Positions 1 to 40,068 of a stretch of 40,068 nucleotides of DNA are shown one piece after another (position 1 is the first letter of the stretch; each line of letters opens with the position of its first letter). The notes under the pieces were generated by a model. It was not told the DNA's origin. It saw only the letters and a list, made by a program, of their open reading frames with translations, and searched no databases. The stretch spans positions 11,975 through 52,042 of the forward strand of contig PBDC01000025.1 in NCBI GenBank assembly GCA_002717185.1, given 5' to 3'. The position numbers and the translations under genes were made by a program. Origin of the DNA: Rhodospirillaceae bacterium. GTDB taxonomy: Bacteria; Pseudomonadota; Alphaproteobacteria; UBA8366; GCA-2717185.

Positions 1-387
1 GGCGCGGCCGAAGCACGCTTCAACATACGTTTCAACGATATGCACACCTCGGATTCGCTCTCGGCTTGGATCCGCAAGACCCTCGATTCGGTGGCGGACG
101 AAACGGCATACGAACTGTCGATCAGGGTCAGCGGTGAATCCTTCGTGTTCGCACCCGGTGAACTGTCCAACCTGATTTCCAATGCTTGCGAAAAGGTGGT
201 CGGCCAGCGACCGGAATTGAGTACGACTGGCGGGACCTCGGATGCGCGCTTCATCAAGGATTTTTGCCCGGTTGCTGAGTTTGGCTTGATCAGCCAAACC
301 ATGCACAAGGTCGATGAGCGAACGCTTGTCGACGATATCAACAAGCTTTCCGAAATATACGAGACTATCCTGCGCGGCTATTTTTGA
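1..387 (+). CDS. dapE: Succinyl-diaminopimelate desuccinylase, C-terminal part (partial)
   Basis: The frame is open from the first base of the window, so the gene starts outside it; 128 residues are visible. DapE is a metal-dependent M20-family hydrolase that removes succinate from N-succinyl-LL-diaminopimelate in the lysine and cell-wall branch, in the cytoplasm. Visible support is an N-I-R-F-N-D-x-H-T stretch at the window start, then the DapE-typical TGGTSDARFI segment (around 202-261 nt) and the C-terminal H-K-V-D-E segment that closes M20 peptidases of this group. The stop codon overlaps the next start (TGATG), suggesting translational coupling to the membrane protein downstream. Family assignment is strong; only the missing N-terminal metal-binding half cannot be checked. 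Confidence 0.9.
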   Translation, partial: GAAEARFNIRFNDMHTSDSLSAWIRKTLDSVADETAYELSIRVSGESFVFAPGELSNLISNACEKVVGQRPELSTTGGTSDARFIKDFCPVAEFGLISQTMHKVDERTLVDDINKLSEIYETILRGYF

Positions 388-953
388 TGATCGCCCGCCA
401 CGAGGTCCTGCTCTCGTTGTACGGCGCCTGGCGCTTATTTTTGCGGGACCCTCGTGGAATCGAATGGATGGACGATTCGATTGAAGGGTACTGGAAATCC
501 TTTACCTGTGCGCTGGTGGTGCTTCCAGTCTTTGCCGTTTGGGTATTCATGCGCAACGCTGACCTGGAAGATGTCGGCTTCGTGCGGATCATTACTGTCG
601 AAGGCATCGAGTACGTCATACAGTGGGTTTCCTGGCCACTAATCATGGCCTATGTCGTGCCGGTGATAGGGCGTGACGACAACTACCTTCGTTATATTGT
701 CGCGTTCAATTGGTCACACGGTATCTATGTCGGAATCCTATTTATCGTCCTCATTGTAGAGCTGTTCGGTTTGGCATCCTGCGGCGGACTAGCGGGAATT
801 GGTCTGATTGCTACGATCGTGATGCTGACCTACCGTTGGTACATAGCCAAGGTTGCCTTGGAGGTCTCTGGCGGGGGCGCGGCGGGTCTGGTGGCGGGCG
901 AGTTTTTGCTTGCGCATATCATCGATGCTGTTGGGCAAAACTTGCTGCGGTGA
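387..953 (+). CDS. Conserved hypothetical integral membrane protein
   Basis: A 188-residue protein starting at the ATG that overlaps the dapE stop by one base. A TTG three bases upstream is possible but less likely. Hydrophobic segments are visible around residues 36-54, 78-95, 103-125 and 127-150, so about four membrane helices, with a charged N-terminus containing W, R and D residues. No enzymatic motif was recognised and the function is unknown. The coupling to dapE and the close spacing (8 bases) to the small membrane protein that follows suggest co-transcription, but that does not by itself imply a role in lysine synthesis. Confidence 0.7.
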   Translation: MIARHEVLLSLYGAWRLFLRDPRGIEWMDDSIEGYWKSFTCALVVLPVFAVWVFMRNADLEDVGFVRIITVEGIEYVIQWVSWPLIMAYVVPVIGRDDNYLRYIVAFNWSHGIYVGILFIVLIVELFGLASCGGLAGIGLIATIVMLTYRWYIAKVALEVSGGGAAGLVAGEFLLAHIIDAVGQNLLR

Positions 954-961
954 CGAGGACG

Positions 962-1135
962 ATGGCGGCATTATTTAAGAATATTCTCCTTACCGCCATC
1001 GCTTTGGCAGTTTTGGTGATATTCGAACAGTGGTTTGGCATGACCGCCGCTTTCATCTTGGCGGGCGTTTGTTTTCTTGCATATGTGTTGTTTGTCACCT
1101 GGCGCCAGATGCGCGACGATACGGACGAAGAGTAG
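962..1135 (+). CDS. Small hypothetical membrane protein (57 aa)
   Basis: A short reading frame starts at an ATG with GAGG three bases upstream. It encodes a basic N-terminus, two hydrophobic stretches (about residues 8-22 and 26-46) and an acidic tail rich in D and E. This is the pattern of a real two-helix small membrane protein rather than chance, and it sits in the same transcription direction as dapE and the membrane protein before it. It ends 4 bases before the convergent truA stop. No function can be assigned. Confidence 0.5.
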   Translation: MAALFKNILLTAIALAVLVIFEQWFGMTAAFILAGVCFLAYVLFVTWRQMRDDTDEE

Positions 1136-1139
1136 TGGG

Positions 1140-1877
1140 TTAATAAACGACCTTGGTCAGGTATAACCCGTCCGGGGGCGCCGTTGGGCCGCCCGCTTTC
1201 CGATCCTTTGCCTCCAGTGCAGCGCGAACCTGAGCCTCGGTCCATGCACTCTCACCGACGAGTTTGAGCGTTCCCGTCAAGATACGCACCTGGTTGTGAA
1301 GGAAGGACCGGGCCTGCGCGGCGATATGGATCTCGTCTCCGGCGCGTGAGACCGTCAACAGGTCGAGCGTCCTAACTGGTGATTTTGCCTGACAGCGGAG
1401 GGCCCGAAACGAACTAAAATCGTGTTTGCCAACAAGGAGTTGTGCGGCTCGGTGCATGGCATCCGTATTTAGCGGCCGTGCCACCTGCCATACGCGGCCG
1501 CTATCCAACGCGCTGGGAGCGCGGCGGTTCAGAATGCGGTAGAGGTAGTCGCGCCGCACCGCCGAGAAGCGGGCGTGGAAATCATCTGAAACCGCTTCTG
1601 CTTCCAAGATGGAGACGGCTTTTGATTTGAGATGATAATTCAAGGCGTCGCGCACTGTGTCAGGGTCAGTCGATTTCGTTAGGTCAAAATGTGCCGATTG
1701 GGCGCAGGCATGTACGCCAGAGTCAGTTCTCCCTGCGCCATGTAAGGTAACCGTTTCACGTGAAAAATCGTTGATAGCCGTTTCGATGGCTTCCTGCACT
1801 GAAAAGCCGTTTGCCTGCCGCTGCCAGCCGACAAACCCGCTGCCATCGTACTCGACCGTGATCTTCCAGCGCGTCAC
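1140..1877 (-). CDS. truA: tRNA pseudouridine(38-40) synthase TruA
   Basis: A 245-residue protein of the usual TruA length. TruA isomerises uridines 38, 39 and 40 in the anticodon arm of many tRNAs. The N-terminus has the family pattern Y-D-G-S-x-F-x-G-W-Q-R-Q, and the catalytic aspartate lies in [11 protein letters not shown] (D52). The C-terminal F-L-H-N-Q-V-R-I segment that packs on the active site is also present. The start overlaps the fmt stop by 4 bases, so truA is the last gene of a def-fmt-truA operon, a common bacterial arrangement. It converges on the dapE transcription unit with almost no gap. Confidence 0.96.
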
Positions 1878-2836
1878 GACAACACCGTACCAGTTGGCAG
1901 GTCGTAACCGCGAAGGAACGCGGTGGCATCGACAGGGCCCTTACCGCTCCGCTGAACCTTCATCAGACATAGCGCGCCCTCGCCGCAAGCAATTGTCAAT
2001 TCACCATCGAGGACGGTACCGCATTCAGCTTCCCCTTTGACCTCTCGAGCGTCGAGCACTTTGATACGCGCGCCGTTATGCATGAACCAGGCGCCCGGCC
2101 AAGGTGAAAAAGCCCGCACCGTTCGCGCCAAATAGGCGGCGGACTGTGTCCATTCGAGCTTGCCTTCGTCGCGCCTCAATTTCGACGCGTAGGTCGTGCC
2201 AGTTTCCGGTTGTGGGTTTGCTTTGACCGTGCCTGCATTCAGCTGGTCCAATGCGTCGACGATCAATGTTGCGCCTAGGTCAGCAAGTTGATCGTGGAGG
2301 TCACTTGCCGTTGTCTCAGAGATTATAGGCACAGATTGGGACAGCAGTATGTCACCGGTGTCCAGCCCGGCATCCATCTGCATGATCGTAACACCAGTTG
2401 CATCGTCTCCGGCCAAAATCGCGCGCTGGATCGGCGCAGCGCCGCGCCAGCGCGGAAGTAAGGATGCATGGATGTTAAGGCAGCCGAGCCGTGGCGCGTC
2501 GAGGATGCGCTGGGGCAGCATCAATCCGTAAGCGATTACCACAGCGGCATCAGCGTTAAGCGCTGCAAAAGCTTTTGGTTCCGGTCCGTCGCCCAACTTC
2601 GTCGGTGTGCGCACTTCGATCCCGTGTCGTTCGGCGAAGGTGTGTACAGGAGAAGATCGTTCCTTTTGACCGCGGCCAGCGCGGCGGGGAGGCTGGCTGT
2701 AGGCGCATAGGATCTCATGACCGGCGTCAATTAGTGCCGCTAATGCCGGCACTGCGAAGTCAGGCGTACCCATGAAGACGAGCCGCAAGGCCGTTCGTTG
2801 CCTGTTACTGGCCTCGTTAATCCGCGGTGGTGTCAT
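1874..2836 (-). CDS. fmt: Methionyl-tRNA formyltransferase
   Basis: Fmt transfers a formyl group from 10-formyl-tetrahydrofolate to initiator Met-tRNA. The N-terminal formyltransferase domain shows [10 protein letters not shown] and the active-site set N121, H123 (in [14 protein letters not shown]) and D159; the N-to-D spacing of 38 residues is the same as in the E. coli enzyme. The C-terminal OB-like domain occupies roughly residues 215-320. The ATG at 2836 lies inside the end of def (20-base overlap) and adds about 12-16 residues compared with typical Fmt. A TTG at 2788 would give [11 protein letters not shown], the usual N-terminus, but neither start has a strong ribosome site. The gene sits between def and truA. 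Confidence 0.95.
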
Positions 2837-3347
2837 GCGCTTTCAGCTTTTTAGCCTTAGTCAGCTTGCGCAAGATCATGTTGCGCTTCAGCGTCGAGAC
2901 ATGGTCGACAAAAAGCACGCCATTTAGATGGTCCATTTCGTGCTGGATGCAGATCGCCAACAATTCTTCGGCTTCCAGCTCCTGTTGAGCGTTGTTCTCA
3001 TCGAGATAGCCTACCTTAATTTTGGCAGGTCTTTCGACCTCGGCGTAATGGTCTGGCAGGGACAGGCAGCCTTCCTCATAGGTCCACAATTCCTCGGAGG
3101 CTGACAGAATTTCCGGATTGGCCATTTTGATCGGTGCCGGATTTTCATCCTTGCCCGAGGTATCGACCACGATCACCTGTTTCGTCACACCGATTTGCGG
3201 GGCGGCGAGGCCGATTCCTGGCGCCAGATACATTGTCTCCAGCATGTCTGCCATGAGTGTGGCGATGTCGTCATCGACCTGCTCAATGGGCGTGCATTTC
3301 TTTTTAAGGCGCGGATCGGGCGCGATGATGATGGGAAGTACGGCCAT
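2817..3347 (-). CDS. def: Peptide deformylase
   Basis: A 176-residue metalloenzyme that removes the N-formyl group from nascent proteins, the partner step to Fmt. All three family motifs are visible: [10 protein letters not shown] (residues 45-53), EEGCLSLP with metal ligand C94 (91-98), and the QHEMDHLNG motif with ligands H136 and H140 and catalytic E137. It is the first gene of the minus-strand operon def-fmt-truA and diverges from rmuC across a 100-base gap that must contain both promoters. Length and motifs match a type 1 deformylase; there is no sign of decay. Confidence 0.97.
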
Positions 3348-3373
3348 GTGTTTCTCAAACGTTCTGCCGCACT

Positions 3374-3402
3374 TACCTATTGTTCATCCGGTGCGGCGTC
3401 AA
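3374..3402 (-). promoter_or_regulatory. Candidate promoter for def-fmt-truA
   Basis: On the minus strand a TTGACG -35 hexamer (3397-3402) lies 17 bases from TAGGTA (3374-3379), which is only a weak -10 element. The position, 27-55 bases upstream of the def start in the divergent def/rmuC gap, is reasonable. The -35 is close to consensus and the -10 is not, so this is a candidate only. Confidence 0.3.
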
Positions 3403-3455
3403 GACGGGTAGGCGAATCAGTGTAATGTAGGACGTTAGGCGTTGGAGAAGTGTCG

Positions 3456-4895
3456 ATGGAATACCTTGTTTCTGGATTGGCCGTGGCCGCGGCGCTGGGA
3501 TTTGCGGGCTATTTCGCGATGTCCCGCACGCGCAGCCTTGCCGTGCAGCTAGGTGAATTGCAGAAGGAACTCGCCGCAGCGCGTGCGCGCGCCAACGAAG
3601 CGGATGTGAGCGCGCATGCATTAGATGCCCGGATCGGTGAGATCGGGGCACAGTTGGTGGAGAGCAAGGAGGAGCGGGAGAAACTTTCTGCTGATCTGGA
3701 AGAGGCGAAAGAAGCGCGTCGCAATGCGGAGAAAGAAACGGCGCTGGCGCATCAGGAAATTGAGACCATGCGTGGGAGCATGGAAGATTGGGACAAAACC
3801 AAGAATGAGGCGATGGCCGCTGCCCGTGCGGCGATGCTGTCGACGGCGACCGACCTTTCGAACAAATTGTTAGAAGATCACAAGCGCGAAGCGAAAGCCG
3901 CTAAGGAAGAGGGCGAAAAGCGTGTCCAGGAGGCGAGCGGCAAACTACTCACACAATTCGAGGTCCTCTCCAAGACGGTTGCGTCGCTGAACGACCAAGT
4001 TGTGACCAACAAGGACGCGGTCGATGTCATAGAACGTGCTCTCTCCAACCCCGCAAGCGCGGGCTTCGCAGCCGAGACGGTGCTGGAGAACACACTGAAA
4101 AGCTTTGGACTGACCGCGGGTACAGATTTCATCTTGCAGCGGACATTCGGTGCGGAGGACGGTAGTCGTTTGCGGCCTGATGCCATCGTTTTCCTGCCTG
4201 CGGATGCTGTGCTGGTGATCGATAGCAAGGCATCGAAATTCCTAATCGAACTCGCCCAGGCTGAAGATGAGGCTGCAGAGGCGGCTGTAAATAAACGGCT
4301 TGCCGACACCATGAGCCAGCACCTTAAGAGCCTGGCGAGCAAAAATTACCGGAGTGCCGTCCAAGCGGATTTCCGTGCCGCAGGTAAGGGTGAAGAAGTT
4401 AAACAACTGATCAGCATAATGTGGCTACCGAATGACGCTGCCGTGGAAAAGGTGTTACGGGCCGATCCGGAATTCCAACGCAAAGCATCTGAAAACGGTA
4501 TTTTTGTTGTCGGCCCGACTGGCCTATGGACGGCTATCGGCGTTGCTGGTTCGAGAATTAACATCAACAAACAGGCTGAAAATTACGAGAATATTGTCGA
4601 GATGGTTCACACTCTGATCGAACGGCTTGTTATTGTTCTAGGCCATGCGGGACGAGTTGGAGGCGGCCTGAAGACCGCGGTCGATAGCTATGAAAAGCTA
4701 TCCCGCTCGATAAATTCGAGATTGCTGCCGCCGATGCGTAATCTGGTCGATCTTGGTGTCGAGGCCCCGACAAAGGGATTGCCTAAGCCGATGCCGGAAT
4801 TCGAAGTGCGGGATATCGACAGAAGGGACGCTATAGACGCGGAGGCCGGTACGCTCGATAACGTTCGAGAATTGCCGCTGCACACAGGTAAGTGA
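3456..4895 (+). CDS. rmuC: RmuC family DNA recombination protein
   Basis: A 479-residue protein with an N-terminal hydrophobic anchor (about residues 3-22), a long charged heptad-like coiled coil (about 25-170) rich in E, A, K and R, and the RmuC nuclease-like domain (about 180-430), including stretches such as DAIVFLPADAVLVIDSKAS and WLPNDAAVEKVL. RmuC proteins limit inversions at short inverted repeats and are linked to DNA recombination or cleavage. The ATG at 3456 is chosen because GGAG lies 8 bases upstream; a GTG at 3450 is the alternative. It diverges from def, and its stop overlaps the next start (TGATG), so it probably heads an operon with the FAD oxidoreductase and ubiD-like genes. 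Confidence 0.92.
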   Translation: MEYLVSGLAVAAALGFAGYFAMSRTRSLAVQLGELQKELAAARARANEADVSAHALDARIGEIGAQLVESKEEREKLSADLEEAKEARRNAEKETALAHQEIETMRGSMEDWDKTKNEAMAAARAAMLSTATDLSNKLLEDHKREAKAAKEEGEKRVQEASGKLLTQFEVLSKTVASLNDQVVTNKDAVDVIERALSNPASAGFAAETVLENTLKSFGLTAGTDFILQRTFGAEDGSRLRPDAIVFLPADAVLVIDSKASKFLIELAQAEDEAAEAAVNKRLADTMSQHLKSLASKNYRSAVQADFRAAGKGEEVKQLISIMWLPNDAAVEKVLRADPEFQRKASENGIFVVGPTGLWTAIGVAGSRININKQAENYENIVEMVHTLIERLVIVLGHAGRVGGGLKTAVDSYEKLSRSINSRLLPPMRNLVDLGVEAPTKGLPKPMPEFEVRDIDRRDAIDAEAGTLDNVRELPLHTGK

Positions 4896-6214
4896 TGGTG
4901 GGACGGTCTTACAAGGCGCGCAAGCTTCCTGCCGACGCAGAACAGAATGGATGGTTCTCGGCGCTGTCTGATCCGCTGCCAGCGCGGCGGATTGAAGGAG
5001 CGGTTAAGGTCGATTTTGCGGTGGTGGGTGCCGGTATCTGTGGTCTGACAGCGGCGCGGCGCCTCGGTGAGCTGCAACCTGATGCCTCGGTCGCTTTGAT
5101 TGAGGCGACCCGGGTTGGGTTTGGGACCTCTGGGCGCAATGCAGGTTTTTTGCTCAAGGGCCACAGCCATGGCGGCGAAAAGGATATGGCGCTCGGCAAG
5201 CGTAATGATCGGCTTTGCGAAGCTGGGCTCGAATACATCCGCAATACGGTCATGCACCATCAGATCCAGTGCCAGTGGAGCGACTGGGGACGTATTTACG
5301 TTGCATCCGGGGCGCCTGGTGAGACCCATCTGAACCATTTGGCAGATGGGCTTGAAGGGATCGGCACTGCCTACAGTACGGTCGACCGGGATGAAATGGA
5401 GTCGATAACGGGGACACGCTTCTATTCTCGAGGTATCCGTGCGGACGGTACCGCGCTGATGCAGCCCGCCGCCCTAATGCGTGGGCTCGGTGCGACGCTA
5501 CCGGCGAACGTCACACTTTATGAGGAGAGCCCGGTCACCGAAATTTACCGGGGCGATGGCGTGCAGCTTGTCTGTTCAGAGGGCGAAGTCCAGGCTAAGC
5601 AGGCTATTCTGGCTAATCATGTTTTCGCCGAGGAGCTTGGGATAGCGCGGTTCCGGGTCGTGCCGGTAAGTCTATACGCCAGTCTGACGCGGCCGCTTAC
5701 TGAGGAAGAGCTCCAATTGGTTGGTGGCGGGGCCGAGTTTGGCCTCCTGCCCTCTAGTCCTAACGGGAGCACCGTGCGCCTGACTCAAGACGGCCGTATC
5801 CTGATGCGCAACACGCTAACCTATGGTCGGTCAAAACGTTTTGGCGCAGCGGAGATGGCCACCGCGCTGGCGAACCATCGGGAGGGGATCCGGCGCCGTT
5901 GGCCAGACCTTGTCGACATTGAGTTAGATGGCACCTGGGGCGGCATTCTGGGCTTTACGCGCAATGGCGGAATCGTTTGCGGCGAGATGGCACCATCTCT
6001 TTACGCCGTCATGACAACGGACGCTGCCCCACTGACCCGGGGTGCAGCGGCGGCCAAACTGCTGGCGGAACAGATTTGTGGCGTCGACAGCGCGCTACTG
6101 CAGGATCTAAATCGCCTGCCAAGAGCGGCCCTGTTGCCGCCGGACCCGTTCCTGAGGATGATCGTCAATCGCCGTCTGCATAAGAATGAAACGGCGGAGG
6201 CGAACGAACTGTAA
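4895..6214 (+). CDS. FAD-dependent oxidoreductase, DAO (glycine oxidase/amine oxidase-like) family
   Basis: A 439-residue flavoenzyme. The dinucleotide-binding motif is clear (FAVVGAGICGLTAARRL, GAGICG at residues 45-50), followed by the GTSGRNAGFLL segment typical of DAO-fold enzymes that oxidise amines, N-methyl amino acids or D-amino acids. The C-terminal part has TWGGILGFTRNG and a G-x-x-P-type closing region. The start ATG overlaps the rmuC stop by one base. The 14-base gap to the UbiD-like gene suggests they are transcribed together. The substrate cannot be told from the sequence. Related proteins are often annotated as gamma-glutamylputrescine oxidase-like, but no residue here decides that. 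Confidence 0.85.
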   Translation: MVGRSYKARKLPADAEQNGWFSALSDPLPARRIEGAVKVDFAVVGAGICGLTAARRLGELQPDASVALIEATRVGFGTSGRNAGFLLKGHSHGGEKDMALGKRNDRLCEAGLEYIRNTVMHHQIQCQWSDWGRIYVASGAPGETHLNHLADGLEGIGTAYSTVDRDEMESITGTRFYSRGIRADGTALMQPAALMRGLGATLPANVTLYEESPVTEIYRGDGVQLVCSEGEVQAKQAILANHVFAEELGIARFRVVPVSLYASLTRPLTEEELQLVGGGAEFGLLPSSPNGSTVRLTQDGRILMRNTLTYGRSKRFGAAEMATALANHREGIRRRWPDLVDIELDGTWGGILGFTRNGGIVCGEMAPSLYAVMTTDAAPLTRGAAAAKLLAEQICGVDSALLQDLNRLPRAALLPPDPFLRMIVNRRLHKNETAEANEL

Positions 6215-6228
6215 TCGCGGAGGCCGAT

Positions 6229-7614
6229 ATGCGTTCCAACGAAAAGCATCTCGATTTGAGAGGTTTTCTCGAGACTTTGGAAGCGGACGATCCTGATTGC
6301 GTTCTGCGTATCCCGGGAAAAGTCGGTCTCGAATTCGACGTGACTGCGGTCGCGATGGAACTGGAAAGGCAGGGTCGGTCGCCAGTCATTCGCTTCGAGA
6401 AAGTCGGCGATTCCCCCTTTCCGGTCGTTACTAATCTGTTCGGTGATAGGCAGCGTTACGCGCGGGCTTTGGGTGTCGCCGAAGAGGAGTTAATCGAGAC
6501 TTGGGCCGATTTGGGCGAGAAGACGATGGAGCCGGTTCTGCTAGAGACGGGTCCAATCCTTGACGTGGTTAATACTGGAGCGGACGTCGACCTTACGGCG
6601 CTGCCGATCCTTAATCATTTTGCTGAAGATGGCGGCCGTTACGTCACCAACGGTATCGTCATTGCGAAGGATCCCGATACGGGCGTGCGAAACGCCAGCT
6701 ATCACAGACTGCAGGTCATGGGGAATACTCGCTTTGGCACCAGCCTGCACAGCCGTCGGCATCTCTGGAACTACGCCGAGCGAGCCGCTGCGCGTAATGA
6801 GCGGATACCCGTCTCTATTGTTATCGGGCATCACCCACTCTTCGCCTTCGGCAGTGGGTTGTGGAAGGGACCGATCCATGTCGACGAATACGCCGTAGCG
6901 GGCGGCTTTATGGGCCAGCCACTCGAATTAGTTGAAGGCGTGACGGTCCCGGTCGAGGCGCCGGCCTATGCGGAATTTGTCCTGGAAGGTCATATAGTGC
7001 CTGGCGAACAGGTATTAGAGGGCCCTTTCGCAGAGTTCACCGGATACGCTTCGGCTCGCTCTACCCAACATGTCATCGAAGTTACAGCGGTCCTGCATAG
7101 GAAGGACGCAATATATCAAGACATCGTGTCGGGTATCTCCGACGAGCACACTGGCCTTTTGGCGATACCGATGGAGGCACGGCTACTAAAAGTTCTGCGT
7201 CAGAACTACCCCAACGTCACTCGCGTGGCGATGCCAAAATCTGGAACCTGCCGCATGCATGTTTATATTGCGATGAAGGATCCAGCTCCCGGCCAGGCAA
7301 AAAATGCAGCGGCCACCGCATTGGGCGAAGACCTCAGCCTGAAACTTGCCGTAGTCGTCGATGACGATGTTGAAATATCCAGGGATCAGGACGTGATGTG
7401 GGCGCTCTGCACCCGTATGCAGGCCGATGTTGACATAGATATTCTGAAGAATTGCATGGGCGCGATCCTTGATCCATCAAACCATGATGGGCTTACCGCC
7501 AAGATGATCATCGACGCGACAAAGCCTGCGAGTGGCGACTTCCCTCCCCGCCATACCGTGCCGGAAGAGGCCGCAGCCAGGGCGCGTTTGCTGATCGAGA
7601 CGTACGCTGGGTAG
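6229..7614 (+). CDS. UbiD family (prenylated-FMN) decarboxylase
   Basis: A 461-residue protein of the UbiD fold. UbiD-type enzymes use prenylated FMN to decarboxylate, or run in reverse to carboxylate, aromatic and alpha,beta-unsaturated acids. The expected Arg-Glu-Glu set is visible as R160 in the ASYHRLQVM segment and E264/E269 in LEGPFAEFTGY; the five-residue spacing of the two glutamates matches known UbiD/Fdc members. GGAGG lies 5 bases before the ATG. No ubiX prenyltransferase is in the window, so the cofactor must be made elsewhere. Because it sits with an FAD oxidoreductase and not with ubiquinone genes, a catabolic role is at least as likely as ubiquinone synthesis. Substrate unknown. 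Confidence 0.9.
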   Translation: MRSNEKHLDLRGFLETLEADDPDCVLRIPGKVGLEFDVTAVAMELERQGRSPVIRFEKVGDSPFPVVTNLFGDRQRYARALGVAEEELIETWADLGEKTMEPVLLETGPILDVVNTGADVDLTALPILNHFAEDGGRYVTNGIVIAKDPDTGVRNASYHRLQVMGNTRFGTSLHSRRHLWNYAERAAARNERIPVSIVIGHHPLFAFGSGLWKGPIHVDEYAVAGGFMGQPLELVEGVTVPVEAPAYAEFVLEGHIVPGEQVLEGPFAEFTGYASARSTQHVIEVTAVLHRKDAIYQDIVSGISDEHTGLLAIPMEARLLKVLRQNYPNVTRVAMPKSGTCRMHVYIAMKDPAPGQAKNAAATALGEDLSLKLAVVVDDDVEISRDQDVMWALCTRMQADVDIDILKNCMGAILDPSNHDGLTAKMIIDATKPASGDFPPRHTVPEEAAARARLLIETYAG

Positions 7615-8055
7615 AACATAGTTCAAAACAAAAAGTCGCGCCCGAGCGATGTCATAGCTGACGGGCACGTTTTGCGGGCGTGGGCCTCCGACATTGCGAT
7701 CTGGCGGATACCTCCTGCGATGGTTCGCTCGTTCCATTGCGTCAGGTTGCGGGCGTCAGTGCAATCGCAAGAGAGATACGGCGTGTGATATTGGACCGCG
7801 ACCACGACCCGCTCGGCCACCGCGAACAGCTGCCATAGATGCGGCAACAATCCCATGACCCCGTTCTATGCATTTCAGTCGCGCCCCGTTCGAGTGAGGC
7901 GTTGGCGTTCTTGCACCTGCGGGCTGAAGAAGATGCTGATGAACTGCAACGGGGCGGTATGATGCTCGCAGTGCGCTAAGGAAGCTGAGCGGCGATTGAT
8001 TTGCTTGTCGGTCCTCTGGCCGGAATGGCGCCTGGTGATTATTATCCGCGCACAG
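7615..8055. other. Gap of about 440 bases with no convincing gene
   Basis: Between the UbiD-like stop and the dehydrogenase fragment no reading frame on either strand resembles a known family. The longest frames (minus strand, 60-80 codons) have no credible start site and a composition like chance. The position beside a truncated gene suggests this is decaying or rearranged sequence, but no transposase, integrase or terminal repeat could be recognised. Confidence 0.4.
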
Positions 8056-8349
8056 TTAAACGTCCCAGCCGCCATCGACCGGGATCATCTGGCCGGTCAT
8101 GTTCTTGCTTTCTTCGCTGGCGCAATAGACGACCGCTTCAGCCACGTCTTCCGGTTCTGTAACGCGACCGAGGCACATTTCGTCGACATATTCCTGATAG
8201 ACCTGCTCGAAGGTCCAACCACGCAGACGGGCCTTTTCCTCGCATAGCTTGTCCATGCGCGGTGTGTGGACGATGCCTGGCATGACGATATTAACGTTAA
8301 CGTTGTGCGGACCGGCTTCAAGCGCGATGGTGCGGGTCAGTCCGCGCAT
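8056..8349 (-). pseudogene. Short-chain dehydrogenase/reductase, C-terminal fragment (5' end missing)
   Basis: About 98 codons match the last 40 percent of a classical SDR: the helix after the catalytic lysine ([11 protein letters not shown]), [14 protein letters not shown] (normally N-x-V-x-P-G), the flexible substrate loop, GRVTEPEDVAEAVVYCASEESKNMTGQMIPVDGGWDV and a proper TAA stop. The nucleotide-binding GxxxGxG motif, the catalytic serine and the YxxxK motif are absent, because homology stops at about 8342-8349, where the opposite strand starts to read as pstB. The remaining fragment cannot be an active enzyme. It may be a true pseudogene, or half of an intact gene joined wrongly in assembly. 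Confidence 0.8.
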
Positions 8350-8776
8350 CCATGGACTGGCGGCGAACAAGGACGAACTCGATCACATCGTGCAGTCCAG
8401 CCTGAAGAGTGCCGGGCTATGGGAAGAGGTCAAGGACCGGATCGATCAGCTTGGGACTGAGCTTTCCGGTGGGCAGCAACAGCGCTTATGCATTGCGCGG
8501 GCTATTGCTGTGCAACCGGAAATTATTTTGATGGACGAACCCTGTTCCGCACTCGATCCGATCGCTACGGCTCGGATCGAAGAGCTCATGGATGAACTTC
8601 GTCAGAATTTCACAATCATCATTGTTACCCACTCGATGAACCAAGCGGCACGGGTGTCGCAGAAGACTGCGTTTTTCCATCTTGGAATTTTGGTTGAAGA
8701 GGGCAGCACTGAACAAATGTTCACGACGCCCCAGGATGATCGAACGCAAGCGTATATCACGGGACGGATAGGCTAA
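8342..8776 (+). pseudogene. pstB: Phosphate ABC transporter ATP-binding protein PstB, C-terminal fragment
   Basis: From about 8342 the frame reads PRIHGL and continues as a textbook PstB C-terminal half: the ABC signature [16 protein letters not shown], Walker [13 protein letters not shown], the switch histidine in [10 protein letters not shown], and the ending [12 protein letters not shown]. About 115 N-terminal residues, including Walker A and the Q-loop, are missing, so the fragment cannot bind ATP normally. An upstream ATG at 8249 would add antisense dehydrogenase sequence and is not a credible start. The stop overlaps the phoU start (TAATG), which is the normal pstB-phoU coupling, so the 3' side of the junction is undisturbed operon structure. 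Confidence 0.85.
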
Positions 8777-9507
8777 TGGCAGAAAACCCTCTTTTAGACG
8801 GCGAACATATCGTCAAGTCCTTCGATGATGAGCTCAACTGGCTAGATAACGCAATCGCAGAAATGGGCGGCTTGGCCGAGGCGCAGCTGGCCGCGGCTAT
8901 CGATGCGTTGGTCCGTCGTGATGCGGAGAAGGCGGCAGAGATCATTGAGTGGGATAAGCGTATCGATAAGTTGGAAGAGGACATCAACAACTTCACCGTT
9001 CGCATGCTGGCCCTACGCCAGCCGCGGGCCTCCGACCTGCGGATTACCGTTGCGGCCCTAAAATCGGCTGGGGATTTGGAACGTATCGGCGATTACGCGA
9101 AAAATATGGCCAAGCGGACGATAACCATATCTAAAACAGAACCGGTCGGCGGTGCAGTAAATAGTATCGCCCGAATGGCCTCGATGGTTCAGTCCATGAT
9201 TAAGAATGTACTGGACGCGTATGTATCCCGGGATTGGGAGCGTGCGGCGGATGTTCGCCTACGGGATGAAGATGTAGATCATAGCCATACTAGCCTGTTT
9301 CGGGAACTGCTGACCTATATGATGGAAGACCCTCGTAACATCACCGCTTGCACGCATCTTCTCTTTATCGCCAAAAATGTAGAGCGCATTGGCGACCACA
9401 CGACGAACATCGCTGAACACATCCATTTTATGGTGCGGGGAGGGGAACCGGAAAACGCCCGCATTAATGACGACTTGTCCAGTTACACGGTTGTTGAGCC
9501 GAAATGA
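8776..9507 (+). CDS. phoU: Phosphate signalling complex protein PhoU
   Basis: A 243-residue all-helical protein with the two PhoU repeats. Each repeat carries the E/D-x-x-x-D pattern used for metal binding, seen here in WDKRIDKLEED and in the second-half stretch with D-E-D-V-D-H-S-H, plus the family segments R-I-G-D-Y-A-K-N-M-A-K and NVERIGDHTTNIAEHIHFMV. PhoU connects the Pst phosphate transporter with the PhoR-PhoB two-component system and restrains phosphate uptake when phosphate is sufficient. It overlaps the pstB fragment by one base and phoB by four bases (ATGA). The gene itself is intact, although the pst gene upstream is broken in this window. Confidence 0.94.
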   Translation: MAENPLLDGEHIVKSFDDELNWLDNAIAEMGGLAEAQLAAAIDALVRRDAEKAAEIIEWDKRIDKLEEDINNFTVRMLALRQPRASDLRITVAALKSAGDLERIGDYAKNMAKRTITISKTEPVGGAVNSIARMASMVQSMIKNVLDAYVSRDWERAADVRLRDEDVDHSHTSLFRELLTYMMEDPRNITACTHLLFIAKNVERIGDHTTNIAEHIHFMVRGGEPENARINDDLSSYTVVEPK

Positions 9508-10214
9508 TCAAAGATAAAATTATGAAACCGGTTGTTCTTATAGTCGAAGACGAACCACCACAGGCTGAATTGCTAAAATATAATTTAGAGCGCGATGGTT
9601 TCCGAACCGTGCTTGCAGTCGATGGTGAAGAGGCGCTGCTCCTCGCGGAGGAAGAGGCCCCCAACCTTGTTATTCTCGACTGGATGTTGCCGCTCTTGTC
9701 AGGCATTGAAGTGTGTCGCCGTCTACGCCGTCAGAATTCCAGTGCCAATATGCCAATCATTATGTTGACTGCGCGCGGTATGGAATCAGATCGGATTCGC
9801 GGGCTTGATAGCGGGGCAGACGATTATCTCGTAAAACCGTTCTCACCGAGCGAACTGCTAGCGCGTGTGCGTGCGGTGTTGCGGCGTTCCGACACAGTGC
9901 GCGAAGACGAACTAATTGAGTATTGCGGCATCACAATGGATATCGGTTCGCATAAGGTGATGCGGGGTGAAGAGAGCATACATCTGGGGCCGACAGAGTT
10001 TCGTCTACTGCGGGTGCTGATGGAGCGGCCAGGGCATGTCTACAGCCGTGAGCAGCTTCTCGATCGGGCTTGGGGCCGCGACATCTATCTAGAATCGCGG
10101 ACTGTCGACGTTCATGTTCGCCGCCTGCGGCAGGCATTGAACAGGGGTGGGGCACCCGATTTAATCCGTACCGTCCGTGGCTTCGGTTACGCTATTGATA
10201 TCGACAAAGATTGA
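9504..10214 (+). CDS. phoB: Phosphate regulon response regulator PhoB (OmpR/PhoB family)
   Basis: A 236-residue response regulator. The receiver domain (about residues 8-125) has the acidic pair E15/D16, phosphoacceptor D59 (LVILDWMLP), T89 and K111 (YLVKPF). The C-terminal winged-helix DNA-binding domain (about 135-232) includes the LGPTEFRLLRVLMERPG and YSREQLLDRAWG stretches and the recognition-helix region around SRTVDVHVRRLRQAL, ending in TVRGFGYAI. The pairing with phoU supports PhoB rather than another OmpR-family member. The ATG at 9504 overlaps the phoU stop; a second ATG at 9522 would give the more usual short N-terminus. phoR is not in the window. Confidence 0.93.
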   Translation: MIKDKIMKPVVLIVEDEPPQAELLKYNLERDGFRTVLAVDGEEALLLAEEEAPNLVILDWMLPLLSGIEVCRRLRRQNSSANMPIIMLTARGMESDRIRGLDSGADDYLVKPFSPSELLARVRAVLRRSDTVREDELIEYCGITMDIGSHKVMRGEESIHLGPTEFRLLRVLMERPGHVYSREQLLDRAWGRDIYLESRTVDVHVRRLRQALNRGGAPDLIRTVRGFGYAIDIDKD

Positions 10215-10221
10215 CGCCGCG

Positions 10222-10245
10222 CCGGCGGACCTTAAAGTCCGGCGG
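10222..10245 (+). terminator. Weak hairpin after phoB
   Basis: A stem of five plus three base pairs, interrupted by one G-G mismatch, closes a six-base loop (10231-10236) just after the phoB stop. No T-run follows, so termination would be inefficient at best. It could separate phoB from the flavin enzyme gene, or be incidental. Confidence 0.25.
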
Positions 10246-10270
10246 TAGCGAAACCTTCTGGGGACGGATC

Positions 10271-11209
10271 ATGGGCGTCGGCGTTGGTTTGGGTATAGCG
10301 GAGTTTCCCTTTGCAGCCGCGAAAGGGTTCTGGGAATGGGTCGAGCTCTGCGAGGAAGGCGGCGTCGACTCGATATGGCAGATCGACCGCATGGTCTCGC
10401 GCGAACCATTCCTCGAATGCATGAGTGCGATGGCGGCGATCGCGGGCCGAACGCGTAAAATGAAGTTTGGGATGAACGTTGCGTCCGTCGGACTGCGCGA
10501 TCCGTTGCTCCTGGCAAAGGAGTGCGCCACGATCGATTTTCTAAGCGACGGCCGCCTGTTGCCGGCCTTCGGCATCGGTAATAACGTTGCACCTGTCTGG
10601 AAGGCAACGGGCCGACCGACAAAGCGGCGCGGTGTGCGTACTAATGAGGCGCTGGAGCTCATCTCCCGACTGTGGAAAGAGGACAGCGTCACCTTCGAGG
10701 GCGAGTTTTACCAATATCACGAAGCATGCATTTCGCCGAAACCGGTGCAGAAGAAAATTCCGTTATGGCTCGGTGGCTCGAGCGAGGCGGCGATCCGTCG
10801 GACGGCGAAATTTGGTACTGGTTGGCTGGCCGGGCTGGAGACGCCGCAGATCGTCGGGCCGGTGATCGATGGTATCAAAAAGGCAGCATTGGATGCTGGG
10901 CGTCCGATTGATGATGATCACTTTGGGGCGGCCTTTCCGTTCCGCTTCGGCGACGGCGAAGATGACGCGACCCGCCGTCAAATTGAAGTATTTGAGAAGC
11001 GCACAAAGCGCAACGCCAAAGACTACTTTGCGATTGGCGGAACCGAGGACGTCATCGTCAAGTTGCGGGAGTTTGTCGACGCAGGCGCGTACAAGTTTGT
11101 ATTGCGCCCAATTGGCAACAGTGACGCGGAGATGATGGAACACACCCGGTTGCTGATCGACGAGGTGCTACCGGCGGTCTATGGCGATGGGTTCGCGTCC
11201 GCTGCGTAG
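10271..11209 (+). CDS. LLM class (luciferase-like) flavin-dependent oxidoreductase
   Basis: A 312-residue protein with the bacterial-luciferase-like TIM-barrel pattern: the strand/helix segment VGVGLGIAEFPFA, DSIWQIDRM, KMKFGMNVASVGLRDPLLLAKECATIDFLSDGRL, FGIGNNVAPVW, R-x-N-E-A-L-E-L-I, and KPVQKKIPLWLGGSSEAAIRRTAKFGTGWL. These enzymes use FMNH2 or reduced F420 with O2 or a partner substrate. The cofactor cannot be decided here. The ATG at 10271 has the purine-rich site GGGGACGG 3 bases upstream and is preferred over an upstream frame extension at 10211. The last 31 bases overlap the convergent amidohydrolase gene. This is one of three LLM enzymes in the window and the most divergent of them. 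Confidence 0.88.
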   Translation: MGVGVGLGIAEFPFAAAKGFWEWVELCEEGGVDSIWQIDRMVSREPFLECMSAMAAIAGRTRKMKFGMNVASVGLRDPLLLAKECATIDFLSDGRLLPAFGIGNNVAPVWKATGRPTKRRGVRTNEALELISRLWKEDSVTFEGEFYQYHEACISPKPVQKKIPLWLGGSSEAAIRRTAKFGTGWLAGLETPQIVGPVIDGIKKAALDAGRPIDDDHFGAAFPFRFGDGEDDATRRQIEVFEKRTKRNAKDYFAIGGTEDVIVKLREFVDAGAYKFVLRPIGNSDAEMMEHTRLLIDEVLPAVYGDGFASAA

Positions 11210-12870
11210 ACGGTCTTTCCGCCGGTCAGAACCAGCTCGGCGGTGATATTAGGAATTTGTGCTTCGTCGACCGTTAGCGGGTCGTCTGAAAGCACCGCGA
11301 TATCCGCAAATTTGCCGGGCTCCAATGTGCCCTTCACATCCTCCTCGAATGTTAGGTAGGCGCCCTCGCGGCTGGCGCAGGCCAAGGCCTCCGTGCGGCT
11401 GAGACATTGTTCAGGCGAAATCGGTTCGCCAGTTTCCTCGGCGATGCGTGCAGTGGTGTGCCAGATAGAATGAAACAGGGACGGTGGCACATTGTCGGTT
11501 GCGAGCGATACACGGACGCCCGCGTCAAGCAATGATCGCAAGGGCGCGATATGATGTGCACTTGCACCCAATTCCCGGGCTAGCATTGCACCTTCCTGAT
11601 AGATGTAGCGGCCGGAATAGACTGTCAGCACGATACCGAGATCGCGTATGCGGGCGATCTCGTCCGGTGACAGCACGCCGATATGTTCGATCACCCAGCG
11701 CCTGTCGCCTATCGGCGTCTGCCGGTCTACCTTTTCGTATAGGTCTAGAATGTTAGGCGTGAAGCTGCCGATCCGGATGTTGTGTCGCGCGGCGTCAACC
11801 ATCATGTCCACCATTACCTCCTCGGGCAGAGCGGCGTCATAGTTGAAGCCAGCCCAGCCGGAATAGGGGGCTGTTGCGGCGCGCAGTAGGTTCTCTTCCG
11901 AATAGTCAGATTCTGTGTAGAGACCGCCGACGCGGAGAAAGTCGTCGCCTAACCCTCGGCCTGACAGCCAGGCTCCCCAGGAGCCAAGTAGCTCGTTAAC
12001 GACATCGGTATCCGGAGCCGGCCAGGACGGGCTGAACATGAGGTGCGCTCGGACCGGGGTTGGGCCTTCGTCGCGCAGTGTTTGGTAGGCGGCGAGGACT
12101 TCGGCGGCGATCCCGTGTCCCTCGAAGACGCTGGTCGTGCCGACCCTGTTGTAGATCCGCATCGAGTCGCGAAGGCCAGCAACCCTTTCTTCTAGTGTGA
12201 AGCGCGGAATGACTGACATTAGGGTGTGTTCGACCAATGGTTTGTAATTGAATTCGTGCAGCACACCTGTCGGCTCGCCTGTAGCATTATCCTTGTCAAT
12301 TTGGATTGTCGATGCCGGCGGTATCGTGTTGCGAGTGATGCCGGCGATTGCCAAAGCCTTGGTATTGGCAATCGACACCAAGGGCAAAGTATTACGCCAA
12401 TGGCCCCAAATTGCGCGGATATAGACGGGATTGTCTGGGGCGACCCGGTCGAGTTCCTGCCGGTTTGGCACCCGGCCTTCGCGCAGATTATCCGGAACGT
12501 TGGCGTAATAGGGCGGGTCCCCTATCGGCATGGTGACGATCCATTCGCCAGGTTCGGCCTCACGCACCAGGGCCGCAATCCGCTCGAGAATGTCGTCTAT
12601 ACAGGTGGCACCAGCGAGTGATGGCAGTTGCAGCTTAAGCCCCTCTCGGTCCATATGGGCGTGTCCGTCGATCAGGCCGGGAATTGCGGTGCGTCCGGCG
12701 AGATCGATGTGCTCTACGCCTGGCCCGGCCGCTGCCGCGACCGTCGCACCGTCACCCACAGCAAGGATGCGGTCGCCGGAAATAGCAATCGCTTCGGCGA
12801 TGGTTCCCTGCGGATCCAGTGTGACGATTTTACCACCACTCAAGATTAGACTGTGTGCATTTTTATTCAC
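11179..12870 (-). CDS. Amidohydrolase family protein (YtcJ-like)
   Basis: A 563-residue metal-dependent hydrolase. It has the N-terminal beta-sandwich part with SGGKIVTLDPQGT, then the metal motif GLIDGHAHMD (H70, H72), a mid-chain VIEHIGVLSP histidine, a late SLATDNVPPS aspartate, and the C-terminal GTLEPGKFADIAVLSDDPL that restarts the sandwich domain. The length and the long insertion after HAH fit the YtcJ-like branch of amidohydrolases. Substrates of this branch are mostly unknown. The start is a GTG with purine-rich sequence (AAGAAG) upstream. It is the last gene of a minus-strand operon, 54 bases after the MFS transporter gene, so it may act on an imported compound. Confidence 0.88.
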   Translation of the reverse strand: MNKNAHSLILSGGKIVTLDPQGTIAEAIAISGDRILAVGDGATVAAAAGPGVEHIDLAGRTAIPGLIDGHAHMDREGLKLQLPSLAGATCIDDILERIAALVREAEPGEWIVTMPIGDPPYYANVPDNLREGRVPNRQELDRVAPDNPVYIRAIWGHWRNTLPLVSIANTKALAIAGITRNTIPPASTIQIDKDNATGEPTGVLHEFNYKPLVEHTLMSVIPRFTLEERVAGLRDSMRIYNRVGTTSVFEGHGIAAEVLAAYQTLRDEGPTPVRAHLMFSPSWPAPDTDVVNELLGSWGAWLSGRGLGDDFLRVGGLYTESDYSEENLLRAATAPYSGWAGFNYDAALPEEVMVDMMVDAARHNIRIGSFTPNILDLYEKVDRQTPIGDRRWVIEHIGVLSPDEIARIRDLGIVLTVYSGRYIYQEGAMLARELGASAHHIAPLRSLLDAGVRVSLATDNVPPSLFHSIWHTTARIAEETGEPISPEQCLSRTEALACASREGAYLTFEEDVKGTLEPGKFADIAVLSDDPLTVDEAQIPNITAELVLTGGKTVYAADANPSP

Positions 12871-12924
12871 TGTTCTTCTTGCCCTTCTGTCAGTGCGTAT
12901 CAGAGGGTCGGTTGACGAAACTTG

Positions 12925-14139
12925 TCAATCGTTGCGGTCGCCTGCCAGATCCTTTGGTCTTAAGACGATCATGGCAAGCAGGCCTAGCGCCATCACCAAA
13001 GTGATATGGGCGAATGCGATACCCCAGGCAACCGCACTCTCGCCGCCAGACAGATCGAGGATCGCACCCATCACCAACGGTCCAACGAAACCACCGGCAT
13101 AGCCGAGGGTAGAATGCATAGCCATCGTCGCACCGCGTTGGCCCGGCACTGCGCTGCCGACTGCACCCGCGGTAAGTGAGGAAGAGTCAGCCCAGATTAG
13201 AATGCCGTAAACGATACAAAGCCCAGCTGCGAGTTCGTAAGAGACGCTTGACGAGAAACCGATGACCCCTGCAACCAACATTGAGGCGAGCATCACGCAG
13301 ATGATGAAGCGTCGCCGGCCGATCCGGCGTGCGAATTCGTTGCCGGAGACGCTGGCCCACACGCCGGCGAGGCTCAGTACGGTGGCGATGGCGGCCGGCG
13401 CCAGCTGAGGCGTTCCGCTGCTTGTCGCCAAGGCGAAGGTTAGGAACGTGACGACCCAGGCTCTGAACGCGTTCATCTCCCAGGTGTGAAAGCAATATCC
13501 CAATGAGTAGGCAAGCGCAGAGCGATTGCGCAGGACGGGGCGGAAATCGAGAAGTTTGGACTGCTTGTCTGACGGTTTGTGTGGCTCCCGACTAGGCAGC
13601 AAGAACGCTATGATAAGGAAGGCGACAAGGGCGCAGGCGCCACCGAAACCGATACCCCATTGCCAGTTGAACCAGCTCGCGATAGTGCTGGCGACGATAA
13701 ATGAAATTGCGCCACTAATGCCAACGCTGGCTGCGTGGCATGCGACCCCGCGCGATTGCTGCGGGCCTTCGACGAAGTCGCTCATAGCCTTCAGGCCAGG
13801 CATATAAGTGCCGGCCCAACCGACACCGGCGATCAATCGGAAGACGAATGCCGACCAGAAACCATCCGCGAGGGTCGCGAAGCCCAGCGCAGCAATTGCG
13901 GTTAGCAGGACCGCTCCGAGATAGATACGCTTTGGATCGGTGCGGTCGGTTAGGGAGACGAGAACGGGGACCGTTAAGGTGTAGCTGAGATAAAACGCGC
14001 CGATGATCCAGCCGGCTTCTGTGCCGCTCAGTGCCCACCGGCTTATAAAGGTTGGCAGTAGAGCGGGCACGGCAAATGCGCCGACCTGCGCAAAAACCTG
14101 TGCGGTACAGATAATGGCGATAATGCGAATGGGCGACAC
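12925..14139 (-). CDS. MFS transporter
   Basis: A 404-residue protein with about twelve hydrophobic segments. The loop between helices 2 and 3 has a variant of the MFS signature (SLTDRTDPKRIYLGAVL), and helix 4-5 shows GVGWAGTYMPGLKAMSDF. A charged central loop (about residues 188-205, S-R-E-P-H-K-P-S-D-K) divides the two six-helix halves. The start is a GTG 13 bases after the stop of the PLP enzyme gene; no ATG is available near it and no strong ribosome site is seen, so translation may depend on coupling. Its place in an operon of a hydrolase, a PLP lyase-like enzyme and an amidohydrolase suggests it imports the substrate of that pathway. Direction and substrate are not shown by sequence. 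Confidence 0.9.
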   Translation of the reverse strand: MSPIRIIAIICTAQVFAQVGAFAVPALLPTFISRWALSGTEAGWIIGAFYLSYTLTVPVLVSLTDRTDPKRIYLGAVLLTAIAALGFATLADGFWSAFVFRLIAGVGWAGTYMPGLKAMSDFVEGPQQSRGVACHAASVGISGAISFIVASTIASWFNWQWGIGFGGACALVAFLIIAFLLPSREPHKPSDKQSKLLDFRPVLRNRSALAYSLGYCFHTWEMNAFRAWVVTFLTFALATSSGTPQLAPAAIATVLSLAGVWASVSGNEFARRIGRRRFIICVMLASMLVAGVIGFSSSVSYELAAGLCIVYGILIWADSSSLTAGAVGSAVPGQRGATMAMHSTLGYAGGFVGPLVMGAILDLSGGESAVAWGIAFAHITLVMALGLLAMIVLRPKDLAGDRND

Positions 14140-14152
14140 GAAGCCGGCCAGT

Positions 14153-15289
14153 TTAAACCAGGCTGAGGGCCGAACCGATCTTCTCGACCGCCTTCAGACC
14201 TGATCCCGTCAAGATTGCGCTGACAGTTTCCTCAGGTCGGATAGCATCTTGGGCAATTAGTTTGGTCAGGCCAGCCCCCACCGCGCCGGTTGTCGGTTCG
14301 ACAAAGAAGCCCTGTCGAGCCAATTGAGAAAACCCCTGTACGATCTCGTCTTCCGATGCCGTGATGATGGTGCCGCCACTATCAAGCACTGCGGCCAGCA
14401 CTTCAGGTAGCCGTACCGGGGTTGCCGAGGCGATCCCATCTGCAATGGTTGGCTGAGCCGGAAAAGGCTGAATGGTCTCGTCACCGGATAAAAACGCGGC
14501 ATGATAAGGCGCGCAGTGCGCGGCCTGGACCGCGCAGATGCGCGGCAGGCGGTCAATCTGCCCCGCCGCGAGCAGTTCCGTAAAGCCAATATGGCTACCT
14601 ATGATGTTGCTGCCTTGGCCGAGTGGCGCGATCACACAGTCAGGCGCGCGGAAGCCAAGCTGTTCCCAAAGTTCGAATGCGACAGTCTTGGTCCCTTCTA
14701 AGAAGAAGGGCTGATGGTTGTGGCTTGCATAGAATGTGGTTTCGGATGCAGCGAGCGCCGCGTCCGCCACGTCGTCCCTGGTTCCCGCAATCGCGACAAC
14801 CTCTGCGCCCATGGTTGCCATCTGGACCTTCTTGGCCGTGGGCGCTGAGGCGGGAACCATGATGCGGCAATCAAGATCCAGTGCCGCAGCATAGGCTGCC
14901 GCGGAGGCGCCGGCATTGCCGGAAGAATCCTCTAGGATTGCAGTCACACCGGCCTGCTTCAGGTAGTTTAGCATCACCGCGGTGCCGCGGTCCTTGAAAG
15001 ACCCGGAGACCATCAAGTGGTCCGCCTTCATGTGGACCGGCCTGCCGTTCCAATTGGTCTTTAGCAACGGCGTCCAGCCCGCCCCCAATGTCGTTTCCGG
15101 TGGGCGAGGCAGGCGCACCGCGGCCCCGTAACGCCAAAGTGAATTCTCGCTACGGTCGATGTCATCTGGTGAGAGGCCAGTGCCCGCTGTGAGATTGACG
15201 TAGCCGCCATCGTCCGGCGCTTTCCATATTGCTTTGTCTGTTGTCCAGGTGGCGCCGGTACGGGGGTTGATATATTCAGCAGCATTCAT
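14153..15289 (-). CDS. Threonine synthase-like PLP-dependent enzyme (fold type II)
   Basis: A 378-residue member of the tryptophan-synthase-beta/threonine-synthase superfamily. The PLP lysine is K99 in VSGSFKDRG, the substrate loop is EDSSGNAGAS (120-129), and the phosphate-binding glycine-rich turn is in APLGQGSNIIGSH. The C-terminal GFFVEPTTGAVGAGL and ILTGSGLKAVEKI segments are typical of threonine synthase-type enzymes. The start is the ATG overlapping the upstream stop (ATGA); an in-frame start 27 bases upstream is less likely. It lies in a catabolic operon, not with homoserine genes, so it may act as a beta- or gamma-eliminase or a dehydratase rather than in threonine synthesis. That part is inference. 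Confidence 0.85.
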   Translation of the reverse strand: MNAAEYINPRTGATWTTDKAIWKAPDDGGYVNLTAGTGLSPDDIDRSENSLWRYGAAVRLPRPPETTLGAGWTPLLKTNWNGRPVHMKADHLMVSGSFKDRGTAVMLNYLKQAGVTAILEDSSGNAGASAAAYAAALDLDCRIMVPASAPTAKKVQMATMGAEVVAIAGTRDDVADAALAASETTFYASHNHQPFFLEGTKTVAFELWEQLGFRAPDCVIAPLGQGSNIIGSHIGFTELLAAGQIDRLPRICAVQAAHCAPYHAAFLSGDETIQPFPAQPTIADGIASATPVRLPEVLAAVLDSGGTIITASEDEIVQGFSQLARQGFFVEPTTGAVGAGLTKLIAQDAIRPEETVSAILTGSGLKAVEKIGSALSLV

Positions 15290-16254
15290 CGCATTAGCCC
15301 TTTCGACTCGATCCATTCCTGGACAAGAGCCGCGACTGTGTCCGAATTGTCGTCCATCATGGGGAAGTGGGAATTACCGCGGATGCCCAGCGCCGGAAGG
15401 TCGATGATATCCAGGCTGCCCCCCGCTGCCTGCAACGCATCGCGATAGGTCTTGATCCGATTTTGGTAGTCCGGCCAGCGTGTTCCCTCTTCAATAAAGT
15501 CACCCCAGACTACCAGATGCGGGATGTCGCGAACCTTGGACACGTCGACCACATCGGGTAGGGGTGTGCCCGACGGTTCGATACCTATAACCGCGCTCAC
15601 CTTGTCAGGTGCATGAAGCGCTGCAGTAAAGCCGAAGTTGCCGGATTGGCTGTGCGACATCAACACGGCGGGGCCGACCCGTTGTACCAATTGGTCGTAG
15701 GCGGTTTGTGTGGCTACGTCGTTGACGGTCCAGCGCGGCACCGTCTGGCGCACGAAACTGTCGAACGCGTCGACGGGAAACCGCTGCCCATCATAGGTGC
15801 TACGCTCGGCTTCTTCGGCGTGCCAGGAACCAACCGGGCCAACACGAAACCCCTCCCAGCATTCCTGCTTTGTGCGGACGAACGGATCCCCGCCATAGAT
15901 ACCCGTCAGGGGTGAAAAAGAGGCCCGGCCGCGTTCCACGGCATCGGATACATAGACATCGTGCCCGAATTCCAGAAATGCCATCTGCCATCCGGGACGG
16001 CCGTCAGGCGTGTCCTCCCAGGTAACGCCGGTCATGCCGCCGCCATGCCACAATAGCAGCGGGTAACGTGCCCGCGGTGCGTCGAGCTTTACGAATTGGA
16101 CATACATTTGCTCGACTTCGTATGCGCCGTTCTGGTCAATAGTGCGAACGGGGCCGCCTGGTGTTAGGACATCATCAAACGTGGGAATTCCGCTTACCAT
16201 CGCTTCACGGCCAGGAAGGTGAAAACTTCCGACACGCTTGATTTCAAGAGCCAT
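15286..16254 (-). CDS. Alpha/beta hydrolase (esterase-like)
   Basis: A 322-residue alpha/beta hydrolase. The oxyanion-hole stretch LLLWHGGGMTG (67-76), the nucleophile elbow SHSQSG (S202, a variant of G-x-S-x-G), an acidic residue in GIEPSG (E226) and a late histidine in GNSHFP (H296) together form a plausible Ser-Glu/Asp-His triad. There is no signal peptide, so the protein is probably cytoplasmic. It is the first gene of the operon hydrolase, PLP enzyme, MFS transporter, amidohydrolase. A GC-rich hairpin lies directly in front of its start codon. The natural substrate, an ester or lactone, is unknown. Confidence 0.85.
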   Translation of the reverse strand: MALEIKRVGSFHLPGREAMVSGIPTFDDVLTPGGPVRTIDQNGAYEVEQMYVQFVKLDAPRARYPLLLWHGGGMTGVTWEDTPDGRPGWQMAFLEFGHDVYVSDAVERGRASFSPLTGIYGGDPFVRTKQECWEGFRVGPVGSWHAEEAERSTYDGQRFPVDAFDSFVRQTVPRWTVNDVATQTAYDQLVQRVGPAVLMSHSQSGNFGFTAALHAPDKVSAVIGIEPSGTPLPDVVDVSKVRDIPHLVVWGDFIEEGTRWPDYQNRIKTYRDALQAAGGSLDIIDLPALGIRGNSHFPMMDDNSDTVAALVQEWIESKGLMR

Positions 16255-16263
16255 CGCATTGCA

Positions 16264-16281
16264 GCGCCCCAGTTCGGGCGC
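16264..16281 (-). promoter_or_regulatory. GC-rich hairpin just upstream of the hydrolase start
   Basis: A perfect six-base-pair stem (GCGCCC/GGGCGC) with a six-base loop ends 9 bases before the ATG at 16254 and includes the only G-rich stretch that could serve as ribosome-binding site. It may lower translation of the operon or be the remains of a dksA terminator; no T-run follows. Confidence 0.3.
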
Positions 16282-16312
16282 CGCCCCTAATAATTTCTAA
16301 GGCGATGGGATC

Positions 16313-16639
16313 TTACGCTGTTTTCGATGCGCAGAGAATGCATTGTGCAGCATGTGGGATGGCTTCCAATCTCTTTTCGCCGACCGGATCGCCACAGGTT
16401 GCACATTCGCCGTAGGTGCCTTCTTCGATGCGGTTCAAAGCCGCATTGATCTGGGAAATTTCCAGAAGGGCGGAGCTTTCGAGCCCCTCAAGGACTTCGT
16501 CCGCTTCGGATTCGGTCGCTCGATCCGCAAAATCTGGGTTCGCAGGTTCGCGAAGGTCGCCTTCTATCTCGTCGACCTTCTTACTCAAAAAGTTGAGTCT
16601 TTCTATTAGCTGTGACTTGACGCTTTCGATATCCGCCAT
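16313..16639 (-). CDS. DksA/TraR family zinc-finger protein
   Basis: A 108-residue protein with the DksA/TraR layout: an N-terminal coiled-coil hairpin (about residues 1-70, with an acidic tip region near EPANPDFADRATESEADE) and a C4 zinc finger, C79-x2-C82-x17-C100-x2-C103. Such proteins bind the secondary channel of RNA polymerase and modulate rRNA and amino-acid promoters, with or without ppGpp. The start at 16639 (MADIES) is preferred over the ATG two codons upstream (16645) because AAAGG is 8 bases from the former and only 2 from the latter. At 108 residues it is shorter than E. coli DksA, so it may be a DksA-like paralogue and not the housekeeping protein. Confidence 0.85.
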   Translation of the reverse strand: MADIESVKSQLIERLNFLSKKVDEIEGDLREPANPDFADRATESEADEVLEGLESSALLEISQINAALNRIEEGTYGECATCGDPVGEKRLEAIPHAAQCILCASKTA

Positions 16640-16996
16640 AGCCATTACCTTTCGGATCCGGCAATTTTAACGTATTTCGATTTTGTTAATTACAAATATA
16701 ACACGAAATATCGGAAAAGCTGAACATTACGCCGTTCGCGTATGCTCCGCGTGTCAATCAAGATTTTTTAATCAGAAGTCGCCCGATTTTACGTCCGGCG
16801 CAAACGACATACTCCTGTTGTGGCCGTTTGGACTAGCGTGCCTGGTTTTAAACGTAGTTTGGCTGTTTTGTCGAAGGTGGTGAGGATTGGCCTGCCGTCC
16901 TGAATACGCGAGAAGACGAGTTCCATGCCGTAGGTGCGGCCATCGCTGATGGTCATGATGAAGCGGGTTCACAAAATCATTTGATTGTTCGCGAGC
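16640..16996. other. AT-rich intergenic stretch upstream of the DksA-like gene
   Basis: The part at about 16660-16730 is much richer in A and T than its surroundings and, on the minus strand, leads to the DksA-like gene, so it very likely holds that promoter. No single -35/-10 pair stands out. The rest contains a possible 55-codon reading frame described separately. Confidence 0.4.
16789..16956 (-). CDS. Possible small protein or gene remnant (55 aa)
   Basis: A minus-strand frame runs from an ATG at 16956 to TAA at 16789. Its first 30 codons mostly end in C or G (for example in GRTYGMELVFSRIQDGRP), as in real genes of this genome. The last 20 codons do not. An in-frame TGA stands five codons before the ATG, and no ribosome-binding site is visible. 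It may be a genuine short gene, or the 3' part of a decayed one. It was not recognised as any family. Confidence 0.3.
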   Translation of the reverse strand: MTISDGRTYGMELVFSRIQDGRPILTTFDKTAKLRLKPGTLVQTATTGVCRLRRT

Positions 16997-17848
16997 CTAT
17001 GGCCACCGAACCTCCGGCGGGAGCGACATCAGAATAGCTTCTGGGTTGCCGCCGGTCATCATGCCGAAGCGGGTCCCGCGGTCCCAGAGCAGGTTGAACT
17101 CAACATAGCGGCCGCGCCTTACCAGTTGATGTTCCCGCTCTTCCGGTGTCCAGTTTTCGTCCATGCGGTGCCTTACTATGGCGGCGTAGGTGTCCAAGAA
17201 GGACGTGCCGACATCGCGGAGGAAGGTGAAGTCCGCCTCCCAATCGCCGCTGTCAAGATCGTCGAAGAAGATGCCGCCGATGCCGCGCGGTTCGTCGCGG
17301 TGTTTGAGATAAAAATATTCGTCGCACCATTTTTTGTATTTCGGATAGTAGCTCTCGTCGGCTCGGTCGCATGCGCCGCGCATGCCGGCGTGGAAGGCGT
17401 CAGTGTCTTCCTGGACAGGCTTCATTGGCGTCAGGTCGGCGCCGCCGCCGAACCAATGTTTAGAGGTCACGATCATACGTGTGTTCATGTGCACTGCCGG
17501 GACACGTGGTGAACACATATGGGCTACTAGTGAGATGCCTGAGGCCCAGAACCTCCCATCACTTGCCGCGCCTTTGATTTCCTTGCGGAACTGTTCGGAG
17601 AAGATGCCGGAAACGGTGGAAATATTGACGCCAACCTTTTCGAACACGCGGCCGCGCATCGCCGAAATTTCGCCGCCGCCGCCGTTGCTGCCGTCATCCG
17701 TTGGGCGCTGCCACTGTTTTCGTTCAAACCGGCCCGCAGGAGCCTCGCCATGAGCGGCATCCTCGATCATTTCGAATTCGGCACAAATTTGGTCCCGCAA
17801 TTTCCGGAACCAATCCTCCGCGTCACGTTTTTTAGTTTCAATTTCCAT
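16997..17848 (-). CDS. hemF: Oxygen-dependent coproporphyrinogen III oxidase
   Basis: A 283-residue enzyme that oxidatively decarboxylates coproporphyrinogen III to protoporphyrinogen IX in haem synthesis, using O2 and no cofactor. The family signatures are all present: [19 protein letters not shown] with the conserved histidine at 120, [11 protein letters not shown] (131-141), [10 protein letters not shown], the [15 protein letters not shown] region, and the ending [17 protein letters not shown]. The start ATG overlaps the trmL stop by one base, so the two genes are co-transcribed. Presence of the O2-requiring isozyme next to the bc1 operon fits an aerobic lifestyle. Confidence 0.96.
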
Positions 17849-18318
17849 CACTGATCACTTTTTGTCTTTAGAACTGGGAACCCGCCAGTCTGCCTTAGCG
17901 CTTCGCCCAGGACCATCGCTGCCGCTAGTGCGACATTCAAGGAGCGGGCCGTCGGCGCCATGGGAATGACGATGCGTGCACCTGAATTCTGGTGAATATG
18001 GTGCGGTACCCCCGCGCTTTCCTGTCCGAGCAAGAGGATATCGTCAGCGTTGAAAGCAAAATCGTCAAATGGCACGGTGGCTTGGGTCGTTAGCAATACC
18101 AGCCTCTCCGGCCGGCTTTCGCGGAAGCTGGTCCAGGACAAATGTCTCGTGACAGACGCGAGCTCCATATAGTCCATGCCTGCGCGCCGAAGGCGAGGCT
18201 CAGACCACACGAAGCCACAGGGCTCGATAATCTCAATGGGAACGCATGTTGCGGCGCCAAGCCGCAAAATCGCGCCGGTATTTTGAGGAATATCGGGTTG
18301 ATAGAGTGCTAAGCGCAT
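17848..18318 (-). CDS. trmL: tRNA (cytidine(34)-2'-O)-methyltransferase TrmL (SPOUT family)
   Basis: A 156-residue SPOUT methyltransferase. TrmL methylates the ribose at the wobble position of certain leucine tRNAs. The minimal SPOUT body has [20 protein letters not shown] at the N-terminus, the AdoMet-binding trefoil loop [10 protein letters not shown] (about 96-105), and [26 protein letters not shown] (118-142). The short length without an extra RNA-binding domain is typical of TrmL. It is the first gene of the trmL-hemF unit and diverges from petABC over about 270 bases. Confidence 0.93.
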
Positions 18319-18506
18319 GAATCGCCCGTAAATTTTCCTCTATTTTGCGTTCCCGACTTTGCAAGCCGTCCGAATCGCATTATACGGTAGCGAGCCGACT
18401 GGTCACGCTTCCGCATCCGCTTCAACCGCGGAAACCCTGGGCATTTTCGCGACGAATTGTCGCGTCGAATGGGCTAGCGGGACGGGTCAACCGTTTCGTA
18501 AGGTTT

Positions 18507-18534
18507 TTGCGTTAAGAGTCGGCTGAGATATGAT
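18507..18534 (+). promoter_or_regulatory. petA promoter: Candidate promoter for petABC
   Basis: TTGCGT (18507-18512) and TATGAT (18529-18534) are separated by 16 bases, ending 52 bases before the petA start. The -10 element matches the sigma70 consensus at five of six positions; the -35 at three. A second weaker pair, TTTGCA (18358-18363) with TATACG (18381-18386) at 17-base spacing, lies farther upstream, so the operon may have two promoters. Confidence 0.35.
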
Positions 18535-18586
18535 GCGGCAGGGGCCTCGTTCAGTCGAGGAACTGCGCGACTGGGGGGGTTACATA

Positions 18587-19138
18587 ATGGCAGATACTGC
18601 GACGTCGCCCGACACGGGTGACGAAGGCGCCGGGCGACGTGATTTCCTTGCACTCGCTGCCGGCGGTATGGGTGTGGTGGGCGCGGCAAGTTTCGCCTGG
18701 CCTCTAATTGATTCCATGAACCCCTCGGCGGAAGTTCTGGCTCTTTCGACTGTCGAAGTAAATCTCGATCCGATTGCTGAAGGCCAATCGATCACGATTG
18801 TTTGGCAGGGCAAGCCTGTTTTCATTCGTCGCAGGACCGCAGACGAGGTTGTGGACGCCAAGAAGGGTGATACAGAAGATTTGCGCGACCCTCAAAAAGA
18901 TGGTGATCGCGTTCAGAACGACACCTGGCTGGTGATGGTCGGTTTGTGCACCCATCTGGGATGCATTCCGCTTGGTCAGAAGGGCACCGATCCAAAAGGT
19001 GAGTTTGGCGGTTGGTTTTGCCCATGCCACGGATCACACTACGACACTTCGGGCCGGATCCGTAAAGGCCCGGCACCGACGAATTTGCCGGTGCCGCCGT
19101 ACAAATTCGTCGATGACAAAACAATTCTGATTGGGTAG
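18587..19138 (+). CDS. petA: Ubiquinol-cytochrome c reductase iron-sulfur (Rieske) subunit
   Basis: A 183-residue Rieske protein of complex III. The N-terminus carries a twin-arginine signal (R17-R18-D-F-L) and the single membrane anchor (about 20-42), as usual for Tat-inserted Rieske subunits. The [2Fe-2S] ligands are C121 and H123 in CTHLGC and C145 and H148 in CPCHGS, with C126 and C147 as the disulfide pair, and the G-P-A-P-x-N-L loop follows. The ATG at 18587 is preceded by a strong G-rich ribosome site at 18573-18579; an upstream in-frame start would add 19 unsupported residues. First gene of petABC, 9 bases before petB. Confidence 0.96.
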
Positions 19139-19147
19139 GGGGCGTCG

Positions 19148-20431
19148 ATGAGTACTGCGCCGCAGTGGAAGAATCCGGTGGTCCGGTGGGTCGATGAGCG
19201 CCTTCCGGTCTTCACCTATATGGACCATGAGTATAACCAGTTCCCGATGCCGAGGAACCTAAACTACTTCTGGAACTTCGGCGCTCTGGCGTCGATCGTT
19301 CTTGTAGTCATGGTGGTCACCGGCATCATGCTTGCGATGCAGTATACGCCGCATGTCGACCATGCGTTCGATAGCGTCGAACGGATTATGCGGGACGTTA
19401 ATTACGGCTGGCTGATCCGTTATATACATATGAACGGTGGGTCGATGTTCTTTATTGTCGTCTACATTCATATGTTCCGCGGTCTGTATTACGGCTCCTA
19501 CAAGGCGCCACGCGAATTGCTTTGGATGCTGGGCGTGGTCATCCTGCTACTGATGATGGCGACGGCCTTCATGGGCTATGTTCTGCCCTGGGGTCAGATG
19601 AGCTACTGGGGTGCGACGGTCATCACCAACCTGTTCTCAGCCATTCCACTCGTCGGCGACTGGATTGTGACGCTGCTTTGGGGTGGGTTTGCCGTCGACA
19701 ATGCGACGCTGAACCGTTTCTTCTCGCTGCACTATCTGCTGCCGTTTGTCCTGTTCGGAGTGGTCGGTGCTCACGTGGTTGCGCTGCACGTCACGAAGTC
19801 GAACAACCCTGACGGCATTGAGATGAAGGGGCCACAGGATTCCGTGCCGTTTCATCCCTACTTCACCGCCAAGGACTCGGTTGGGATGGGCTTCTTCCTG
19901 ATTTTCTTCGCTTTCTTCGTGTTCTTCGCGCCGAACTTCTTCGGTGAGCCGGACAACTACATCGAAGCGAATGCGTTGGTGACACCGGCCCATATCGTTC
20001 CGGAATGGTACTTCCTGCCATTCTACGCAATCTTGCGGTCGATCACTTTTGACGTACTGTTCATTCCGGCCAAGCTGATGGGCGTTTTGCTGATGTTTGG
20101 ATCGATCCTAATCCTGTTCATCCTGCCCTGGCTGGATACGGCACGGGTGCGGAGCGCCAAGTACCGACCGATTTACAAGTACATTTTCTGGATTTTCTTC
20201 ATCGATTGCATAGCCCTAGGTTGGGTTGGATCGCAGCCGGCTGAAGGAGCAGCCCTGATCATCGGGCAGATCGGGACCTTCTATTACTTCATCCATTTTC
20301 TGGTCGTGATGCCGGTTTTGGGCAAGATCGAAACGCCGTTGCCACTGCCGGCAAGTATCGCTGAACCGGTGACAGGTGGCGGAGGCGGCGCTCCCGCCGG
20401 GGCCACAGGTGCTAAGATGGAGAAGTCGTAA
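19148..20431 (+). CDS. petB: Ubiquinol-cytochrome c reductase cytochrome b subunit
   Basis: A 427-residue membrane protein with eight hydrophobic helices. It passes electrons from ubiquinol through two b haems across the inner membrane (Q cycle). The haem ligands stand out as two histidine pairs with 14-residue spacing, H94/H108 and H195/H209. The quinol-oxidation-site motif P-E-W-Y is at 285-288, followed by [11 protein letters not shown]. The length is that of bc1-type cytochrome b (not split as in b6f). A short low-complexity G/A/P tail (about 410-425) is an extension of no known function. Its stop overlaps the petC start (TAATG). Confidence 0.97.
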
Positions 20432-21189
20432 TGCGGAAAGCGATGATAAGCGCAGCGGCCGCCGCCTTGATGGCTATTACCGGCTCGGCCTTGGCAGCTG
20501 GCGGTGTCGAAATTCCGAAACGAGATTGGTCGTTCCAAGGGATTTTCGGAACATATGATCGGGTCTCGATGCAGCGTGGATTGCAGATTTACAAGGAGAA
20601 TTGCTCCGGCTGCCACAGCCTGAACCTGATTTATTTCCGCAACCTCACCGATCTCGGCTACACCGAGGCACAGGTCAAAGCGTTTGCGGCGGAATACGAG
20701 GTTCAGGACGGGCCGAATGACGAAGGTGAGATGTATACCCGCCCAGCATTGCCGCGGGATCGTTTCGTCAAGCCATTTCCTAACGATAACGCAGCACGCG
20801 CGGGCAACAACGGCGCCTTGCCGCCCGACTTGTCGCTCATGGTGGAAGCACGGGTCGGCGGGCCGAACTACGTTTATGCCTTGCTTACCGGCTACGCTGA
20901 CGCACCTGCCGGCACGGCTTTGATGGAAGGGATGAATTATAACAAAAGCTTCCCCGGCCAGCAGATCGCCATGGCGGCGCCGCTGAGCGAAGATGGCATA
21001 GAATATGAGGATGGCACGAAGGCTACAATTGAGCAGCAGGCGGAGGATATTGTCACCTTCCTCGCTTGGGCGTCTGAACCAAACATGGAAGAGCGCAAGA
21101 AAATGGGCATCAAGGTTTTGATCTTCTTGATCGTGCTCACCGGTATCCTAATTGCTGTTAAGAAACGGGTTTGGGCTGACGTCCATTAA
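20431..21189 (+). CDS. petC: Ubiquinol-cytochrome c reductase cytochrome c1 subunit
   Basis: A 252-residue c-type cytochrome that takes electrons from the Rieske protein and hands them to a soluble or membrane cytochrome c. It has a Sec signal peptide (about 1-22, ending A-L-A-A), the haem site CSGCH (C58, C61, H62), the R-x-A-L-P-x-D-x-F segment, a candidate sixth-ligand methionine in IAMAAPLS near residue 197, and a C-terminal membrane anchor (about 230-247) followed by positive charges. It ends the petABC operon, 26 bases before a strong intrinsic terminator. Confidence 0.96.
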   Translation: MRKAMISAAAAALMAITGSALAAGGVEIPKRDWSFQGIFGTYDRVSMQRGLQIYKENCSGCHSLNLIYFRNLTDLGYTEAQVKAFAAEYEVQDGPNDEGEMYTRPALPRDRFVKPFPNDNAARAGNNGALPPDLSLMVEARVGGPNYVYALLTGYADAPAGTALMEGMNYNKSFPGQQIAMAAPLSEDGIEYEDGTKATIEQQAEDIVTFLAWASEPNMEERKKMGIKVLIFLIVLTGILIAVKKRVWADVH

Positions 21190-21214
21190 CTGGCAGCAAA
21201 ACCTATTAGTTATT

Positions 21215-21248
21215 GGGCCGTAGCATTGGTGCTGCGGCCCGTTTTTTT
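21215..21248 (+). terminator. Intrinsic terminator of petABC
   Basis: GGGCCG (21215-21220) pairs with CGGCCC (21235-21240), continuing through a U-G pair and AGCA/TGCT to a TTGG loop, eleven pairs in all. It is followed by G and seven Ts (21242-21248). This is a classic rho-independent terminator 26 bases after petC. Confidence 0.93.
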
Positions 21249-21576
21249 GGGTTCACGCCTCTAATTGATTTTACTAGATGTGGATGCCCTGATTATCGAA
21301 TCAGTCGTCAGCTTCATCACGAGTTCGTGGATTTGTTGGCGAAACACAAGCAGGTAAGGCCTGAGCCTAGCCTCATCGAAGACGGTTACTCTGAAACCCT
21401 TGGGAAACCCATCAGCAGCGGTAGGCGCACACTTATTGACCCCATTGCGGGAACTTCCGGCCTTCTGAATAGGCTTGGCGTTGCCGGGGATGACAACTCA
21501 TGGTGTAGGACATATTTCGCCTTGTGAGCGAAGACGCTAATTTGCCGTACAAACTTTTAAATTGGAGAACGCGCTC
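21249..21576. other. Intergenic region after the petC terminator
   Basis: About 330 bases between the petABC terminator and the flavin oxidoreductase start. A plus-strand open frame crosses it but would have to start inside the terminator hairpin and has no family resemblance, so it is not called. The promoter of the downstream gene must lie here, but no convincing hexamer pair was found. Confidence 0.35.
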
Positions 21577-22617
21577 ATGAAACTCGGCTTGCTTCCTGGC
21601 AAATTCAGCGGTCGCTACGACATCAACATGGAATTGGTCCGCGAGGCGGAAAGCCTCGGTTTCGATTCCGCCTGGACGTCGGAGGCTTGGGGCAATGACG
21701 CGATCACACCGGCGACTTGGATCTTGGCGAACACGACCAAACTAAAGGTCGGTACGGCCATCATCCAGATGGCGGCCCGCACTCCATCTATGGCGGCGAT
21801 GACTGCCATGACCCTGAACGATCTTTCCGGCGGCCGCTTCATTCTTGGGATAGGGCCATCTGGCCCACAGGTTATTGAAGGGTGGCACGGCCAGGTTTTC
21901 GGCCGCCCGATCGCACGTACGCGAGAATATATCGAGATCATTCGCAACATCCTTGCGCGTGAAGCACCGCTTACGCACAAGGGGCGACACTATCAGATTC
22001 CTTTCAACGGTGACGGGTCGACGGGTCTTGGTAAAGCGCTGAAAAGTATCATGCATGGTGATCCGTCCATGCAAATTTACACAGCAGCGATTACGCCGGC
22101 TGGGCTTCGGGTGAGCGGTGAGCTGGCAGATGGCGGGTTCCCTATCTATATGGACCCTAGCCAGTTCGAGATAATTGGCGCACCACTTCAGGAAGGTTTC
22201 GCCAAGGCCGGCAACGGCAAGACCCTCGCAGACTATAAGGTGTCACCTTTCGTCGCTGTTGAGGTTGGAGACGATATCGAGGCGTGTCGCGCGCCAGTCA
22301 AACGGGAGATGGCACTCTATATTGGCGGCATGGGTGCACGCGATAAGAACTATTATAACGACTACGCCAAGAAGCTAGGTTTCGAGGCAGCTGCAGTCGA
22401 AATCCAAGATCATTTCTTGGCCGGGCGTCGGGCAGAGGCAGAAGCGGCAGTACCAAACGAACTTGTCGACGCTGTTGCTCTGGTTGGCCCGAAGGACAGG
22501 ATCATCGAGCGGGCCGTTGTGTGGAAAGAGGCCGCCGCCAAAGGCCAAATTGATACGATGGTCGTTCGTCGCCCCACACGCGCATCGATGCAGGCCATAG
22601 CAGAGGCCGTGCTGTGA
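21577..22617 (+). CDS. LLM class flavin-dependent oxidoreductase (F420-type-like)
   Basis: A 346-residue luciferase-like TIM-barrel protein. Diagnostic stretches are MKLGLLPGKF, the G-F-D-S-A-W-T-S-E-A-W-G-N-D-A strand, KVGTAIIQMAARTPSMAAM, LSGGRFILGIGPSGPQVIEGWHG, and P-I-A-R-T-R-E-Y-I-E-I-I. These patterns resemble the enzymes that use F420 or FMN to oxidise or oxygenate small molecules. GGAG lies 9 bases before the ATG at 21577. It is clearly paralogous to the minus-strand protein at 24506-25549: same length, and shared GPSGPQVIEGW/GVSGPQIVEGW and EALYIGGMG-like segments. It is transcribed alone after the petABC terminator. The substrate is not evident. Confidence 0.88.
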   Translation: MKLGLLPGKFSGRYDINMELVREAESLGFDSAWTSEAWGNDAITPATWILANTTKLKVGTAIIQMAARTPSMAAMTAMTLNDLSGGRFILGIGPSGPQVIEGWHGQVFGRPIARTREYIEIIRNILAREAPLTHKGRHYQIPFNGDGSTGLGKALKSIMHGDPSMQIYTAAITPAGLRVSGELADGGFPIYMDPSQFEIIGAPLQEGFAKAGNGKTLADYKVSPFVAVEVGDDIEACRAPVKREMALYIGGMGARDKNYYNDYAKKLGFEAAAVEIQDHFLAGRRAEAEAAVPNELVDAVALVGPKDRIIERAVVWKEAAAKGQIDTMVVRRPTRASMQAIAEAVL

Positions 22618-23138
22618 CCAGACACAACCCGCGATTTTACCCTTATGACCTGGGGTCGAATTTAGGCTTGCCTTTTGAAGGCGGGTGTTTAAACGCACTA
22701 CGTGCGCAACCATGCTGCTGCGACATCGTCGCTTTGTAACAGTTTAGCCTTGTCAAAATTTGGTTGCTTTTGCACCTATACCCGAAGGTGTAAATGAATT
22801 CGGGTCATGTGAGTTGGAACAATACATGTCGACAGCGCTGGCTCCGTGACCCAATGCCAGGCAGGCAAACCGTGGTTTGAACCAGGATCGATACTTAGGT
22901 TTGCGCAAGAAGCTAACATAGATCGCAAAAGCCGGTTCGTTCGTTGTTCCAATCTGCCTTGCGCGCTGAAAGGAAAAGCTCGATTGACTGTATCCTTTCA
23001 GAAGACCGGGACAAGCTGAAGTCTCAGATCGATAGCGGTAACCTGGATCGGTTTTTCTATGTTTCATTAATGACTTTGTCTTCGATCCCATTCGCGCTTA
23101 ACTAAAAGCTCGACAGCCTTTTGGGTAGTGGAGGTGTT
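22618..23138. other. Intergenic region with two hairpin or inverted-repeat elements, no gene
   Basis: No credible reading frame. A hairpin at 22670-22682 (GCCTT/AAGGC, three-base loop, extendable with wobble pairs) 52 bases after the flavin enzyme stop, followed by TGTTT, may be a weak terminator. A perfect nine-base inverted repeat, 22966-22974 with 22993-23001, separated by 18 bases, lies 138 bases before the next start; it could be an operator but may arise by chance. Confidence 0.35.
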
Positions 23139-24431
23139 ATGAGTGATGTGCAACATGACCGGTTCGGGAATCCTTTCGCTGCGGGAGTGCCTTATGCGCG
23201 CGGCGACTTTATCGGCGGTACGGCTGACGATCTTCGCAAACTGGGTCACGCCTGGTCGATGATCCGGAAGCGCATCGGCGAAGGGTCGGCCGGAGAAGTT
23301 TTCAATTTCAGTGGACTGGAACGGCGCTTTGAGATGCCGGCAAACGAGACGACGCCACTCGACGATGAGTTGGCACCAGCCTTGCTCAACGACCGGCTTC
23401 GCAGTCTCGGGTTGGAGCATATGGGCGCTGATGCTGAACGTCATGAAATGATGATGTTTAACCGGCAGACAGCGGCGATCCTTACGGCCACGCTCGTCAT
23501 GGTGGCGCCCGGCGATACAGTAATCGGTGTCTCACCCACCTACAGCCACCCTTGTGTCATTCGGGCCGTGAAACGGGCAGGGGCGAAATTCGTTGATACG
23601 GTCGGGGTGACCGCTTTCAGCGAGGCGCTTGATGCCGCGCGTGCCGCGGGGGAGACGGTTTCTGTGGTAGCTTTGACGCGCTTGGCTGTTAGCTACGAGA
23701 TTATGCCCCAGCGTGATATCGAGAAGGTTATTGCTCTTGCGCGCGCGGCGGGTGCAAAAATTCTCGTTGATGATGCCGGCGGTGCACGGGTTGGCCCTGC
23801 GATATTCGATCAGCCGAAATCTTTGGAGTTCGATGTCGACATCGCGTCGACCGGCCTCGATAAATACGGAACGATTGGGCCGCGGCTCGGTCTGCTCGCT
23901 GGCGACGCACGTTTGGTGGCGGATATCCAGGCAACCGCCTTTGAACTCGGGGTTGAAGCTCGGCCGATGCTGTATCCCGCCGTCGTGCATTCGCTGGCGC
24001 AGTACGACCCGCAGCGGGTCCGCGACCTGGTCACTAGCACACAAGAGATTACTGAGGTGATGAAATCTCGCTTTGGTAACCGTGTGTTGGAAACGCCGGT
24101 GACGGCGCAGCTGAAAGGCGAGGATATTCTGGAGATGGCGATGGAGCGGGCGGGCATCGTGGAACGTCCGGCTATGCCGATCGAGGCAACCGCTGGGCTC
24201 GCCATGGCGATGGCGCGGGATCACGGCATCCTGTCTGTCCATCTTGCCGGGCTACCGCCAGGAACCTCCGCTCTACTGTTCAAGTTTATACCTCCAGAAA
24301 CGTTGGGACGGTTCGGCGGTGCGGAACGGTTTGTCGATGCCGTCGATCAGTCAATCGACACGCTGGCTGCGGCTATCGGAGACCCTGCGGCGTTGCGATC
24401 GCTGCTTTTTGGCGATGTGGCCGCCGCATAG
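23139..24431 (+). CDS. SelA-like PLP-dependent enzyme (fold type I)
   Basis: A 430-residue fold-type-I PLP protein. The motifs seen are the pyridine-ring aspartate in ILVDDAGGARVG (D211 or D212), the candidate PLP lysine K242 in ASTGLDKYGTIGPRLGLLAGD, and an N-terminal part with Q-T-A-A-I-L-T-A-T-L. The G-P-R-L-G-L-L-A-G segment after the lysine resembles the selenocysteine synthase (SelA)/DgaE aldolase-related group. Nonetheless the N-terminal RNA-binding region of true SelA is not recognisable, so it is better read as a SelA-like aldolase, lyase or aminotransferase. GGAGG lies 4 bases before the ATG at 23139. It stands between two LLM flavin enzymes, convergent with the second. Confidence 0.7.
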   Translation: MSDVQHDRFGNPFAAGVPYARGDFIGGTADDLRKLGHAWSMIRKRIGEGSAGEVFNFSGLERRFEMPANETTPLDDELAPALLNDRLRSLGLEHMGADAERHEMMMFNRQTAAILTATLVMVAPGDTVIGVSPTYSHPCVIRAVKRAGAKFVDTVGVTAFSEALDAARAAGETVSVVALTRLAVSYEIMPQRDIEKVIALARAAGAKILVDDAGGARVGPAIFDQPKSLEFDVDIASTGLDKYGTIGPRLGLLAGDARLVADIQATAFELGVEARPMLYPAVVHSLAQYDPQRVRDLVTSTQEITEVMKSRFGNRVLETPVTAQLKGEDILEMAMERAGIVERPAMPIEATAGLAMAMARDHGILSVHLAGLPPGTSALLFKFIPPETLGRFGGAERFVDAVDQSIDTLAAAIGDPAALRSLLFGDVAAA

Positions 24432-24505
24432 GTTAATTGTTATCGATGAAGCGGATACATAAGGTCCGTGAAACTGGTAACGGTTCCACTAAACCTTGAC
24501 TAGAT

Positions 24506-25549
24506 CTAGGCGGGGTTCAAACGCGCGGCCTCGGCCATAAGGATAACAGCTTCGTCCTGCTGGGTCCGTACGGTCACGCTGGTTGCTTCGCAGTCGTCCC
24601 AGACCTTGTAACGTTCCTGGATCCGGGCCGGTGGCCCGACCAAGGATTTCGAGTCGACCCATTCGTCTGGCACCGCATCAGCGGCTTCCTTTTTTCGGCC
24701 TGCCAGGAATAATTCTTGGATCCGGTCGGCCGCGTCGGCGTAACCACGTCGGATCATCATGTCCTTGTGAAAGTTCTTGTTCTTATGGCCCATTCCGCCG
24801 ATATACAGCGCCTCGCGCGGCTTCAGTCGGTTGAGCGCGGCGGCGACGTCTTCGTCGATTTCCACATGTACAGAGGCCTGTATCTCAAAATTGTGGAACC
24901 CCTTGCCATTACCAGCGCGGGCGAACCCCTCTTCTAACCAGCCTTGGTATTCGTGAAACGTTCCAGGCGCAAAGCCGAGCGGTAGCCATCCATCCGCGAC
25001 TTCGGCGGTCAATCGGACTGTCGCCTCGTTGCCAGAGCCGATATAGATTGGGATATCTGGGTTCATGTGCAGGATCGAGGTCAGCGGCTTGCCGACGCCC
25101 AGCGTGCCTTCGCCTGTATAAGGTAGCTGCAGCTGCTTGCCATCATGGCTTACGGGGCCTTCGCGGCGGAAGACCTTACGCATAATCTCTACATAATCCT
25201 TTAACCAGTAATAGGGACGGCCCCAGGGCTCGCCATACCAGCCCTCGACGATTTGTGGGCCGGACACGCCCAGCCCCGCAAGGAAACGGCCCCCGCCGGT
25301 CATCGCGTCAATTGTGCCAGCGCACATGGCGGCATTCGCAGGCGTCCGTGCCGAGACCTGCATGATGCCGGTGCCAAGCTTGATCCTTTCCGTGACAGCA
25401 CCCAGATAGGCAAGCGGCGTCACAGCATCCGAGCCGTAAGCTTCAGCCGTCCAGACTGAATCGTATCCCAGACGCTCCGCCAACTGCACGCGTTTGACCG
25501 GCAGATCCATAGTGGCGCCGGAGTAGCCGATTGCAAGTCCGAGTTTCAT
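24506..25549 (-). CDS. LLM class flavin-dependent oxidoreductase (F420-type-like)
   Basis: A 347-residue paralogue of the protein at 21577-22617. Visible are MKLGLAIGYSGATMD, GYDSVWTAEAYGSDAVTPLAYLG, IKLGTGIMQVSARTPANAAM, GGRFLAGLGVSGPQIVEGWYGEPWGRP, IPIYIGSGNEATVRLTAEVADGWLP and EALYIGGMGHKNKNFH. The YIGSGNEATV segment, present here, is replaced by a non-matching stretch (YTAAITPAGL) in the paralogue, so substrate or flavin contacts may differ. The start has GGAG 7 bases upstream. It lies downstream of a TauD-type dioxygenase on the same strand, but a clear terminator separates them. Confidence 0.9.
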   Translation of the reverse strand: MKLGLAIGYSGATMDLPVKRVQLAERLGYDSVWTAEAYGSDAVTPLAYLGAVTERIKLGTGIMQVSARTPANAAMCAGTIDAMTGGGRFLAGLGVSGPQIVEGWYGEPWGRPYYWLKDYVEIMRKVFRREGPVSHDGKQLQLPYTGEGTLGVGKPLTSILHMNPDIPIYIGSGNEATVRLTAEVADGWLPLGFAPGTFHEYQGWLEEGFARAGNGKGFHNFEIQASVHVEIDEDVAAALNRLKPREALYIGGMGHKNKNFHKDMMIRRGYADAADRIQELFLAGRKKEAADAVPDEWVDSKSLVGPPARIQERYKVWDDCEATSVTVRTQQDEAVILMAEAARLNPA

Positions 25550-25586
25550 GGCCGTGCTCCGTGATTTAGTTCAAGTCTGTGGATTA

Positions 25587-25610
25587 GAAAAAGCGCGGCA
25601 AACCGCGCTT
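25587..25610 (-). terminator. Intrinsic terminator after the TauD-type gene
   Basis: On the minus strand AAGCGCGG and CCGCGCTT form a perfect eight-pair stem with a four-base loop, running into a five-T tract (25588-25592). It stands 26 bases after the dioxygenase stop and before the flavin enzyme start, so the two genes have separate transcripts or only read-through coupling. Confidence 0.85.
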
Positions 25611-25635
25611 CTCCCGAAACAAATCGAAGAGTGTA

Positions 25636-26517
25636 CTAAGCAGCGCTTTCCGTCAAAGCCGGCCATGCTTCTTTGTCGTCGAGCACGGTAACCCGGTGCA
25701 TGATGCGACGTTGGCCCTGATAATCATTCAGCGCACTGTGATGCACGCAGCGATTGTCCCAGAAGGTGAGCGTGCCTTTGCCCCAGCGGACCCGGCAGGT
25801 GAATTCCGGTCGCGCCATATGGTCATACAAATATTGCAATAGCGGTGCACTTTCCTCAGGCGTCATGCCCTCGAAGTGTTTGGTGAAAGACCGGTTCACG
25901 TAGAGGCCTCTGCGACCGGTTTCGCGATGAGTTCGGATAACCGGGTGCGTTGCTAATTGTTCCGCGTCTGCTGAATATTTGAACTTCATCGATTTGTTTT
26001 TGGCCCGCATCTCCGGCCCCGTGGCGTTAGTGCCAAAACTCGTAGTCGCGCTGTGCACGGCATTGAGGTTTTCGAGCAATTCCTTCATGCCGTCCGATAG
26101 GGCGTCGTAGGATGCGTACATGCTGGCGAACATGGTGTCGCCGCCGTGCTTCGGCACCTCCAGTGCGTAGAGCATGGAACCTAGCGGCGGTTTGGCGGCG
26201 TACGATACATCTGTATGCCATACACTGCCGACATTTCGCGTGTCCTCGGGGTTTTTAGCGACCAGCTGAATGTCGGGGTGGCCTTCGATGGTCGGGAAAA
26301 AGTCGTTGATATGTGCCGACCCGAAGTTACGAGCGAACGCCTTGTGGTTGTCCGGTGTCAAATCCTGATTGCGGAAGACGATGACCAAATGGTCGAGATG
26401 GGCACGGTGGATCTCGTCTAGGACTTTCGGCATCAATGGCTGTGACAGGTCGGGGCCGAAAATTTCCGCGCCGATCGCGCCGGCCAATGGTTTCACCGTG
26501 ATGTGTTGATAGGTCAT
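25636..26517 (-). CDS. TauD/TfdA family 2-oxoglutarate/Fe(II)-dependent dioxygenase
   Basis: A 293-residue dioxygenase. The iron triad is visible as H101 and D103 in VWHTDVSY and H260 in NRCVHHSALNDY, and the 2-oxoglutarate arginine is R275 in RRIMHRVTV. The N-terminus (VKPLAGAIGAEIFGPDLSQPL) and the LGSMLYALEVPKHGGDTMFASMYASYDAL stretch are typical of TauD-like enzymes, which hydroxylate taurine, other alkylsulfonates, 2,4-D or related acids. GAGG lies 8 bases before the ATG. It is 38-40 percent-type similar by eye to the dioxygenase at 32948, with nearly the same residue numbering of all ligands. The substrate cannot be read from the sequence. Confidence 0.92.
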   Translation of the reverse strand: MTYQHITVKPLAGAIGAEIFGPDLSQPLMPKVLDEIHRAHLDHLVIVFRNQDLTPDNHKAFARNFGSAHINDFFPTIEGHPDIQLVAKNPEDTRNVGSVWHTDVSYAAKPPLGSMLYALEVPKHGGDTMFASMYASYDALSDGMKELLENLNAVHSATTSFGTNATGPEMRAKNKSMKFKYSADAEQLATHPVIRTHRETGRRGLYVNRSFTKHFEGMTPEESAPLLQYLYDHMARPEFTCRVRWGKGTLTFWDNRCVHHSALNDYQGQRRIMHRVTVLDDKEAWPALTESAA

Positions 26518-26698
26518 ATTGCGTACCTCGTCAGGCGTTTGGGCTGGATGCTTCGTTGTCCGCGATTTTAGCCTCCTAGTGATTTCTATTACGGGAGACC
26601 GCCTTTCGCAAAATGACTGCGCAAATAGTTACGGTAGTGAAAACCTTAGCCTGTATTTGACCTTGGGCCAAACTACAGTGCGTAGCCAGGGCCTTTTA

Positions 26699-27565
26699 TC
26701 ACTTGCTCGCCAGATGATCCTTAGTCATGCGCGCGTAGTCTTTGTCGCGGGTCAGTTGCTTTATCAATTCAGTAGAAGCAACTCCTTCCAAGTCTTTCGG
26801 TGCTACGCCCTCGCGCAGCGCCTTCAGCGTGTTATGGACGGCTTGGATGCCGGCCATGATAGGCATGTGGCCCTGCAGACCGATGCGCACACCGAGCTGG
26901 CCAAGTTTAGCCTTATCCTGCAGTTCCGGCCCCAGGCTACCAAGGAAGATTGGGATATCTATGGAATTGCCGATCTCTTCCAGCTCAGCTGGGGTATTAA
27001 TCCCAACGAAGAACATCGCATCTACTCCGACATCCTGATAGGCCTTGGCGCGTTTGATGGCGTCGTCCAGTCCATTAATGGCGGCGGCACTGGTCCGGCC
27101 AGCGACTACGAGGCTGGGGTCCTGACGGCCTTCTAATGCCGCGCGCATTTTCCCCACGCCCTCTTCCATGGAGATCAATTCCGGACCGCCGGTCTGCCCG
27201 TAAGGGGTTGGTAATATGGTATCCTCGATCGTCAGTGCGGCGACGCCGGCAGACTCTAGTTCCTCGACAGTGCGTCTGACATTCAGCGCGTTGCCGTAGC
27301 CATGGTCGGCATCGACCAGCAATGCGAGGTTTCCGGCACGACATATGCGGTAGGCTTGCTGAGCAAACTCCGTCAGGGTGAGAACGATGAGATCGGGCGC
27401 GCCGAGGACAGAGAGCGAGCCCACGGATCCGGCGAACATACCTACTTCAAAGCCGAGGTCCTCTGCGATGCGGGCAGAAATGGCGTCGTATACTGAGCCT
27501 GGGTGGATGCATTCGTCGCCATCAAGGAGCGCGCGAAACCGTTCGCGCCGTTCGGTCCAGTGCAT
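26699..27565 (-). CDS. Isocitrate lyase/PEP mutase superfamily protein, oxaloacetate decarboxylase type
   Basis: A 288-residue TIM-barrel enzyme. The metal-site stretch is LLVDADHGYGNALNV (D85, D87), followed by ALTIEDTILP (E114, D115), VEELESAGVAALTIEDT and a MEEGVGKMRAALEGRQDPSLVVAGRTSA segment. The cysteine motif of isocitrate and methylisocitrate lyases (K-K-C-G-H) is absent. The D-H-G-Y-G-N-A-L-N pattern and the overall length match the Pseudomonas-type oxaloacetate decarboxylase branch. AAGGA lies upstream of the ATG. It lies between two TauD-type dioxygenase genes on the same strand, 27 and 181 bases away, so a shared pathway that yields an alpha-keto acid is possible. Confidence 0.85.
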   Translation of the reverse strand: MHWTERRERFRALLDGDECIHPGSVYDAISARIAEDLGFEVGMFAGSVGSLSVLGAPDLIVLTLTEFAQQAYRICRAGNLALLVDADHGYGNALNVRRTVEELESAGVAALTIEDTILPTPYGQTGGPELISMEEGVGKMRAALEGRQDPSLVVAGRTSAAAINGLDDAIKRAKAYQDVGVDAMFFVGINTPAELEEIGNSIDIPIFLGSLGPELQDKAKLGQLGVRIGLQGHMPIMAGIQAVHNTLKALREGVAPKDLEGVASTELIKQLTRDKDYARMTKDHLASK

Positions 27566-27592
27566 ATTGGGTTTTCCTTATCGTCAAAAGTG

Positions 27593-28657
27593 TCAAATTG
27601 TTGTTGATCTGGTTGCGATACCACCTCTAAGGGCACCCGCTCTAACGTCTCGCCAGAGCACGGCGTGTTCTTCCGGCAGCGCGCGGCTGTTCGGCATGGA
27701 GAGCCACAAGCGGTGTAATAGCCGACCCTGCAATTTAGCTCCGTCCTGATAGGCGGTCCGCGCGTGATAGATAACGTGATTGTTTAGAAATTGCATGTCG
27801 CCTGGTTCGAAATGGAACGACATGCAATGTTCGGCCGCTAGTTCGGCGAGGACATCCAGCGCTTCGACCTGCAGGGCACTCATTTTGGTTTGCGGGTTGA
27901 TCTCTTCAGCGGCTTCCACATAAGTGCGCGAATAATGGCTTGTGAAACTCCCGTCTCGCTGTCCAAAGACGGGTAGTGGGTAAGTCATTTTCTCCCCGCC
28001 GAATTCTTCGCCTTGCCGTGACCGGTGAAAAGGCATGTAGAGCAACGCGGCAAGGTCTGGCCGACGTTCCAACATTACGTTGTGTATGTGCACCGAGCTG
28101 GCAATTCGGCTGATCCCACCCGATTTCGCTGGGCGCACGCAGAGCAGTCCGACAACGTCGCATCGGTCGGTGTGAAACCGAAGGGGGCCGCTGGATAGCG
28201 TACGGGCCTTGGACGATTTGAAAGACTTGCCATCCCGCGTGGTTAGTCGATGACCGAATAGCCCGTCGGTGTCCTCTTTTTTGTCCTCGATATCCCGCAT
28301 CATCATTCCGCGATAGTCTTGGGTCACTGGTGTCCCGAGATGAAGGCCGATACCGTACCAAATGTGCCGTAGCCGCCCCGCAAACCTTTCGATAGGCAGG
28401 TTTGATAGCCGAGCCATGCCGCAGCCATCTTCCAGTTCGGCTTGGACATGCGTTAATTTTTCGGCCAGGCCGTCGAGCGGAAAGTCGTCCTGTGTCAATT
28501 GGTGCCAATTGAGCCCGCGTGCTTTTAGCGTTGTGTCGGCCCGCTCAATTTCATCGATATCACGATCGGACAGGCTAAACCTCCAGCGCGGATTGATTTC
28601 GATGTCAGACCCCGTCCAGTCGCATGCCCCTTCGATTTTCGGTTGAATGGAATTCAT
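27593..28657 (-). CDS. TauD/TfdA family dioxygenase, longer divergent member
   Basis: A 354-residue protein. The Fe(II) ligands fit as H162 and D164 in RFHTDRCDVVGLL and H298 in NNHVIYHARTAY, with R316 in RLLHRLWLS as the 2-oxoglutarate arginine. It has a long N-terminal extension (about 1-90) and differs strongly from the two shorter TauD-type proteins in the window. Its layout resembles the TauD-fold hydroxylases often seen in catabolic clusters and near natural-product genes. The ATG at 28657 is preferred over a TTG three codons upstream. It ends 27 bases before the oxaloacetate-decarboxylase-type gene, so the two are likely one operon. Substrate unknown. Confidence 0.85.
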   Translation of the reverse strand: MNSIQPKIEGACDWTGSDIEINPRWRFSLSDRDIDEIERADTTLKARGLNWHQLTQDDFPLDGLAEKLTHVQAELEDGCGMARLSNLPIERFAGRLRHIWYGIGLHLGTPVTQDYRGMMMRDIEDKKEDTDGLFGHRLTTRDGKSFKSSKARTLSSGPLRFHTDRCDVVGLLCVRPAKSGGISRIASSVHIHNVMLERRPDLAALLYMPFHRSRQGEEFGGEKMTYPLPVFGQRDGSFTSHYSRTYVEAAEEINPQTKMSALQVEALDVLAELAAEHCMSFHFEPGDMQFLNNHVIYHARTAYQDGAKLQGRLLHRLWLSMPNSRALPEEHAVLWRDVRAGALRGGIATRSTTI

Positions 28658-29156
28658 AATTGGCAACGACCTTAATTCGGTTTGGTTCTAACCGCTGTCG
28701 AGCGATTTTGAGACCAGCATCCAAAAACCCTGCTCTCTTTTCGCTCAGTCCCCTTGTTTACGATAGACCGTTGAGTTGCTGATAGCTAGCAGGCTCGTTG
28801 CCTGGCGGAAGTTACTGCCGCAGTACTGAAAGATTTTTATGGCGTGTTTTGTAGCGATCCAATGAGGGCGAGCGGCGGGTATTCTCAATTGCAGGGGAGA
28901 ATTTGCACACCATCGACTGGTAATTCACACAACGCGTCGGGCACACGCCGACGTCGCTTTGTTTTGTCTAGGGGTGAGCAGTGCTGGGAAATTGTCACCC
29001 ATTGTGGGCGGGTTCAACGACCTGATATGCCATCCCTGAGTTACTAAGGCCAGATGGACAGCTGCGGGTCGTTTTCGTACTAGTCTATCTCGACCAATAG
29101 TGTTCGATCCGTTACGCTTAGAGCGAACCTAAATTGGATCGGATGCGCTGAAGCAC
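28658..29156. other. Divergent intergenic region, about 500 bases
   Basis: It separates the minus-strand dioxygenase operon from the plus-strand thioredoxin-fusion/UGSC pair, so it must hold promoters for both. No gene-like frame, terminator, tRNA or recognised riboswitch is visible. Confidence 0.4.
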
Positions 29157-30590
29157 ATGATTTCCGATGGATTAATCGTCGTCGCGAAACGCGACTGCCC
29201 GACCTGCACGCTTCTCGAGCCAGTTTACCGTGAGCTCATGGACAGCGCGGCTGAAATCGCGGTCTATAGCCAGGATGACCCTACCTTTCCCGAAAGCGTG
29301 AGTGATGTCTTCGATGACCGCGAACTGGAACAATCCTATCGCCTTAATATAGAGACGGTGCCGACCCTCATACGTATGCAAGGCGGTCGAGAGGTAGCCC
29401 GGACTGTCGGCTGGCATCAGGGCGAATGGCGCGACTTGACCGAGATCCGTTCGTTGGGGGCGGGTTTGCCTGATTTCCGGCCCGGGTGCGGATCGATGAG
29501 CGTGGAACCAGGCATGGCCGAACGGCTGGCGGTTCGGTTTGGCGATTTAGAAATTGCTGCCAGGCGTATCGAGATTGGGGGCCTTGAAGATGAAATGGAG
29601 GCCTGTTTCGAGCGGGGGTGGAGCGATGGTTTGCCGGTGGTACCTCCAACCGAAATTCGGCTTGTGCGTATGCTGGAAGGCACTACGCGCGATCCCGACG
29701 AAGTCATTGGCGAGATACCGCCGAACCTGGTGCCTTGTACTGTTGAAAAGGTGGCACTCAATGCGGTCATGGCTGGCTGCAAACCGGAATATCTGCCCGT
29801 GGTCCTGGCGGCCGTAGAAGCTGCCCTAATCCCAGCTTTTTGTATGCATGGCATGTTGTGTACGACACACTTTGTTGGCCCTATGGTTATCGTCAACGGT
29901 CCTATTACCCGGGCGGTCGGTATGAATTCCGGCGGGAATGCGCTGGGACAGGGTAATAGGGCAAATGCTACGATCGGCCGCGCACTGCAGCTAGTCATAC
30001 GGAATGTTGGTGGTGGCGTGCCTGGTGGGATCGACCGCGCGACCCTCGGTAATCCGGGAAAATTTACCTACTGTTTTGCCGAGGACGAGTCCGATCCACA
30101 TTGGGAACCTCTGTCTGTGCAAAGGGGCGCCGCCGCTGGAACTTCCGCCGTCACGCTTTACGGTGGCGAAGGATTGCTGGGCAATTTCGATCAACTGTCG
30201 CGGACGCCCGACTCCTTGACCCGTTCGCTCGCCCTGTCGCTTCGGGCGATCGGACACCCAAAAAAGGCCGGTTCACACGATGCGCTAATCATTCTGTCGC
30301 CGGAACATTTCCGAACCTATCGGCAAGCGGGCTGGACAAAGTCGCAGACCCTGGAAGCGTTCGAAGAGGCTTTATTGCTTCCCGGGCGTGAACTTGTCAG
30401 AGGCGCTGGCGGGGTCGCGGAGGGGATGCCGGAACATCTCGCCGACGAGACCATATCCAAATTTAGGCCCGGCGGTTTGAACATCGTGAGAGCTGGCGGG
30501 ATTGCCGGCATGATGTCCGCGGTGGTTGGCGGATGGGCGGCGACCGGCGAACGTGGCAGTGAAATGGTAACAAAGGAGATCGGAACATGA
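29157..30590 (+). CDS. Thioredoxin-like domain fused to a large conserved domain; UGSC partner protein
   Basis: A 477-residue protein in two parts. Residues 1-95 look like a thioredoxin fold: strand, then the active-site motif C14-P-T-C17, and a likely cis-proline at P69 in ETVPTLIRM. Residues about 120-477 form one large domain starting with ERGWSDGLPVVPPTEIRLVRML, rich in glycine, with several cysteines (C194, C208, C229, C235, C306). I recognise no enzyme in it. There is no signal peptide. The stop codon overlaps the start of the UGSC selenoprotein gene (ATGA), implying coupled synthesis. Inference: the CPTC domain could reduce the selenenylsulfide of the UGSC protein, or the pair forms one redox enzyme. 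The reaction is unknown. Confidence 0.75.
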   Translation: MISDGLIVVAKRDCPTCTLLEPVYRELMDSAAEIAVYSQDDPTFPESVSDVFDDRELEQSYRLNIETVPTLIRMQGGREVARTVGWHQGEWRDLTEIRSLGAGLPDFRPGCGSMSVEPGMAERLAVRFGDLEIAARRIEIGGLEDEMEACFERGWSDGLPVVPPTEIRLVRMLEGTTRDPDEVIGEIPPNLVPCTVEKVALNAVMAGCKPEYLPVVLAAVEAALIPAFCMHGMLCTTHFVGPMVIVNGPITRAVGMNSGGNALGQGNRANATIGRALQLVIRNVGGGVPGGIDRATLGNPGKFTYCFAEDESDPHWEPLSVQRGAAAGTSAVTLYGGEGLLGNFDQLSRTPDSLTRSLALSLRAIGHPKKAGSHDALIILSPEHFRTYRQAGWTKSQTLEAFEEALLLPGRELVRGAGGVAEGMPEHLADETISKFRPGGLNIVRAGGIAGMMSAVVGGWAATGERGSEMVTKEIGT

Positions 30591-31108
30591 AGGATTCGAT
30601 GGTGCTACTCGATCCAACCGCCGAAACGGCACCGACGCAACGTGCGCGTATAGCGCCGCTCGCGTCGCTTAACGGCAAGACCATCGCGCTGCTGGATATA
30701 GGCAAGGCGCGCGGCGACGTATTTTTAGATCAGCTGGAAGTGGGCATGGTCTCCCGCGGTTTGAAGGTGAAGCGTTATGCAAAGCCGACCAATACCAAGG
30801 TCGCGCCGGTCGCTGTTGCCCAGGCGATCGCGACGGAATGTGACGTTGTCGTTGAAGCGCTCTCTGATTGAGGCTCGTGCACGTCGTGCAGTTTGCATGA
30901 CATTGCGGATTTGGATAGCCGTGGCATTCCGGGTGGCATGATTGCCACGACTGCGTTTGAGGAGGCGGCGGTCTCTCAGGGTCGCGCCCTCGGGTTTGAC
31001 CCTGCAATCGTGTATGTTCCGCATCCAATTCAGGATCGGACGGACAAGGAAATTCAGGCCATCGCGGACGATGCGTTGGATTCTATCCTGGACATGATTT
31101 CCCAATAA
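30587..31108 (+). CDS. UGSC family selenoprotein with in-frame TGA read as selenocysteine
   Basis: Read through the TGA at 30869-30871, the frame gives 173 residues. The part before it (94 residues, with KTIALLDIGKARGDVFLDQL and E-C-D-V-V-V-E-A-L-S-D) continues in the same frame as GSCTSCSLHDIADLDSRGIPG and then TTAFEEAAVSQGRALGFDPAIVYVPHPIQDRTDKEI, up to a TAA. The codon after D94 is therefore U95 in U-G-S-C, with C98 and C101 beside it, the defining motif of the UGSC (seleno)protein family. Homology-like, gene-like sequence on both sides in one frame argues against a simple nonsense mutation or frameshift. A conventional caller would end the gene at 30871 and restart at 30893. It is coupled to the thioredoxin-fusion gene. 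Confidence 0.85.
30872..30906 (+). promoter_or_regulatory. Candidate bacterial SECIS element
   Basis: GTCGTGCA (30883-30890) pairs with TGCATGAC (30894-30901), seven Watson-Crick pairs plus one G-U, around the loop GTT. The loop begins 19 bases after the TGA and its first base is G. Both features fit the published bacterial SECIS model, in which the apical loop is roughly 16-37 bases downstream with a G in its first two positions. A short lower helix (30879-30881 with 30904-30906) may extend it. The repeat TCGTGCA at 30875 and 30884 allows a register-shifted alternative stem. Confidence 0.65.
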
Positions 31109-31361
31109 TAAAGATCAAGGCCAGTGCCGGCCTCGCTCTGCCTCGTGGCGCAGGTGCGGGCCGGCCCTAGTCCTATATATGGTCAGGTAGGATTGTAGCG
31201 AAGAGGGTAGCTCTTGAGGGTCAGCCCATTATCGTCGCGTGATGCCCTTCCTAGTAAACTATTTGAACATGATCATTTGGTTGCGGAAAACCTAAAGGTG
31301 CTCACGGACATTAAGGTCTTGGAGTATAGCGCGAATTTTCAACCGCGCTTTTCATAATTAT

Positions 31362-32276
31362 CTACGCGACCGCAAGTAAATAGACGATGCCGGCGACGAC
31401 GAGCATCATACCGAATAGCTCGCCCGGTGATGTCCGTTCCCGGAAAAATAGCACCGATATCGCCAGTGTGAAGAGGAATTCGATTTGACCCAATGCTTTG
31501 ACAAAAGAGGCTTTTTGTAAGGTAAAGGCTGTAAACCAACCGATCGAGCCCACAGCGCTAGTTACTCCGACGAACGTTCCCACTTTCCACTCGCGAGCCA
31601 TGATTGCGATCTGTTGACGTTCCCGGGCGATGATATAGAGGCCAAGAATTGCAGATTGCATCAAAATTGTAGTGAGCAGCGTGAAAGCGGCCGGAAAAAG
31701 GACCTCATCTTCTCCGAAAGACAGGGCGGCTTCGCGGATCGACAAGGATGCCAGCGCAAAACAGAAACCTGATGCAAGTCCGACCGCAGCCGATCTATTC
31801 CAGATGCGCATGATCCAATTGCCATTGTCGATGGTTGTTTTGACAATGGTGATTATGACAACACCGGTGACGCTGATCGTAATCGCGAGCCAGCCTTGCA
31901 AGCTGATTGCTTCGCCGAAAAGGAAGGCACCTGCGACGGCTGTCAAAAAAGCTTCCGTGCGTGCATATGTGGTTCCCACAGCAAAATTTCGAAACGAAAA
32001 AAGATAGACCAGAAAGGCCGTTGCCAAGATTTGCCCAAGACCCCCAAGTAGGCAAAAGCCTAGAAAGAAAAGAGTTAATTCTGGGACTTCGCGGTCGTAC
32101 GCGTACAGCAAAATAATAAAATAGGCGACGACGAACGGTAGCCCGTAAACAAACCGAACAAGCGAAACCGCAAACGTACTCATATGCTGCGTAAGGTACT
32201 TTTGGCCGCCGGTGCGAACGGATTGCACCGCTGATGCCATTAGCGTCAAGTAAACCCAGCCCCAGCTTTCCATCAT
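31362..32276 (-). CDS. EamA/DMT family transporter
   Basis: A 304-residue membrane protein with about ten hydrophobic helices in two five-helix repeats. This is the layout of drug/metabolite (EamA) exporters and amino-acid or metabolite permeases of the DMT superfamily. Each repeat ends in the typical pattern: R-T-E-A-F-L-T-A-V-A-G-A-F-L-F-G-E after helix 4, and LGQIEFLFTLAISVLFFRERTSPGELFGMMLVVAGI at the end. An AAGGAAG ribosome site directly precedes two ATGs at 32276 and 32273; the second has better spacing. The gene stands alone between the UGSC locus and a decayed regulator. Transported compound unknown. Confidence 0.88.
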   Translation of the reverse strand: MMESWGWVYLTLMASAVQSVRTGGQKYLTQHMSTFAVSLVRFVYGLPFVVAYFIILLYAYDREVPELTLFFLGFCLLGGLGQILATAFLVYLFSFRNFAVGTTYARTEAFLTAVAGAFLFGEAISLQGWLAITISVTGVVIITIVKTTIDNGNWIMRIWNRSAAVGLASGFCFALASLSIREAALSFGEDEVLFPAAFTLLTTILMQSAILGLYIIARERQQIAIMAREWKVGTFVGVTSAVGSIGWFTAFTLQKASFVKALGQIEFLFTLAISVLFFRERTSPGELFGMMLVVAGIVYLLAVA

Positions 32277-32947
32277 ACTTCCTTAACGCCCGCTGCGACG
32301 TCATATTTTATGCTTATAATTTCATTCATATTCTGCGGTTGGGGCACTGGTTAGAAAACTTTGCCTCTCCATATCCTTTTTGTTTTCTAGCCTCTTACGT
32401 TAAAATTCTTCGGGCGGCAAAGTGTCAAAATACAACTCAATATGAATTGATTTCACAATAAATAGAAAAAGGCGGTCTTTGCGAACAAATACCCTAAAAT
32501 TTAATTTTCCTCGTATGTTGGCATATGCACCACGACACATGAATTCCAGACGCGCAGCACAAGAACTTAGTGGCACCTCATCCGCTGCAAGCGGCCATAT
32601 CAAGGAATTCGAAGAGGGCATTGGTACAACGTTTTTGGGGGATGAAAAACATTGTCTCCAACAGAAGGCAGCGGCAGCCCTCCTAATAGGGAACTTACGC
32701 CGCGTTCGTTGCCTTGCTGAGAGCCGGTGCGACTTGCCTGCATTGGCGCATGCACGTTGCTGACCGTATCGGGTCCGAGTTAAATTTTATGGTGAACCGA
32801 ATTTCTGAATATCTGTTTGCCATAGTGGCTTGGCAGTAAACGGCCTATCTCAGTTGCTCTACTACCGACCATTGCCGGAGTGTTGATATTGAGGCTTGCA
32901 CCAATCATTATCCTGTAACCTAGTGAGAAAAACGATCTTGAGTAGTT
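32277..32947. other. AT-rich intergenic region containing a decayed regulator
   Basis: About 670 bases between the EamA gene and the second TauD-type gene. The section 32297-32520 is much richer in A and T than the genome average here, and 32479-32763 holds a LysR-like remnant listed separately. No other gene is visible. The promoter of the downstream dioxygenase should lie at about 32850-32940. Confidence 0.4.
32479..32763 (+). pseudogene. LysR-type (GcvA-like) regulator, N-terminal remnant
   Basis: The 94-codon frame includes APRHMNSRRAAQELSGTSSA and ASGHIKEFEEGIGTTFLGDE. This lines up with the LysR winged-helix start, in which A-R-H-x-S-F-T-R-A-A-E-E-L-x-V-T-x-x-A-V-S-x-Q-I-x-x-L-E-x-x-L-G-x-x-L-F is conserved. 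Several invariant positions are changed, and the effector-binding domain (about 200 residues) is missing, because the frame ends in unrelated sequence and a stop. It therefore looks like a broken regulator just upstream of, and co-oriented with, a TauD-type dioxygenase gene that it may once have controlled. The match is by eye only. Confidence 0.5.
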
Positions 32948-33799
32948 ATGGCAACCCATTCGATTGAAGTGAAGCCGGTGTCCGGCGCTTTAGGCGCTGA
33001 GATATCTGGCGTCGACATTTCAAATCCGTTGAGCACCCATGAACTTGATATACTGAGCAGTGCTTTCCTCGAGCATCAGGTGATCTGTATCCGCGATCAG
33101 AGCCTTACGCCGACACAGCAGATCGCGTTCGCCGAGAATTTCGGAGAACCCGATATATACCCTTTTATCAAAGGGTTGCCAGACACGCCCGAGGTCATCG
33201 AGATTTTAAAAACCGAGAATGATACCGTGAATTTTGGCGGTGGATGGCATTCCGACACCAGCTACCTTGAAAAGCCGGCACTAGGATCGATGCTCTACGC
33301 TTTGGAAACGCCCACCGCTGGTGGCGATACCATGTTCGCCAACATGTACTTGGCCTACGAAGCGCTTTCAAAAGGCATGAGGCGAATGCTTGATCGCCTG
33401 ATTGGCGTAAATAGTTCCGCGCAAGGGTATCGCGGGGGTCGAGCCAAAAAGATGCAAGAACTCGATGGCATGAAGGATAAATACATCGAGAATTCGCAGG
33501 TGTCAGTGGCGGAGCACCCTGTCGTGCGTACGCATCCGGAAACCGGACGCAAGGGCCTATACGCCAGCCGAGGTCATACGGAAAATTTCAGAGGTATGAC
33601 CCCGGCGGAGAGCAAACCGCTGATCGACTTTCTGGCGGACCATGCGGTGCGTCCCGAATTCACCTGCAGAATGCGATGGGAACCGGGGACACTGATTTTC
33701 TGGGACAATCGCTGCACCCAGCATTTTGCGATCAACGATTATGCGGGTGAACGGCGGCGCATGCATCGTGTGACGTTGGTCGGCGATCACCCAGCATGA
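32948..33799 (+). CDS. TauD/TfdA family 2-oxoglutarate/Fe(II)-dependent dioxygenase
   Basis: A 283-residue dioxygenase. Iron ligands are H101 and D103 in GWHSDTSY and H259 in NRCTQHFAINDY, with R274 in RRMHRVTLV for 2-oxoglutarate. It shares long stretches with the protein at 25636-26517 (for example LGSMLYALETPTAGGDTMFANMYLAYEAL against LGSMLYALEVPKHGGDTMFASMYASYDAL), so the two are paralogues or xenologues. Length and motifs match TauD-type enzymes that cleave sulfonates or hydroxylate related acids. It is a single-gene unit, with a decayed LysR regulator upstream and no clear ribosome site in front of the ATG. The substrate is not determined. Confidence 0.92.
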   Translation: MATHSIEVKPVSGALGAEISGVDISNPLSTHELDILSSAFLEHQVICIRDQSLTPTQQIAFAENFGEPDIYPFIKGLPDTPEVIEILKTENDTVNFGGGWHSDTSYLEKPALGSMLYALETPTAGGDTMFANMYLAYEALSKGMRRMLDRLIGVNSSAQGYRGGRAKKMQELDGMKDKYIENSQVSVAEHPVVRTHPETGRKGLYASRGHTENFRGMTPAESKPLIDFLADHAVRPEFTCRMRWEPGTLIFWDNRCTQHFAINDYAGERRRMHRVTLVGDHPA

Positions 33800-34328
33800 C
33801 CCCCATGGGTAGGCAGACCCCTAGGTTCCCAAGTGTCAGAACTTGCTGCAAAATAAAAAGGTTGGGACGGCAGGGCATCCAGATCCGCAGTTTGCCACGA
33901 ATTTGATCAAGTAATAGAAGGGCTTGCACGCCATTACACCCGTTTTCTGGTGCCTTTGGCCGGTAAGCCGGGAATTGTCACGCGCATCGTTTTCGTAGAC
34001 CGATGGATTGGAGCGCGGGGGTGATGCTCGAGCAGTAAATATTAAACCATATCGTCTGAATTTTTTGGGTTCAACTATTCACGAACGCGTGGGCAGATTG
34101 GAACATTTCGTTTACCTAAACTTTGAAAAATTTGCGTTGAGATCCGCAGCGGAACGGGACCGGCGGATACGTTTATATGCGTTCGAATCCGGTCCGTTTG
34201 GTCGGTCTTGGCAGGGTAATGTGCCGATCCTATATGCAAGGAGGCGGGATGTCTGATGAGGGTCCCGCAAATTTAAATCCTTGGAAAGCCCGCCTCGAAG
34301 AGGGGGTCAATGGAAGGATAAGGTTAGT
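33800..34328. other. Intergenic region upstream of clpB
   Basis: About 530 bases. The right end carries the heat-shock-like clpB promoter. An 82-codon plus-strand frame (34008-34256) overlaps that promoter and matches nothing known, so it is not called. A TTCGAAT string near 34183 is not part of a tRNA. Confidence 0.4.
34207..34235 (+). promoter_or_regulatory. clpB promoter: Heat-shock (sigma32-type) promoter of clpB
   Basis: CTTG (34207-34210) is followed after 18 bases by CCTATAT (34229-34235). This matches the alphaproteobacterial heat-shock pattern of CTTG and C-Y-T-A-T-N-T at 17-18-base spacing. The same sequence also reads as TTGGCA-17 bases-TATATG for the housekeeping sigma factor. 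Transcription would start about 85 bases before the clpB ATG, which fits ClpB being a sigma32 target in many proteobacteria. Confidence 0.6.
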
Positions 34329-36926
34329 ATGATACAGGAGAATTACACGGAGCGCGCCCGCGGATTTATCCAGTCTGCGCAATCGCTTGCCTTGCGTACA
34401 AATCATCAGCAGCTGACGCCGCTGCATATCTTGAAGGTTTTACTCGACGATAAGGAGGGTCTCGCTGCTGGTCTGATCGTCGCTACTGGCGGCGATGCTG
34501 GGAGTGCGTTGATCGCCACCGAAGTCGCGTTGAACAACCTGGCTCGGGTTGAAGGGGCCGGCGCCGGTCAGGTCTATCTTGCACCCGATACGGCCCGTCT
34601 CTTCGATCAAGCTGAACAGGTTGCCAAGAAAGCTGGGGATACCTTTGTCACCGCTGAAACGCTCTTTTTGGCGTTAGTTGTTGTCCAGGGCACCGATACA
34701 GCAAAAATTCTCGCTGAAGCCGGCGTCACTGCGCAGAAACTGAATACCGCTATTAACGATATGCGGAAGGGCCGCAAGGCGGATAGTGCGTCAGCTGAAG
34801 ATGGCTATGACGCTTTGAAGAAATACACTCAGGACCTGACGGAAGCGGCCCACGAAGGAAAGCTGGACCCTGTTATCGGCCGAGATGAAGAAATCCGCCG
34901 CACCGTCCAGGTACTGTCCCGACGCACCAAGAATAATCCGGTGCTGATTGGCGAGCCGGGTGTGGGTAAGACGGCGATCGCTGAGGGTCTTGCCCAGCGC
35001 ATCGTCAATGGCGACGTGCCGGAGAGCCTCAAGGATAAGCGGCTGCTTTCGCTCGACCTTGGTGCTTTGGTAGCCGGTGCCAAATTTCGCGGTGAATTCG
35101 AAGAGCGGCTGAAAGCGCTTTTGCAGGAAATTGCCTCCGCGGATGGTGACGTCGTGCTTTTCATCGACGAATTGCACACCCTGATCGGCGCCGGTGCGGC
35201 GGAGGGCGCTATGGACGCGTCCAATATGTTGAAGCCCGCCCTGGCGCGTGGCGATCTGCACGCGGTCGGCGCTACGACCCTGCACGAGTACCGGAAGCAT
35301 ATAGAGAAGGACGCGGCACTGGCGCGGCGTTTCCAGACGGTTTTTATTGCCGAACCGACGGTAGATGACACGATCTCGATTTTGCGTGGCCTGAAGGAGA
35401 AGTACGAGTTGCACCATGGCGTGCGGATCACGGATTTGGCGATTGTCGCTGCAGGCACTTTGTCGAACCGCTACATCACCGACCGTTTTTTGCCCGACAA
35501 AGCAATCGATCTGGTCGATGAGGCGGCAAGTCGCATGCGAATGGAGGTGGATTCTAAGCCGGAGGAAATTGACGAGCTCGATCGGCGCATCATTCAGCTC
35601 AAGATCGAGCGGGAAGCGCTCAAGAAAGAAACTGATTCCAGTTCGAAGGCCCGTCTTGCTGCGCTAAAAGAAGAATTGCACAAACTGGAGGCCCGTTCGC
35701 TCACACTAACCAGTGCCTGGCAGGCGGAGAAGGACCAGCTGCAGGACGCGCACGTTATGAAGGAACATCTCGATCAGGCGCGTGGTGAATTGGTGCGTGT
35801 TCAACGTGAAGGCAACTTGGAACGTGCCGGTGAACTTTCCTACGGGGTTATCCCCGATCTCGAACGCTCTCTGGCTGAAAGCGAGACTGCGTCCGAACGC
35901 CGTATGCTGGACGAAGAGGTGCACGAAAACGATATTGCCGCCGTAGTGTCGCGCTGGACCGGCATACCCGTCGACAAGATGCTGGAGGGTGAGCGCGAAA
36001 AACTGATAACTATGGAGGACACACTCGGTAAACGCGTCATCGGCCAGGCAGAGGCAATTCAGGCGATTTCCAACGCGGTCCGCCGCGCAAGGGCCGGGTT
36101 GCAGGATCCGAACCGCCCGATTGGATCGTTCCTGTTTCTCGGCCCGACCGGCGTCGGCAAGACAGAGCTGACCCGCGCTTTGGCCTCCTTCCTGTTCGAC
36201 GATGACCAGGCGATGGTCCGCATCGATATGTCCGAATACATGGAAAAGCATGCGGTTTCGCGACTGATAGGAGCGCCACCGGGTTATGTCGGCTACGACG
36301 AAGGTGGTGCCTTGACCGAGGCAGTGCGGCGGCGCCCATACCAAATCGTCCTGTTCGACGAGATCGAGAAAGCCCATCCGGACGTTTTCAACGTGCTGCT
36401 GCAGTTGCTCGACGACGGCCGGCTAACTGATGGGCAAGGCCGAACGGTTGATTTTTCGAATGTTGTCATCGTCATGACCTCGAATCTGGGCGGCGAAATC
36501 TTGGCTAACCAGCCGGAAGGCGAAGATTCTAACGCCGTACGCGAGCCGGTGATGGAGATGGTCAAGGCCGCCTTCCGCCCCGAATTCCTCAACCGGATTG
36601 ACGAAGTCTTGCTATTCCACCGTTTGAGCCGCGGCCACATGACCAGGATCGTTGAAATCCAACTCCAACGGCTGCAGGGTTTGCTCGACGACCGCAAGAT
36701 TGTGCTTGAAGTGGACGGTGTAGCCAAAGAATGGCTCGGCGATGCGGGCTACAATCCGGTTTATGGGGCACGGCCGCTGAAGCGCGCGATCCAACGGTTG
36801 CTGCAGAACCCGATTGCTAGCCAAATTCTGAGAGGCAGCATTGCCGACGGTGATACAGTTAGAGTAGGCGTTGGGGGCGATGGTCTGATCATTAATGGTG
36901 AAGTGGTTTCAGCAGAGGCGGCTTAG
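34329..36926 (+). CDS. clpB: ATP-dependent disaggregase ClpB
   Basis: An 865-residue Hsp100 chaperone that works with DnaK to pull apart protein aggregates. Domains in order: N-terminal Clp repeats (about 5-145), first AAA+ module with Walker A GEPGVGKT (208-215) and Walker B VLFIDEL, the long coiled-coil middle domain (about 400-530, rich in E, K, L and R) that identifies ClpB rather than ClpA, second AAA+ module with Walker A GPTGVGKT (605-612) and [14 protein letters not shown], and the C-terminal small domain. The ATG at 34329 is favoured because purine-rich AAGGATAAGG precedes it and [13 protein letters not shown] is the usual N-terminus; an upstream in-frame start adds 16 non-homologous residues. 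Full length. Confidence 0.97.
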
Positions 36927-37166
36927 TAACAGACTTGATCTGTGGGTCCGTATGGGGGCTCCTTGAATTCATTGTCTAGGTTGCGGTGAAAGGCGTCGAC
37001 AAAATGATGGCGTGGTCGGGTCTGTTGATTTTGATCACTGGTCTTGGTTTTGGCGGTGTTTTATTTTCGCTTCGCTGGCGTTGTTGACGTAAATTCAGTC
37101 AGACAGGATTTACTCTATGGGGCTGGATCGAATGCTGGCTCCTTATTTCTTTGAGCAGGATACCCA

Positions 37167-38297
37167 ATGCATATCAGCGCCTATTTCGACTCTGGCAATA
37201 TCAACGTAATCGACGCGAGCAATCCGGCGGCGGTCCGACTGGCGATCCGTAAAGATTCAAACGCCGATTTCTTCCAGTGGTTCCATTTCCGTGCCGCAAG
37301 TGTCTGTGGGGTCGATTGCAACTTCCGGATCGAAAATGCCGGTGAGGCGAGTTACACGAAAGGCTGGGCGGACTATCACGCTGTCGCCTCTTATGATAGG
37401 GAAGACTGGTTTCGTGTGCCGACGGACTATGTGGACGGGGTCCTGACGATACGCCACAAACCGGAACGAGATACTGTCTACTACGCCTATTTCGCACCCT
37501 ATTCGGATGAGCGTGGGAGAAATTTCCTGGCGAGCTGCCTGTCGTCACCTCGGGTTCGTCATTCGGTGTTGGGACAGACGGTTGACGGCGCCGATCTTGA
37601 TCTGCTGACAATCGGCGAACCGGGCGACGGTAAACGAGTGTGCTGGACCATCGGGCGGCAGCATCCTGGAGAGAGCCAAGCTTCCTGGTGGATGGAAGGT
37701 TTCCTCGGGCGCCTGATCGACCCTGCGGATCCGGTGACCCGCGTGGTGCTGGATAAGACCGTATTGTATGTCGTGCCGCATATGAACCCAGACGGTGCGC
37801 GGCGTGGTAATCTGCGCGTCAACGCGGCCGGCGCTAATTTGAACCGGGAATGGGCGGAGCCGACGATGGAGAAGAGCCCAGAGGTCTTTCTGACCCGTGC
37901 GCGCATGCGGGAGACGGGGGTGGACTTTTGCCTTGACGTGCATGGCGACGAGGGGTTGCCATACGTGTTCATTGCCGGTTCTGACGGTATTCCGTCGTTG
38001 ACCGAGCGTCAGACTAATTTGCGCGCCGCCTACGATGAGGCGCTGTTGCACGCTAATCCAGACTATCAGACGGAGAAAGGGTACCCGAAGGCGCCGCCGG
38101 GCAGGGGCAACCTCACAATGTGCACTGCTCATGTCGCGGAGTATTTCGGTGCCTTAGCAATGACACTGGAGATGCCGTTCAAGGACAATGCCAACGCGCC
38201 CGATCCGCATTACGGGTGGTCGGCTGCTCGGTGTCAGCGGCTCGGTAGCGCGTGTCTCGATGCGCTGCACGCTGTTATCGGTGACCTAAAGGACTAA
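37167..38297 (+). CDS. M14 family zinc carboxypeptidase, cytosolic-carboxypeptidase (CCP)-like
   Basis: A 376-residue metallopeptidase. Residues 1-125 form the beta-rich N-terminal domain typical of CCP/Nna1-like proteins, with FFQWFHFRA. The catalytic domain has zinc ligands H166 and E169 in RQHPGES, the substrate-carboxylate pair N226-R227 in NLNREW, ligand H259 in LDVHGDEG, and catalytic E335 in TLEMPFKD. In eukaryotes CCPs trim glutamates from tubulin; bacterial members have largely unknown targets. There is no signal peptide, so it is cytoplasmic. It stands alone, 240 bases after clpB, converging with the M23 peptidase gene; no terminator is obvious between them. Confidence 0.9.
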   Translation: MHISAYFDSGNINVIDASNPAAVRLAIRKDSNADFFQWFHFRAASVCGVDCNFRIENAGEASYTKGWADYHAVASYDREDWFRVPTDYVDGVLTIRHKPERDTVYYAYFAPYSDERGRNFLASCLSSPRVRHSVLGQTVDGADLDLLTIGEPGDGKRVCWTIGRQHPGESQASWWMEGFLGRLIDPADPVTRVVLDKTVLYVVPHMNPDGARRGNLRVNAAGANLNREWAEPTMEKSPEVFLTRARMRETGVDFCLDVHGDEGLPYVFIAGSDGIPSLTERQTNLRAAYDEALLHANPDYQTEKGYPKAPPGRGNLTMCTAHVAEYFGALAMTLEMPFKDNANAPDPHYGWSAARCQRLGSACLDALHAVIGDLKD

Positions 38298-38320
38298 AAG
38301 CGAGATAGTAAAACGGGCCT

Positions 38321-39751
38321 TCAGCAGATCCCACAGCTGCCCGCGACCTTAGCCACGGAGGCCAATGCCATATGGCGTTGCTCCAGAGCGTCGCGGGTTA
38401 TCATAAATCGTTTAAGTTCTGCGCCTACCAGTTTGCGGCCGCTTGGCAGGTTCAGCTTCTTCGGGTTGATCTGGTGCCCGTTGCGCAGGATTTCGTAGTG
38501 CAAGTGCGGACCGGTGGACCGTCCCGTGGATCCTACATAGCCGATCACCTCGCCTTGTCGTACCCGGCGGCCGCGTCTGATGCCGCGTGCGTAGCCGTGC
38601 AGATGGGCGTAGGCAGTCTTGTACCTACCATTGTGGCGGATGCGGATATATTTGCCGTAAGCGCCCTTGCGGCCGGCAACTTCTACGGTGCCATTTCCCG
38701 CCGCATAGATTGGTGTACCGCGCGGTGCGGCGAAATCGACACCGCGGTGCATTTTGTTGTAGCCCAGGATCGGGTGTCGGCGTCGGCCGAAGCCTGAAGA
38801 AATTCGGGCGCCATCGATCGGCGTCAGTATCAGCGCTTTGCGGACGCTGTGGCCTTTCGAGTCGTAATAGTCGACGTTGCCATCATGGGAGCGATGGCGG
38901 TAGAGCCGAACCCGTTTGTTGCTGAGCACCATTTCCGCGATCAGGATGTTGCCCTCCGCGACTGCGGTGCTGGATTCGTCGTACAGTCGTTCGAACATCA
39001 GGTCGAAAGAATCGTCTGGCTGAACATCACGCTGGAAGTCGACATCGAAGCTGAAGATCCTGATCAGCCGTGCCAGCACGCTTGGCGGTAGTTCGGCTCG
39101 CTGGCCGGCAAGATATAGGCTTGAACGGATGACACCGCTGGCACGCCTTGTTTGGGTTGTCAGCGCTTTTTTGATCGCCGTAGCCTTAAGGCGACCAGTT
39201 TTGTCCCGGCGCACTGCGATTTCGTGGCGCGGGTCGGCGGCGAGATCGATGCGCTGCAGCGCTGCGGTTGCCTTTTCCTGTGTCACTGTTACCGTGATAC
39301 CTGGTTTCAGGTCGCGCGGTTTGAAGACTTTCGCCAGGGCGGTGATCGCGGTATGCGCCTCGGCCCGCGAGATGCCGGCGTCGGTTAGCATCTTCATTAG
39401 GGTATCTCCGCGCGATACGGTCAGTTCAATAGTCCTGAAGGTGTTTTCGGTGGTTGGAGCAGTACCGGTTGATGGCGCGATCGTCTCGTAATCGATAATG
39501 GCCTTGACTGCTGGTGTGTCTGTTGCCGGCGGGCTAGTTTCCGGTAACGCTGCCAGAAGAGGCCGCTCACTGTGGCTCGACGGGGCGCTGATCCAGAACG
39601 CTGCCGTCAGGCCGGCGATGACTGCTGCACCAATAACGCTGCGCCGCAGGAATTGTTTATTTTTGCCCACTTTTCGTTTCTGCGTGAGTTTTATTAAAAA
39701 TCTTAAAAATCTATACGTTGATTGTTTCTTTCCTTCTTTTTCTCTTTTCAT
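38321..39751 (-). CDS. M23 family metallopeptidase, membrane-anchored (OapA/LysM-like region)
   Basis: A LytM-type peptidase of about 476 residues that probably cuts peptidoglycan cross-bridges in the periplasm. In this numbering it has one membrane anchor (about 33-55), a P/T/A-rich linker, an OapA/LysM-like domain (about 105-160, RTIELTVSRGDTLMKMLTDAG), and a C-terminal M23 domain whose zinc ligands are H335 and D339 (MHRGVDF) and H418 in PHLHYE, with H383/H385 (AHLHG) nearby. The start is uncertain. The ATG at 39751 has no ribosome site; a GTG at 39670 (M-G-K-N-K-Q-F-L-R-R) avoids a lysine-rich, AT-rich stretch and may be the true start; an ATG at 39865 is also in frame. Confidence 0.88.
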   Translation of the reverse strand: MKREKEGKKQSTYRFLRFLIKLTQKRKVGKNKQFLRRSVIGAAVIAGLTAAFWISAPSSHSERPLLAALPETSPPATDTPAVKAIIDYETIAPSTGTAPTTENTFRTIELTVSRGDTLMKMLTDAGISRAEAHTAITALAKVFKPRDLKPGITVTVTQEKATAALQRIDLAADPRHEIAVRRDKTGRLKATAIKKALTTQTRRASGVIRSSLYLAGQRAELPPSVLARLIRIFSFDVDFQRDVQPDDSFDLMFERLYDESSTAVAEGNILIAEMVLSNKRVRLYRHRSHDGNVDYYDSKGHSVRKALILTPIDGARISSGFGRRRHPILGYNKMHRGVDFAAPRGTPIYAAGNGTVEVAGRKGAYGKYIRIRHNGRYKTAYAHLHGYARGIRRGRRVRQGEVIGYVGSTGRSTGPHLHYEILRNGHQINPKKLNLPSGRKLVGAELKRFMITRDALEQRHMALASVAKVAGSCGIC

Positions 39752-40068
39752 TTTTGTAGCAAGGCAAGACGGATAGAAATGAATTTCCCGTTGGGATATG
39801 CTTATGAAAATATATTTAGCACAAATTATGAGTGCGTCGAAAAAATATCTTAAATTACCTCTCATAAAGCGTTTGACAGGGCCCCGGAAGCAAGCGTATA
39901 AGCGCGCTCCACGACGCGAGTACGCCTCGCGGCGACGGTGCCGTTTGCACCGGTTCTAATAGATTGTGAATATGTAATGGAAGGGATGCGCGGGCGGCGG
40001 GTCTTGTTTTTTCAAGGTTTGTTGTTTGCGCATTTGACGGTTTTCGGTCGGTCTGGTAACCGGCCGAT
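39752..40068. other. AT-rich promoter region of the M23 gene and leader of an outward transcript
   Basis: The minus-strand side (39752-39866) is very AT-rich and contains a CATAAT-like -10 (39825-39830) for the peptidase gene. The plus-strand side holds a strong promoter (see next entry) and a GC-rich leader. No gene is visible before the window ends. Confidence 0.4.
39873..39902 (+). promoter_or_regulatory. Strong sigma70-type promoter, rRNA/tRNA-like
   Basis: A perfect TTGACA (39873-39878) stands 18 bases before TATAAG (39897-39902). It is followed by the GC-rich discriminator GCGCGCTCC, the arrangement typical of stringently controlled stable-RNA promoters. Right after the expected start a perfect six-pair hairpin (CGCGAG/CTCGCG, 39915-39931) begins the leader. 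No coding start follows in the remaining 130 bases, so an rRNA or tRNA operon just outside the window is likely but not shown. Confidence 0.7.

Follow-up and report, generated by a model that had tools for sequence, protein, structure and literature searches.

What does the TGA codon at 30869–30871 do within the frame at positions 30587–31108 (plus strand) of the DNA analysed here, a stretch of 40,068 nucleotides from a Rhodospirillaceae bacterium that we call the window: does it end a short gene or is it read as selenocysteine (Sec), and, if the latter, what may the complete protein be for? A sequence-only reading had proposed that the frame is a hidden member of the UGSC selenoprotein family, a known family with no defined function. 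The documentation of the family agrees with this, since earlier work describes the family, how abundant it is and that it occurs with Sec or with Cys (PMC2398784, PMC9402790, PMC13188914, PMC9312934, PMC5029168, PMC7539508; accessible parts of each). It is among the commonest marine selenoprotein families, with 8.2% of the selenoprotein genes in one survey (PMC9402790), and headed the list in the non-marine samples of another (PMC2398784). The accessible text of PMC2398784, PMC9402790 and PMC13188914 treats UGSC as a major aquatic selenoprotein family and names no function, nor does the accessible part of a 2026 review give it one. In the same limited body of text, works that name both UGSC and the glycine reductase protein GrdB list them as separate families and draw no link, which could nevertheless stand in family pages or preprints. 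What is added here is a relation to selenoprotein B, a constant partner gene and a predicted five-strand beta/alpha fold.

The frame opens with an ATG and runs without a shift across the TGA and for 78 further codons to a TAA, giving a product of 173 residues in which Sec would be residue 95 (U95). A putative Shine-Dalgarno-like AAGGAG, read by eye, lies ahead of the start at 30573–30578, within the end of the preceding gene. The TGA begins the motif U-G-S-C-T-S-C (UxxCxxC, residues 95–101, 30869–30889), found here as S-D-U-G-S-C-T-S-C, and this arrangement is common to selenoprotein B (GrdB). With C written for U, the read-through product matches the Pfam model PF24696 (UGSC) over residues 7–171 (E 2.7e-36, 125.7 bits, cut-off 25) and the NCBIfam model NF041046 with 130.9 bits (cut-off 125); the window protein is thus a member of the family as claimed, with nothing essential different. 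Compared with L028, the nearest Sec homologue found, the stretch 3' of the TGA differs at 18, 12 and 41 first, second and third codon positions (78 codons, 53 residues identical) and the stretch 5' of it at 22, 17 and 42 (79 codons, 55 identical), so that the DNA beyond the TGA changes like coding DNA, much as the DNA before it does. The UGSC gene is one of 23 sites in the window at which a single TGA bridges open stretches of 60 or more codons on either side; the other 22 have no match to UGSC, PrdB-like or partner proteins.

A protein search returned 591 relatives at E ≤1e-3, the best 120 of which are 51–60% identical to the query over 94–100% of its length, and relatives of 171–204 residues span the TGA position. 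The homologues therefore run past this point, as the earlier reading supposed, with Sec or Cys at the residue in question. Residue 95 is Cys in all 26 database relatives aligned with the window protein, as expected, since gene calling truncates the Sec forms, and CGSCTSC is invariant in 27/27 aligned members (the window counted with C for U). At the DNA level we compared 57 related loci, 27 from a contig scan and 30 fetched from a genome search in one class; L045 is L024 again (same genome, identical gene), so 56 of them are distinct. The codon equivalent to the window TGA is TGA in 31 and TGC or TGT in 26; UGSC or CGSC is present in all 57, the three residues that follow being variable. The contig scan gave 25 Cys and two Sec loci (L026 and L027, both Acidimicrobiia) and favours Cys forms because one of its two patterns held a Cys codon. 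The class search covered 385 genomes of the class of G016, a Rhodospirillales MAG and the genome of L024. It returned 72 matches in 33 genomes, 70 of them with an in-frame TGA and up to five copies per genome; the 30 loci fetched carry TGA at the motif in 29 cases and Cys in one (L045). In a tree of 58 rows the window groups with L028 (68% identical) among the Sec forms and the Cys forms are nested inside them, the Sec/Cys label needing two changes against a shuffled mean of about 19. Sec is likely the older state and the Cys forms derived, a polarity graded no higher because the root is a midpoint root and four rows are long.

Eleven nucleotides past the TGA begins a SECIS-like hairpin (30883–30901, plus strand) with a 7-bp stem GTCGTGC/GCATGAC, the loop AGTTT and GU at 30891–30892. 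We compared it between 32 Sec genes (the 31 loci and the window) and 26 Cys genes, of which 24 are distinct in their first 45 bases; as the genes are related, the counts that follow are not independent. Loop positions 2–3 are GT in 32/32 Sec genes and in none of the 24 distinct Cys genes, and the loop-closing pair is C-G in every Sec gene and paired in 13/24 Cys genes. The fourth stem pair is formed in 29/32 versus 13/24 and the seventh in 23/32 versus 6/24; the sixth shows the opposite trend (24/32 versus 24/24), and three pairs are identical across all the genes and hence uninformative. The mean folding energy of the stretch is −8.9 kcal/mol for the Sec and −4.2 kcal/mol for the Cys genes. 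Among the 32 Sec genes the codon for residue 102, which falls in the loop, is AGT in 22 (Ser) and TGT in 10 (Cys); in the 26 Cys genes it is TCN (23) or AGC (3), and this choice is the price that the protein pays for the hairpin loop. The hairpin is the predicted director of UGA recoding, its loop GU being kept only in the Sec forms.

Two other ways of accounting for the codon have to be weighed against Sec. TGA might be a true stop, owed to a sequencing error or to decay of the gene, or separating two short proteins, and TGA is indeed used as an ordinary stop elsewhere in the window. The recurrence of TGA at the same codon in more than half of the loci from other genomes, its in-frame position in nearly all class-search matches and the preservation of both the hairpin and the coding pattern beyond it make this account very improbable. 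Alternatively, the genetic code itself might be changed, with TGA read as tryptophan or cysteine. Such changes of TGA do occur in some bacteria; in the window, however, TGA is the stop of 10 of the 18 listed genes, the overlapping partner gene included, and a changed code is hardly credible here. That 30587–31108 encodes a selenoprotein is, in contrast, nearly certain.

Of the Sec machinery that the sequence-only reading predicted for the source organism (selA, selB, selC and selD), selB and tRNA-Sec are found in relatives; the 40 kb of the window itself yielded no tRNA and no Rfam match. A selB match (TIGR00475, NCBIfam) above cut-off is present in 15/16 genomes with Sec forms, in three of them through the first ~340 model positions only; the exception, G030, is a 2.8-Mb assembly of uncertain completeness. 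Among genomes with Cys forms selB passes the cut-off in 5/17, namely in none of a first ten, from which those with a strong tRNA-Sec match had been left out, and in five of a second seven, which are those left out. Its presence in five Cys-form genomes means that selB is no exclusive marker of the Sec form; one of these genomes, G016, also holds TGA-containing UGSC paralogues. The tRNA-Sec model RF01852 exceeded its cut-off in 16/19 genomes but also in 5/14 controls, so only matches of at least 60 bits, a limit set in this analysis, were counted. Such matches occur in both Sec genomes examined (65–70 bits) and in five Cys genomes, the same ones that have selB (G002, G011, G012, G014 and G016).

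As to its nature, sequence comparison indicates that the UGSC protein is very probably related to the Sec domain of selenoprotein B (GrdB/GrdF/GrdH and PrdB), here existing as a protein by itself. When the window protein was searched against 18,950 NCBIfam models (E up to 10, HMMER filters on), only two models matched beyond its own family: TIGR01917, glycine reductase selenoprotein B (E 0.0018, window residues 81–151 on model positions 333–398), and NF040794, sarcosine GrdF (E 0.012). The scores of 17.2 and 14.3 bits are far below the full-length family cut-offs of 602.2 and 800. At E 0.1, 27 UGSC members gave TIGR01917 in 25 cases, NF040794 in 25, TIGR01918 in 19 and NF040795 in 17, and four further models matched one or two members each. 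The Pfam model PF07355 (GRDB) finds nothing in the window protein at a threshold as loose as E 10; on the single GrdB examined, the model stops aligning just short of the Sec.

Profile comparisons point to the same relation. With hhalign, a narrow UGSC alignment against 17 GrdB sequences (four full-length and 13 ending at the Sec) gave 85% and a score of 45, with at most 24.2 in 200 column shuffles, and against PrdB-like proteins alone it gave 20.5%. An alignment of 84 UGSC rows gave 93.9% with GrdB, 85.3% with the PrdB-like set and 97.0% with the two joined (118 columns in which the Sec residues coincide, P 1.2e-10). The value was 93.3% without UGSC residues 93–103 and 96.6% without four remote rows; removing the motif from both alignments left 95.2%, where none of 100 shuffles exceeded 1.3%. 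In a ranking of 2,577 read-through segments of the loci, 65 of which (54 distinct) carry the UGSC motif, a GrdB/PrdB-like HMM placed first 27 GrdB or PrdB-like segments (E <1e-8) and then 56 segments (from 47 distinct genes) with the UGSC motif within the part matched, the first segment of any other kind following at E 0.8. The reverse search is weak, since the UGSC HMM scores GrdB (E 0.039) no better than a chance segment (E 0.038). The reference GrdB used, P0242, is genuine, as it passes TIGR01918 and adjoins GrdE (PF09338, E 1.8e-119).

The likeness to GrdB/GrdF/GrdH lies in the motif, U-G-[ST]-C-T-x-C in UGSC and U-G-T-[CG]-T-R-C in the four full-length GrdB rows (the accessible text of PMC13188914 also names the GrdB motif UxxCxxC), and in G-[IL]-P and PHP segments that precede the Sec, over about 118 aligned columns. 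GrdB, however, has 436 residues with an N-terminal domain, whereas the UGSC protein has 173 and lacks that domain, and instead of a GrdE-type partner its constant neighbour is a thioredoxin-bearing protein. PrdB (TIGR04483) and the PrdB-like UPxC proteins share with it the small size, the Sec and a similar segment after it, but their motif is UPxC where the window protein has UGSCTSC; the one PrdB-like protein scanned reached 95 bits, the TIGR04483 cut-off being 300. PF07355 gave 48 matches, a true GrdB among them, in 21 of the 22 UGSC genomes searched, and of 25 such loci fetched 24 read through a TGA at UPxC (L059–L082), the other being the GrdB. Some genomes hold several of these PrdB-like UPxC selenoproteins. 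L051 (G360) is the only one of the 57 UGSC loci with a neighbour of this kind in the DNA fetched: on its minus strand a PrdB-like UPFC selenoprotein gene follows in line with those of the partner and UGSC. An Acidimicrobiia genome (G018) has a GrdE–GrdB pair with Sec in GrdB (L088, 4598–7191) and also a Sec UGSC. Three database GrdB entries (P0356, P0357 and P0362) show W at the Sec position, apparently from translation with TGA as Trp.

The partner gene (29157–30590, plus strand) ends in an ATGA overlap with the UGSC start (30587–30590), its stop ending 278 nt ahead of the UGSC TGA. It encodes 477 residues with an N-terminal thioredoxin domain, followed by a domain without a Pfam match. The thioredoxin fold covers residues 1–97 and includes a CPTC redox motif (residues 14–17, 29196–29207) in which C14, T16 and C17 are invariant in 23 aligned sequences; the score with the thioredoxin domain model PF13098 is 20.6, below the cut-off of 27. 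The other 380 residues gave no Pfam match at E 0.1 across 23 members. A homologue stands upstream of UGSC on the same strand in 55/57 loci, the exceptions being L042 and L044; in the distant paralogues L054–L057 the partners align from residue 111 or later only and lack the thioredoxin part. The partner is probably the electron donor to the UGSC protein. With hhalign it is unrelated to GrdE (0.3%, one GrdE sequence, PF09338), and therefore nothing points to a pyruvoyl substrate site. The 2008 paper notes, in its accessible part, that UGSC is fused to a domain called Unknown_1 in some sequences (PMC2398784), and this remark may concern the partner.

How the two proteins could work together is suggested by the Stickland reductases. 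For PrdB, the selenolate was proposed to attack the alpha carbon of proline held on the pyruvoyl group of PrdA, after which a Cys of PrdB cleaves the selenoether and the selenide-sulfide is reduced; glycine reductase draws its electrons from NADPH via thioredoxin, the donor to GrdA/GrdB (PMC3091704, accessible part). Since the UGSC protein retains the PHP segment and, within UxxCxxC, the Sec and the two Cys, and its partner carries a thioredoxin domain, we propose PrdB-like chemistry for it. The selenolate of U95 would attack an electrophilic small substrate to give a selenium-bound intermediate, which a Cys of the motif (C98 or C101) would resolve by forming a selenenyl sulfide; reduction of this would fall to the partner through its CPTC thioredoxin domain, and the second partner domain may bind or prepare the substrate, the role of GrdE or PrdA in the reductases. 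On balance we favour this scheme as a whole, from Sec decoding at the UGA through selenoprotein-B-like catalysis to the partner thioredoxin as reductant. Its decoding signals, family, relation to selenoprotein B and linkage to the partner are supported by sequence, and the chemistry, the role of each Cys and the roles of the partner domains are what we infer by analogy. Chemistry at a substrate carbon is, taken by itself, a serious possibility that we place somewhat short of probable. More tentatively still, UGSC may be the catalytic unit of a new selenoprotein-B enzyme class outside the Stickland fermenters, occurring in Alphaproteobacteria, Actinomycetota and Bacteroidota, with Sec older and Cys derived. 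In such a class the thioredoxin would be fused to the substrate subunit, replacing a separate thioredoxin plus GrdE or PrdA, and the reaction would be a reductive C-N, C-S or C-X cleavage of a small compound.

The same residues could serve other ends. A UxxC motif beside a thioredoxin domain may be read as a plain redox pair, that is a peroxidase or general thiol-disulfide reductase of stress defence, fed by the partner thioredoxin and involving no substrate-carbon chemistry. By sequence look, what we take to be AhpC-like and LysR-type regulator-like genes lie a few kb upstream in L091 and L092. The other neighbourhoods hold, as we read them, transporters, GntR-like regulators and catabolic genes, which speak against this idea. 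A title on peroxidase activity of GrdB, in the reference list of PMC3091704 (seen in part), fits it. The predicted structure does not: the AlphaFold model of UGSC (pLDDT 90.6) is a five-strand alternating beta/alpha domain, (beta-alpha) × 5, with an element order unlike that of peroxiredoxin or thioredoxin, and thioredoxin is absent from the 50 structure matches listed by each of two programs, beyond which further folds may match. The predicted fold also appears unlike the thioredoxin-like fold suggested for UGSC in 2008 (PMC2398784, accessible part). The presence of up to five UGSC copies per genome is a better fit to substrate-specific enzymes, and altogether a peroxidase or reductase seems unlikely, though not negligibly so. 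A role of UxxCxxC in binding a metal, metalloid or alkyl-metal ion, which the module would then detoxify, is improbable, as the neighbourhoods read by eye revealed no mer, ars or metal-transport gene and general beta/alpha rows come within 2 Z units in the structure comparison.

Placing UGSC beside selenoprotein B and giving it one partner narrows the matter of function to which compound two proteins reduce together, and strains known by name that carry Cys forms (Methylobacterium brachythecii, Bradyrhizobium sp. and Elioraea rosea) let the function be probed without Sec machinery. The neighbourhoods of the UGSC gene vary between genomes and therefore indicate no substrate. In five Bacteroidota loci (L004, L010, L012, L018 and L022) the gene directly upstream of the partner, at about 3650–4550, presumably encodes a protein like the beta-keto acid cleavage enzymes, and we take proteins nearby to be dehydrogenase-like and permease-like. 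In the window TauD-family dioxygenases flank the pair on both sides (25636–26517, 27593–28666 and 32948–33799), and a methylisocitrate-lyase-like protein (26699–27565) and two LLM oxidoreductases (21562–22617 and 24506–25549) are also encoded. The plus-strand gene at 23121–24431, which by likeness we take to encode a SelA-like PLP enzyme, has no selA match, its best model being TIGR03576 with 166 bits against a cut-off of 304.
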